In this document: one piece after another, positions 1-33,416 of the stretch | Position numbering within the stretch: the stretch's first letter is position 1 | Layout: each line of letters opens with the position of its first letter | Origin: a virus | IMG/VR virus record: IMGVR_UViG_3300020184_000017 | Coordinates: 1-33,416 of that record | Reading direction: 5' to 3' (one strand) | DNA length: 33,416 nucleotides | Translations under genes and position numbers: made by a program | The notes under the pieces: model-generated | Database searches by the model: none | What the model was told of the DNA's origin: nothing | The model's input: the letters and a program-made list of their open reading frames with translations, nothing else

Positions 1-24
1 GGTCTGCGATTTCGGATTTAAATT

Positions 25-59
25 ATTAGGCGTGACTCAGGTCGCTGCCTAATTTTTTT
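25..59 (+). terminator. Rho-independent terminator at window start
   Basis: The arms ATTAGGC (25-31) and GCCTAAT (47-53) pair. An inner helix GTGAC/GTCGC closes a 4-nt TCAG loop, and a run of T follows to position 59. It would end transcription entering from the left of the window, just before the first early promoter. Confidence 0.75.
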
Positions 60-70
60 CAGTTTACGTG

Positions 71-99
71 TTGACTTTAACAAGTAATTTTGTTATAAT
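71..99 (+). promoter_or_regulatory. Sigma70-type early promoter P1
   Basis: TTGACT (71-76) and TATAAT (94-99) are separated by 17 bp, and GTG precedes the -35 box. The downstream leader contains ATAAATTAGGA, which supplies the ribosome binding site for the gene at 129. The segment is nearly repeated at 2144-2171. Confidence 0.85.
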
Positions 100-128
100 G
101 GTCACATAAATTAGGAAAGGGAAAAAAT

Positions 129-524
129 ATGAATCAATCTATACAAAATTATCTCAATAATTTTAACGCTGGTGCGTATGATGAGAACAGTGTCAGTACA
201 CAATGTGACGCTGGTTGGTATGACTGGTTTTGTAGGGACACTTCTCTACGAAATAAAACTTATACGCTCACAAACAAGCTGAAACAGCTTATCTTATCTG
301 ATAAAATTAACATTTATCAGGACTATGTATTTTTCAAAAACAATTGCGGACATGCGCTGTATGACGATTTTCGTATCTGTGACTTAGAAACAGGTGACGT
401 AAAATATACAGTATCGCCTAGCGATTGTGACGGTTTATCAACGGTATGGGGAATCGATAATGAATTCGCAGCTCCACTCGTTGAAGGAAGTTGGAAGGAC
501 GTAAAATCCTTCTTTGGTGTGTAA
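129..524 (+). CDS. Hypothetical early protein, 131 aa
   Basis: The ATG lies downstream of promoter P1, and an AGGAAAGGGA stretch upstream serves as ribosome binding site. The protein is soluble, without signal peptide or membrane segment, rich in Asn, Asp and aromatic residues, and has four cysteines (near residues 26, 35, 73 and 84). I do not recognise the family. Position at the head of an early unit, before the DUF932 gene, suggests a role in early takeover or DNA metabolism, but that is inference from context only. Confidence 0.7.
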   Translation: MNQSIQNYLNNFNAGAYDENSVSTQCDAGWYDWFCRDTSLRNKTYTLTNKLKQLILSDKINIYQDYVFFKNNCGHALYDDFRICDLETGDVKYTVSPSDCDGLSTVWGIDNEFAAPLVEGSWKDVKSFFGV

Positions 525-550
525 TTAATTTTTAAATAGGAGTATTTGTT

Positions 551-1528
551 ATGGCACATAATATTGAAATGGTAAACGGTGAGGCTCAGATGGCCTATCG
601 TTTGACTGCTGGGGTTCCCTGGCACGGACTTGGGGTACCTGTCGGTGACGACATGACACCTCAAGAAATGCAAAAGGCAGCTGGTCTTGACTGGACTGTC
701 AGAAAGGTCGACTCTTTTGTAGAGCTCGATGGTGAAAAGATTCCAACAGGTCAGCAATCGCTGATTAGGGAATCTGATGGAAAAATCCTAACCAATGTCG
801 GTGGAAACTGGAATCCAGTTCAGAACTCAGAAGCTTTTGATTTCTTTACTGATTTCGTTAAAGCTGGTGATATGGTTATGGACACAGCTGGTTCATTGAA
901 AGATGGGCAAATTGTATTCGCAACAGCTGATGTTCGTGATGGATTTGAACTCTTTGGTGGAGACGAGGTAAAAGGTTATCTGTTATTCTCTAATCCTCAT
1001 CTATACGGTCGTGCAATCGACGTTAAGTTTGTTATGACAAGGGTTGTATGTAATAATACATTGACTATGGCCCTCGCTGAGAACAACCAACCAGCTGTCA
1101 GAGTTTCACATAGAAACGAATTTGACGCTGAAAAGGTAAAGGAACTATTAGGTATTTCACATACTAGAATTACTCAGTTCAAGGAAGCTGCTGAATTCTT
1201 AGGTTCGAAGCGTTATACTGATTACGACTTTGAGAGATTCCTCGGTAAAGTCTTTGGTGTGTCTACCAACGATAAGAGAGAACTCAGCAAGACTGGTGTT
1301 AATCTTTCTCCAACAGCTGCAAGGGCTTTGGAAATTGTTGACTCTCAACCAGGTGCGAACTTCGCTCCAGGTACATGGTGGAACGCTTATAATGCGGTCA
1401 CTTATATGACAGACCATGAACTAGGAAGAAACGCAGACTATAGGGCTGCCGCAGCTTGGTTCGGTCACAATGCGAAGAGAAAGCTTGACGCTCTCAATAT
1501 CGCAGTGGAAATGGCGGAGGCAGCGTAA
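551..1528 (+). CDS. DUF932 phage/plasmid-like protein
   Basis: The 325-aa protein has the typical N-terminus of the DUF932 / phage-plasmid-like family (TIGR03299 type), including the PWHGLG motif at residues 23-28 and a later VCNNTL segment near residues 166-171. The family is widespread in phages and plasmids. Its biochemical role is not established; a link to DNA metabolism is often assumed. The start is supported by an AGGAG site at 538-542, 8 nt before the ATG. It lies 26 bp after the preceding gene and is probably co-transcribed with it from promoter P1. A terminator overlaps its stop codon. Confidence 0.85.
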   Translation: MAHNIEMVNGEAQMAYRLTAGVPWHGLGVPVGDDMTPQEMQKAAGLDWTVRKVDSFVELDGEKIPTGQQSLIRESDGKILTNVGGNWNPVQNSEAFDFFTDFVKAGDMVMDTAGSLKDGQIVFATADVRDGFELFGGDEVKGYLLFSNPHLYGRAIDVKFVMTRVVCNNTLTMALAENNQPAVRVSHRNEFDAEKVKELLGISHTRITQFKEAAEFLGSKRYTDYDFERFLGKVFGVSTNDKRELSKTGVNLSPTAARALEIVDSQPGANFAPGTWWNAYNAVTYMTDHELGRNADYRAAAAWFGHNAKRKLDALNIAVEMAEAA

Positions 1529-1567
1529 GTTGCCTTTTTCTCTCAAGCAAAAAAGTCGCACTTTTTT
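1518..1567 (+). terminator. Terminator hairpins after the DUF932 gene
   Basis: AGGCA (1518-1522) pairs with TGCCT (1531-1535), followed by T5, and the helix overlaps the stop codon. A second A/T-only hairpin follows: AAAAAAGT (1549-1556), loop CGC, ACTTTTTT (1560-1567). The pair directly precedes the next early promoter, giving a terminator-promoter cassette. Confidence 0.55.
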
Positions 1568-1578
1568 CAGTAAAAGTG

Positions 1579-1607
1579 TTGACTTTTGCTTGTTAAAGTA
1601 TTATAAT
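1579..1607 (+). promoter_or_regulatory. Sigma70-type early promoter P2
   Basis: TTGACT (1579-1584), a 17-bp spacer and TATAAT (1602-1607), again with GTG before the -35 box and a TATAAATTA-like leader. The predicted start of transcription near 1614 is too close to the ATG at 1621 for normal initiation there. This supports the start at 1639 for the next gene. Confidence 0.85.
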
Positions 1608-1638
1608 GGTTGTATAAATTATGAAAAAAGGAGAAAAA

Positions 1639-2010
1639 ATGAAGTTTGATAAAAATGGACTTTTAATTGAGGACGGTGTTTCTGTAAAAAGAGATTCTAA
1701 AGGTAAACAGAGGACTGATGCGTGGGTCGGTAGATTCCATGTTGGTTGTGCTGGCGATATGCTAGAACTTGAGAAGATTAAGGACACAGTCAAGTCTATG
1801 AATAAACTTCTTAAAGAAGGTGAGGTCAAAGATAAATTTGGCAGAGACGTGAGATATAGGGTTGAATTAAAAGGTAGAAAGCCAATCAAAAAGAGAGTTA
1901 ATCCTAGAACTGGTAATGAATATGGATATAGTAATTTTGGTTCAATCGTCGGTGGAATCGCTAACGCTTCAGAAATTGACGCTTATATCTACACTAGGAG
2001 ACAATGGTAA
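1639..2010 (+). CDS. Hypothetical basic early protein, 123 aa
   Basis: An in-frame ATG exists at 1621, but it sits only about 7 nt after the predicted transcription start. A GGAG site at 1630-1633 points to ATG 1639, which I chose. The protein is rich in Lys and Arg (KGRKPIKKRVNPRTG near its middle) with a glycine-rich C-terminal part. It has no membrane segment or recognised domain. The charge would fit nucleic-acid binding, but this is inference. Its stop overlaps the next small ORF (TAATG). Confidence 0.65.
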   Translation: MKFDKNGLLIEDGVSVKRDSKGKQRTDAWVGRFHVGCAGDMLELEKIKDTVKSMNKLLKEGEVKDKFGRDVRYRVELKGRKPIKKRVNPRTGNEYGYSNFGSIVGGIANASEIDAYIYTRRQW

Positions 2011-2108
2011 TGAAAGTTAAAATCGAACTTGAACTTGACACAGTAAGAGATGCTGATGAAATCTCTCAGCTGATTGAGATTGCTGAAAAGATTAAAGAAA
2101 AAGTTAGT
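2010..2108 (+). CDS. Small hypothetical ORF, 32 aa
   Basis: ATG 2010 overlaps the preceding stop codon (TAATG), so translation is probably coupled. A GGAG at 1997-2000 lies at a usable distance. The peptide is a strongly charged, predicted helix (MKVKIELELDTVRDADEIS at the start, then IEIAEKIKEKS). No family is recognised. Overlap and the coiled-coil-like heptad character are the only support. Confidence 0.4.
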
Positions 2109-2143
2109 GAAGTCCAAGAGGACGATTAATTTTTAAAAAGTGT

Positions 2144-2171
2144 TGACTTTAACAAGTAAATTTGTTATAAT
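2144..2171 (+). promoter_or_regulatory. Sigma70-type early promoter P3
   Basis: TTGACT (2144-2149), a 16-bp spacer and TATAAT (2166-2171). Apart from one T missing in the spacer it matches P1 from GTG through the leader ATAAATTAGG, so the two are copies of one regulatory cassette. It serves the gene starting at 2213, which has an AAAGGAG site. Confidence 0.85.
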
Positions 2172-2212
2172 GGTCACATAAATTAGGAAAAGGTTTTTTA
2201 AAAGGAGTTGTT

Positions 2213-2710
2213 ATGAAAATTGTTATCCAAACCCAATATCGTGAAAATTATGCCGCGCACAACGAGGACTATGTTCCTGGCGTTTCTGAGGACTACTGGA
2301 AGTTCAAGGGCGGTGATACCTACATCGTTAACGATGTGACGGCTGACCAAGCTCAGTCAAGCTCATTTTGGGACGAGCTAGAAGCTCTGGTGACTTATCA
2401 TAATGACGCTTCAGAGGAATACATTCTCGATATGCAAGTTATCGACGATATGGATTTCAAAGCTGAGGACCATTTCCAGGAATGGGAAACTCCCACTTAC
2501 ATTACTCAGGCCGAGTATGGTTTCATTGCCACCAAGAAAACTCTGAATGGAGAATTTGGTTATATGAGACCTGAGATTGAGTCTAGGTTTGAAACCTGGA
2601 CTATGCTTCCAAGGCAGGAGAGGAAGTTTTATTCTTCTTCTTTCACTATGAAAGATGGATTAATTCTATCTTCAGACGAATTGAAACAATACTTTTGTGA
2701 GGCCGCGTAA
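2213..2710 (+). CDS. Hypothetical early protein, 165 aa
   Basis: A strong AAAGGAG site precedes the ATG, and promoter P3 lies directly upstream. The protein is acidic and aromatic-rich with no signal or membrane segment. The N-terminal part (QTQYRENYAAHNEDYV, then WKFKGGDTYIV) looks like a conserved block I associate with marine T4-like phage hypothetical proteins, though from memory only. It overlaps the next gene by one base (TAATG), which suggests a translationally coupled string through 3759. Confidence 0.7.
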   Translation: MKIVIQTQYRENYAAHNEDYVPGVSEDYWKFKGGDTYIVNDVTADQAQSSSFWDELEALVTYHNDASEEYILDMQVIDDMDFKAEDHFQEWETPTYITQAEYGFIATKKTLNGEFGYMRPEIESRFETWTMLPRQERKFYSSSFTMKDGLILSSDELKQYFCEAA

Positions 2711-2925
2711 TGAGTAAAGCTACATTTGACACAATCACATCAATTGGCCTGCTGGCCATACTCTTCGGAACTCTGATTTATTTCTTTTTCTTCTCGGCTC
2801 CATTGCCAGAAGTACATGTCAGCTATTCTACAAAAGAGTGTGTGAAAGTAATTAATTATGATAGTCGTTTTGACTATACATGTAAAAATTACCCAAAGAA
2901 ATATCATCACGTTTGGGTGGAGTAA
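2710..2925 (+). CDS. Small membrane protein, 71 aa
   Basis: It starts within the TAATG overlap with the preceding gene. An N-terminal hydrophobic segment (residues about 11-29, with an FFFF stretch) is followed by a polar tail with two cysteines, consistent with a single-pass inner-membrane protein whose tail lies in the periplasm, or with a signal anchor. No family is recognised. It is one of a run of small membrane proteins typical of early phage regions. Confidence 0.55.
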   Translation: MSKATFDTITSIGLLAILFGTLIYFFFFSAPLPEVHVSYSTKECVKVINYDSRFDYTCKNYPKKYHHVWVE

Positions 2926-2928
2926 ATT

Positions 2929-3135
2929 ATGGAAATATTATTAAATCAAATTTTTGCCGTCATCATTATGATTGTCGCTGCGATATTCACTTATATAGGA
3001 TGTCACATGTCTGTTGAGAAGGACGCAAAGAAACATATCCCTCTCATTTGGGAAAAAGGTGGTTTCTTAAACAAGCAATACCATAAAGTTTTCGATAAAT
3101 CTAAAGTAAAGTATTTCGATGGAGATAATACATAA
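2929..3135 (+). CDS. Small membrane protein, 68 aa
   Basis: ATG 2929 follows the preceding stop by 3 nt. A hydrophobic segment spans roughly residues 6-25 and is followed by a basic, polar tail. It overlaps the next gene by one base (TAATG). The function is unknown; the topology is probably single-pass with the tail in the cytoplasm. Confidence 0.55.
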   Translation: MEILLNQIFAVIIMIVAAIFTYIGCHMSVEKDAKKHIPLIWEKGGFLNKQYHKVFDKSKVKYFDGDNT

Positions 3136-3332
3136 TGAAGATTCAAATTCTTCAAGAGATTACTGATTGGGGAGATACGCCTGTGGCAAACGGGAAATAT
3201 CACCTCAATGAAAATGGTCACCTCGTCGCCTACGAGAGGACTGACGGAGTAATGAAAACGTTTCGTTCACCAATGAAACAATTTTCAAAGGCAAGGCGTA
3301 AATTTAAAACGATTGGAGAATACACTCTATGA
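3135..3332 (+). CDS. Small basic hypothetical protein, 65 aa
   Basis: ATG 3135 overlaps the previous stop. The protein is short, soluble and basic in its C-terminal half (SPMKQFSKARRKFKTIGEY). It overlaps the next ORF by 4 bp (ATGA). No family is recognised. Confidence 0.5.
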   Translation: MKIQILQEITDWGDTPVANGKYHLNENGHLVAYERTDGVMKTFRSPMKQFSKARRKFKTIGEYTL

Positions 3333-3493
3333 ATAATATAAATTGGAAACGCTGGGGGAAAGTTGCATTGGTTGCACTTCCAGTAGTAATATGGGTTGCT
3401 TGGTATGAAATCATTAAATTGCTTCATGCTGGCAGCAAATGGTTCAACGATTTCGGCGACGAATGGCTTGAAAATTTTTTAGATAAGGATTGA
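3329..3493 (+). CDS. Small membrane ORF, 54 aa
   Basis: This ORF begins in a 4-bp ATGA overlap with the preceding stop, behind a GGAGA site at 3315-3319. It has one hydrophobic stretch (residues about 12-25) and an unusual number of tryptophans (six in 54 residues). The C-terminal tail is acidic. Its tight coupling on both sides supports it as a gene; the function is unknown. Confidence 0.5.
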   Translation: MNNINWKRWGKVALVALPVVIWVAWYEIIKLLHAGSKWFNDFGDEWLENFLDKD

Positions 3494-3495
3494 TT

Positions 3496-3759
3496 ATGAG
3501 TAATATTATTTTACCCACTAGCGATAGTGATAAAAAGAGAATTAAAGATTGTATGGTTGAAATTTCCAATTCATACACTCGTCAAGAAGCTGAGAGAAGC
3601 TTTATCAAAGAGGCGATTGTCTCTTTATCTGAAGATGTGAATATTCCTAAAAACATTTTGGCAAAAATGGCTAGGATTTATCATAAACAAAATATGGCAG
3701 ATGTTGTATCTGAAATTTCAGACATCGAAGCTCTACTAGAGACAGTCAATGTCAACTAG
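3496..3759 (+). CDS. DsbA-like double-stranded DNA-binding protein (tentative)
   Basis: The 87-aa product starts at ATG 3496, with AAGGA at 3485-3489; a TTG 6 nt upstream is less likely. The helical, charged protein resembles the T4 DsbA family (89 aa), a DNA-binding protein acting near late promoters. The shared feature I rely on is the C-terminal block ARIYHKQNMADVVSEI, which parallels the LALYHKDNRD block of T4 DsbA. A role in late transcription would suit the TATAAATA promoters found in this window. The assignment is by eye only. Confidence 0.5.
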   Translation: MSNIILPTSDSDKKRIKDCMVEISNSYTRQEAERSFIKEAIVSLSEDVNIPKNILAKMARIYHKQNMADVVSEISDIEALLETVNVN

Positions 3760-3787
3760 AACAGAAGTTCATCAAGAGGGGACCGCA

Positions 3788-3922
3788 ATGGAACTCTCGT
3801 TATCACGCAAGCTCATTCGAGCCTTGGAAGACTCCGGTGAGGTCCTCTCACCGGCAGTCGCTTTATCTTTGGATAAAATCAAAAAATTTTACAAGGAACA
3901 AATCCGCAACGGACTTTTGTGA
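3788..3922 (+). CDS. Small hypothetical ORF, 44 aa
   Basis: ATG 3788 has a good AGAGGGG site 7 nt upstream and gives a 44-aa helical protein ending KIKKFYKEQIRNGLL. An in-frame ATG at 3749, overlapping the preceding stop, would give 57 aa. The base composition is noticeably more GC-rich than its neighbours. A hairpin-like GAGGTCCTCTC lies inside the gene. No family is recognised. Confidence 0.45.
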   Translation: MELSLSRKLIRALEDSGEVLSPAVALSLDKIKKFYKEQIRNGLL

Positions 3923-4027
3923 CAACTTTGTAAAATATTATTAATTTTTATAATATAATATAAAAATTTTGTATATATACTATTGTATGGCAAATCGGCA
4001 TACAGTTCATTTTAACATAAGGACATA

Positions 4028-4213
4028 ATGAGTCAAACGACTGATATTAAAATTTTAAAAGCAGTTAATTTATCGCCTACGGTCGACGATACATTTTTTG
4101 ACAAGCTCGAAAATGTACATCCCATGAAACAAATAACTATCGCTTCTATAATCCAGGTATCAGTATTTGGATTTATGCTACTAGCATTTTATTTGATAGG
4201 ATTGGCGGTATGA
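4028..4213 (+). CDS. Small C-tail membrane protein, 61 aa
   Basis: The ATG lies behind an AAGGA site after an AT-rich 105-bp gap (3923-4027). That gap has -10-like sequences but no clear promoter. A polar N-terminal part of about 33 residues is followed by a hydrophobic segment running to the C-terminus, the pattern of a tail-anchored or single-pass membrane protein. It opens a string of four more mini-ORFs. Confidence 0.5.
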   Translation: MSQTTDIKILKAVNLSPTVDDTFFDKLENVHPMKQITIASIIQVSVFGFMLLAFYLIGLAV

Positions 4214-4311
4214 AAAATTTGAATAAAAACAGAATACAAGAGAATTTAGAAATCATATTATTATGTAGTATTTTTGCAATTTCTCTTGTTGGAGTAAATC
4301 CACCATTATGA
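4210..4311 (+). CDS. Mini-ORF, membrane peptide, 33 aa
   Basis: It begins in an ATGA overlap with the preceding gene and ends in an ATGA overlap with the next. A basic N-terminus is followed by a hydrophobic stretch (LEIILLCSIFAISLVGV), predicting a membrane peptide. The function is unknown, and the main support is the chain of overlaps. Confidence 0.4.
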   Translation: MKNLNKNRIQENLEIILLCSIFAISLVGVNPPL

Positions 4312-4400
4312 GAAATTTTTTTAAAAGAGGCTGGGTAAAATCATTCGTTAAATACTGGGTATTGCCTTGGGCGCCTTGTATACCTAAGGAAAAAGTCTAA
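4308..4400 (+). CDS. Mini-ORF, basic Trp-rich peptide, 30 aa
   Basis: The ATGA overlap at the start and TAATG overlap at the end keep it in the coupled string. The peptide is basic and rich in aromatic residues (RNFFKRGWVKSFVKYWVLPW), amphipathic in style. The function is unknown. Confidence 0.35.
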   Translation: MRNFFKRGWVKSFVKYWVLPWAPCIPKEKV

Positions 4401-4510
4401 TGTTAGAATTTATTATTATAATGGTTTCCATACTTTCAAGTTTTCTTTATTTGAAAAAAGCTCCTATGTATGAGATCCGACAGGCTCTCTACCTAGAAAA
4501 ACAAAAATAA
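4400..4510 (+). CDS. Mini-ORF, membrane peptide, 36 aa
   Basis: It starts in the TAATG overlap. An N-terminal hydrophobic segment (MLEFIIIMVSILSSFLYL) precedes a charged tail, consistent with a single-pass membrane micropeptide. The function is unknown. Confidence 0.4.
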   Translation: MLEFIIIMVSILSSFLYLKKAPMYEIRQALYLEKQK

Positions 4511-4529
4511 CAAACTCAGAGGTAATACA

Positions 4530-4640
4530 ATGAAGCAATTCTTAGAAGGATTGCAATTCAATGGTGAGATTTGTATGGAGTGTATTCTTGTTTCCATTTT
4601 CATGGGAATGATGTTTTACAGCATAAGTACTATAGCATAA
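4530..4640 (+). CDS. Mini-ORF, membrane peptide, 36 aa
   Basis: An AGAGG site lies 7 nt before the ATG. The peptide has a hydrophobic C-terminal half (ECILVSIFMGMMFYSISTIA) with two cysteines. It is the last ORF before the strong terminator at 4664-4688. The function is unknown. Confidence 0.4.
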   Translation: MKQFLEGLQFNGEICMECILVSIFMGMMFYSISTIA

Positions 4641-4663
4641 TGATTGCAATCATTTAAAACTAG

Positions 4664-4688
4664 AAAGGGAGCGAAAGCTCCCTTTTTT
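4664..4688. terminator. Convergent terminator between early and curli-block units
   Basis: A perfect hairpin: GGGAGC (4667-4672), GAAA tetraloop, GCTCCC (4677-4682), flanked by AAA on the left and T6 on the right. It serves the plus-strand mini-ORF string well. It could also serve the minus-strand operon ending at 4702, where the T-run is shorter. Confidence 0.9.
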
Positions 4689-4701
4689 ATAGACCTTACT
4701 A

Positions 4702-4917
4702 TTACTTAGCTACAACAAACTCATTTAATTCTGACGCAACATTAATAATGTCTTGAGCAGTAAAGTTTTGAGCTGGTAAAGGTTTTTTATCATCTGGATG
4801 GTTATCGTTGTGATGATAAGTAGCGTTAATCTTTCTTTCAAGATTATCATATAATATGGACTGAGCCATACTGAGTAGGTCGGCACGAATCTCGTACCCT
4901 GATTTTCCGTTTGACAT
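4702..4917 (-). CDS. Hypothetical conserved-looking phage protein, 71 aa
   Basis: A strong AGGAGGAATT site precedes the ATG. The N-terminus (MSNGKSGYEIRADLLSMA) and the C-terminal block (TAQDIINVASELNEFVVAK) read like a small helical family that I recall from marine T4-like phages, without a known function. It is the last gene of the minus-strand curli-like unit. A 68-bp leader with a 7-bp hairpin (4950-4956 with 4963-4969) and a -10-like TATAAT (complement of 4972-4977) suggest it may also be expressed on its own. Confidence 0.65.
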   Translation of the reverse strand: MSNGKSGYEIRADLLSMAQSILYDNLERKINATYHHNDNHPDDKKPLPAQNFTAQDIINVASELNEFVVAK

Positions 4918-4949
4918 AATTCCTCCTGTGTGTATGTGTGTTTATGTCT

Positions 4950-4977
4950 TGTATCTTTTATTAGATACATTATTATA
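4950..4977 (-). promoter_or_regulatory. Possible promoter and leader hairpin for the 71-aa gene
   Basis: On the minus strand a TATAAT (4977-4972) is followed by a hairpin, TGTATCT/AGATACA with a 6-nt loop (4950-4956 with 4963-4969), and then the ribosome binding site. No good -35 box is seen, so promoter function is uncertain. Confidence 0.3.
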
Positions 4978-4985
4978 TATACGAG

Positions 4986-5657
4986 CTATCTTTTTTCGCA
5001 TTGCCTCTCGGCTTTATGAATCAATCTAAAATTATTTGCTACAATAACTCCTGTTGATATACCTGCACCTAATTTCCAACCATACCAAAAATGTTCGTCC
5101 GTATCTATAACAAATTTTAATCCACCAATAATACCTAACTTTAAACCGACCATTTCATGAACTTGTGGAATTTCAGGTAATAAAGGATTTGCTTCATATA
5201 AACAATCATATTTCATACCTTTATAAGTTGAATATACATCAAGTATCTGAGTGGTCCAAAAGAATACATCAATCCATTTTCTTTCATTCTCAGTCCAACC
5301 AAAATCTGGAGAGGACATATCTAGGTTAAGATTTACATCATTTACTGAGAATTGTGGAGCACGTTCCTGGAATTTTGGATTGTGTTGTAAATCATGAAAA
5401 GTAGGAACAAATTTAGGACCATAAGGTAATTGGATAATTGCACCGTTAGACATTATTCTCGATTTGCCTACAATTGTTCGGCGAACATAATATTCGTTAT
5501 ATGGAGCAAAATGCCCTTGTTGAAATTGTGTTAAATGTCTTTGATTAACGTTGGGTATGTAATGTGTTTCTATTTTAGGCACATACGCACTTACTGGAAT
5601 ACTCAGAAAAAGTAATCCGATAATAAATTTATTTAGTAGTCGCGATAAAGACTCCAT
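4986..5657 (-). CDS. Secreted/membrane protein, 223 aa, end of curli-like block
   Basis: A signal peptide is evident: a basic N-terminus, a hydrophobic core FIIGLLFLSIPVSAYV, and possible cleavage after SAY or SA. The middle part is polar. The C-terminal half contains hydrophobic helices with the pattern FFWTTQILDVYSTYKGMKY, EANPLLPEIPQ and a Leu/Gly-rich segment. This pattern reappears in the 131-aa protein at 16847-17242 (a DUF5658-like arrangement, by eye). The start overlaps the cyclase gene by 29 bp, so it is expressed with it. The function is unknown; the location suggests an envelope role with the cyclase and curli-like genes. Confidence 0.65.
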   Translation of the reverse strand: MESLSRLLNKFIIGLLFLSIPVSAYVPKIETHYIPNVNQRHLTQFQQGHFAPYNEYYVRRTIVGKSRIMSNGAIIQLPYGPKFVPTFHDLQHNPKFQERAPQFSVNDVNLNLDMSSPDFGWTENERKWIDVFFWTTQILDVYSTYKGMKYDCLYEANPLLPEIPQVHEMVGLKLGIIGGLKFVIDTDEHFWYGWKLGAGISTGVIVANNFRLIHKAERQCEKR

Positions 5658-7668
5658 TCCAATCCCTTGGTAGCGTTTGTGTTTTCATGTATTCACAACG
5701 CTCTATCCACATCTTGTAATAACCAGCCATTTGGCCTTCAAAACATTCCATCAAGTCATTACAGATTTTAATGGCCTTATCAAAATTTTGTTTTCGATAA
5801 TTCAGATGCATTGCTTCATGCATCTCTGTGGGTTTAATATATTTATTCTTGTCCAAATCAAGAACTGTGTAAATTTCAATACCTACTGTCTTGCCTTTTA
5901 CGGCCAAATCATCTACCTTTAAAAAGAAAAAGTCATCACGACAATGTTTTACTGTATCTCCACCTACTAATAAAAGGCAACCATATTCTTTACATTTAGA
6001 CTCAATTCGTGCAGCAGTTGAAACGCTGTCGCCAAGTACATCATAACTGTGTCGTTCTGTAGAACCCATTTCACCAAGATAACCAAGGCCAGTGTTAATC
6101 CCAGCCCCCATACCAATTGGTGGTCTTCCTTCTGATACAATTTTTTCATTAAATTTTTCTACACTCCTTAACATATTGAGTCCAGTTTGCACTGCGGTTT
6201 TAGGATGTTCTGGGTCATCAATAGGCGCATTGTGAATATGCATTGAAGCATCGCCTATATATTTAATAATCATTCCATCAGCATTAAGGACAGGCTCTGT
6301 GATTGAATCCATATATCCATTCATCAATTTTGTCAAGCCTTGTACATCGTCTCCAAAACTTTCACCTAAAGGTGTAAAGCCTCTTAAATCAGAAAAACAA
6401 ATACTTATTTCTTTTTTCATACCTTCTTTAATGAGGGCAGGATTTTCTTGTAAGAGACGAACAACTGTTGGGGAAGCATACCCAGAAAATTGCTTTTGTA
6501 TTTGACGTTTTTCCAAAAACGTGATATAATACTTGTTGAAACTTGATTGGGCAAAAACTACTAAGGAAGCTAATGAACTCAAAGTTGCATCAACGAAGAT
6601 TAAAGAATCATTCCAAAGATACAATGATATTCCATAGGAGGAGAAAAGAAGAAATAAACTCTTTATCACCGCAAGAGTTGTGGGTAAGATATAGACCGCT
6701 CCAAGGATACCTAGACTCAATAACACCAGAAGACCAAGCTCGGCTATTGGCTGCCAGTCGGGAATCTGTATTTCGACTCCTGAAAGAACGGTCTGAATTA
6801 GATGGGCTTGAACTTCATGGGGATACACTGCACCCGTTGGGGTTGCGACTGGATTAGCATATCCTTCAGCTGTTACGCCAAATAAAAGAACTTTTCCAGA
6901 TGGCAATGGGTCTAATATACTAATTTGTTCAAATTCGTTCCAGAATGCAATTGGTATTTCAGCAAAACTATTTGTTGTAATTGGGTCTTGGCGACCCATT
7001 CGTATCCACTCGACTCCATTGGAGCCGACTTTCATCTGATAACTTGGTTCTCCTGTAAACACTCGTAATGTATCGAGGGCGAGAGATGGATAGGGATTCC
7101 CGGCTGCTTTAACAACGAGGGGCGCTCTTCGCACGACTCCGGTTGGGGCGTCAGGAATAGCAACAGTGGCACCAACACCAAAAGCCCAAGAAGAAAGAGA
7201 TTCCACAGGGTACAATAATCCTGGAAACGTGTATAACCAATTCTCATTTTGTTCTCCAAAAGTTGCAACACCTACAAAGGTGCCAACTCCATCTGATGTT
7301 TGTTGAGTGGGAGCAGAAGATAATACAACAGCTTTATTTGCCATTGCCTCTGCTAGTTGATTATCCTCTCCGAACCTATCAGATTCGGAATAAATCATAT
7401 TTAGTACATATAAAGAATCAGCAGGGCCAGAATTAATGTAATCAGCAACACTGCCCCTTGGCCAAGGATATTGACCGTTTTTTGCAATTGCGTTTTCGTC
7501 AATGTTGACGAGGACGATATCCTCCGACGCAATTTTTTCCTTTTTTGAATGGAGATAGTCATAATAAGAATACTCTATACTTTGAATAAAATTTGGATTT
7601 GATATACTTAAGGCAGCAAATCCAGTGATGGTTATTAATACCGTCCACCACTTTGTTAACCATTTCAT
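5629..7668 (-). CDS. CHASE2-domain membrane nucleotide cyclase (class III)
   Basis: The 679-aa protein has an N-terminal membrane helix (about 9-24), an extracytoplasmic CHASE2 sensor (about 30-300, with IVLVNIDENAIAKNGQYPWP at 51-70), three membrane helices (about 308-375) and a cytoplasmic class III adenylate/guanylate cyclase domain (about 418-603). Metal ligands Asp427 (CFSDLRGF) and Asp473 (YIGDA) are present. Lys469 and Asp543 match adenylate-type substrate recognition. Arg554 is present, but the usual transition-state Asn is Ser550 (GDSVSTAAR), so activity may be altered. It would make cAMP (or cGMP) from ATP (or GTP) in response to a periplasmic signal. The C-terminal 75 residues form a helical extension. 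Confidence 0.9.
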   Translation of the reverse strand: MKWLTKWWTVLITITGFAALSISNPNFIQSIEYSYYDYLHSKKEKIASEDIVLVNIDENAIAKNGQYPWPRGSVADYINSGPADSLYVLNMIYSESDRFGEDNQLAEAMANKAVVLSSAPTQQTSDGVGTFVGVATFGEQNENWLYTFPGLLYPVESLSSWAFGVGATVAIPDAPTGVVRRAPLVVKAAGNPYPSLALDTLRVFTGEPSYQMKVGSNGVEWIRMGRQDPITTNSFAEIPIAFWNEFEQISILDPLPSGKVLLFGVTAEGYANPVATPTGAVYPHEVQAHLIQTVLSGVEIQIPDWQPIAELGLLVLLSLGILGAVYILPTTLAVIKSLFLLFSSYGISLYLWNDSLIFVDATLSSLASLVVFAQSSFNKYYITFLEKRQIQKQFSGYASPTVVRLLQENPALIKEGMKKEISICFSDLRGFTPLGESFGDDVQGLTKLMNGYMDSITEPVLNADGMIIKYIGDASMHIHNAPIDDPEHPKTAVQTGLNMLRSVEKFNEKIVSEGRPPIGMGAGINTGLGYLGEMGSTERHSYDVLGDSVSTAARIESKCKEYGCLLLVGGDTVKHCRDDFFFLKVDDLAVKGKTVGIEIYTVLDLDKNKYIKPTEMHEAMHLNYRKQNFDKAIKICNDLMECFEGQMAGYYKMWIERCEYMKTQTLPRDWNGVFIATTK

Positions 7669-7669
7669 T

Positions 7670-7984
7670 TTAACTAAACTTCTTTTGGATATACTTTACT
7701 GCTGCATATAATGTTAAACCATATACTGCGAAAATTGTTAATGGTACTGCCATATTTAAAATAGTCCAAATATCTAAGAACAATAAATCCGTTGTGAAAT
7801 CTATAATTGCTTCAGCATCGCCCATCGGCTCAACTTGGAATGTTTCTGTATTATAATACATATCAGCATCAGAAAGCATTTGGTTAAATCCTTCTTCGGT
7901 TAAACAAATCATATCTTGAGGACAATCTTCGTCACCCGGATATAATGTTCCTACTGGATTTCCAAAATCATCTAACTCTTGCAT
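7670..7984 (-). CDS. C-tail membrane protein, 104 aa
   Basis: I start it at ATG 7984, which overlaps the upstream curlin stop codon (TAATG); a longer reading from 8029 lacks support. The N-terminal 75 residues are acidic with two cysteines (GDEDCPQDMICLTEEG). A hydrophobic segment follows at about 76-96 (MAVPLTIFAVYGLTLYAAV) with a basic tail, so the acidic part probably faces the periplasm. It lies between a curlin-repeat gene and the cyclase gene. The family is not recognised. Confidence 0.65.
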   Translation of the reverse strand: MQELDDFGNPVGTLYPGDEDCPQDMICLTEEGFNQMLSDADMYYNTETFQVEPMGDAEAIIDFTTDLLFLDIWTILNMAVPLTIFAVYGLTLYAAVKYIQKKFS

Positions 7985-8721
7985 TATTCTTGCAACACAT
8001 TTACTGAGCAACCACCAACCGTATAACAATCCACTGATAAGTTATATGTTTGATTGGTTGTGCTATTTTGTCTAATAAGCGCGTCCGTTCCGTAAATACC
8101 ATCTAAAGTAATATTTGCTGTGTGGTTTGCGTTAGCACCTTTTTGTCTAAATGTTAAAACATTGTCTGAATTATAAAGTGTAATGTTTGCTTCTTTTGCA
8201 CCTGAAGATTGTTGTCTTCCATCTATCCAATTATCAGACCCAGCAACATGTAAGTTAAAATCATGTCCGTCAGTTGCACCACTTTGATTTGTTTGATGCC
8301 ATTCAACAAAGTTATCATTACCATATAAATCTATTTCCATATAATGACCACCGCCTTCGGCACCATCATAGTTCCAGCCTTGTGTGGTGTTATCAAAAGC
8401 AACACCTTGACCTAATTTAAATTCATTACCTGTTCCACTGATTTCATCAAATACTATTGTGTTATCAAGACCTGCGGTATTATACTGAACAACTAATAAA
8501 TCTAATGTTGACGCATTGATATACGAATATTGGTCCAACATTTTAATTTCATTATCAGCACCGTATTGCTGAATCTCTAAATTTAAATTATCACCAGTTT
8601 GTTCAATGGTTATTACATTATCTGCATAAGCTTTACCAGCTGCCAAAATAAAATACATTCCCAACAATAACCAGGAAAATCCTAATAACCATTTATCTAA
8701 TTTTCTATCAAATTCGTCCAT
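7984..8721 (-). CDS. Curlin-repeat protein B (CsgA/CsgB-like)
   Basis: The 245-aa protein has a charged N-terminus, a hydrophobic segment ending GKAYADN (signal peptide or anchor), then repeats of about 22-28 residues with alternating hydrophobic residues and conserved Asn, Gln and Gly. Examples are VITIEQTGDNLNLEIQQYG, IDLYGNDNFVEWHQ, NITLYNSDNVLTFRQKG and NITLDGIYGTDALIRQN. This is the beta-arcade pattern of curlin amyloid subunits. A C-x5-C pair sits near the C-terminus. It would be exported through CsgG. The start overlaps the ACP stop (TAATG). Confidence 0.8.
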   Translation of the reverse strand: MDEFDRKLDKWLLGFSWLLLGMYFILAAGKAYADNVITIEQTGDNLNLEIQQYGADNEIKMLDQYSYINASTLDLLVVQYNTAGLDNTIVFDEISGTGNEFKLGQGVAFDNTTQGWNYDGAEGGGHYMEIDLYGNDNFVEWHQTNQSGATDGHDFNLHVAGSDNWIDGRQQSSGAKEANITLYNSDNVLTFRQKGANANHTANITLDGIYGTDALIRQNSTTNQTYNLSVDCYTVGGCSVNVLQE

Positions 8722-8939
8722 TAAGCATTCGCCTCAACATAGTCTTTAATCTGTTTTACTGTAAATAATTCTTCAGCTTCATCATCTGGAATTTGGAATC
8801 CAAATTCTTCTTCCAAATCCATAATAATTTCTACTACGCTTAATGAATCTGCGTTTAAATCATCTACAATATGTTTTTCGTCTGTGACTTCCAATAAGGA
8901 ACAATCACATCTATTTGCAATTATTTTTTCTATTTCCAT
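8721..8939 (-). CDS. Acyl carrier protein
   Basis: This 72-aa acidic protein has the ACP fold signature: DDLNADSLSVVEIIMDLEEE with the phosphopantetheine-accepting Ser32 in the DSL motif, then FGFQIPDDEAEELFTVKQI. It is of full length for the family. ACPs carry acyl groups for fatty acid, lipid or polyketide synthesis or for protein acylation. Its place between a FecR-domain gene and a curlin gene, in a phage late operon, is unusual. No phosphopantetheinyl transferase or acyltransferase is seen in the window, so host enzymes would have to load it. Confidence 0.93.
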   Translation of the reverse strand: MEIEKIIANRCDCSLLEVTDEKHIVDDLNADSLSVVEIIMDLEEEFGFQIPDDEAEELFTVKQIKDYVEANA

Positions 8940-8947
8940 AATTTTAT

Positions 8948-10108
8948 TTATCCACCTTGTTTTATAACTATAACTGAATCGTCTCCACCATTTAAATTAA
9001 TAATACCAGAATAACCTTCTACCTCTGTGTCAATTCTTACAGAAGCATCTATAGCAAATACTAATTTAATTGTGTCTTGCACTTGTCTGTAAAATACAAT
9101 TTTTCCATCTTGTTCATAAATGTTATATTGAGAATCAGCATTAAGTCCAAATGTGGCTCCCTTTAATTCTGCTCCCAATGAAGTTCCAGCAATTGCTCTA
9201 TCATCAAGCGCAGCAGTGGTTTTTACGAGCTCTTCCACAATATCCAAAACATCAGTTAAGAAATCAACATCAAGAAAATCAATATCCAGTTCAGTAAATT
9301 CCAATGCATCATCTTCAAGATAATCTTCTTCCAATTCTGTAAACTCTAAAAAGTCAATGTCAAGCAATCCTTGGTCTTCATTTGCATCATCTGCCATTTC
9401 TTCCTCAATAGCTTCTTTCACTTCTGGTGGCGGTGATACGATAAACATATTATCAATCATCGCTGGTGTGATGTTCTGTATACTGACTTTAGGAGTAGGT
9501 GGAGAATCCAATGTGGAAACCATTGTCGCTGCATAAGCTTCCTCTAAAACGATAGTACCACCCAGATTTGATACCTCTATGGTACCTGATGGATTACCAT
9601 ATTGGTCTGGTAAAAGAATGACAAGCGATCTTCCGAGCTCGTCAATAGTTGTTGTAAAATCTGTCCCACGAACTGATATAGTAGCTGTAGGTGTTTGTAT
9701 GTCTATATTATTTTTATTGACCATGCCCAATCGGCCAGATGCGAACCTTGCAGTTCCCATTGCCATTCTCATAGCCATTTTTGATTTGCTTGGATCTGGG
9801 TCATAGTATACACGGTCAATGTATACCTTTGTATTTTCTGTAAGGCTAAGTTCAGCCTCGTCTAGGAACTCAATTAACATTCGACCATTTTCTGTTTCGG
9901 CCGTGTCATTCATTACAATATCTGGAACTTGTGTATCTGAAACCTCTAACGTTGCTCCAGCTTCACGAGTGATAGAAGCACTTCCCTTGTGCTCAATGAT
10001 ATTCCCGATGGGCTCTGCATTAGAACCCATCGAAAATAGTAGAATACTAGCTGTCGTTAGAGCTGTCTTTTTGATTAATCTGAATTGTTGCATTTTCAGA
10101 ATCAACAT
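8948..10108 (-). CDS. FecR-domain secreted protein
   Basis: The 386-aa protein has a signal peptide (ALTTASILLFSMGSNAEP) followed by a FecR domain at about residues 33-160, with NGRMLIEFLDEAELSLTENT and TPTATISVRGTDF as markers. An acidic low-complexity linker (about 235-290) contains repeated LEFTEL and DIDFL units. A C-terminal beta-rich part ends GGDDSVIVIKQGG. The start at 10108 overlaps the upstream curlin gene by 62 bp; ATG 10093 gives a more ordinary signal peptide and is an equal choice. It is not next to a sigma factor or TonB receptor, so it is not a standard FecR regulator. A surface or fibre-associated role is plausible. Confidence 0.8.
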   Translation of the reverse strand: MLILKMQQFRLIKKTALTTASILLFSMGSNAEPIGNIIEHKGSASITREAGATLEVSDTQVPDIVMNDTAETENGRMLIEFLDEAELSLTENTKVYIDRVYYDPDPSKSKMAMRMAMGTARFASGRLGMVNKNNIDIQTPTATISVRGTDFTTTIDELGRSLVILLPDQYGNPSGTIEVSNLGGTIVLEEAYAATMVSTLDSPPTPKVSIQNITPAMIDNMFIVSPPPEVKEAIEEEMADDANEDQGLLDIDFLEFTELEEDYLEDDALEFTELDIDFLDVDFLTDVLDIVEELVKTTAALDDRAIAGTSLGAELKGATFGLNADSQYNIYEQDGKIVFYRQVQDTIKLVFAIDASVRIDTEVEGYSGIINLNGGDDSVIVIKQGG

Positions 10109-10775
10109 CTAGTGTTATGATACCATTACAGGTTGAGACACCCGTAGGACATGTACCACTTAACTGATTAATGTCAATATCAGCTGATGAACCATCAAGT
10201 GTTAAATTGATTTCTTGTTCACCACCATCTTTTTGCATAGTATTAATGTCATTTGAACCTCCAGTAATATCGAAGTTCCAAATAGCATCATCTACGTCTA
10301 TATCGACATCAAAGACATTACTATCTCCAATTATAGTTAGATCGAAATCCAACCTTTCCGCGCTTGCGTTATAACCTTGGTCAAAATCCATTATGTTAGA
10401 ATCACCAGTAATATCTACATCCATAGTAGTACTATCTGAAGAGCCAACATATCCAATGTCCCAATCCCACTCGTTAGAATCACCTGTAAACAATAAGTTA
10501 TAGGTGCTACTATCAGCAATTAATGGGCCGAATAATAGATTCTGATTACCGATTTGGTCTATATTAAAAGTCAAAGTTGAACCAGTAATAACCATAGCAC
10601 TTGAAGATGAACTAAAATCGTCAGCTCCAATTTTATTACCATAACCATATTGGTCAACATATAATGTTAAAGTATCACCAACCTGCTCGATGTTAATTTC
10701 GTTATCATCGGTAGCTTGAGCAAATGCGAAACCAGAGATTAATACTAAACTTAGGCCTAATAGTTTTTTAATCAT
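10047..10775 (-). CDS. Curlin-repeat protein A (CsgA/CsgB-like)
   Basis: The 242-aa protein has a clear signal peptide (MIKKLLGLSLVLISGFAFA, cleavage near AFA-QA). It then has about seven or eight curlin-like repeats with Asn, Gln and Gly turns: INIEQVGDTLTLYVDQYG, LTFNIDQIGNQNLLFG, several ITGDSN-type turns and ATIQINQKD at the end. Asp and Ser are enriched. A C-x6-C pair lies near the C-terminus (GTCPTGVSTCNG). It follows csgG directly, with an 8-bp overlap, as expected for a CsgG substrate. It would assemble into extracellular amyloid-type fibres if functional. Confidence 0.82.
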   Translation of the reverse strand: MIKKLLGLSLVLISGFAFAQATDDNEINIEQVGDTLTLYVDQYGYGNKIGADDFSSSSSAMVITGSTLTFNIDQIGNQNLLFGPLIADSSTYNLLFTGDSNEWDWDIGYVGSSDSTTMDVDITGDSNIMDFDQGYNASAERLDFDLTIIGDSNVFDVDIDVDDAIWNFDITGGSNDINTMQKDGGEQEINLTLDGSSADIDINQLSGTCPTGVSTCNGIITLDVDSENATIQINQKDSSNDS

Positions 10776-11745
10776 CTTTCGTTTCCTCTATTTTTTTATT
10801 ATTGATTTTCCAGAAGCCACGTCTGTCTCCTTGGTAAACCATTTCCAGCACGGCAGCCTCGATAGCTGTTCGCACTGCGTATGTCACTGATTCATTATTT
10901 CCCACACCGTCTTCATATTCAATCAACTGTGTTCCTTGTTCAATAAATCTAAATATATCCCCTCCGGAACCATAACTTAAAATTGTCTTTTTTGTTTGGA
11001 CATTTAATAGTACTTCGCCTGTTAAAACACTTACCGCTCTCAGCGATACTGTCACTTGGTCTTGTCTATATTGACGTGAAAATCCAATCCCTAAAGTTCT
11101 GGCCCCTCGGCCACCAGTTTTTAAATTACTATCATATCCAATAATACCACCTTCAATTATCATTCCTGCAAATAAAAGTGGTCCTAATTTTTGTGGCTCT
11201 TCTCCAAGAGCTTTGGCAGCTTCATCTCTGCCACTTCTAATAATTTGTCTTTCTCTTACAAGAGCATCAATCCCTTGTCGTTCAACTACTCTAAACCAGG
11301 TTCCATTACCTGCAGTTTTAAGAGCGTCAATTAATAATTCTGTTCCACCTTGAGTCACAGCTGTGGAAAAACTTTGTCCTGTGACTGAATCTTTACGTTG
11401 CCCTGTTTTATCTAAAAATTGATATACAGCAACGACCGGTCTTGTTTCAGCTGGTGGTAAATTTAATAAATCAATATATGATGGAAGATCTACAACTTCT
11501 GGTTGTTCAACACAAATTTGCTTTGTCTCGATATATTTACGAGTACCGGTATACAGTTGTTTTCCAACACTTAAAGCATCATCATTTATAATACCATCAT
11601 TATCAAAATCGGTATTAAATCCTTGTGCAAATCTTCCTTCGCCATATTCACAATAAGCTGGACCTTCAGACCATTGCGGAACACTGGCACAGCCAGTCAT
11701 AAATGCAAGTGCTATAATACTAGCCGTTCGGGTCAGAGTTTCCAT
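10768..11745 (-). CDS. csgG: CsgG, curli secretion pore lipoprotein
   Basis: CsgG family outer-membrane export channel. A lipoprotein signal with lipobox MTGC (Cys19) is followed by about 70 extra residues that contain an EF-hand-like DFDNDGIINDD loop. The CsgG core spans about 96-320, with AVYQFLDKTGQ, SFSTAV, VVERQGIDALVRERQIIR, EGGIIGYDSN and KTILSY matching the family. I chose ATG 11745 with GGAAG upstream over a TTG at 11754. Compared with E. coli CsgG as I remember it, Phe56 of the constriction is kept, but the Tyr51 and Asn55 positions differ and one residue is inserted. It is preceded by csgF and followed by a curlin gene. Confidence 0.93.
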   Translation of the reverse strand: METLTRTASIIALAFMTGCASVPQWSEGPAYCEYGEGRFAQGFNTDFDNDGIINDDALSVGKQLYTGTRKYIETKQICVEQPEVVDLPSYIDLLNLPPAETRPVVAVYQFLDKTGQRKDSVTGQSFSTAVTQGGTELLIDALKTAGNGTWFRVVERQGIDALVRERQIIRSGRDEAAKALGEEPQKLGPLLFAGMIIEGGIIGYDSNLKTGGRGARTLGIGFSRQYRQDQVTVSLRAVSVLTGEVLLNVQTKKTILSYGSGGDIFRFIEQGTQLIEYEDGVGNNESVTYAVRTAIEAAVLEMVYQGDRRGFWKINNKKIEETKDD

Positions 11746-12214
11746 CGCTTCCAAATGTTCCTGTTCCTATAGGAATTTCAATTACTGTTGTTGTTCCATC
11801 TTCGCCTACAATTGTCATTTTGATATATTCAGTACCATCTTCATTTGTGAGTACTTCATATGTCACTGTAGAACCTTCAAGGACAAATGAACCAAACCTT
11901 ACGGGATTATCATTTGAAAACATATTGTCAACTAGTTGTTTTGCTAATTGAGCATATATACGCGATTCTAAATTACGAATAAATTTTGCGAGGGTTGTAT
12001 TATCTGCTTCTCTCTCTGCAGCTCTTCGTGCAGCTTCTAAAGCATCTTTGATTTGTTCTTTTCTACTGTGTTCCTGGTTTTCAATGGTCAGATAGTGAGC
12101 ACCTGTACCCACACCACTGAAAGAAGGATTTTTAAACTTGTGTACAATAGGTTCTGCCTGAACGGTACCTATTGCAAATAATAAAATTAAACTACTTTTT
12201 AGTTGGTTTTTCAT
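11720..12214 (-). CDS. csgF: CsgF, curli assembly factor
   Basis: Starting at ATG 12214 gives a standard signal peptide (MKNQLKSSLILLFAIGTVQA) and a mature protein beginning EPIVHKFKNPSFSGVG. This matches the CsgF N-terminal segment that inserts into the CsgG pore (FxNPxFGG). A helical middle (about 45-100) and a C-terminal beta part (VTYEVLTNEDGTEYIKMTIV) follow. An upstream ATG at 12235 would add 7 residues. The 164 aa are slightly longer than E. coli CsgF. It overlaps csgG by 26 bp, so the two are translated together. Confidence 0.88.
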   Translation of the reverse strand: MKNQLKSSLILLFAIGTVQAEPIVHKFKNPSFSGVGTGAHYLTIENQEHSRKEQIKDALEAARRAAEREADNTTLAKFIRNLESRIYAQLAKQLVDNMFSNDNPVRFGSFVLEGSTVTYEVLTNEDGTEYIKMTIVGEDGTTTVIEIPIGTGTFGSDGNSDPNG

Positions 12215-12461
12215 CTTTATTTTTAAGCCTTTCATTTTCTTTATATTTTAATACCACATCTACTTTTTGCTGTAAGCGAATAAGATCTTGGTCTAGCATT
12301 CTCATTTGGTCAATTACCTTTATTAATTGAAAATGCATTTTCTCAATTGCTGGGTCTATATGTTCATTTATAAAGTTATAAACAAAATACACGAAATAGC
12401 CCAATCCGACTACCATTATGGTCGGAAAGCCATAATCTGATACTAATTGTGCTATATCCAT
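12192..12461 (-). CDS. Holin-like/YvrJ-like small membrane protein 2, 89 aa
   Basis: ATG 12461 directly follows the preceding stop. An N-terminal membrane helix (MDIAQLVSDYGFPTIMVVGL through VYFVYNFI) is followed by an amphipathic coiled-coil region (about 40-75) and a very charged C-terminus (KENERLKNKDEKPTKK). It resembles the protein at 12681-12977 in layout (xxQLxSDxGxP, a membrane helix, then a helical tail), so the two are likely paralogues. The layout fits small phage holin-like or YvrJ-type proteins. A holin or envelope-adaptor role is inference. Confidence 0.6.
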   Translation of the reverse strand: MDIAQLVSDYGFPTIMVVGLGYFVYFVYNFINEHIDPAIEKMHFQLIKVIDQMRMLDQDLIRLQQKVDVVLKYKENERLKNKDEKPTKK

Positions 12462-12462
12462 C

Positions 12463-12681
12463 TTAAAAATCAAACTTTAATTGTTCATTATTATCAAAAT
12501 CAACACGTTTGTCTACTCTACTTAACATCGGTTGGCCTAATTCAGTTTCACTTGCCACAAAATAATCTCCTACATTCCAATTAAATTTATCCAATGTTAG
12601 GTCTGCATATCGCGATTCTGCGTCAAAAATTAGAATATCGCCACAGGGAGTCAGCTCCCATTTATAGCCACAAAATAACAT
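12463..12681 (-). CDS. Hypothetical protein, 72 aa
   Basis: It starts in a TAATG overlap with the preceding gene. The product is short, soluble and beta-like (MLFCGYKWELTPCGDILIFD) with two cysteines. It does not look like CsgE, which is longer and carries a signal peptide. The family and function are unknown. Its position between two paralogous membrane proteins at the head of the curli-like unit may be relevant. Confidence 0.6.
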   Translation of the reverse strand: MLFCGYKWELTPCGDILIFDAESRYADLTLDKFNWNVGDYFVASETELGQPMLSRVDKRVDFDNNEQLKFDF

Positions 12682-12977
12682 TAATCTCTCCTTACGTCGA
12701 GTTTTCCGTCCTCAATAAAATTCTCTGCCCGAGCTACTCTCTCAATATCAGGATTTAATCCCAGCGCGCTACTCACAAGCAGATCGATTTTGACCATCTC
12801 ATTTGACATAGTCCGAGCTCTGTTTTCGAGGCTTTCACAAAACATTGTTAATGTATTAATGCTATCAACGATTCCTTCAAAAATTTGCTTAATAATAATG
12901 AATATGAAGAATCCCATTGTCAACGCCCCGGCGATGGGTAAACCCACATCCGAAATCAGCTGAAATATTTCTTCCAT
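12681..12977 (-). CDS. Holin-like/YvrJ-like small membrane protein 1, 98 aa
   Basis: First gene after the late promoter at 13016-13023, with AGGA 7 nt before the ATG. A membrane helix spans about residues 10-31 (DVGLPIAGALTMGFFIFIII). The rest is a helical, partly amphipathic region with a charged C-terminus (LDVRRD). It aligns by eye with the 89-aa protein two genes downstream. The function is unknown; this topology is common among small phage inner-membrane proteins, including holins. Confidence 0.65.
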   Translation of the reverse strand: MEEIFQLISDVGLPIAGALTMGFFIFIIIKQIFEGIVDSINTLTMFCESLENRARTMSNEMVKIDLLVSSALGLNPDIERVARAENFIEDGKLDVRRD

Positions 12978-13015
12978 TATTTTTCCTATTTTAGGAGAGA
13001 CGCGCCCTCAGGGTT

Positions 13016-13023
13016 TATTTATA
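13016..13023 (-). promoter_or_regulatory. T4-type late promoter of the curli-like operon
   Basis: On the minus strand the octamer TATAAATA (13023-13016) stands about 38 bp upstream of the first ATG at 12977. It is the exact T4 late consensus and is not accompanied by a sigma70 -35 box. Since the genes down to about 4986 overlap or nearly touch, this one promoter could drive the whole block. Confidence 0.75.
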
Positions 13024-13066
13024 AGAATAGTACAGGCAAAAAAATTAAAAAAATTTACAAAAAGTG

Positions 13067-13095
13067 TTGACATTTGCTGCTCGTTATAGTATAAT
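13067..13095 (+). promoter_or_regulatory. Sigma70-type early promoter P4
   Basis: TTGACA (13067-13072), a 17-bp spacer and TATAAT (13090-13095), with the cassette leader ATAAATTAGGA. It is divergent from the late promoter at 13016-13023, so this 149-bp gap holds both an early and a late start in opposite directions. Confidence 0.88.
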
Positions 13096-13126
13096 GTACA
13101 TATAAATTAGGAAATAGGAGTTGTTT

Positions 13127-13414
13127 ATGTTAACATTAAAAAAATCAGATATTAACCAAATAGAGAAAGCCTTCTCTAAAATGTCTTCGTCAGAAGATTT
13201 TGCATATGTAGCTAGAATGTTCAAGGCTCAACAAAAATTCCATGCCGCTTGTAAAAAGGCTGAATTTAGAGTTGGTCAGGAAGTTCAGTTTACAAATAGT
13301 AGAACTGGCGAGGTTGTGTCTGGAACTTTGGTTAAAAAGAATCCGACATATCAACATGTCAAAACTGAGAGTGGTACTTGGAAGGTCCCAGCTTCCATGC
13401 TTTCAGCTGCCTAA
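13127..13414 (+). CDS. Hypothetical protein with SH3/KOW-like C-terminal half, 95 aa
   Basis: ATG 13127 is 6 nt after an AGGAG site; an in-frame TTG at 13121 is less likely. The N-terminal half is helical and basic. The C-terminal half (FRVGQEVQFTNSRTGEVVSG and the following VKKNPTYQHVKTESGTWKVP) reads like a small five-stranded SH3/KOW barrel, a fold often used for nucleic-acid binding. I recall similar small proteins in marine T4-like phages, without a defined role. A hairpin terminator follows. Confidence 0.65.
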   Translation: MLTLKKSDINQIEKAFSKMSSSEDFAYVARMFKAQQKFHAACKKAEFRVGQEVQFTNSRTGEVVSGTLVKKNPTYQHVKTESGTWKVPASMLSAA

Positions 13415-13430
13415 TCTAGGCAAAATCTGG

Positions 13431-13454
13431 AATGTCGGGTTTCGCTCGACATTT
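13431..13454 (+). terminator. Hairpin terminator before promoter P5
   Basis: A 9-bp stem, AATGTCGGG (13431-13439) with CTCGACATT (13445-13453), allowing one G-T pair, closes a 5-nt loop TTTCG. Only a short T-run follows, so termination may be partial. A second small helix, GCCTA/TAGGC (13409-13421), overlaps the stop codon upstream. Confidence 0.55.
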
Positions 13455-13467
13455 CAGCACTAGCGTG

Positions 13468-13495
13468 TTGACTTTTGAGATGAGTATGATATAAT
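13468..13495 (+). promoter_or_regulatory. Sigma70-type early promoter P5
   Basis: TTGACT (13468-13473), a 16-bp spacer and TATAAT (13490-13495), with GTG before the -35 box. Predicted transcription start is near 13502, only about 4 nt before ATG 13506. The usual ATAAATTAGGA leader is absent, so the transcript would be nearly leaderless. Confidence 0.8.
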
Positions 13496-13505
13496 ACCAC
13501 ACAAT

Positions 13506-14078
13506 ATGAATATTTTTGTCACAGACTACGACCCAGTAATTGCCGCACAGAATTTGTGCGATAAACACATACCTAAAATGATTGTCGAATCAGCACAGAT
13601 GTTATCGACCGTTCATCGTATGTTAGACGGCACACCAGAACGTAGGCCATCAAAGTCTGGTAAGACAATGCAACAATATTATACTTTTGGAGACGAAAGA
13701 GACGAATTATACTATGCAGCGGTGCACAAATACCACCCCTGTACTACATGGACAGCAGAAAGCAAGACAAATTACGAATGGCATTATGAACATTTTGTCG
13801 CAATGGCAAAAGAGTATCAATACAGACGAGACAGAGTTCATGCCACATTTAACAAACTCGGTACACTGTTGGAGAAACCACCAACAAATATACCAGATAA
13901 AGGACTTACTGAGTTCGCACAAGCGATGAATCATTATCCAACCTGTAAGGTGGAAGGTGATGCAGTGCAAGCTTATAGGAACTATTACCATGCCGCAAAA
14001 CCTTTTGCGAAATGGGAATGGGGTAGACCTGCTCCAGATTGGTGGCAGGGATATCAAGGATTGCCGGGTTCGGCTTAA
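13506..14078 (+). CDS. Conserved phage protein, 190 aa, function unknown
   Basis: The N-terminus MNIFVTDYDPVIAAQNLCDK, then HIPKMIVESAQMLSTVHR, and the later HPCTTW and SKTNYEW motifs belong to a family I know from many T4-like and other phages. The conserved Asp, His, Lys and Glu residues suggest an enzyme, but I cannot name the reaction. Some database entries may label relatives as DNA-repair glycosylases; I could not verify that. The start is fixed by the conserved N-terminus, although there is almost no room for a leader or ribosome binding site after promoter P5. Confidence 0.75.
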   Translation: MNIFVTDYDPVIAAQNLCDKHIPKMIVESAQMLSTVHRMLDGTPERRPSKSGKTMQQYYTFGDERDELYYAAVHKYHPCTTWTAESKTNYEWHYEHFVAMAKEYQYRRDRVHATFNKLGTLLEKPPTNIPDKGLTEFAQAMNHYPTCKVEGDAVQAYRNYYHAAKPFAKWEWGRPAPDWWQGYQGLPGSA

Positions 14079-14115
14079 TAATATATACATTATATAAATT
14101 AGGAGAAATTTGTCT

Positions 14116-14385
14116 ATGTCTACACAAGACTTAAACAGTAATAGCACTGCTATTGCCGTGTCGCTTATGGAAGATATTCGTAAAGGAAGGTTGCGTAAAA
14201 CTGAACTTATCGAAGCATGTCTTTCGCATATGTCTGATGACCAAATCTATAATATGGCTATTCAGGAAGGGTTTATTATTCCAGATAGTGAAGAAGATCG
14301 TAAAGAGGATAGAATTCATTACGACGACCTCACTGCTCAGGATAAAATCATTGAAAAGATATTAGCGCGACACGGAGGCAATTAA
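14116..14385 (+). CDS. Hypothetical helical protein, 89 aa
   Basis: ATG 14116 lies 10 nt after an AGGAG site; TTG 14110 in the same frame is possible (91 aa). The protein is soluble, helical and charged, with basic and acidic stretches (RKGRLRKTELIEACLSHMS, then EEDRKEDRIHYDD). No family is recognised. The leader (TATATAAATTAGGAG) resembles the early cassette leader but no -35 box is evident, so it may be read through from P5. It overlaps the next gene (TAATG). Confidence 0.6.
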   Translation: MSTQDLNSNSTAIAVSLMEDIRKGRLRKTELIEACLSHMSDDQIYNMAIQEGFIIPDSEEDRKEDRIHYDDLTAQDKIIEKILARHGGN

Positions 14386-14567
14386 TGGAATTATCACACT
14401 TTTTAGTAGTGGCTATTATTTACACCGCAATAGGTCTGTACTGGGGATTAACTTATAATAAAAAAGTAATTACTGGTGCGACAATAGATGAATTAATTAA
14501 ATCTGGTTATCTCAAAACACGAGGAACTGGTAAAGATTTGGAAATCCTAAAATATAATGAAAGTTAA
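14385..14567 (+). CDS. Small membrane protein, 60 aa
   Basis: It starts in a TAATG overlap. An N-terminal membrane helix (FLVVAIIYTAIGLYWGL, about residues 6-22) is followed by a polar tail (DELIKSGYLKTRGTGKDLEI). The last 11 nt overlap the next gene. The function is unknown. Confidence 0.55.
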   Translation: MELSHFLVVAIIYTAIGLYWGLTYNKKVITGATIDELIKSGYLKTRGTGKDLEILKYNES

Positions 14568-14763
14568 TGATTTTACCCTCTTTAAAGTTCAAGAAGCACA
14601 TGCACTCACCGATGAAGCCTTAGTTGAAAAAGGTGAAATGAGAGCAAAAGAAGTCAAAGAACTCATGAAAAGAAACGATGCATTAGGTATTGCAACAATT
14701 GTTCAATCAATTGATAATGACCCAGAAATAATGCACGACTTTCTAGAACATTACATTAAATAA
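14557..14763 (+). CDS. Hypothetical helical protein, 68 aa
   Basis: ATG 14557 overlaps the preceding gene by 11 nt. The product is short, helical, charged and soluble (EMRAKEVKELMKRNDALGIA). No family is recognised. It is the last gene before promoter P6. Confidence 0.55.
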   Translation: MKVNDFTLFKVQEAHALTDEALVEKGEMRAKEVKELMKRNDALGIATIVQSIDNDPEIMHDFLEHYIK

Positions 14764-14782
14764 AAAAATTACTTTTAACGTG

Positions 14783-14811
14783 TTGACATTTCGTAGTCGG
14801 CGTGTTATAAT
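14783..14811 (+). promoter_or_regulatory. Sigma70-type early promoter P6
   Basis: TTGACA (14783-14788), a 17-bp spacer and TATAAT (14806-14811), preceded by ACGTG as in P1 and P8. It drives the GIY-YIG-like gene and possibly the glycosyltransferase gene. Confidence 0.85.
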
Positions 14812-14837
14812 GGAATCAATTATTGGTAGGAATACTT

Positions 14838-15542
14838 ATGTTTGATAGTGACTTTGAATCCGCGCCTGGTGCCTTTTGGGAAACCTTAGGTCAGTATGTG
14901 TACGGATATAAAGAAAATGATGAATGGGTTTATATTGGAAAGGGCAATTATAATAGAGCACTTTCGCACATCGACTCTAAGGATTATGACACAAATAATC
15001 TCTATATTATTGCAAAGAACCTTGAAAAATTTAAGAACGAAAAGAAAGATGTTCAGTCTTTCATTCTAGAATCCTTCCTCATTTCTAAAAATCAGCCTCG
15101 TGACAACTCTGTTGCTGGGCATCATAAGGAGTGTTTCATTATGGCAAAGTTCAGTGAACTTTTTGATGAATTCAAAAAAGACCAACATGATAATTTCGAA
15201 GCCATGCCAGAATGGTATGTGGAGAATTATGCAAAATTTGCTGGTCGTTTGAATGTAATTGTAATTAAGTCATCTAATCACATTTTAGAGTTTTCTACTC
15301 GTCAACAAATGCAACCGACCGTGACCATCTCTGTTGAAGGCGATGTATCACTTACAGTTGGTGTTTGGACGAATAAGGAAAAACTTGATGGACGATTAAA
15401 GCAACTTGAGGAATTCTGTTCTCATTTTGATATTGACCCAGAACAAATTACGAAACCAGGAACAAGAAATATTTACTCAATAGATGAGAACAATATGACC
15501 CTTGAAAAGGCATTTGCATTTATTGACGATTTCTTTTCCTAA
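14838..15542 (+). CDS. GIY-YIG superfamily (LEM3-like) predicted nuclease
   Basis: ATG 14838 has GGTAGGA 6 nt upstream; the TTG at 14823 is less likely. In the 234-aa product, residues 20-45 contain YVYGY and VYIGKGNYNRALSHI, which fit the GIY-YIG core in the LEM-3/ANKLE1-like form (YIGKG, then Asn-Arg and His). A later Glu (SFILESFLI) could be the metal ligand. The C-terminal half (about 120-234) is a separate alpha/beta part that I do not recognise. Such enzymes cut DNA, and here it could be a free-standing phage nuclease. The domain call is by motif only. Confidence 0.55.
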   Translation: MFDSDFESAPGAFWETLGQYVYGYKENDEWVYIGKGNYNRALSHIDSKDYDTNNLYIIAKNLEKFKNEKKDVQSFILESFLISKNQPRDNSVAGHHKECFIMAKFSELFDEFKKDQHDNFEAMPEWYVENYAKFAGRLNVIVIKSSNHILEFSTRQQMQPTVTISVEGDVSLTVGVWTNKEKLDGRLKQLEEFCSHFDIDPEQITKPGTRNIYSIDENNMTLEKAFAFIDDFFS

Positions 15543-15562
15543 GAAATTATCTAAATAATATT

Positions 15563-15829
15563 ATGGCATTTAAACCCGTAGACACACTAGAAGAGCTACA
15601 AAAAGAATGGCGTAATCCTTACATACAATGGTATGCAGCTGGAATGCCTTCATTTGTATCTCGTAATACTGAACCTTGGAAACAAGTCACATTAAAGTTT
15701 CGGTCAAAAGAAGACCGAGCATATTTTGGCGAAGCAATGAATTATAAGTTGACTGACAAAACAAATGTGGTTTGGTACCCAAGAAAAGAATCAGAAAAAA
15801 ATCAGATGAGTAGATATGTCGAAGAATAA
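15563..15829 (+). CDS. Small conserved-type phage protein, 88 aa
   Basis: The product contains PWKQVTLKFRSKEDRAYFGE and TDKTNVVWYPRKE. This pattern (substrate-like WK..TL.F....DR..F followed by .LT.KT..VWYP) is one I recall next to, or fused with, glycosyltransferase and ParB-like proteins in phages. No catalytic residues are evident. It overlaps the glycosyltransferase gene by 14 bp, so the two are probably translated together and may act together. The sequence ATCTAAATA just upstream is weakly late-promoter-like. Confidence 0.65.
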   Translation: MAFKPVDTLEELQKEWRNPYIQWYAAGMPSFVSRNTEPWKQVTLKFRSKEDRAYFGEAMNYKLTDKTNVVWYPRKESEKNQMSRYVEE

Positions 15830-16763
15830 TCGTTATCCAATTTATATCATATCAAAAGGTCGCTGGGAAAGTCGATACACTCCTAAGGCTTTAGAGAAAA
15901 TGGGCGTCCCATATTTCATCGCAGTTGAGCCACAAGAATATGATAACTATAAAGAGGTCATTGGACCACTTGGAACTGTATTAAAACTTCCATTCAGTAA
16001 TCATGGAAAAGGTTCTGGTCCAGCTCGGAACTGGTGCTGGGAACATTCTCAGGCAAATGGTTTCAAGCGTCATTGGTTAATGGACGATAATATATCTGAA
16101 TTTTGGCGCGTTCATAATAATAAAAGATATCGTGTGGAAAAAGGTTCTGCTATTTTTAGAGCGACCGAGGATTTTGTAGATAGATACGAAAACGTAGCTT
16201 TAGCTGGTTTACAATATAAATTCTTTGTGGTTGATGATACTGATTACCCACCTTATGTACTGAATACCAGAATCATGTCATGTTTTTTAATTGACAACGA
16301 TTGCCCAGAAAAATGGAGAGGAAAATATAACGAAGATGTAGATCTGAGTATACGAGTTTTAAAACGAGGGCTCTGTACAATGTTAATGTATTCCTTCTTA
16401 TGTGGTAAATTAAGAACCGGAACTGTAAAGGGTGGAAATACATCTGAAATTTATAACGATTATAAGGAAGATGCTTCTCAAACTAAATCACAGATGTTAA
16501 AAGAAATGCATCCAGATTGTGTCACAGTTGGAGAACGTTATGGCCGAGTTCACCATTTTGTTGATTTAAATGCAATTAAAAGAGCTGATGGTTTACCAGC
16601 AAGACAAAATGCTCCCATATTAAAATCTGATGTGGATATTGTAAATAAATCAAATAATTATGGAATGAAACTCATGCGAGAGTTTGGTACTGAAAAACAA
16701 TATGAAGATGTCGCATTTAGTGCCGATGTGTTTCCACAAGGTCGTAAATCGGTACATTCATAG
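15816..16763 (+). CDS. Glycosyltransferase resembling the TET-associated (TAGT) family
   Basis: The 315-aa product opens with YPIYIISKGRWESRYTPKAL, then has PYFIAVEPQEYDNY, LPFSNHGKGSGPARNWCWEH, the metal-binding WLMDDNI (Asp90-Asp91-Asn92), RYENVALAGLQY, WRGKYNEDVDLSIRVL and KGGNTS. This order matches phage glycosyltransferases of the TET/JBP-associated (GREB1-like) group, which are predicted to glycosylate hydroxymethylated bases in DNA. It therefore hints that the phage DNA carries modified bases. No TET/JBP enzyme or base-modifying synthase is in the window. The family call is from memory of motifs; a generic GT-A glycosyltransferase is the alternative. Confidence 0.75.
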   Translation: MSKNNRYPIYIISKGRWESRYTPKALEKMGVPYFIAVEPQEYDNYKEVIGPLGTVLKLPFSNHGKGSGPARNWCWEHSQANGFKRHWLMDDNISEFWRVHNNKRYRVEKGSAIFRATEDFVDRYENVALAGLQYKFFVVDDTDYPPYVLNTRIMSCFLIDNDCPEKWRGKYNEDVDLSIRVLKRGLCTMLMYSFLCGKLRTGTVKGGNTSEIYNDYKEDASQTKSQMLKEMHPDCVTVGERYGRVHHFVDLNAIKRADGLPARQNAPILKSDVDIVNKSNNYGMKLMREFGTEKQYEDVAFSADVFPQGRKSVHS

Positions 16764-16846
16764 AGAATCGCTACCAGCGTCGTTTATGACTATAAGGTAT
16801 GTTTATATACCGTAAATTACCCTCGCTTAAACATTAAAGGAATAAT

Positions 16847-17242
16847 ATGTTATTAGAAACAATGGTCGCAGCATCACTAGCTCAGCAACCTTTTGATTAC
16901 GAGCAAATGAAAGCTGATGCCATAGTCATAGAACAAGACCGCAGACGATTTAACTTTGTAGAATTAGACAACCCAGCAACCGATGAAACATTATATTCTT
17001 TTTATCTTTGGAATGTACTAGATTTTGCAACTACAGCATATGCATTGGAAAATAAAGACCAGATAAGAGAAGGCAATTTGATATTAGGAGAGGACCCCTC
17101 GTTTGATAGATTATTATTACACAAATTAATACTTGCTCCTTTAATAGCTCACAATATGGAAAACGATGTAGTTGGCCTGGTGACTCTTGGTATACAAATT
17201 GCCACAGTTAATAATGCTAGATTGATTCTAACATCAGATTAA
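16847..17242 (+). CDS. Membrane-associated protein, 131 aa, DUF5658-like
   Basis: An AAAGGA site precedes the ATG. After a polar N-terminal part of about 50 residues come hydrophobic helices with FYLWNVLDFATTAYALEN, EGNLILGEDPSFD and LLLHKLILAPLIAH. The order (Asp in the first helix, a Glu-x-Asn-x-Leu turn, a later Lys-containing helix) parallels the C-terminal half of the 223-aa protein at 4986-5657, which suggests a shared fold. No signal peptide is seen. The function is unknown. A small hairpin, GGTAT/ATACC (16796-16811), lies in the 83-bp gap upstream. Confidence 0.6.
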   Translation: MLLETMVAASLAQQPFDYEQMKADAIVIEQDRRRFNFVELDNPATDETLYSFYLWNVLDFATTAYALENKDQIREGNLILGEDPSFDRLLLHKLILAPLIAHNMENDVVGLVTLGIQIATVNNARLILTSD

Positions 17243-17272
17243 AAAAAAAATAAAACTTTTTTCAAAAAAGTG

Positions 17273-17301
17273 TTGACTTTTGCTACTCGTTATAGTATAA
17301 T
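17273..17301 (+). promoter_or_regulatory. Sigma70-type promoter P7 driving the structured RNA
   Basis: TTGACT (17273-17278), a 17-bp spacer and TATAAT (17296-17301), preceded by an A/T hairpin, ACTTTTT/AAAAAGT. Transcription should start near 17308. Unlike other early promoters here, no ribosome binding site leader or plausible gene follows, which points to a non-coding transcript. Confidence 0.88.
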
Positions 17302-17307
17302 AGACAC

Positions 17308-18059
17308 ATATTGAGGGAAACACCCCACCGACAGAGACAATCGGTGAATGGATAACCTGAGTCGAATAGAAGATCTTATCAATCGGAAGGCTCAAAGATA
17401 TAGGTGGACAACCCGACCGGCAGCTTGAGCCGGGGATATCAACCGAAGTACAAAGTTGGTATTGCCCGAAGTAATGGGAAGGCCGATGCAGGAATGCATG
17501 TAATTATACGGGTCAGAACGAATCAATAGAGTGGGTATGAAAGCGTCTCCGTGTATGAAGAAACGCTCGATACAGAAGTCCCCAAACTAGTGCGGAAACA
17601 CAAGATGAAGTACAATAATCTAGGGAAGGGGCGCAATGGAAAAGGAAGAGCCTCACCTTCCCCGCAAGGAAACCGAGGAACACAGGACGGCAGTCCAGGC
17701 TTTATTCCCTTTAGGCAGAGATGGTACTTCGGTACCAACCGAGACTGGGATTAACGAGTACCATGTAAGTCCGAGAGACGTACCTACGATTTTTTAAGAG
17801 TTTCAATAATAGGGGCTCAAAGCTCGGGGTAGCGGCAGGAATTTAAGATTAACAATTCCACATTATTTAACGAATTGCGTTAACACAAATTCCACCGCCC
17901 CAAATTTTAAGTTTTAGGTAGTTTGAAATCCCTGATTAGTCATCAGGTCCGGTAGACCGGCTCAAATAACAAATGACGATTGTGAGTGAGAAGTTCAATA
18001 CCAAGGCGGATCTTGACATACCTTTGATGGGCGTATATGGAAGGTCCGCCGATTGTTTT
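17308..18059 (+). ncRNA. Candidate large structured phage RNA (GOLLD/ROOL-like class)
   Basis: About 750 nt with no convincing gene lie between promoter P7 and a tRNA gene. Composition is visibly more GC- and purine-rich than the neighbours. Helices I can place: 17326-17331/17341-17346; 17417-17421/17429-17433; 17486-17490/17495-17499 with a GGAA loop; 17542-17546/17563-17567; 17623-17629/17656-17662; 17722-17727/17732-17737 with a UUCG tetraloop; 17832-17844/17887-17898 (GCGG and GGAATTT arms); 17932-17936/17942-17946; 17949-17952/17957-17960; 18005-18010/18045-18050. Large ornate RNAs (GOLLD, ROOL) are known in phages, often next to tRNAs. The class assignment is inference. It is not tmRNA, RNase P RNA or an obvious intron. 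A T6 run at 17790 could end part of the transcripts. Confidence 0.65.
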
Positions 18060-18134
18060 GGCCCGTTCGTCTAGTGGTTAGGACACATGGTTTTCATCCA
18101 TGCAACAGGAGTTCGATTCTCCTACGGGCTACCA
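18060..18134 (+). tRNA. tRNA-Glu (anticodon UUC), CCA encoded
   Basis: A full cloverleaf can be drawn: acceptor GGCCCGT (18060-18066) with ACGGGCT (18124-18130, one G-U pair), D-arm with GTC/GAC, anticodon arm CATGG/CCATG around loop TTTTCAT (anticodon TTC, reading GAA/GAG), T-arm AGGAG/CTCCT with loop TTCGATT, discriminator A at 18131 and encoded CCA at 18132-18134. It directly abuts the structured RNA and probably shares its transcript, so RNase P cleavage would define the 3' end of that RNA. Confidence 0.95.
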
Positions 18135-18138
18135 GATT

Positions 18139-18273
18139 ATGAAAGATATGATACAATTAATAAGAGAAATCGTGTGGTGTTTTACAGCCATCACAATTTT
18201 AGCAATGTTAATACTTTGGTACGAGGGAGCATTTACCAAAGGTTGTTTAAATCTGATATGGTCCGCATTATGA
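18139..18273 (+). CDS. Small membrane ORF after the tRNA, 44 aa
   Basis: It begins 4 nt after the tRNA CCA, without a clear ribosome binding site, and ends in an ATGA overlap with the next gene. A hydrophobic segment (WCFTAITILAMLILWY, about residues 13-28) predicts a single-pass membrane peptide. The overlap and membrane character are the only support. Confidence 0.4.
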   Translation: MKDMIQLIREIVWCFTAITILAMLILWYEGAFTKGCLNLIWSAL

Positions 18274-18485
18274 ACCAACGAACAAAACAAAAACATAAAG
18301 AGACCGCTATGACAGTAGGTACTGGTCTCGTTATTAATTATCCTTTAAATCTTTTCTTTTTGTGGTTATTCATTTCTATAATGGGTATCACAGACCCTTT
18401 CAAGCTGAGTGTTCTTATCACAGCTGTAATGACAGTATTAGCATATATCCGTGTATATCTAGTACGCTCATACTACGACAAATAA
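18270..18485 (+). CDS. DUF7220-like small membrane protein, 71 aa
   Basis: I start at ATG 18270, inside the ATGA overlap; ATG 18258 in the same frame is possible, while the longer reading from 18087 begins inside the tRNA and is not credible. The product has a basic N-terminus (NQRTKQKHKETAMTVGTG) and two hydrophobic helices (NYPLNLFFLWLFISIMGI and LSVLITAVMTVLAYI). It ends RVYLVRSYYDK, the layout of the phage DUF7220 family. The function is unknown; it would be an inner-membrane protein. Confidence 0.65.
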   Translation: MNQRTKQKHKETAMTVGTGLVINYPLNLFFLWLFISIMGITDPFKLSVLITAVMTVLAYIRVYLVRSYYDK

Positions 18486-18532
18486 TCCTTTCTTTTTAAA
18501 GCAAAATAATCGCACTTTTTTCGTTCTACGTG

Positions 18533-18561
18533 TTGACTTTAACGAGCAATTTTGGTATAAT
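18533..18561 (+). promoter_or_regulatory. Sigma70-type early promoter P8
   Basis: TTGACT (18533-18538), a 17-bp spacer and TATAAT (18556-18561), followed by the cassette leader ATAAATTAGGAA and AAGGAG. Upstream, TCGCACTTTTTTC is shared with the region before P2, so the repeated cassette includes more than the promoter boxes. Confidence 0.87.
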
Positions 18562-18592
18562 GGTTATATAAATTAGGAAAAAAGGAGTTTAA

Positions 18593-18892
18593 ATGGAAAT
18601 AAGAATATTAGGAAACCAACCGGAACCATCTTTGACTATGGACGGTTATGAAATTACTGACTTCGAGGTCAGAACTAGAGACGAGAATCTCTTTGAAAAA
18701 GGAAAGAAAATCATTAATGATTACATTTCCAATAACCCAATCTGGGAAAATTGTCAATTGTTTATCGACGACCCAATGACAGTCGGTATCTATCCACAAA
18801 ACAGCGAAGGTGCTGCATTTAACGAGATTGTTTTAAAACTAGAATCTTTAGGATTCTATGGTAAAGCTGCTGGTTATAAGGAGATTGCATAA
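18593..18892 (+). CDS. Hypothetical early protein, 99 aa
   Basis: A strong AAAGGAG site lies 6 nt before the ATG, directly after promoter P8. The protein is soluble, acidic and mixed alpha/beta, with DYISNNPIWENCQLFIDDP in its middle. No family is recognised. It overlaps the next gene by one base (TAATG). Confidence 0.65.
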   Translation: MEIRILGNQPEPSLTMDGYEITDFEVRTRDENLFEKGKKIINDYISNNPIWENCQLFIDDPMTVGIYPQNSEGAAFNEIVLKLESLGFYGKAAGYKEIA

Positions 18893-19209
18893 TGAAATTA
18901 TTTGAAAAATGGACTAAACTTGGTCAAGAAACATTTGGTGATACTTTTGAACAGTGTCAGTTTTTCTTGAATGGTAAGAGATATGTTGGAATGATTAAAG
19001 AGTTTGGCGAAAATCATATCGACGTAAAGCCTATGTCTATTGATTATGAATCATGTATCTTTATGGAAAATGTCAATATGGTCAAACTGACAAAAGATAT
19101 GTTTGACAAAATCAAGTTAGAGATTTTTGACGATAACAGAGGTTGTGATAATTCAGCTATCGGTTGCGATGGTTGTTATGAACCTTGGGAAAATTTTATC
19201 TGGGAATAA
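18892..19209 (+). CDS. Hypothetical early protein, 105 aa
   Basis: It starts in the TAATG overlap. The N-terminal part looks like a small beta-rich domain (FFLNGKRYVGMIKEFGENHI). Near the C-terminus a Cys cluster, RGCDNSAIGCDGCYEPWE, has three cysteines close together that could bind a metal or form disulfides. No family is recognised. A bidirectional terminator follows immediately. Confidence 0.65.
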   Translation: MKLFEKWTKLGQETFGDTFEQCQFFLNGKRYVGMIKEFGENHIDVKPMSIDYESCIFMENVNMVKLTKDMFDKIKLEIFDDNRGCDNSAIGCDGCYEPWENFIWE

Positions 19210-19212
19210 AAA

Positions 19213-19234
19213 AAAGGAGGCCGAAGCCTCCTTT
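19213..19234. terminator. Bidirectional terminator between early genes and gene 23
   Basis: A 9-bp stem, AAAGGAGGC (19213-19221) with GCCTCCTTT (19226-19234), has a 4-nt loop: CGAA on plus, TTCG on minus. The minus strand continues into a long T-run, so it is an excellent terminator for the capsid operon; on plus the T-run is short. A second helix, GTTTAG/CTAAAC (19241-19256), lies between it and the gene 23 stop. Confidence 0.9.
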
Positions 19235-19274
19235 AAAGTGGTTTAGTGAACTAAACTTCTTATTATACTTCAGA

Positions 19275-20600
19275 TTAGAATAAGTTTGTGACTCTAACTT
19301 TTCTGTAGTACTTGTTGACGTTGTTAGCAAGTGAACCAAGTCCTTGGCTAGACACATCACCTTGTGCGAATGGGTTTGCAACCATTCCGTAACGAGTCTT
19401 AAATCCAATTTTTGGTTGGAAGCTATTTTCACCAACGGCACGGACCATTTGTAATGGTACGTATGGGCAGTAGAATAAACCTGCATCAAATGCAGATGAA
19501 CCCTTATAACCAACTACTAAGTAGTTTCCGCCAGCAAATGGGTCAACATAAACTCTGAATCTTCCGTTAAGAACACCAGCAAAAGTATTGCCTGTGTCAT
19601 CAACTTCTAGAGAGTTAGAGTTTAGAGCAGGAGCGTAGTCTAATACACCAGCCATTTGAAGAGCAGAAGCAACGTCTGAAGAACAGATTACGATGTTTCC
19701 TTTACCTCTTCTTGTTCCTTTAGCAATAGCGTTAGCTTCTTGCTCGATTTGGAACATAAGGCCTTTGAACTTCTCAACAGACCATCTACCATTTGCATCA
19801 ACATCTAAGTCGAATACGCCAGCAGAAGCTGTGTTCTCAGCACCAACTACTGAAGATGTATAAATTGTTCTAACAACTTCTCTATTGATTTCTGTTAAGA
19901 TTTCAGTTTGAAGAATGTTAGCCAATTCTGTCTCAGCGTCTAAGCCATGAACAGCTTTAAGGTCTTGAGCTAATTCAGTTGTGTATTCAGCCTTTAGGGC
20001 ACGAGTCTTAGCAGAAACAGTCACTTTCTCGATTGAGAATGCCATTTCAGCATAGTCGGCACCAACGCCATCACCTAGAGCCTCAGCATCACCTGTGTCT
20101 AAGCCAGTACCAGTTGTAATTAACTGAGTATTAGCATTAGGCAATGTGTTTGCATGAGTACCTGTTCCAGCGAAGTCTGTATCAGCTTCGTTGAATAAGG
20201 CTTCAGCACCACCTTGAGAGCCATATCTTGCGCGCATTGCGAAGATTAGACCTGTAGGACCAGTCATAGGCTGAACACCACAGATGTCATAAGCAATTAG
20301 GTTAGGAACTGCTCTACGCACTAAAGAAATAAGAATTGGGTCATAACCAGCAACCGGACCAGCAGCAGCGTTTCCAGATAGGCCACTAAAGCCACCTGTT
20401 CCAGCATCGTTAGTCGGTGATGCTTCACTTAAAAGTGAAGTCATGTTAGCTGATAAATCACCAGATTCCATTAGTGCCTTTTCAGTATTTTCGAGCACAG
20501 TAGCTGTCACAGCTCTTTTGTGCGCGTCACTAATAGGTGAAAAAGATTCGTGCTCTAGTACAGGGCCCCACTTTTCCACTAGTCTTGAGTAATTATCCAT
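19275..20600 (-). CDS. gp23: Major capsid protein gp23
   Basis: The 441-aa protein is the T4-type major capsid protein (T4 gp23 is 521 aa). Recognisable blocks include YDICGVQPMTGPTGLIFAMR near residue 100 and KFKGLMFQIEQEANAIA. The end (QPKIGFKTRYGMVANPFAQG) is the typical family C-terminus. A predicted prohead protease site, LLSE-AS (cleavage after Glu59), matches the T4 rule and would remove the N-terminal propeptide, as in T4 after residue 65. A very strong AAAGGAG site precedes the start, as expected for the most abundant virion protein. It is the last gene of the late operon. Confidence 0.97.
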   Translation of the reverse strand: MDNYSRLVEKWGPVLEHESFSPISDAHKRAVTATVLENTEKALMESGDLSANMTSLLSEASPTNDAGTGGFSGLSGNAAAGPVAGYDPILISLVRRAVPNLIAYDICGVQPMTGPTGLIFAMRARYGSQGGAEALFNEADTDFAGTGTHANTLPNANTQLITTGTGLDTGDAEALGDGVGADYAEMAFSIEKVTVSAKTRALKAEYTTELAQDLKAVHGLDAETELANILQTEILTEINREVVRTIYTSSVVGAENTASAGVFDLDVDANGRWSVEKFKGLMFQIEQEANAIAKGTRRGKGNIVICSSDVASALQMAGVLDYAPALNSNSLEVDDTGNTFAGVLNGRFRVYVDPFAGGNYLVVGYKGSSAFDAGLFYCPYVPLQMVRAVGENSFQPKIGFKTRYGMVANPFAQGDVSSQGLGSLANNVNKYYRKVRVTNLF

Positions 20601-20657
20601 TTCGGATCTCCTTTAAAATAAAATTAATTTAATTTAATTAATAAAACCAAGTTAAAA

Positions 20658-21650
20658 TTAATTATTCTTTCTAGTGTTAAATGCCTCTACGAGAGCATTA
20701 ATAGATGAGTAATCAGAAGCTGGTTTAACTACTTCCTGTTCATCTAGAATAATTTCGTCATTTTCTTCTTGTAAATCAGATTGTGTTTCCACAGCTGGTT
20801 TGCTAGAGAAGAATGACTCCTTAATTACTTGAAGATTTTCAGTATAAGACTCTAAATCTTCAATATCAAGCTTTTCAGATAAAACCTTTAAACGCTCAAC
20901 CTGATTTTCAGATAAGCCTTCAGCGATTTCATCAAATACTTTACCTGCCTGAGAACCAGAGATTACTCTCTGAAGGTCAATATTCTCATTTACGAGAGTA
21001 TTGTGCTTTTCCTCAAGGTCAGAAACTTTTGCTTCGAGTTCAGAAACAACATCGATTGTAGATTCATCAACAGCAATGTTATGCTCTGTGAATAATCCTT
21101 TAAGACCTGACATTAATGATTCTGCCATTTCTACTTTGATACCACTTTCGATAGCGATTTCGTTCTCTTTTGTCCACTCATTAACAACGTAGTCAAGATA
21201 CTTATCTACGTTTTCAACAATTTCTTCCATTCTGGATTCAACTGCTTCACTTAATGATTCATCTAAAGAAGATTCAAGCTCTTCTTTGATAGACTCTGTT
21301 CTTTTGTTAACTTCTTCGTTTAAAGCTGCTTCAAAAACTAATGAGATTTTGTTTTTGAATTCTTCCGATAAGTCTTCACCTTCGATGATTGATTCAATAG
21401 AAGATTCAACAACTACTTCTTCAATAGTTTCCACTTCTTCTGTTTCTACATCTACATCCTCTGCAGTAGGAACTGCTTCACCAGCCTTTTCTTGGCCAGG
21501 AATCACTTTCTTAGGGTCAACTGCATCTTTAGGCTTATCTTCAGCGGTTTTCTTCAACTTGTCCTTTTTGCCTTCTCCACCTTCAGGTGAAACAGGATTA
21601 GGTACTTTTGAGATACCGTCATCAGCAACGAATTCTTTTCCGTCTGCCAT
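20658..21650 (-). CDS. gp22: Prohead core scaffold protein gp22
   Basis: The 330-aa product is very acidic and largely helical, with long Glu/Ser-rich coiled-coil stretches (SIESIIEGEDLSEEFKNKIS; later SELEAKVSDLEEKHNTLV) and a proline/lysine-rich N-terminus. Position between gp21 and gp23 and composition identify it as the main internal scaffold, which is degraded by gp21 during head maturation. It is longer than T4 gp22 (269 aa). A late promoter octamer lies 63 bp upstream of the start. Confidence 0.9.
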   Translation of the reverse strand: MADGKEFVADDGISKVPNPVSPEGGEGKKDKLKKTAEDKPKDAVDPKKVIPGQEKAGEAVPTAEDVDVETEEVETIEEVVVESSIESIIEGEDLSEEFKNKISLVFEAALNEEVNKRTESIKEELESSLDESLSEAVESRMEEIVENVDKYLDYVVNEWTKENEIAIESGIKVEMAESLMSGLKGLFTEHNIAVDESTIDVVSELEAKVSDLEEKHNTLVNENIDLQRVISGSQAGKVFDEIAEGLSENQVERLKVLSEKLDIEDLESYTENLQVIKESFFSSKPAVETQSDLQEENDEIILDEQEVVKPASDYSSINALVEAFNTRKNN

Positions 21651-21712
21651 AATTTTTCTCCTTTATTATGTTATAACAATAATTTTTAACAAACAAATAA
21701 TTTGACTGTTTT

Positions 21713-21720
21713 TATTTATA
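21713..21720 (-). promoter_or_regulatory. T4-type late promoter before gene 22
   Basis: TATAAATA on the minus strand (21720-21713), within TTTATAAATAAA, lies between genes 21 and 22. It would drive the scaffold and capsid genes, which lack another clear promoter of their own. Confidence 0.75.
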
Positions 21721-21725
21721 AAAAG

Positions 21726-22409
21726 TTAATTTCTTAAAGTACGGATAAATGTTTCAAACATTCTTGTAGCCGTATCTTCGTCAATTTTGCGCACTACACG
21801 ATTTACCTTTTTCTCTACTTCTTCGACAATCTCATCGATAACATCAGCTACCTGTTGAGCTCTCCAAGTATTAGAAGCGATATCGTAGTAATACTCTCTA
21901 TTCTCCATAATGCCATTTACAAAAGCATCTGGAGCGGAAGGGTCTGTCACAATATCAACTGTGGATAAATGAAAGTCTTCTTGAACTTGCATTACACCAT
22001 CTTTCAGTTGTTTTACTGAACCAAGACCTCGTGTAGAAACACCAATCTTGACACCTTCGTCTATAAAAGTTTTTACAATTTCTCCCATAGGAGTAGAAAG
22101 GATTTTTGCCTTTCCGTAAAAATTGTTTCCATCTCGTTTCATTTCTGTAATTAGATGTGAAACTCGATCCCCGTTGATTGTTGGACCATCGGGATGTCCT
22201 AATTCCCCTAAAGCTCTTTTTGTATCAATGAAATCTTTTGTATAACGATTCATTTCGTTTTCAAGAGTCTCGCAAGGGTAAACTCTGCCATTACGATTTT
22301 TAATATCACCTTGCATGAAAATGCCTTCAATAAAGAAGGATTTCTTACCGTTTTCGGCAGCCTCGGTGATGATTTCGCAATCTTCTGTATATTCTGATAT
22401 AAGTTTCAT
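21726..22409 (-). CDS. gp21: Prohead core protease gp21
   Basis: The 227-aa protein is the T4-type maturation protease (T4 gp21 is 212 aa). The blocks GELGHPDGPTINGDRVSHLI and KIGVSTRGLGSVKQ carry the catalytic His72 and Ser125 of this serine protease family. It cleaves gp23, gp22 and other head proteins at (I/L)-x-E sites inside the prohead. The start at ATG 22409 follows a late promoter, and the gene lies between the core-like protein and gp22, as expected. Confidence 0.95.
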   Translation of the reverse strand: MKLISEYTEDCEIITEAAENGKKSFFIEGIFMQGDIKNRNGRVYPCETLENEMNRYTKDFIDTKRALGELGHPDGPTINGDRVSHLITEMKRDGNNFYGKAKILSTPMGEIVKTFIDEGVKIGVSTRGLGSVKQLKDGVMQVQEDFHLSTVDIVTDPSAPDAFVNGIMENREYYYDIASNTWRAQQVADVIDEIVEEVEKKVNRVVRKIDEDTATRMFETFIRTLRN

Positions 22410-22429
22410 AATGGTACCTATTTAAATAT

Positions 22430-22437
22430 TATTTATA
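22430..22437 (-). promoter_or_regulatory. T4-type late promoter before gene 21
   Basis: TATAAATA on the minus strand (22437-22430), about 20 bp upstream of the gene 21 ATG, in the 32-bp gap after the preceding gene. Confidence 0.7.
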
Positions 22438-22441
22438 ACTA

Positions 22442-24016
22442 TTATCCGCCTAGCGTAATTTCTGCAAACTGAACGACCTCATTAAATTGGTCCTCGTCTG
22501 CCATTAATTTTGATGCCATTTCCTTGGCATCCTTTGGCTTTAATTGCTTAAAGAAATCAGTTAAAAGTTGAGCCTTTTGTTTATCAACCTTTACTCTTTT
22601 ACCATTATCTAATTTTGCTTGACCAGCTCTAGCTCTCAATTTATTACCTGAAAACTTTACAGATGACTCTTCAAGCTCTTCAGCAGACTCTGCAAATCCT
22701 AAGATACCGGCCTTGTCAAACATAGCGGCCGCACTAATCTTTTTTACAGGATTTACCAGTTGGTCTCCTTTTGACCATGCGTAGAGTGATTTAACATTAC
22801 TGAATACATCAGCAAGTTTATTTTGCCACCACTCTTCTGGGTCAACACCACTCTTCAGATATTCACTAATCTCTTCTGAGGCGTAACAAATGAAATGTAA
22901 TTGTTTCATCATCATTGGAATTTCTTCTTGGGGACTCTCCAAGAGCTCTTCCTCTGTACTGATTTTATCTAACATTTCTTTGAATGTGACTTTAATTTTT
23001 CTACCACCAGACACACCGATTTCAACAGCTGAAGGTGATAGTTTATCTTGTTTTACTTTTGGAGCTTCATCAGGTTGAGCATCAAGGGTATCAGCTGAGT
23101 CTGTTTCAGCTTCTTCTTCAACTTTTTCATCTTCGCCCATACAGTTTGAAGCATATAAACCTTCGAAAGTAGACTTTGAACAGCCATACTTTTCTTTGAT
23201 TTTTTCATACATTTCGTGTTTGGAACAACCAGAAGCATGAAGTTTCATCATATCCTCAACACATGCTGATTCATCATAACCTTCTTCTTGTTCTGGAGCA
23301 TCATTAGGGTCTTCATCGCCCATGATTTTATCGTATTCGTCGTCCCATTTATCTTCAGGTTTCTTGTTTTTAAAACCGAGGATTTCAGTAATTGACATTT
23401 GCTCAATATCAACGCTTTCAGATCTTGCAGCATTTCTTTCGGCTTCTTTTGCTTTTTGAATCGCATCTTTAGCCTTTTGTAATCTTTCCTGAGCTTTTTT
23501 CAAGCGTTCTTTAGCTTTTACTTTCTTTTCTATTTTCTCTGCTTGTCTTTCAGCTCGGCCTGCACGACCAGAAGTTGTAAGTCTGTCTATGGTTTGTCGT
23601 TTAATACCTCTACCAATTGCTTTTGCAGCACGTCCTATAACCTCATCAAGTTCTTCTTCTGTAAGATCTTCCAGGTCATATTTGGATAATTCCTCTGCGA
23701 GGGTATTAATTTCTTCCTCGGTCCAATCATAGTCATCAGTAAGTTCTTCATCATCGACAACGATTGTATTACCTCTTTTAGGTAGAGTTTGAGAAACTTT
23801 CTTTTTATAAGCTTGGTCGTAAGCTTTTTTATCATCTCCCTTGGCATTATCTGCCGGACGTTTCTTGGGTGTTAAACCTTCAATGTCGCCTGTAAATTGA
23901 GAATCCAAAGCAACAGGATGATCGATTCGCTCAATCTCATGTTGGTCTTTAAATCTCTTTTCTTCGGGCGCCTTTGGTTGGCCTACCTCGGAGAGAATGT
24001 CTTTAAATTGTTTCAT
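22442..24016 (-). CDS. Large prohead core-like protein, 524 aa
   Basis: It occupies the place of T4 genes 67 and 68 (small core proteins) between gp20 and gp21, but is far larger. The protein is highly charged. A Glu/Asp-rich region (about 85-130) and a Lys/Ala/Glu coiled coil (about 150-200, ERLKKAQERLQKAKDAIQKA) come first. A cysteine-bearing region follows (SACVEDMMKLHASGCSKHEM, repeated in style as KEKYGCSKSTFEGLYASNC). A mixed C-terminal domain has WWQNKLADVFSNVKSLYAWS. A head core or internal protein processed by gp21 is the best guess; an ejected internal protein is the alternative. No enzyme domain is recognised. Confidence 0.75.
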   Translation of the reverse strand: MKQFKDILSEVGQPKAPEEKRFKDQHEIERIDHPVALDSQFTGDIEGLTPKKRPADNAKGDDKKAYDQAYKKKVSQTLPKRGNTIVVDDEELTDDYDWTEEEINTLAEELSKYDLEDLTEEELDEVIGRAAKAIGRGIKRQTIDRLTTSGRAGRAERQAEKIEKKVKAKERLKKAQERLQKAKDAIQKAKEAERNAARSESVDIEQMSITEILGFKNKKPEDKWDDEYDKIMGDEDPNDAPEQEEGYDESACVEDMMKLHASGCSKHEMYEKIKEKYGCSKSTFEGLYASNCMGEDEKVEEEAETDSADTLDAQPDEAPKVKQDKLSPSAVEIGVSGGRKIKVTFKEMLDKISTEEELLESPQEEIPMMMKQLHFICYASEEISEYLKSGVDPEEWWQNKLADVFSNVKSLYAWSKGDQLVNPVKKISAAAMFDKAGILGFAESAEELEESSVKFSGNKLRARAGQAKLDNGKRVKVDKQKAQLLTDFFKQLKPKDAKEMASKLMADEDQFNEVVQFAEITLGG

Positions 24017-24049
24017 ATTGAGTCCCTATTTAATTCTATTATCTATTTA

Positions 24050-25585
24050 TTAAAAACCTTGGTCTTCATCATCGAACGCGCCTGCTCTTCTTTCTTGTTC
24101 AATCTCATCTTCCATTTCATTTGCCTTTTCTTCAGACATTTGAAGAACATTTTTCACAATCCATTGATGAGAGAAATACTTACCAGTGTAATCAGCTACG
24201 TCTCTTAATGTAGTTAATCTTTCTCTTAATATCTCAGCTTCCTTAAGTTCCTCGAAATAGTTGTCTTTTACAAAGTCATAACGAATTTGATTTCTGATTT
24301 CGTTAAACTCTTCTGGTGTTAAAATTCCTTTCAATACCAATTGTTTCTCAAGTACCATATTGAATAACCAAGAAAATCTTGTTCTTACCCTACGTATGAA
24401 CTTACCAAATTTTAGTTCATCACGAGTAATTTCAGATGCACGTCCAAAAGTTGCCTGTGTTTCTGGTTCCAATCTTGTTAAAGGTACCTTCAGTGCTTTA
24501 TATAACTTACGCTGAAAATACTGAAGGTTCTCATCAGTACTTAAAGCTTGAGCTGCACCTCCGGCTAAAGTATCAACCTCGGTTGACCTTTCGCCACCTC
24601 TACGAGGGAACCAAAAATCTTCAGTCATTGTCAACATTTTACGTGAATCTGTAATTTCACCTGTTGACGAATTATACTGAAGTTTATTTTTATGACGGGC
24701 CATCATATCTCTAAGATATTGTTCCGCCTTATTCTTAGGCAAATTACCTACATCAATATAAAAAATTCTTCTCTCTGGCGCGCGAGTCAAAGTATAAATG
24801 ACTGTTGCGTCCTCAAGCATACGAAGCTGATTAAGTGCCTTAATTGCTGGATGTAAATGAGATAATACTAAACTATTATTCTCATTCATCAATCCTGAAG
24901 TCACTCTACCAATAGAGTCCTTCGCAATTTTAAACCCGGTTGTACCACCAGGAACCGGCGACCCTACGCCTCCAGTGCTTGTATTCTGGAATCCAGTATC
25001 TGAATACATGTAGTATTCATTTTTAACTCTTTTCGTTGGAATACCAGAGTGTTTGTCTTTTTGCTTTTTATCAACTTCCCTAATAAGTTTTAGCTTACGA
25101 GGGTCTACATATCTTAATTCTACAATTCCTTTCTTTAAATCATCATCATCAATAATAATGTGATAATTTAATCTACCGTCCACATAGAACTTATAAAACA
25201 TATCATAGGCGTTATTTGTAAAATCAAATAGCGTCAGTATGTTATCAAACTCATCAACAATTTTCTTCCTAACCTTTTCTGGTAAGTCTGTCTCATTAAG
25301 AGCAATCTCTACCACTTGGTCGTTTGTGTCAATACTAATTGCTTCGTTGACTATGTCGTCAATCGCCTGAGAAATCTCAGGTTGCATCGCCATGTGACGA
25401 TATCTAGTAATTAACTCAGACTCTGTTTTAGCAGAGCCTTCCATATCTAAAATTGTATTATAAAAACCACCTAGCGCATTACCTACTGTAATTGCACCAT
25501 CATCATTTTGGGGCTCAGCAAAAGAAACTGGTACGTTATCAAGTTCCTCTTCTGACCTCTTTATTTCAAAGCCAAAAATTTTCAA
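24050..25585 (-). CDS. gp20: Portal vertex protein gp20
   Basis: The 511-aa product is the T4-type portal protein (T4 gp20 is 524 aa), forming the dodecameric DNA channel and head-tail junction. Family blocks include RYRHMAMQPEISQAIDDIVN, ELRYVDPRKLKLIREV, RAPERRIFYIDVGNLPK, LQYNSSTGEITDSRKMLTMT and TRLEPETQATFGRASEITRD. The only start matching the family N-terminus (KIFGFEIKR) is a TTG codon at 25585, with AGGTGA 4 nt upstream, so initiation is non-ATG. It ends shortly before the core-like gene. Confidence 0.96.
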   Translation of the reverse strand: MKIFGFEIKRSEEELDNVPVSFAEPQNDDGAITVGNALGGFYNTILDMEGSAKTESELITRYRHMAMQPEISQAIDDIVNEAISIDTNDQVVEIALNETDLPEKVRKKIVDEFDNILTLFDFTNNAYDMFYKFYVDGRLNYHIIIDDDDLKKGIVELRYVDPRKLKLIREVDKKQKDKHSGIPTKRVKNEYYMYSDTGFQNTSTGGVGSPVPGGTTGFKIAKDSIGRVTSGLMNENNSLVLSHLHPAIKALNQLRMLEDATVIYTLTRAPERRIFYIDVGNLPKNKAEQYLRDMMARHKNKLQYNSSTGEITDSRKMLTMTEDFWFPRRGGERSTEVDTLAGGAAQALSTDENLQYFQRKLYKALKVPLTRLEPETQATFGRASEITRDELKFGKFIRRVRTRFSWLFNMVLEKQLVLKGILTPEEFNEIRNQIRYDFVKDNYFEELKEAEILRERLTTLRDVADYTGKYFSHQWIVKNVLQMSEEKANEMEDEIEQERRAGAFDDEDQGF

Positions 25586-25602
25586 AATATCACCTATTTA
25601 AA

Positions 25603-26136
25603 TTATGTAGTTGGAATTCCAGTGCTTCCTTCAACTCTCCAAAAGTCATAAGCAAATGTCACACCGAATTCCTCTATAGCATCAACGTTTGACCAATCCA
25701 TGTCGATCTGGTCAATAGTTGTTGGATACATGCCTTCAAATACATAAGATCTGATAGCATCACCATCTTTGCTATATTGTGTAATAACGGCATTGGACTT
25801 GTAGTCCTGAGGTAATGCACGAACATTACTATCATGAGTATTGATAGCGTTCATCCAAGCCTCGAAGCCATTTCTTACAATGAAATCCTCATCATTAATT
25901 ACTGTGACTGTCCAATCATCAAATGTTCTATCACCAGCATATTTGACGTTTCTACCGAAGTAAGGAACCTCAAATGAACCTATGTTTGAGGCTGGAATTC
26001 CACCAGCCCTAACCATAAACGGAACTTTGAAATCTGCTTCAGGAGCCACAGGATTGAGTATCTGCACTTGGAAAAGGGAAGACCGAGCACCACCACCTAC
26101 TAGTTGTGATTTAAACTCGTTAATATTAAATGCCAT
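25603..26136 (-). CDS. gp19: Tail tube protein gp19
   Basis: The 177-aa protein is the T4-type tail tube subunit (T4 gp19 is 163 aa). Features include FKSQLVGGGARSSLFQVQI at the N-terminus, the core KVPFMVRAGGIPASNIGSFE, VPYFGRNVKYAGDRTFDDWT and a C-terminal VTFAYDFWRVEGSTG. It forms the inner tube under the gp18 sheath. An AGGAG site precedes the ATG. It is followed by gp20 after 17 bp and preceded by gp18. Confidence 0.95.
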   Translation of the reverse strand: MAFNINEFKSQLVGGGARSSLFQVQILNPVAPEADFKVPFMVRAGGIPASNIGSFEVPYFGRNVKYAGDRTFDDWTVTVINDEDFIVRNGFEAWMNAINTHDSNVRALPQDYKSNAVITQYSKDGDAIRSYVFEGMYPTTIDQIDMDWSNVDAIEEFGVTFAYDFWRVEGSTGIPTT

Positions 26137-26164
26137 TCTCGTTTCTCCTATTATTTCTAAAAAT

Positions 26165-26172
26165 TATTTATC
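26165..26172 (-). promoter_or_regulatory. Late-promoter-like octamer before gene 19
   Basis: GATAAATA on the minus strand (26172-26165), one mismatch to the T4 late consensus, lies 29 bp upstream of gene 19 in the short gap after gene 18. Confidence 0.4.
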
Positions 26173-26175
26173 CTA

Positions 26176-28089
26176 TTATAGAGAACCTACAATCTCTTCA
26201 AATTCAATTCCGCTACGTGTAGCAACAAATGTAAGTTCAATTACATTAATACTTCTAGCAGGTTTGATGAAGATATTAGCTCTAAACTTACCTTGGTCCA
26301 CTATAGCTGGCGTATTTACAGTACTATCAGATACAACTCTGAAGTCTATAATTCCTCTCCTTCCTTGAATATCTCTTAAGAAAGGTTCCACTATATTCTT
26401 GAATTGAGTTTGTGAAAACTCATCATTCAACTCGAATAGGAATGTTTGAGCGGTATTAGCAATTACTTTCTCAACTGCAATGAACAATCTTCGAACATTG
26501 ATACTAGAGAATGCAGTTGGTAAACCTAATCCTGTTTTATCCCCAAATAGAACAACACCTTGTCCTACCTGTGACATTACTGGGTTAACATCAGAACTAT
26601 AAAGTTGGTCCCTTTGTGCTTTACTTGGATTAAATGCAAGTTTTACAACATTCTTAATTACGCCCTTACGGAAACCAGCTGGAGACTCATAAGGTTCAAC
26701 ACGAGAAGCAAGACCAGCCATGTCACCGTTTAATGGTACATATCTGTATGTGTCATTATACTTGTCGTATCTATATTTGTATCCAGAGTCCATAAAGAAG
26801 TATGAACTATTCTGTAATGCATTTCTGTATGCAATTACATTTGTAAGTTTTGCGTTTGTTTTGTTTTCGTCAACAACAGCTTCCTTAGAAGGTGAAATGA
26901 ATGCGATACAATCTTTTCTACTCTCAGCAATATTACTGATAATATAGTTTGCAACATTACCTGAGTTATCACCTTTACCTTGAAGAACAAATGAAACATC
27001 GATTTCATTATCATTTGCGAAGAGGTCATAACCTCCTGCAAGAGCACCTAGTCCAGTAGCACTTTCTGAAGTACCGTCTGTACCATTTGCAAGATCTTCA
27101 TAAGCAAGTGTTTGAGCTTCAAAGTGTGCAGTATTTGCAACTTTTACCCAATCAGATCTTTGGTCAATTACATCTTTATAATAGTTTGTTGACCCATCTG
27201 ATGTTTTTGCTGTTGATGTTGTTGAAACGTCTGTGTAAATTTCTAGTGCTACCCCAGCTTCACCTGCGACACTACCATCACCATCAATAACTGCGATGTG
27301 ATAGTTTCCAGATTGAGGAGCGACACCAAATAAACCAGCATGTTTCCATTTTCTTTCTAATGAAAGTTTATTCAAGTCTGTTTCTGCAAGCAAATAGTTA
27401 TTGCTTAATGTTAATACATACTCGTAAGATGAGATTAATGCATTATTAGCAGTTTCATCACCTGCTGAATCCAAAGCTGTTTCAGAAAGTGAAGAGACTG
27501 GAATTTCTTGATAACCAACAGAATCATTACCGATTCTAATTAAATCACCAACATTCACATCTGCAACTGTAATTCTTTCAGCTGGAGCAACCTCGAAGGT
27601 CACACTTGAACTATTAAATGAAATTGTTTGAGAGATTTGTGTATTACCAGTGATTTTTGAAGCAGTAATGTCACCAACGTCAATTAATACATCTGAAAAA
27701 TCATCAGATTTACAATAAGAAACATCGATTGAATTACCTAATGCGCCTGGATATAAAGCATCGAATCCACCAAAAGTGTGTAGTTGTGTATTTGCGTTTG
27801 AAGTATCGCTTGCAGAAGCTGCGACTGCACCGTTATCAACACGAGCTACATATAATGCATTAGCGTATGAAAGGTAATCTGCTGCTACGAAAAATGTCTC
27901 ATAGTTATCATTGGTTGGTTCACCAAAACGACTTACTAGTTCATTCTCCGAAGAAACAAGAATTGCTTCGCCTACAGGACCCCATCTAAACACTCCAGCG
28001 ATAGCTGCAGGTGGTGTTGCGATGGCCGGTACCGCTGCTGATGCGTCCACTTCACGAACAATTACGGAAGGACTTACGGAAAAAGCCAT
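26176..28089 (-). CDS. gp18: Contractile tail sheath protein gp18
   Basis: The 637-aa product is the T4-type sheath subunit (T4 gp18 is 659 aa). The N-terminus (MAFSVSPSVIVREVDASAAV, then PPAAIAGVFRWGPVGEAILV) and the C-terminal conserved domain (NVRRLFIAVEKVIANTAQTF; FLRDIQGRRGIIDFRVVSDS) are typical. The middle (about 130-400) is the variable protruding part. An AGGAGA site precedes the ATG, and a TATAAATA octamer lies upstream. It pairs with gp19 to form the contractile tail. Confidence 0.97.
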   Translation of the reverse strand: MAFSVSPSVIVREVDASAAVPAIATPPAAIAGVFRWGPVGEAILVSSENELVSRFGEPTNDNYETFFVAADYLSYANALYVARVDNGAVAASASDTSNANTQLHTFGGFDALYPGALGNSIDVSYCKSDDFSDVLIDVGDITASKITGNTQISQTISFNSSSVTFEVAPAERITVADVNVGDLIRIGNDSVGYQEIPVSSLSETALDSAGDETANNALISSYEYVLTLSNNYLLAETDLNKLSLERKWKHAGLFGVAPQSGNYHIAVIDGDGSVAGEAGVALEIYTDVSTTSTAKTSDGSTNYYKDVIDQRSDWVKVANTAHFEAQTLAYEDLANGTDGTSESATGLGALAGGYDLFANDNEIDVSFVLQGKGDNSGNVANYIISNIAESRKDCIAFISPSKEAVVDENKTNAKLTNVIAYRNALQNSSYFFMDSGYKYRYDKYNDTYRYVPLNGDMAGLASRVEPYESPAGFRKGVIKNVVKLAFNPSKAQRDQLYSSDVNPVMSQVGQGVVLFGDKTGLGLPTAFSSINVRRLFIAVEKVIANTAQTFLFELNDEFSQTQFKNIVEPFLRDIQGRRGIIDFRVVSDSTVNTPAIVDQGKFRANIFIKPARSINVIELTFVATRSGIEFEEIVGSL

Positions 28090-28150
28090 ATTATTTCTCC
28101 TTTAATATTATCTATTTAAAACCTATTTGTTATAATTAGTTATCACTCTT

Positions 28151-28158
28151 TATTTATA
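28151..28158 (-). promoter_or_regulatory. T4-type late promoter before gene 18
   Basis: TATAAATA on the minus strand (28158-28151), in the 80-bp gap between genes 17 and 18. Sheath and tube genes need higher expression than the terminase genes, and a promoter here fits that need. Confidence 0.75.
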
Positions 28159-28169
28159 AAAAGTTGAGC

Positions 28170-29789
28170 CTATACCTCAAAAGCTCTTCCAGGTACAGAC
28201 TGCCATCCACCATCTTGGTTGATGTCGTCGCCTGTATCAATAAACCCAAAGGGTAATAAATCCTCGTTGAGCTGTTCCTCGGTCTTTTCTCTTAATTGTG
28301 CCAAGGTATTTATGTCTGTTAATTCTCTGAAAAATCTGTCATCAGTTAGCCATGCAAAGATGACTAAATTCATGACCATATCATCATGAAACCCAGGTTC
28401 AGCTTCGTAGGAAAATCCCTTTTTAGAAAATCGCGATAACTCCTGTATTGTGTTATAATCTACTAAAATCATCTGATTTTGTTCAACCAGCATTTTTAGT
28501 ATTGAACAACCCTTTTGTTTAACACTTTTTGTTGTTCTTATTCCATGGTCAGCACTTCTTCCAAATCCACCTGATATTTTTTTACCTGAACGTCCAGCAT
28601 TCTCGGTGAATAGAAGATTTTCATAGCCGTAGTCCATTAAAAGTACATCAGAAACCTGTTCACCGATATCGTTAACCTCAATCAGAATAGCACTCTCATT
28701 ATACATTAGGCCTATTCTATATATAATTGAAGCGAAATCAACAGGACTTATCATATTATCTCTATAACAAACGACCTGTTTATAAGGCATTTCAGTCACA
28801 TCAAACACAGTAAATGTCGAATAATCGAGGCCTTTTCCCCGAGATACGTCGACAGTCATTACATATGCATGACCTTCCTTCACCGCTTCATATTGATACA
28901 TATTTTCTTTTTCAACCAATGGTTTGGAATGTAGAAGCTGTTTCAATTTGGCACCACTAATCAGTGTGCCAGAGCTTCCAATAAATTCACAGCAATATTC
29001 TTGATTAAACTTTTCTTCATCATGGTCAAGTGCTTCAATTGTTTCCTTACGCCATTTTTCATCACGGCCTGGAACATCATGCCACATCACCTTTACAAAT
29101 TCATAACCATTGGTCTTTTCTTCAGCACCCTTACAAGTTTTCCAAAAATGGTTTAACCCGTTTGGTGTAGAAGTCATTAAGAGCTTTGTGGTATCACCAG
29201 ATGAGATTGTCGGATATACCGAAGCAAAAAACTCATCAAAGCCTTCAATGAACGCGACCTCATCAAGATAGAGGAAACTGATAGATTTACCACGAATGGC
29301 CGATGATGTGGTTGTACCCGCATATATTTTACAGCCATTTTCCAAGGTAATATTACCTTTATTCCATTCCTCAATACCTTGTTGCATCCATTTAGGTAAA
29401 GCTTCATAAGCAAGTTGAACTCTTGAAAGAACTTCCCTTGCAGCATCACCTTTATTTGCAAGAATAGCAACTGTTTTAAATTCATTAAATAAAATATAAT
29501 GTAAAATAACTGCAACTGCTGTTGTAGTTTTTCCACTCTGTCTTGCTGTTAATACAGCAACACGTCTACTATTTGTAATCTTTTCTGTAATTTCTTTTTG
29601 ATAATCATACATATCAAGGTTTACAAGACCTTTATCTACATGTACAATTTTAATATAATTTTCAGCGAAATATATTGGGTCCTTAGAACACTTCACATAT
29701 TCCTTAAGCATATCAGGTGTAAATTCAATTTCCTCACCAGATCTTTTGAGGTCATTGTTGCCCAGATATCCTTTAATAAAATCAGGCAT
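28170..29789 (-). CDS. gp17: Terminase large subunit gp17
   Basis: The 539-aa packaging motor (T4 gp17 is 610 aa) has an N-terminal ATPase with Walker A ARQSGKTT (82-89) and Walker B LYLDE (173-177), followed by the coupling motif TSTPNG (206-211). A C-terminal RNase H-like nuclease has Asp314 (MTVDVSRGKG), Glu371 (AILIEVNDIG) and Asp469-Asp470 (GFHDDMV) as likely metal ligands. No intein or intron is seen. The start overlaps gene 16 by 8 bp, as usual for terminase pairs. Confidence 0.97.
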   Translation of the reverse strand: MPDFIKGYLGNNDLKRSGEEIEFTPDMLKEYVKCSKDPIYFAENYIKIVHVDKGLVNLDMYDYQKEITEKITNSRRVAVLTARQSGKTTTAVAVILHYILFNEFKTVAILANKGDAAREVLSRVQLAYEALPKWMQQGIEEWNKGNITLENGCKIYAGTTTSSAIRGKSISFLYLDEVAFIEGFDEFFASVYPTISSGDTTKLLMTSTPNGLNHFWKTCKGAEEKTNGYEFVKVMWHDVPGRDEKWRKETIEALDHDEEKFNQEYCCEFIGSSGTLISGAKLKQLLHSKPLVEKENMYQYEAVKEGHAYVMTVDVSRGKGLDYSTFTVFDVTEMPYKQVVCYRDNMISPVDFASIIYRIGLMYNESAILIEVNDIGEQVSDVLLMDYGYENLLFTENAGRSGKKISGGFGRSADHGIRTTKSVKQKGCSILKMLVEQNQMILVDYNTIQELSRFSKKGFSYEAEPGFHDDMVMNLVIFAWLTDDRFFRELTDINTLAQLREKTEEQLNEDLLPFGFIDTGDDINQDGGWQSVPGRAFEV

Positions 29790-30288
29790 TACTATTATCG
29801 TCCTTAATCATTTTAAGTAAATCAGCTGTTGATACAATAAGATTATTATTTGTGACGTTTGTAGAAGGAGCCTGTTCTTCCTTTGCATATCTCTTTTTGG
29901 TTGACATATCAACATAATCTTTGTTTGCGTCAAGCAGTGTTTTCATTAATTGAGATACAACCTCAAATGCTCTAGGCGATTCAGATTGTTTTGCAATTTC
30001 AACCATTTCCTTCACTGCGTCGTCACCTAAACCAATAATATTTTCAATGTTTCGTCGTGCAAGTTCAATGTCTTTTAAATTTTCATCAGCGAGTACATCT
30101 GCTGGAACTAATTCGCCAGCTGGTGTCTCTGCTGGTAAATTTTCTACTTCGTCATTTGTAGTGAATGCATTGGCAGGTAAATCAGGTAATTTATCCGGAT
30201 TAAGTTCATCCAAAATTTCTTGTTTTTCTTCCTCTGCTTCTTCCAAAGGCCTCATATTTAGTGCTTGTGCAATTTTATCATCGCTCAT
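29782..30288 (-). CDS. gp16: Terminase small subunit gp16
   Basis: The 168-aa product lies directly before gp17 and overlaps it. Length is close to T4 gp16 (164 aa). An acidic, proline-rich N-terminal part is followed by a helical central region (about 75-135, LARRNIENIIGLGDDAVKEM) and a C-terminal tail (NNNLIVSTADLLKMIKDD) of the kind seen in T4-like gp16. It recognises DNA for packaging and regulates the gp17 motor. Position and general layout carry most of the assignment. Confidence 0.88.
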   Translation of the reverse strand: MSDDKIAQALNMRPLEEAEEEKQEILDELNPDKLPDLPANAFTTNDEVENLPAETPAGELVPADVLADENLKDIELARRNIENIIGLGDDAVKEMVEIAKQSESPRAFEVVSQLMKTLLDANKDYVDMSTKKRYAKEEQAPSTNVTNNNLIVSTADLLKMIKDDNSNA

Positions 30289-30290
30289 AA

Positions 30291-30716
30291 TTAGTACTCA
30301 TAATCCTTTTCTTTATCACAAACTCTTTGTCTCAAACCACTGCTACTAAAGCGATGGTCTCTCTTATTAAAGTAAAGGTCTATATCTCGTTTACGGCATA
30401 TATCCTTACCTGTGAAATCCTTATCGCGATATTCCTCTCCTAGTATACGAACATGAATTGTATACATTTCAAGGATATCTTCTAGATCCCTTTCGGTTGA
30501 ATAAGGTATAATTTCATCAACATAACTTACCGCCTTAAGTTGAGTATATCTTTCAACCACAGTTTGAACAGGTGAATTTTTATCTGGCCTATCAGAGCTT
30601 GGGTCCATTTGTAAACCACAAATTAGATAGTCACACTGTTCTTTTGCCTCTCTTAACATTTGTACATGTCCAGCATGTAATAAATCAAATGTACTAGCTG
30701 TAAATCCTACTTTCAT
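30291..30716 (-). CDS. Cytidylyltransferase-like nucleotidyltransferase
   Basis: The 141-aa protein is a complete small nucleotidyltransferase of the TagD/RfaE type. The N-terminal GFTASTFDLLHAGHVQML holds the HxGH motif (14-17), and the C-terminal RFSSSGLRQRV corresponds to the ISSSxLR-type motif. Such enzymes transfer a nucleotide to a phosphorylated alcohol or sugar (CTP with glycerol-3-phosphate in TagD). The substrate cannot be told from sequence. It is inserted between gp15 and gp16, which are adjacent in T4, and has its own sigma70 promoter. Confidence 0.85.
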   Translation of the reverse strand: MKVGFTASTFDLLHAGHVQMLREAKEQCDYLICGLQMDPSSDRPDKNSPVQTVVERYTQLKAVSYVDEIIPYSTERDLEDILEMYTIHVRILGEEYRDKDFTGKDICRKRDIDLYFNKRDHRFSSSGLRQRVCDKEKDYEY

Positions 30717-30748
30717 AATTACTCCATTATATAAAATTGCTATGTTCC

Positions 30749-30777
30749 ATTATAACATATTTAATTATAAATGTCAA
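30749..30777 (-). promoter_or_regulatory. Sigma70-type promoter P9 before the cytidylyltransferase gene
   Basis: On the minus strand TTGACA (30777-30772), a 17-bp spacer and TATAAT (30754-30749) precede the gene starting at 30716. The -35 box overlaps the gp15 stop codon. It is the only strong early-type promoter I see inside the structural block. Confidence 0.8.
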
Positions 30778-31592
30778 ACGGAAGGTGCTGTATTTGCGAT
30801 TTCCTCTGTGTAATCCCAATTATCATCAAATTCAATTAAACTATAGTCAATACTTAACGCTCTATCAGTCGTAGGTTCGTTGTTTGCAGTCATACCTGGT
30901 GACACTGAATAAAATTCTTCAAACGATGTGTTAGAAGGTGTATCCGTTGCATAACGAACATCTATAAACTTAATAACAGCCTTATCTCTTTCTGGCCCAA
31001 AGAACCAACCTTTCATCGTGAAATTTAATGTATAAAGAACACTTCTTCTTTCCTCGAAGTCGCCTTCATATAAATCCTCAAATGTTGTATCATTCAGGAT
31101 TAAAGGTATATCCATTGGTTCCAAACCATCAATTAATCGCACAGTACTTGTAAACTCTGGATTAAAGAATGGTAAAATTTGTTCTAATATTTTTACTGCG
31201 TCTTCATTATATTTAGCCATAATGTACAATGAAAAATCTAAATTGTATGGCACTCCAGCATATACAAATCGTCTGCCACCACCTTCAGTATCAACTCCAG
31301 TTTTTCTTACCTTTCTTGTTGGAGCAACTTTACGTTCTGGGTCGTATGTCATATTGGTCATTTCAAACGACATTCTTGGCAGGTTAATTGCTACACCCTT
31401 TAAAAAATTAGGGTCTTGTGTCACACGAGCTAAAATCTTTTGGAAAGGAGCATATGAAATAGGTACAATCATATCTTGTATTAAAGTACCATCATTATCC
31501 GCTCTTTGGATTTTCATCTGATTAAAGTATGTGCCGAATAGAGCAACATATTTTCTCAAAGTAGAGTTGTAAAAATAATTTGCAATTCCCAT
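30774..31592 (-). CDS. gp15: Tail sheath stabiliser/completion protein gp15
   Basis: At 272 aa it equals T4 gp15 in length. Family features include YFYNSTLRKYVALFGTYFNQ at the N-terminus, PISYAPFQKILARVTQD, LPRMSFEMTNMTYDPERK, the EQILPFFNPEF block and LYTLNFTMKGWFFGPE. It caps the tail and joins it to the head connector. It lies after gp14 with an 8-bp gap, and its stop overlaps promoter P9. Confidence 0.94.
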   Translation of the reverse strand: MGIANYFYNSTLRKYVALFGTYFNQMKIQRADNDGTLIQDMIVPISYAPFQKILARVTQDPNFLKGVAINLPRMSFEMTNMTYDPERKVAPTRKVRKTGVDTEGGGRRFVYAGVPYNLDFSLYIMAKYNEDAVKILEQILPFFNPEFTSTVRLIDGLEPMDIPLILNDTTFEDLYEGDFEERRSVLYTLNFTMKGWFFGPERDKAVIKFIDVRYATDTPSNTSFEEFYSVSPGMTANNEPTTDRALSIDYSLIEFDDNWDYTEEIANTAPSV

Positions 31593-31600
31593 ATTATACC

Positions 31601-32287
31601 TTAATCGTCGTTGATGTAAATGTTTTCACTGAATGGGTCAATTTCACTAAAGTCAATAATTGCATCGCCTTCCTGTTCAAAGACTAAATTACGAGCAATT
31701 GGGTCAACCTGAGCAACAGCATTCAATGTAGCTGTATTTGATGTGAGTATTTCTCTATTAAATGCATCAAAATATGTGTCAATATTATCACGGCCAGTTT
31801 GTAATCTTTGACCTGTGTATTCAGCCAATTCACAAGTCATATCAAATACTTGTAAAGCACCTGATTGATAGAATAGGCTTTCATCTTCAACAAATTTAAT
31901 TTCAAAAATGTTTTCTGATAAAGGGAAGTAAATTAAATCGCCTTCTTTTGGACGAATAATTGTACCTTCTTCTCTTGTGACAAATCGTTCGAACGTTCTG
32001 TTTGCAACTGTAAGTGTCATCTGGTCTCGTATTTGTAGACCAAACTTGGATAGGAAATCACCCTCGCCTTCAAATCCATCTACATTTTTAACATAAGCCT
32101 CAAATTCAAATGTTTCATTATATAATGGAAGGTCATCTTCGTTAAATACTTTATCCAATGCTCCATCAATACGAGTGATGTAGATAACATCCACACCATA
32201 CATTTTAATACTTTCAATAACTAAATCATCAATCAGCTGTTGCTCATTAAAGTTTGTATAGTTATCAAAGAAGACATTGGTTGCCAT
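31601..32287 (-). CDS. gp14: Neck protein gp14
   Basis: The 228-aa product matches T4-type head-completion protein gp14 (T4: 256 aa) as found in marine phages. The N-terminus MATNVFFDNYTNFNEQQLID is followed by ESIKMYGVDVIYITRI, VKNVDGFEGEGDFLSKFGLQ and a long acidic C-terminus. Together with gp13 it seals the packaged head and provides the docking site for the tail. It starts 3 nt after the gp13 stop. Confidence 0.92.
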   Translation of the reverse strand: MATNVFFDNYTNFNEQQLIDDLVIESIKMYGVDVIYITRIDGALDKVFNEDDLPLYNETFEFEAYVKNVDGFEGEGDFLSKFGLQIRDQMTLTVANRTFERFVTREEGTIIRPKEGDLIYFPLSENIFEIKFVEDESLFYQSGALQVFDMTCELAEYTGQRLQTGRDNIDTYFDAFNREILTSNTATLNAVAQVDPIARNLVFEQEGDAIIDFSEIDPFSENIYINDD

Positions 32288-32290
32288 ATT

Positions 32291-33250
32291 TTACCCAATA
32301 TAGTTATAGTTGAGAGGTTGAAGTGTTGTTATTGCTTCTTCCTCCATACGCTGTCGGTCTTCCCTAGCTTCCGCAAGAATATTTGCTCCATTAAATGTCA
32401 CACCACCGACTAATTGCATACCATCAAATTTAGTTAAATTCAATCCCCATTGTTCTCTAACTAATGCTGAAGCGTAATTTTGTAGCCATCTATCGGACCA
32501 TACATCTGAATATGTATCGCCATCAATGACATCGTAAGCTTCTATAATAACATAATTTCCCACACTTAAAGCACTTGCATCAGCATCAATATATAAACGA
32601 TTGACGTGCTTATTATAGCGAATATGTGGTTTACCTACTAGCATTTCTTGTAAAAATTCTAAATGAGACATTGCCATATAATAATTTGAAACATTATAGC
32701 CTGTAATATCTTCTAAATTATTCAATACGAATTGATACTGAACATTAAAGATTCCCCCACCAGTACTAATACTTGTTTCAAGATTAAAGATTCCAGAAAT
32801 ACCTAAAAGTTGTTCTGGTAATGTAATGTATCCATTCTCTTTATCACCTTTCGTAATTGAACCAATTGTGCCTTGTTGGCCAGAAGCACCTCCAGTAATA
32901 ACTTCGCCAGCCTGGAATGCATTATTATCCGATAATGAGTGATATGTTAATGTTTGTCCGGTTGAATCGCCGGTAATTACAGTTGAAGCACCAGATGTAC
33001 CACCAGTAATAGTTTCACCTATTTGGAAATCAGCCGCGTCTGCATCGGTTAATGTTAAACTACTACCAGTAATTTGGTGTTTTAAATAAACTAATTGGCT
33101 TCCATTGTAGTGATAATCACGCCAGAAATCTACCGCTTCATCAATACGGTCATCAACTTGCTCATCGGAAACGTTAATCTGAATTACTGGTGCTCCAATC
33201 TTTCGGAGTATCCATTCTTTAAATTCAGTTCTTGATGTTGGTTGTGCCAT
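32291..33250 (-). CDS. gp13: Neck protein gp13
   Basis: The 319-aa product is the T4-type head-completion protein gp13 (T4: 309 aa). The N-terminal block (SRTEFKEWILRKIGAPVIQI and VDDRIDEAVDFWRDYHYNGS) and the C-terminal part (SDVWSDRWLQNYASALVREQ, then WGLNLTKFDGMQLVGGV) are typical. At about residues 57-135 it contains two degenerate copies of a Gly/Thr-rich repeat (FQIGETITGGTSGASTVITG and FQAGEVITGGASGQQGTIGS). I take this for an inserted repeat domain. The gene lies at the upstream end of the visible structural operon. Confidence 0.93.
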   Translation of the reverse strand: MAQPTSRTEFKEWILRKIGAPVIQINVSDEQVDDRIDEAVDFWRDYHYNGSQLVYLKHQITGSSLTLTDADAADFQIGETITGGTSGASTVITGDSTGQTLTYHSLSDNNAFQAGEVITGGASGQQGTIGSITKGDKENGYITLPEQLLGISGIFNLETSISTGGGIFNVQYQFVLNNLEDITGYNVSNYYMAMSHLEFLQEMLVGKPHIRYNKHVNRLYIDADASALSVGNYVIIEAYDVIDGDTYSDVWSDRWLQNYASALVREQWGLNLTKFDGMQLVGGVTFNGANILAEAREDRQRMEEEAITTLQPLNYNYIG

Positions 33251-33265
33251 TTTTCTTTCTCTTTA

Positions 33266-33416
33266 TTATGTTCTTGTTGCCTGTGCTATAACACGGAATA
33301 TAAATGTAGCTACCAATGTATCATTATATCCTGTCGCTCTAATGTAAACTGGTATCGTATCGTTAACCGTATTGGTATCTGTGTATCCAACAAAATCTGA
33401 AATCGCGCCAGCTGAA
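33266..33416 (-). CDS. C-terminal end of a structural-type protein (partial)
   Basis: An open reading frame enters from the right edge and ends with TAA at 33268-33266. Only the last 49 residues are visible, including VNDTIPVYIRATGYNDTLVA and the terminal FRVIAQATRT. The beta-rich character and position just upstream of gp13 suggest a virion protein (fibre, neck or whisker type), but too little is present to name it. Confidence 0.6.
   Translation of the reverse strand, partial: SAGAISDFVGYTDTNTVNDTIPVYIRATGYNDTLVATFIFRVIAQATRT

What the first reader, a model, noticed from the sequence alone, without database searches (positions are those of the whole stretch)
4702..12977. Complete curli-type secretion block inside a T4-like phage late operon
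CsgF, CsgG and two curlin-repeat proteins stand in one overlapping gene string with two holin-like proteins, a FecR-domain protein, an ACP, a CHASE2 cyclase and secreted proteins of unknown family. In bacteria, csgG and csgF serve curli amyloid export; here the block has T4-type late control and phage-style packing, so it looks like an integrated phage module and not a chance capture. Possible roles are remodelling of the outer membrane before lysis, aggregating host cells or debris to catch new hosts, blocking superinfecting phages, or a virion-associated fibre. I recall CsgG-like ORFs annotated in some marine phages, but the full set with ACP and cyclase is not something I know as a described system.
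Basis: partly seen in the sequence, partly recalled or inferred. Interest (0 to 1): 0.93.

Follow-up and report, generated by a model that had tools for sequence, protein, structure and literature searches.

The report
Curli-fibre export operon in marine phage
A marine T4-like phage carries, as a late-expressed operon, genes to push curli-type (amyloid-like) fibres through the outer membrane of the infected bacterium; the operon type was already described in 2020-2022, but comparison of about 150 relatives suggests that one fibre subunit is repeatedly swapped between near-identical phages, as expected of a surface-exposed adhesin.

Summary
Window 12977-4702 (minus strand) encodes two small membrane proteins, CsgF, CsgG, a curlin-like protein, a FecR-domain protein, an ACP, a second curlin-like protein, and a CHASE2-cyclase, with a T4-type late promoter in front, on a T4-like phage fragment. 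It is not undescribed: Pelagibacter phage HTVC008M and methylophage Melnitz carry it without the ACP, and PMC7029224, PMC9004378 and PMC9599517 describe it. I found nothing experimental.

What I add: (1) the ACP is a clean single-gene insertion, seen in two phage lineages. (2) The second curlin is replaced between otherwise near-identical blocks, with conserved ends and a variable middle, and carries a PA14 domain in HTVC008M and two other phages. (3) The phage FecR protein ends in a curlin-type strand (45/47); its bacterial relatives include RTX adhesins. (4) Bacterial operons with csgF-csgG-curlin-FecR(-cyclase) exist, contrary to the 2022 paper. (5) The small membrane pair is found only with csgG (72/72).

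Best reading: a late, phage-encoded type VIII secretion system that dresses the infected cell with an adhesive fibre whose exchangeable subunit sets what it binds. Export, adhesion and benefit are inferred.

The parts
13016..13023 (-). T4-type late promoter motif TATAAATA
   Evidence: Exact match 46 nt upstream of the first ATG; motif upstream of this gene in 45/85 viral loci vs 1.3% background
12681..12977 (-). tmA, 98 aa, small inner-membrane protein (N-terminal hydrophobic segment, charged C-terminal part); phage-specific partner of the block
   Evidence: phrog_18771 9.7e-24; in named phages only in HTVC008M and Melnitz; 72/72 tm-seeded IMG/VR loci carry csgG
12463..12681 (-). 72-aa ORF of unknown family, optional
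   Evidence: Homologue in 8 of the sampled viral loci; no Pfam hit
12192..12473 (-). tmB, 93 aa, paralogue of tmA
   Evidence: phrog_18771 5.2e-24; alignment
11720..12235 (-). CsgF, 171 aa, secreted; N-terminal F-x-NP-x-F-x-G segment
   Evidence: PF10614 1.7e-14; motif in 66/68 distinct phage CsgF
10768..11754 (-). CsgG, outer-membrane secretion pore lipoprotein (lipobox-like MTGC; start codon uncertain)
   Evidence: PF03783 5.5e-55; profile vs E. coli CsgG structures 9.9e-65
10047..10775 (-). First curlin-like fibre subunit, 242 aa, signal peptide, repeats of 22-26 aa
   Evidence: PF07012 0.0015, sub-cutoff; NCBIfam CsgA 9.1e-5, sub-cutoff; AlphaFold2 all-beta stacked strands, pLDDT 82
8948..10108 (-). 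FecR-domain protein, 386 aa, with signal sequence and C-terminal curlin-type strand ending in invariant Gln384
   Evidence: PF04773 3.8e-9; tail in 45/47 phage FecR vs 6/831 background ORFs
8721..8939 (-). Acyl carrier protein, 72 aa, with ADSL phosphopantetheine site; optional insertion
   Evidence: PF00550 3.4e-10; clean indel relative to L008, and L040 relative to L039
7984..8721 (-). Second curlin-like subunit, 245 aa; variable middle, conserved ends, C-x-x-x-GGC...Q tail
   Evidence: PF07012 0.015, sub-cutoff; replacement between close relatives
7670..8029 (-). 119-aa ORF with one C-terminal hydrophobic segment, optional; start uncertain
   Evidence: Homologue in 13 viral loci; no family
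5629..7668 (-). CHASE2 periplasmic sensor fused to class III nucleotide cyclase; catalytic Asp, Lys, Asp, Arg kept, transition-state Asn replaced by Ser
   Evidence: PF05226 9e-29, PF00211 1e-15; phrog_35576 2.8e-149; residues
4986..5657 (-). Secreted or membrane protein, 223 aa, DUF5658-like (sub-cutoff), block-associated and fast-evolving
   Evidence: DUF5658 0.0033; homologue in 30 viral loci; omega 0.24-0.64
4702..4917 (-). 71-aa ORF, last of the string, unknown
   Evidence: Homologue in 10 viral loci; no Pfam hit

Best explanation
The block is a phage-encoded, late-expressed type VIII (curli-type) secretion system that builds an adhesive surface fibre on the infected cell. CsgG forms the outer-membrane pore and CsgF docks in it through its conserved N-terminal segment. 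The conserved first curlin is the structural subunit. The second curlin, with fixed ends and an exchangeable middle that is PA14-bearing in some phages, is the exposed tip or minor subunit that decides what the fibre binds. The FecR protein is not an iron regulator: its adhesin-type domain plus a curlin-type C-terminal strand make it a periplasmic or outer-membrane adaptor that holds or senses the fibre, and it reports to the CHASE2-cyclase in the inner membrane. The small membrane pair is the phage-specific inner-membrane part. The likeliest benefit is keeping the infected cell attached to neighbours or particles so that released virions meet hosts in dilute water. Shown by sequence: gene identities, linkage, late promoter, purifying selection, replacement of the second curlin, FecR tail. 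Inferred: export, fibre formation, adhesion, the FecR-CHASE2 contact, and the benefit.
For: CsgG aligns with E. coli CsgG over its whole length. The CsgF segment that fits E. coli CsgF (FRNPNFGG) is kept in 66/68 phage CsgF, which argues against the view in PMC9004378 that CsgF may no longer pair with CsgG. Both curlins have signal sequences, curlin repeats in window or orthologues and curlin-type ends. The second curlin is replaced between blocks whose other genes are 91-100% identical, with replacement-level synonymous divergence, in at least four groups where the cyclase on the far side is also conserved. Ends better kept than the middle. PA14 in HTVC008M, L071 and L073. FecR tail 45/47 vs 6/831; FecR model matches a cell-surface anchoring domain (5ix9, TM 0.75 by target, E 0.012) and its alphaproteobacterial relatives sit in RTX adhesins with LapA-type retention hits. 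Late promoter. Module linkage 72/72 from the tm side. Purifying selection.
Against: No export, fibre or aggregation has been shown. PMC9004378 saw no clumping of Melnitz-infected cells in cytograms or TEM. Curlin hits are below Pfam's cut-off in this window, and the AlphaFold model of the first curlin has no significant PDB match (best E 0.11). No CsgE was recognised. The window's cyclase lacks the transition-state Asn, so cAMP output is doubtful here. The FecR model is of moderate confidence (pLDDT 72), and its best PDB match is the PupR anti-sigma signalling domain (5e-5), which would also fit a signalling role. Some replacements could be assembly chimeras.
Confidence: 0.5

Rival explanations
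1. Surface shield: the exported fibre coats the infected cell and blocks adsorption of competing phages (superinfection exclusion); second-curlin variation reflects an arms race over receptors.
For: Proposed in PMC9599517. Same export machinery and same variable exposed subunit. Host-surface modification genes are common in these phages (PMC7029224).
Against: Late expression is late for exclusion. PA14, a carbohydrate-binding type of domain in some variants, points to binding and not shielding.
Confidence: 0.2
2. Lysis device: CsgG, with or without CsgF and the small holin-like membrane pair, acts as a regulated pore that depolarises the envelope and times lysis (view of PMC9004378).
For: Late promoter; small one-segment membrane proteins linked to csgG in 72/72 loci; no holin was recognised among the window proteins scanned.
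Against: It does not explain two curlins, the FecR tail, PA14 or the replacement of the second curlin. CsgG lies in the outer membrane and cannot by itself depolarise the inner one. CsgF keeps its CsgG-docking segment.
Confidence: 0.12
3. Uptake pore: CsgG without the CsgE cap admits large nutrients or cofactors for late phage synthesis.
For: No CsgE recognised; proposed in PMC7029224 and PMC9599517.
Against: Needs neither CsgF, nor conserved curlins under purifying selection, nor a swapped second curlin.
Confidence: 0.06
4. Virion-associated fibre.
For: The block shares late control with structural genes.
Against: The curlins, CsgF and FecR carry N-terminal signal-like sequences, so they would leave the cytoplasm where virions assemble; no structural gene lies in the block; in HTVC008M and Melnitz the block lies beside other genes than in the window.
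Confidence: 0.02
5. Bacterial contamination or chance capture.
For: Bacterial csgFG operons are common in Alphaproteobacteria.
Against: Block on the same contig as T4 structural genes, isolates HTVC008M and Melnitz, hundreds of viral contigs, about half of those tested with late promoters.
Confidence: 0.01

Closest known systems
Pelagiphage T8SS/curli module (PMC9599517; PMC7029224) as in Pelagibacter phage HTVC008M
   Same: Order small protein(s)-csgF-csgG-curlin-FecR-curlin-cyclase; CsgG 52% identical over residues 96-321
   Different: The window adds the ACP and the 72-, 119-, 223- and 71-aa genes, has an Asn-less cyclase, and lies in a phage whose head protein and terminase are nearest Sinorhizobium phages phiM12/phiN3 (66% and 58%). 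HTVC008M's second curlin has a PA14 domain
Methylophage Melnitz curli operon (PMC9004378)
   Same: Same gene order, same Asn-less cyclase type
   Different: No ACP; PMC9004378 says Melnitz lacks csgA/csgB, whereas its record annotates two curlin-repeat proteins
Bacterial curli (csgBAC/csgDEFG) of E. coli
   Same: CsgG homologous over full length, CsgF docking segment, curlin repeats
   Different: No CsgD, CsgE or CsgC recognised; FecR, cyclase and membrane pair present
Chromosomal csgF-csgG-curlin-FecR-CHASE2-cyclase operon of Hyphomonas sp. TMED17 (L090)
   Same: Same five genes, same order, overlapping; cyclase keeps the same C-terminal region
   Different: No membrane pair, no ACP, one long (504 aa) curlin, FecR without the curlin-type tail, cyclase with intact Asn

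Membership tests
Type VIII (curli) secretion system | CsgG pore protein | tested here: met
   PF03783 5.5e-55; PDB CsgG 9.9e-65
Type VIII (curli) secretion system | CsgF with CsgG-docking N-terminal segment | tested here: met
   PF10614 1.7e-14; motif in 66/68 phage sequences
Type VIII (curli) secretion system | Secreted curlin-repeat subunit(s) | tested here: inconclusive
   Sub-cutoff in the window, above cut-off in orthologues of the second curlin; repeat period 22-26 in the first
Type VIII (curli) secretion system | CsgE periplasmic cap (present in E. coli, not in all lineages) | tested here: not met
   No Pfam CsgE hit among the block proteins scanned; PMC9599517 also reports its absence. 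CsgE is described as not essential for the curli phenotype in PMC7029224, so this is not taken as excluding membership
Type VIII (curli) secretion system | Amyloid fibre outside the cell | not testable with these tools
   Needs expression and Congo red/ThT/EM
Pelagiphage T8SS module of PMC9599517 | Order HK?-csgF-csgG-csgA/B-FecR-csgA/B-cyclase | tested here: met
   The 'HK' position is held by 93-98-aa membrane proteins
Histidine kinase (name used for the first genes in PMC9599517) | HisKA/HATPase domains | tested here: not met
   No such Pfam hit in tmA, tmB or their orthologues; about 95 aa. That these are the paper's 'HK' is inferred from position
FecR transmembrane iron-signalling regulator | N-terminal anti-sigma part, partner FecI sigma factor and FecA receptor | tested here: not met
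   N-terminal signal sequence directly before the FecR domain, no sigma factor or receptor beside it; relatives in RTX adhesins
Class III nucleotide cyclase | Two metal Asp, Lys, transition-state Asn and Arg | tested here: inconclusive
   Asp427, Lys469, Asp473, Arg554 kept; Asn replaced by Ser550 in the window and 16 others, kept in 26
Pycsar anti-phage cyclase | PycC cyclase with PycTM or other effector | tested here: not met
   Cyclase domain similarity 5.8e-15 only; no effector model hit in the five other block proteins scanned
Holin | Holin family profile or lysis function | tested here: inconclusive
   Hydrophobic segment present, no Pfam or PHROG holin hit

The most novel reading that the evidence does not exclude
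Marine T4-like phages carry an adhesive fibre for the infected host cell that is built like a tail fibre in evolutionary terms: conserved export and shaft genes plus a recombinationally exchanged tip curlin with different binding modules. A curlin-tailed FecR adaptor couples fibre state to a CHASE2-cyclase, so that the phage both changes what the cell sticks to and reads out that attachment late in infection.
Probability: 0.25. Interest if true: 0.8.

Novelty: new variant of a known kind. Interest (0 to 1): 0.55.

Why it matters
Phage-encoded curli have been known since 2020 without a known function. The replacement of the second curlin, its PA14 variants and the curlin-type tail of the FecR protein make one function (adhesion with a changeable target) more likely than pore or lysis functions and give direct tests. 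If true, marine phages would reprogramme the stickiness of free-living ocean bacteria, which bears on encounter rates, particle formation and gene exchange. The bacterial operons L090 and L107 also correct the published statement that FecR and cyclase do not occur in bacterial curli operons.

Tried and rejected
Foldseek of the first curlin against PDB: no significant match. Profile of the phage FecR against PDB sequences: nothing. ACP as a core part of the module: rejected, because it occurs in the window and in 3 of the 80 csgG-seeded viral loci (L004, the same population as the window, and L040/L041) and in none of 80 tm-seeded loci, and as a clean indel. Pycsar defence: only generic cyclase similarity. 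FecR as an inheritance typical of Hyphomonadaceae: the L090-type FecR is in 1 of 105 family genomes although CsgG is in 21, so the donor lineage, and even the direction of transfer, stays open. The CsgG tree puts phages, L090 and L107 on one side of a supported branch, but L090 and L107 have long branches and the tree is unrooted. dN/dS for tmA/tmB mixes the two paralogues and was not used. Three genome searches failed for want of a genome handle. The bacterial host of this phage was not determined.
Full report
WHAT IS THERE. The window is a 33,416-base virus record of a T4-like phage: major head protein, scaffold, prohead protease, portal, sheath and terminase have strong PHROG hits. The nearest named relatives of head protein and terminase are Sinorhizobium phages phiM12/phiN3 (66% and 58% identity), ahead of Melnitz (64% and 50%). 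So this is not simply another pelagimyophage. On the minus strand, 12977 to 4702, lies one string of overlapping genes: tmA (98 aa), a 72-aa ORF, tmB (93 aa), CsgF, CsgG, curlin-like 1, FecR-domain protein, ACP, curlin-like 2, a 119-aa ORF, CHASE2-cyclase, a secreted 223-aa protein and a 71-aa ORF.

LATE CONTROL. An exact TATAAATA precedes the first gene (13016-13023). The only other copies in the window precede scaffold, protease and sheath genes on the same strand. Chance would give about 3.6 copies somewhere in the window, so position is the evidence, and the comparison is decisive: 45 of 85 viral loci have the exact motif just upstream of tmA against 1.3% of background windows.

CONSERVATION. 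A scan of IMG/VR with CsgG found 492 stretches encoding relatives; the 80 best were annotated with profiles built here. The order tmA-tmB-csgF-csgG-curlin-FecR-curlin-cyclase recurs nearly throughout. Starting instead from the small membrane proteins, all 72 testable loci carry csgG and all 55 with enough downstream sequence carry FecR; five of the 80 contigs were already in the first set. In 50,697 phage records tmA occurs only in HTVC008M and the Melnitz isolates. Every gene with readable rates is under purifying selection (omega mostly 0.05-0.4).

WHAT IS ALREADY KNOWN. PMC7029224 first reported the operon (2020) and proposed 'sibling capture'. PMC9004378 described it in Melnitz and proposed a lysis role. 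PMC9599517 described the complete module including curlins, FecR, cyclase and a 'histidine kinase' before csgF, in podo- and myoviruses. Searches of the held library found no later experimental work.

THE ACP. It has a phosphopantetheine site (NADSL) and is a clean single-gene insertion: window DNA is about 92-94% identical to L008 in the FecR gene on one side and from the cyclase on the other, and the ACP's length is missing in L008 exactly between FecR and the second curlin. In L040 against L039 the same slot holds or lacks an ACP while the second curlin stays 99% identical. It is an optional gene; its role is unknown and I do not build on it.

THE SECOND CURLIN IS REPLACED. Among 47 distinct pairs of blocks with CsgG 93-99.85% identical, median amino-acid identity is 96% for curlin 1, 96% for FecR and 82% for curlin 2, and the median proportion of synonymous differences is 0.16, 0.11 and 0.34. 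The pairs are not independent, but several separate groups show full replacement: L070 against L071/L073 (other genes 97-100%, curlin 2 48%), L014/L015/L024 (96-99% against 64-81%), L082/L083 (94-96% against 75%), all with a conserved cyclase on the far side; likewise the window against L008 (91-96% against 63%). L201/L203, L209/L218 and L190/L192 show it too, but there the cyclase side was not fetched. Silent sites are strongly divergent as well, so this is exchange of the gene and not only fast adaptive change. The ends are better kept than the middle in most of these pairs, and 99 of 102 distinct second curlins end in a Cys-Cys...Gln tail. In HTVC008M, L071 and L073 the protein carries a PA14 domain above Pfam's cut-off, a domain type known (my knowledge) for carbohydrate binding; PMC9599517 does not mention it. 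Kept ends with an exchanged middle are what tail-fibre tips and adhesins show.

THE FECR PROTEIN. It has a signal sequence and a FecR domain, then a C-terminal strand of curlin type ending in Gln: 45 of 47 distinct phage proteins, against 6 of 831 other ORFs; Gln384 is invariant in 39 aligned sequences. Both curlins end alike. The bacterial FecR proteins of L090 and L107 do not. The model (pLDDT 72) resembles anti-sigma signalling domains (PupR, 5e-5) and, less significantly, a cell-surface anchoring domain (5ix9, E 0.012, TM 0.75 by target). Alphaproteobacterial relatives found by sequence are parts of large proteins; of five scanned, four have RTX repeats and three have weak LapA retention-module similarity below NCBIfam's cut-off. 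I read it as a fibre- or envelope-bound adaptor rather than an iron regulator; the contact with CHASE2 is inferred from gene order only.

THE CYCLASE. All 43 viral sequences keep the metal Asp residues, Lys and Arg; 26 keep the transition-state Asn and 17, including the window and Melnitz, have Ser. Activity of the second type is uncertain, though it too is under purifying selection.

CSGF AND CSGG. PMC9004378 suggested that phage CsgF may no longer pair with CsgG. The E. coli docking segment FRNPNFGG aligns with phage FKNPSFSG (weak as a database hit, E 0.96), and the motif is kept in 66 of 68 phage sequences. Close CsgF relatives with the same long middle part exist in bacteria (L090, L107), so the long middle part is not a phage degeneration.

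BACTERIAL PRECEDENT. PMC9599517 states that FecR and cyclase are not within bacterial curli operons. L090 (Hyphomonas sp. TMED17, 705-kb contig, metabolic genes on both sides) has csgF-csgG-curlin-FecR-CHASE2-cyclase in this order; L107 (a gammaproteobacterial contig) has csgF-csgG-curlin-curlin-FecR. Neither has the membrane pair. This supports capture of a pre-formed bacterial operon, with the pair and the FecR tail added in phages, but the type is rare (1 of 105 genomes of the family) and the direction of transfer is not proven.

VERDICT. A real, conserved, already described kind of module, here in a further T4-like lineage with an extra ACP. The comparison adds evidence for an exported adhesive fibre with an exchangeable subunit. 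Nothing here shows export or adhesion directly.

Noticed in passing
L005, L013-L016, L022, L024, L027, L029, L039-L041, L046, L084 (upstream of tmA): TATAAATA starts exactly 13 nt before the tmA ATG (15 nt in L044, L058-L061). With T4 late spacing the transcript would start at or next to the ATG, i.e. leaderless, whereas other loci including the window have 33-57 nt.
   Followed up: partly
window 5629-7668: Two forms of the cyclase domain occur across the modules: a canonical one and an Asn-to-Ser one shared by the window and Melnitz, whose cyclase halves look far more alike than their CHASE2 halves, suggesting a domain swap.
   Followed up: partly
window 4986-5657: Fast-evolving secreted DUF5658-like protein that follows the cyclase in many viral blocks; in L049, L050 and L054 a relative lies elsewhere within the block.
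   Followed up: partly
window 15816-16763: Glycosyltransferase of the TAGT / HMC-glucosyltransferase type, suggesting hypermodified phage DNA.
   Followed up: no
window 22442-24016: A 524-aa gene of unknown function sits between portal and prohead protease genes, with only a weak helicase-like PHROG hit.
   Followed up: no
window 18060-18134: tRNA-Glu (TTC) among small plus-strand genes.
   Followed up: no
L087, L088: Two different phage-type curli blocks on 121-kb and 142-kb contigs of one Sphingobacteriales MAG; probably phage genomes binned with it.
   Followed up: no

Follow-up and report, generated by a model that had tools for sequence, protein, structure and literature searches.

A curli module in a T4-like phage

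The window analysed here, that is, the whole 33,416-base stretch of an IMG/VR record, belongs to a marine T4-like phage and carries a tightly packed run of minus-strand genes, from 12977 to 4986, in which neighbouring genes overlap or are separated by gaps of a few bases (Table 1). CsgF, CsgG, curlin-repeat genes, a FecR-domain gene and a gene for a nucleotidyl cyclase of 679 amino acids are collinear in this run, on a genome with a T4-like terminase, an arrangement that identifies a phage type VIII secretion system (T8SS, curli) module. The cyclase had been described in a preliminary description of the window without its strand and as though it stood alone; it lies on the minus strand, near the end of the run, and is instead the conserved last or near-last gene of a known phage curli/FecR module.

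Table 1. Features of the curli module and of its cyclase, in the direction of transcription
Feature	Positions	Strand	Basis
T4-type late promoter element TATAAATA at the module head	13016..13023	-	exact match, 39 nt upstream of the first module gene
98-aa protein (phrog_18771), first module gene	12681..12977	-	
72-aa protein, no Pfam match	12463..12681	-	ORF; 4/84 loci
93-aa protein (phrog_18771), predicted TM and coiled coil	12192..12473	-	
CsgF	11720..12235	-	PF10614, E 1.7e-14
CsgG outer-membrane channel	10768..11754	-	PF03783, E 5.5e-55
Curlin-repeat protein (CsgA/B-like)	10047..10775	-	weak Curlin_rpt and CsgA; conserved order
FecR-domain protein, N-terminal signal-like segment	8948..10108	-	PF04773, E 3.8e-9
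Acyl carrier protein	8721..8939	-	PF00550 and TIGR00517 over cut-off
Second curlin-like secreted repeat protein	7984..8721	-	weak Curlin_rpt; conserved place between FecR and cyclase
119-aa protein, C-terminal hydrophobic stretch	7670..8029	-	ORF; 9/84 loci
CHASE2 sensor and class III nucleotidyl cyclase	5629..7668	-	ORF/translation, Pfam, residue survey, AF2 model
Cyclase sensor half, residues 1-388 (one TM, periplasmic CHASE2, three TM helices, signalling helix)	6505..7668	-	Pfam and model
Cyclase catalytic domain, residues 389-603 (Asp427, Lys469, Asp473, Asp543, Ser550, Arg554)	5860..6504	-	
Cyclase C-terminal helical tail, residues 604-679, plus stop	5629..5859	-	
223-aa predicted secreted/membrane protein, overlaps the cyclase 3' end	4986..5657	-	weak DUF5658; close clade only, 23/84 phage loci

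The order of the genes is shared with related phages. Among the 74 phage loci in which the sequence upstream of the cyclase spans 5.2 kb or more, FecR lies upstream of the cyclase in 73, and nearly all have the order CsgF, CsgG, curlin, FecR, curlin, cyclase. The one or two histidine kinases reported to precede CsgF in the podovirus version of the module (PMC9599517) have no counterpart detected by Pfam at this place in the window, which is occupied by two members, of 93 and 98 aa, of the phrog_18771 family and by the 72-aa protein. A complete acyl carrier gene sits between FecR and the second curlin in the window phage only among the loci compared; it was found in none of the 84 related loci, including those that are 95-96% identical in the cyclase and have the region covered. 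The terminase is nearest to those of the Sinorhizobium phages phiM12 and phiN3 (58%), followed by that of Melnitz (50%), similarities that do not fix the host.

The window contains exactly four copies of the late promoter element, all on the minus strand, one at the module head and the others before three genes that we take, from their position and the general gene order of T4-like phages, to be gp22, gp21 and gp18. Four copies are what would be expected by chance (4.0), and therefore only the position of the element is evidence. In the relatives, 27 of 54 loci have the element no more than 150 nt from the first module gene, compared with 16 of 394 downstream module genes (Fisher p 1e-17, a value that is too small given that the loci are related). 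The position of the exact element, at the module head in the same way as before the presumed gp22, gp21 and gp18, makes it likely that the module is expressed late in infection, in line with the late production of the cyclase that had been proposed.

Architecture of the CHASE2 cyclase

The cyclase has matches in Pfam to CHASE2 (PF05226; residues 17-319, E 9e-29, 101.2 bits against a cut-off of 26.3) and to Guanylate_cyc (PF00211; residues 418-600, E 1e-15, 58.2 bits against a cut-off of 21.9), both over the cut-off, which bears out the earlier reading of the protein as a membrane CHASE2 sensor-cyclase. In the AlphaFold2 model (pLDDT 84.8), a single transmembrane (TM) helix leads into a periplasmic domain, which is followed by three TM helices and the catalytic domain. 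The helices of the membrane part lie at residues 7-23, 306-327, 330-355 and 362-394, and a CHASE2 domain placed in this way, with one TM helix ahead of it and three behind, is the layout of CHASE2 receptors. When the model was used in a fold search of the PDB, which covers mainly residues 377-606, the catalytic domain had the class III fold, matching CyaB (3r5g, Z 23.7), Cya2 (2w01, Z 23.2) and CyaC (1wc1, Z 22.7). In comparisons with relatives, dN/dS was 0.035-0.11 for the catalytic domain, where measurable, and 0.14-0.42 for CHASE2, making the catalytic domain the most constrained part of the protein; because of this constraint, and because the frame is kept in homologues, the ORF is not a product of chance.

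Proteins of this kind had been called rare in phage genomes. This holds for sequenced isolates, with a full-length match in 6 of 50,697 records, but not for marine viral contigs, in which at least 585 stretches carry a cyclase of the type found in phage HTVC008M and at least 120 carry one of the Ser-type to which the window cyclase belongs (see below).

Active site and two catalytic lineages

Both metal-binding Asp residues (Asp427 and Asp473), the base-selecting Lys469 and the catalytic Arg554 are present in the window cyclase and invariant across the phage alignment, and the numbering previously given to these residues, to Asp543 and to Ser550 is correct on the translation. The transition-state Asn, a conserved residue that is important in most class III cyclases, is missing and Ser550 stands instead. 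Since the interval between GD(S)V and Arg554 is without a gap in alignments to Pseudomonas aeruginosa CyaB and to Cya2, Ser550 occupies the site of the Asn, and the alignments to 29 bacterial homologues are likewise ungapped, which rules out a gap artefact. The replacement of Asn by Ser, as first noticed, is thus not a shifted Asn, and the adenine-type pair of Lys469 and Asp543 is also confirmed. A survey of how often Ser occurs at this site, suggested at the same time, was run and returned Ser in all of the 86 aligned Ser-type phage copies and in none of the 80 bacterial cyclases.

The phage cyclases form two catalytic lineages, a Ser-type with the window and Melnitz and an Asn-type with HTVC008M. 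Of the 84 homologues found with the window protein, 82 have Asp543 and Ser550, while the other two (HTVC008M and L023) have Ser543 and Asn550, as do all 79 scorable members of an HTVC008M-like set (Asn-type total, 81/81). Scanning viral contigs with a pattern for the Ser motif recovered 121 ORFs, all of them class III cyclases with Asp543 and Ser550, 12 of which deviate around the motif (11 with GNIG for GEMG and one that ends before the motif). The bacterial cyclases (n = 80; alphaproteobacteria and Planctomycetota, phage contigs removed) have Asn at position 550, except for one with His, with no occurrence of either Ser550 or Asp543. About ten active-site changes are co-fixed with Asp543 and Ser550 in the Ser-type lineage, including Ile468, Ser475, His477, His479, Glu533, His540, Ser541 and Thr551, positions at which the bacterial majority has Asp, Ile, Ala, Trp, Asn, Phe, Asp and Leu, respectively.

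No cellular source of the Ser-type was found among the 398 Pseudomonadota and 99 Planctomycetota genomes sampled. The Ser pattern was present in one of the Pseudomonadota genomes, a metagenome bin that contains phage contigs, and in the Planctomycetota, once one phage contig is set aside, the residue is Asn in 28 cases and His in 1; three matches from the genome collections were ruled out as cellular copies, as these are phage contigs inside metagenome bins. Across the copies compared, the combination of Asp543 and Ser550 is fixed in, and marks, one phage lineage of the enzyme and is no quirk of one virus, and its fixation throughout that lineage rules out a one-off mutation at Ser550.

The consequences of such a replacement can be judged from Ma1120 of Mycobacterium avium, which has Ala at the Asn site, possesses the Lys and Asp that are the standard ATP-selecting pair of class III cyclases, and is active, with a drastic loss of activity in the A164N variant (PMC4215837). 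Ma1120 resembles the window cyclase in the Lys/Asp pair, in a small residue for Asn and in the retained Arg, and differs in that the residue is Ala and not Ser, in being actinobacterial and in lying outside any phage module. As Ma1120 is active with Ala and loses activity with Asn, the loss of the Asn need not mean a slow enzyme, and by this analogy the transition-state Asn is usual for class III cyclases, not defining. The proposal that the phage enzyme may be slow or tuned does not stand on either count: slowness does not follow from the replacement, and a Ser fixed across a lineage is not the tuning of a single enzyme.

Alternatively, the cyclase half could be a (near-)pseudoenzyme, in which turnover is lost through Ser550 and the domain persists for nucleotide binding or as a structural element of the receptor's output, a reading that would fit the retention of Asn by 79 of the 80 bacterial cyclases and the co-fixed changes at the otherwise conserved positions 468, 477, 479, 533 and 541. 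Dead cyclase copies usually lose their metal ligands, and the invariance of Asp427 and Asp473, together with that of Lys469 and Arg554, therefore counts against this reading, which we regard as unlikely. The strong constraint on the catalytic domain and the ability of Ma1120 to function without the Asn (PMC4215837) also argue for a working enzyme.

Exchange of sensors between phages

The more distant Ser-type phages have catalytic domains that are about 74-86% identical and CHASE2 halves that are only about 30% identical, and the likeness of the catalytic domains in the face of saturated synonymous change points to purifying selection. Phylogenetically, the Ser-type catalytic domains fall into one clade (support 100/100) on a long branch, whereas the Ser-type copies form no clade in the CHASE2 tree, in which Asn-type sensors fall among the Ser-type ones. 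Locus L023 (1084-2898) contains a natural chimera with a junction near residue 390: its CHASE2 domain is window-type (71%), its catalytic domain is of the HTVC008M type, with Asn, and lacks the C-terminal tail, and the gene downstream is again window-type. With window-type sequence on either side of the swapped part, an assembly chimera is unlikely, and the conflict between the trees, together with this locus, argues that sensor and catalyst have been swapped between phages. Judged from the trees and the chimera, the Ser-type catalytic domain is exchanged as a unit between different CHASE2 sensors.

FecR and CHASE2 receptors in bacteria

A FecR gene was present within about 9 kb of a CHASE2 cyclase in 9 of 20 alphaproteobacterial loci, against an expectation of 0.30 from the FecR density of the genomes (Poisson 4e-11), and in six alphaproteobacterial genomes the sole FecR gene is the one beside the CHASE2 cyclase. 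In the BiofilmReg operon of Burkholderia, which has a role in biofilms, a FecR-LysM protein is encoded beside a CHASE2 histidine kinase (PMC5192318); the operon is like the window in placing a FecR-domain protein beside a CHASE2 receptor, and unlike it in having a histidine kinase, not a cyclase, as the output. Taken together, the alphaproteobacterial loci and the Burkholderia operon indicate a long-standing partnership of FecR with CHASE2 receptors, which the phages seem to have combined with a curli operon. No FecR/CHASE2 cyclase was found in three alphaproteobacterial curli loci, a sample that is too small to decide the matter. From the gene neighbourhood, we infer a functional link between FecR and CHASE2.

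Proposed role of the cyclase

On balance, we favour, with moderate confidence, a role for the cyclase as the signal-output enzyme of the phage curli module, a late envelope sensor that would make cAMP with a remodelled active site. Late in infection, the curli module would be transcribed from the T4-type late element and CsgF/CsgG, the curlins and the FecR protein would be exported, after which the periplasmic FecR protein and/or the curlins would act on CHASE2 and so switch the cyclase. This inner-membrane sensor probably makes cAMP, converting ATP with an active site that would work without the usual Asn, and, more tentatively, the cAMP might then be read by a host receptor, such that the envelope or the late-infection physiology would be tuned to the state of curli secretion. 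None of 12 phage records, among them those of the complete Melnitz and HTVC008M, has a match to a cNMP-binding domain (PF00027), and therefore the receptor would be the host's or of another kind; a literature search returned no paper on a cAMP receptor in SAR11. Effects of the phage cyclase on host cAMP signalling are possible. The CHASE2 cyclases of S. meliloti produce cAMP when the outer-membrane barrel NsrA passes on a signal (PMC13001267), a relay that may be a useful parallel for CsgG. Counting against the sensor model, the C-terminal tail, which is common to bacterial CHASE2 cyclases, is not kept in the other, HTVC008M-type, phage lineage.

Other outputs can be imagined. It is improbable, though conceivable, that the Ser-type represents a phage-only class III subclass with a different transition-state arrangement or product, acting in a circuit of the infected cell with a non-CNB receptor. 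We give little credence to a remodelled site with another product (cGMP, cCMP or cUMP) or relaxed specificity that would supply the infected cell with a private signal: the co-fixed changes around the active site, a weak profile similarity to PycC cyclases and the lack of a CNB receptor in the 12 phage records are consistent with it, but Lys469 and Asp543 are the pair standard for selecting ATP (PMC4215837), the PycC matches span only the shared class III domain, and the paired cCMP/cUMP effector that characterises PycC in Pycsar does not adjoin the gene, with no effector match for the flanking 119-aa and 223-aa proteins. A role of the cyclase in overwhelming or blocking cyclic-nucleotide immunity (Pycsar, CBASS), an interference raised in the preliminary description, is very improbable and unsupported, as its sole points are that the enzyme is a phage cyclase and the weak similarity to PycC, while the late promoter, the membrane sensor and the fixed synteny with curli export and FecR speak against it and an output of cCMP or cUMP would more likely feed than starve Pycsar.

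Relation to described systems

The late envelope sensor proposed here belongs to a family of modules whose cyclase has been noted before, and the presence of a cyclase in the curli modules of ocean phages is already known. A pelagiphage T8SS module with FecR and an adenylate cyclase was reported by Wittmers et al. 2022 (PMC9599517), the HTVC008M/pelagiphage system (cyclase, HTVC008M gp019) is further treated by Zaragoza-Solas et al. 2020 (PMC7029224), and the modules of Melnitz and HTVC008M carry matching annotation. The pelagiphage module is like the window in the order CsgF-CsgG-CsgA/B-FecR-CsgA/B-cyclase and in the CHASE2 domain of the cyclase. HTVC008M-type cyclases are unlike that of the window in keeping the Asn, in having Ser at 543 and in being without the C-terminal tail, and the window differs from the pelagiphage module in the two phrog_18771 proteins that precede CsgF. 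The cyclase of the OM43 phage Melnitz (QZI94387; PMC9004378) is 50% identical to the window cyclase over its whole length and shares the Ser-type active site, the C-terminal tail and the operon, whereas the CHASE2 half is only 32% identical, compared with 83% for the catalytic domain, and the Melnitz module is without the acyl carrier gene. Bacterial CHASE2 cyclases (S. meliloti CyaD1, CyaD2 and CyaK, and 29 alphaproteobacterial homologues) have the same domain order, the three TM helices and the tail, often with FecR nearby, but possess Asn at 550 and Ser, Thr or Ala at 543, and have no curli linkage in the three alphaproteobacterial curli loci.

The CHASE2 domain and the active-site residues of the cyclase go unmentioned in PMC9599517, and no mention of CHASE2, the active site or the two catalytic lineages was met in the papers found on phage curli modules. 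The additions made here are the lineage-wide Asp543/Ser550 site, the CHASE2 identity with swapped sensors, the pairing of FecR and CHASE2 in bacteria and the late promoter. Curli modules occur widely among ocean phages. Once the cyclase is recognised as a CHASE2 receptor, with FecR as the partner that it already has in bacteria, what was an adenylate cyclase in the vicinity becomes part of a sensor circuit that can be tested. The Asp543/Ser550 lineage provides a natural group of strongly conserved class III cyclases that lack the transition-state Asn, with which it can be settled whether the Asn is dispensable; the Ser-type enzyme is open to experiment, as the cultured phage Melnitz has the same enzyme.

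Additional observations

A second Ser-type sublineage (L261, L272, L295, L319, L345 and L348) has the motifs GNIG and LEGQTK(G/S)Y (SIVMTDLRGFTTLGESFG); these GNIG-type copies are also similar to Asn-type enzymes near the motif and may aid the tracing of the source of the Ser-type. Contigs of phages with curli modules had been binned as bacterial genomes (L083, L084, L085, L089 and L220; Rhodobacteraceae Water_Bin34 and Pirellulales BS30m-G48), and four CsgF loci were found in G001. Elsewhere in the window, a small membrane-like protein encoded at 16847-17242 (plus strand) has a weak likeness to the membrane-like 223-aa protein at the end of the module (28% over 87 aa, E 0.077). A TET-associated glycosyltransferase (PF20691, E 1.7e-47) encoded at 15816-16763 (plus strand) suggests that the window phage glucosylates modified DNA bases.
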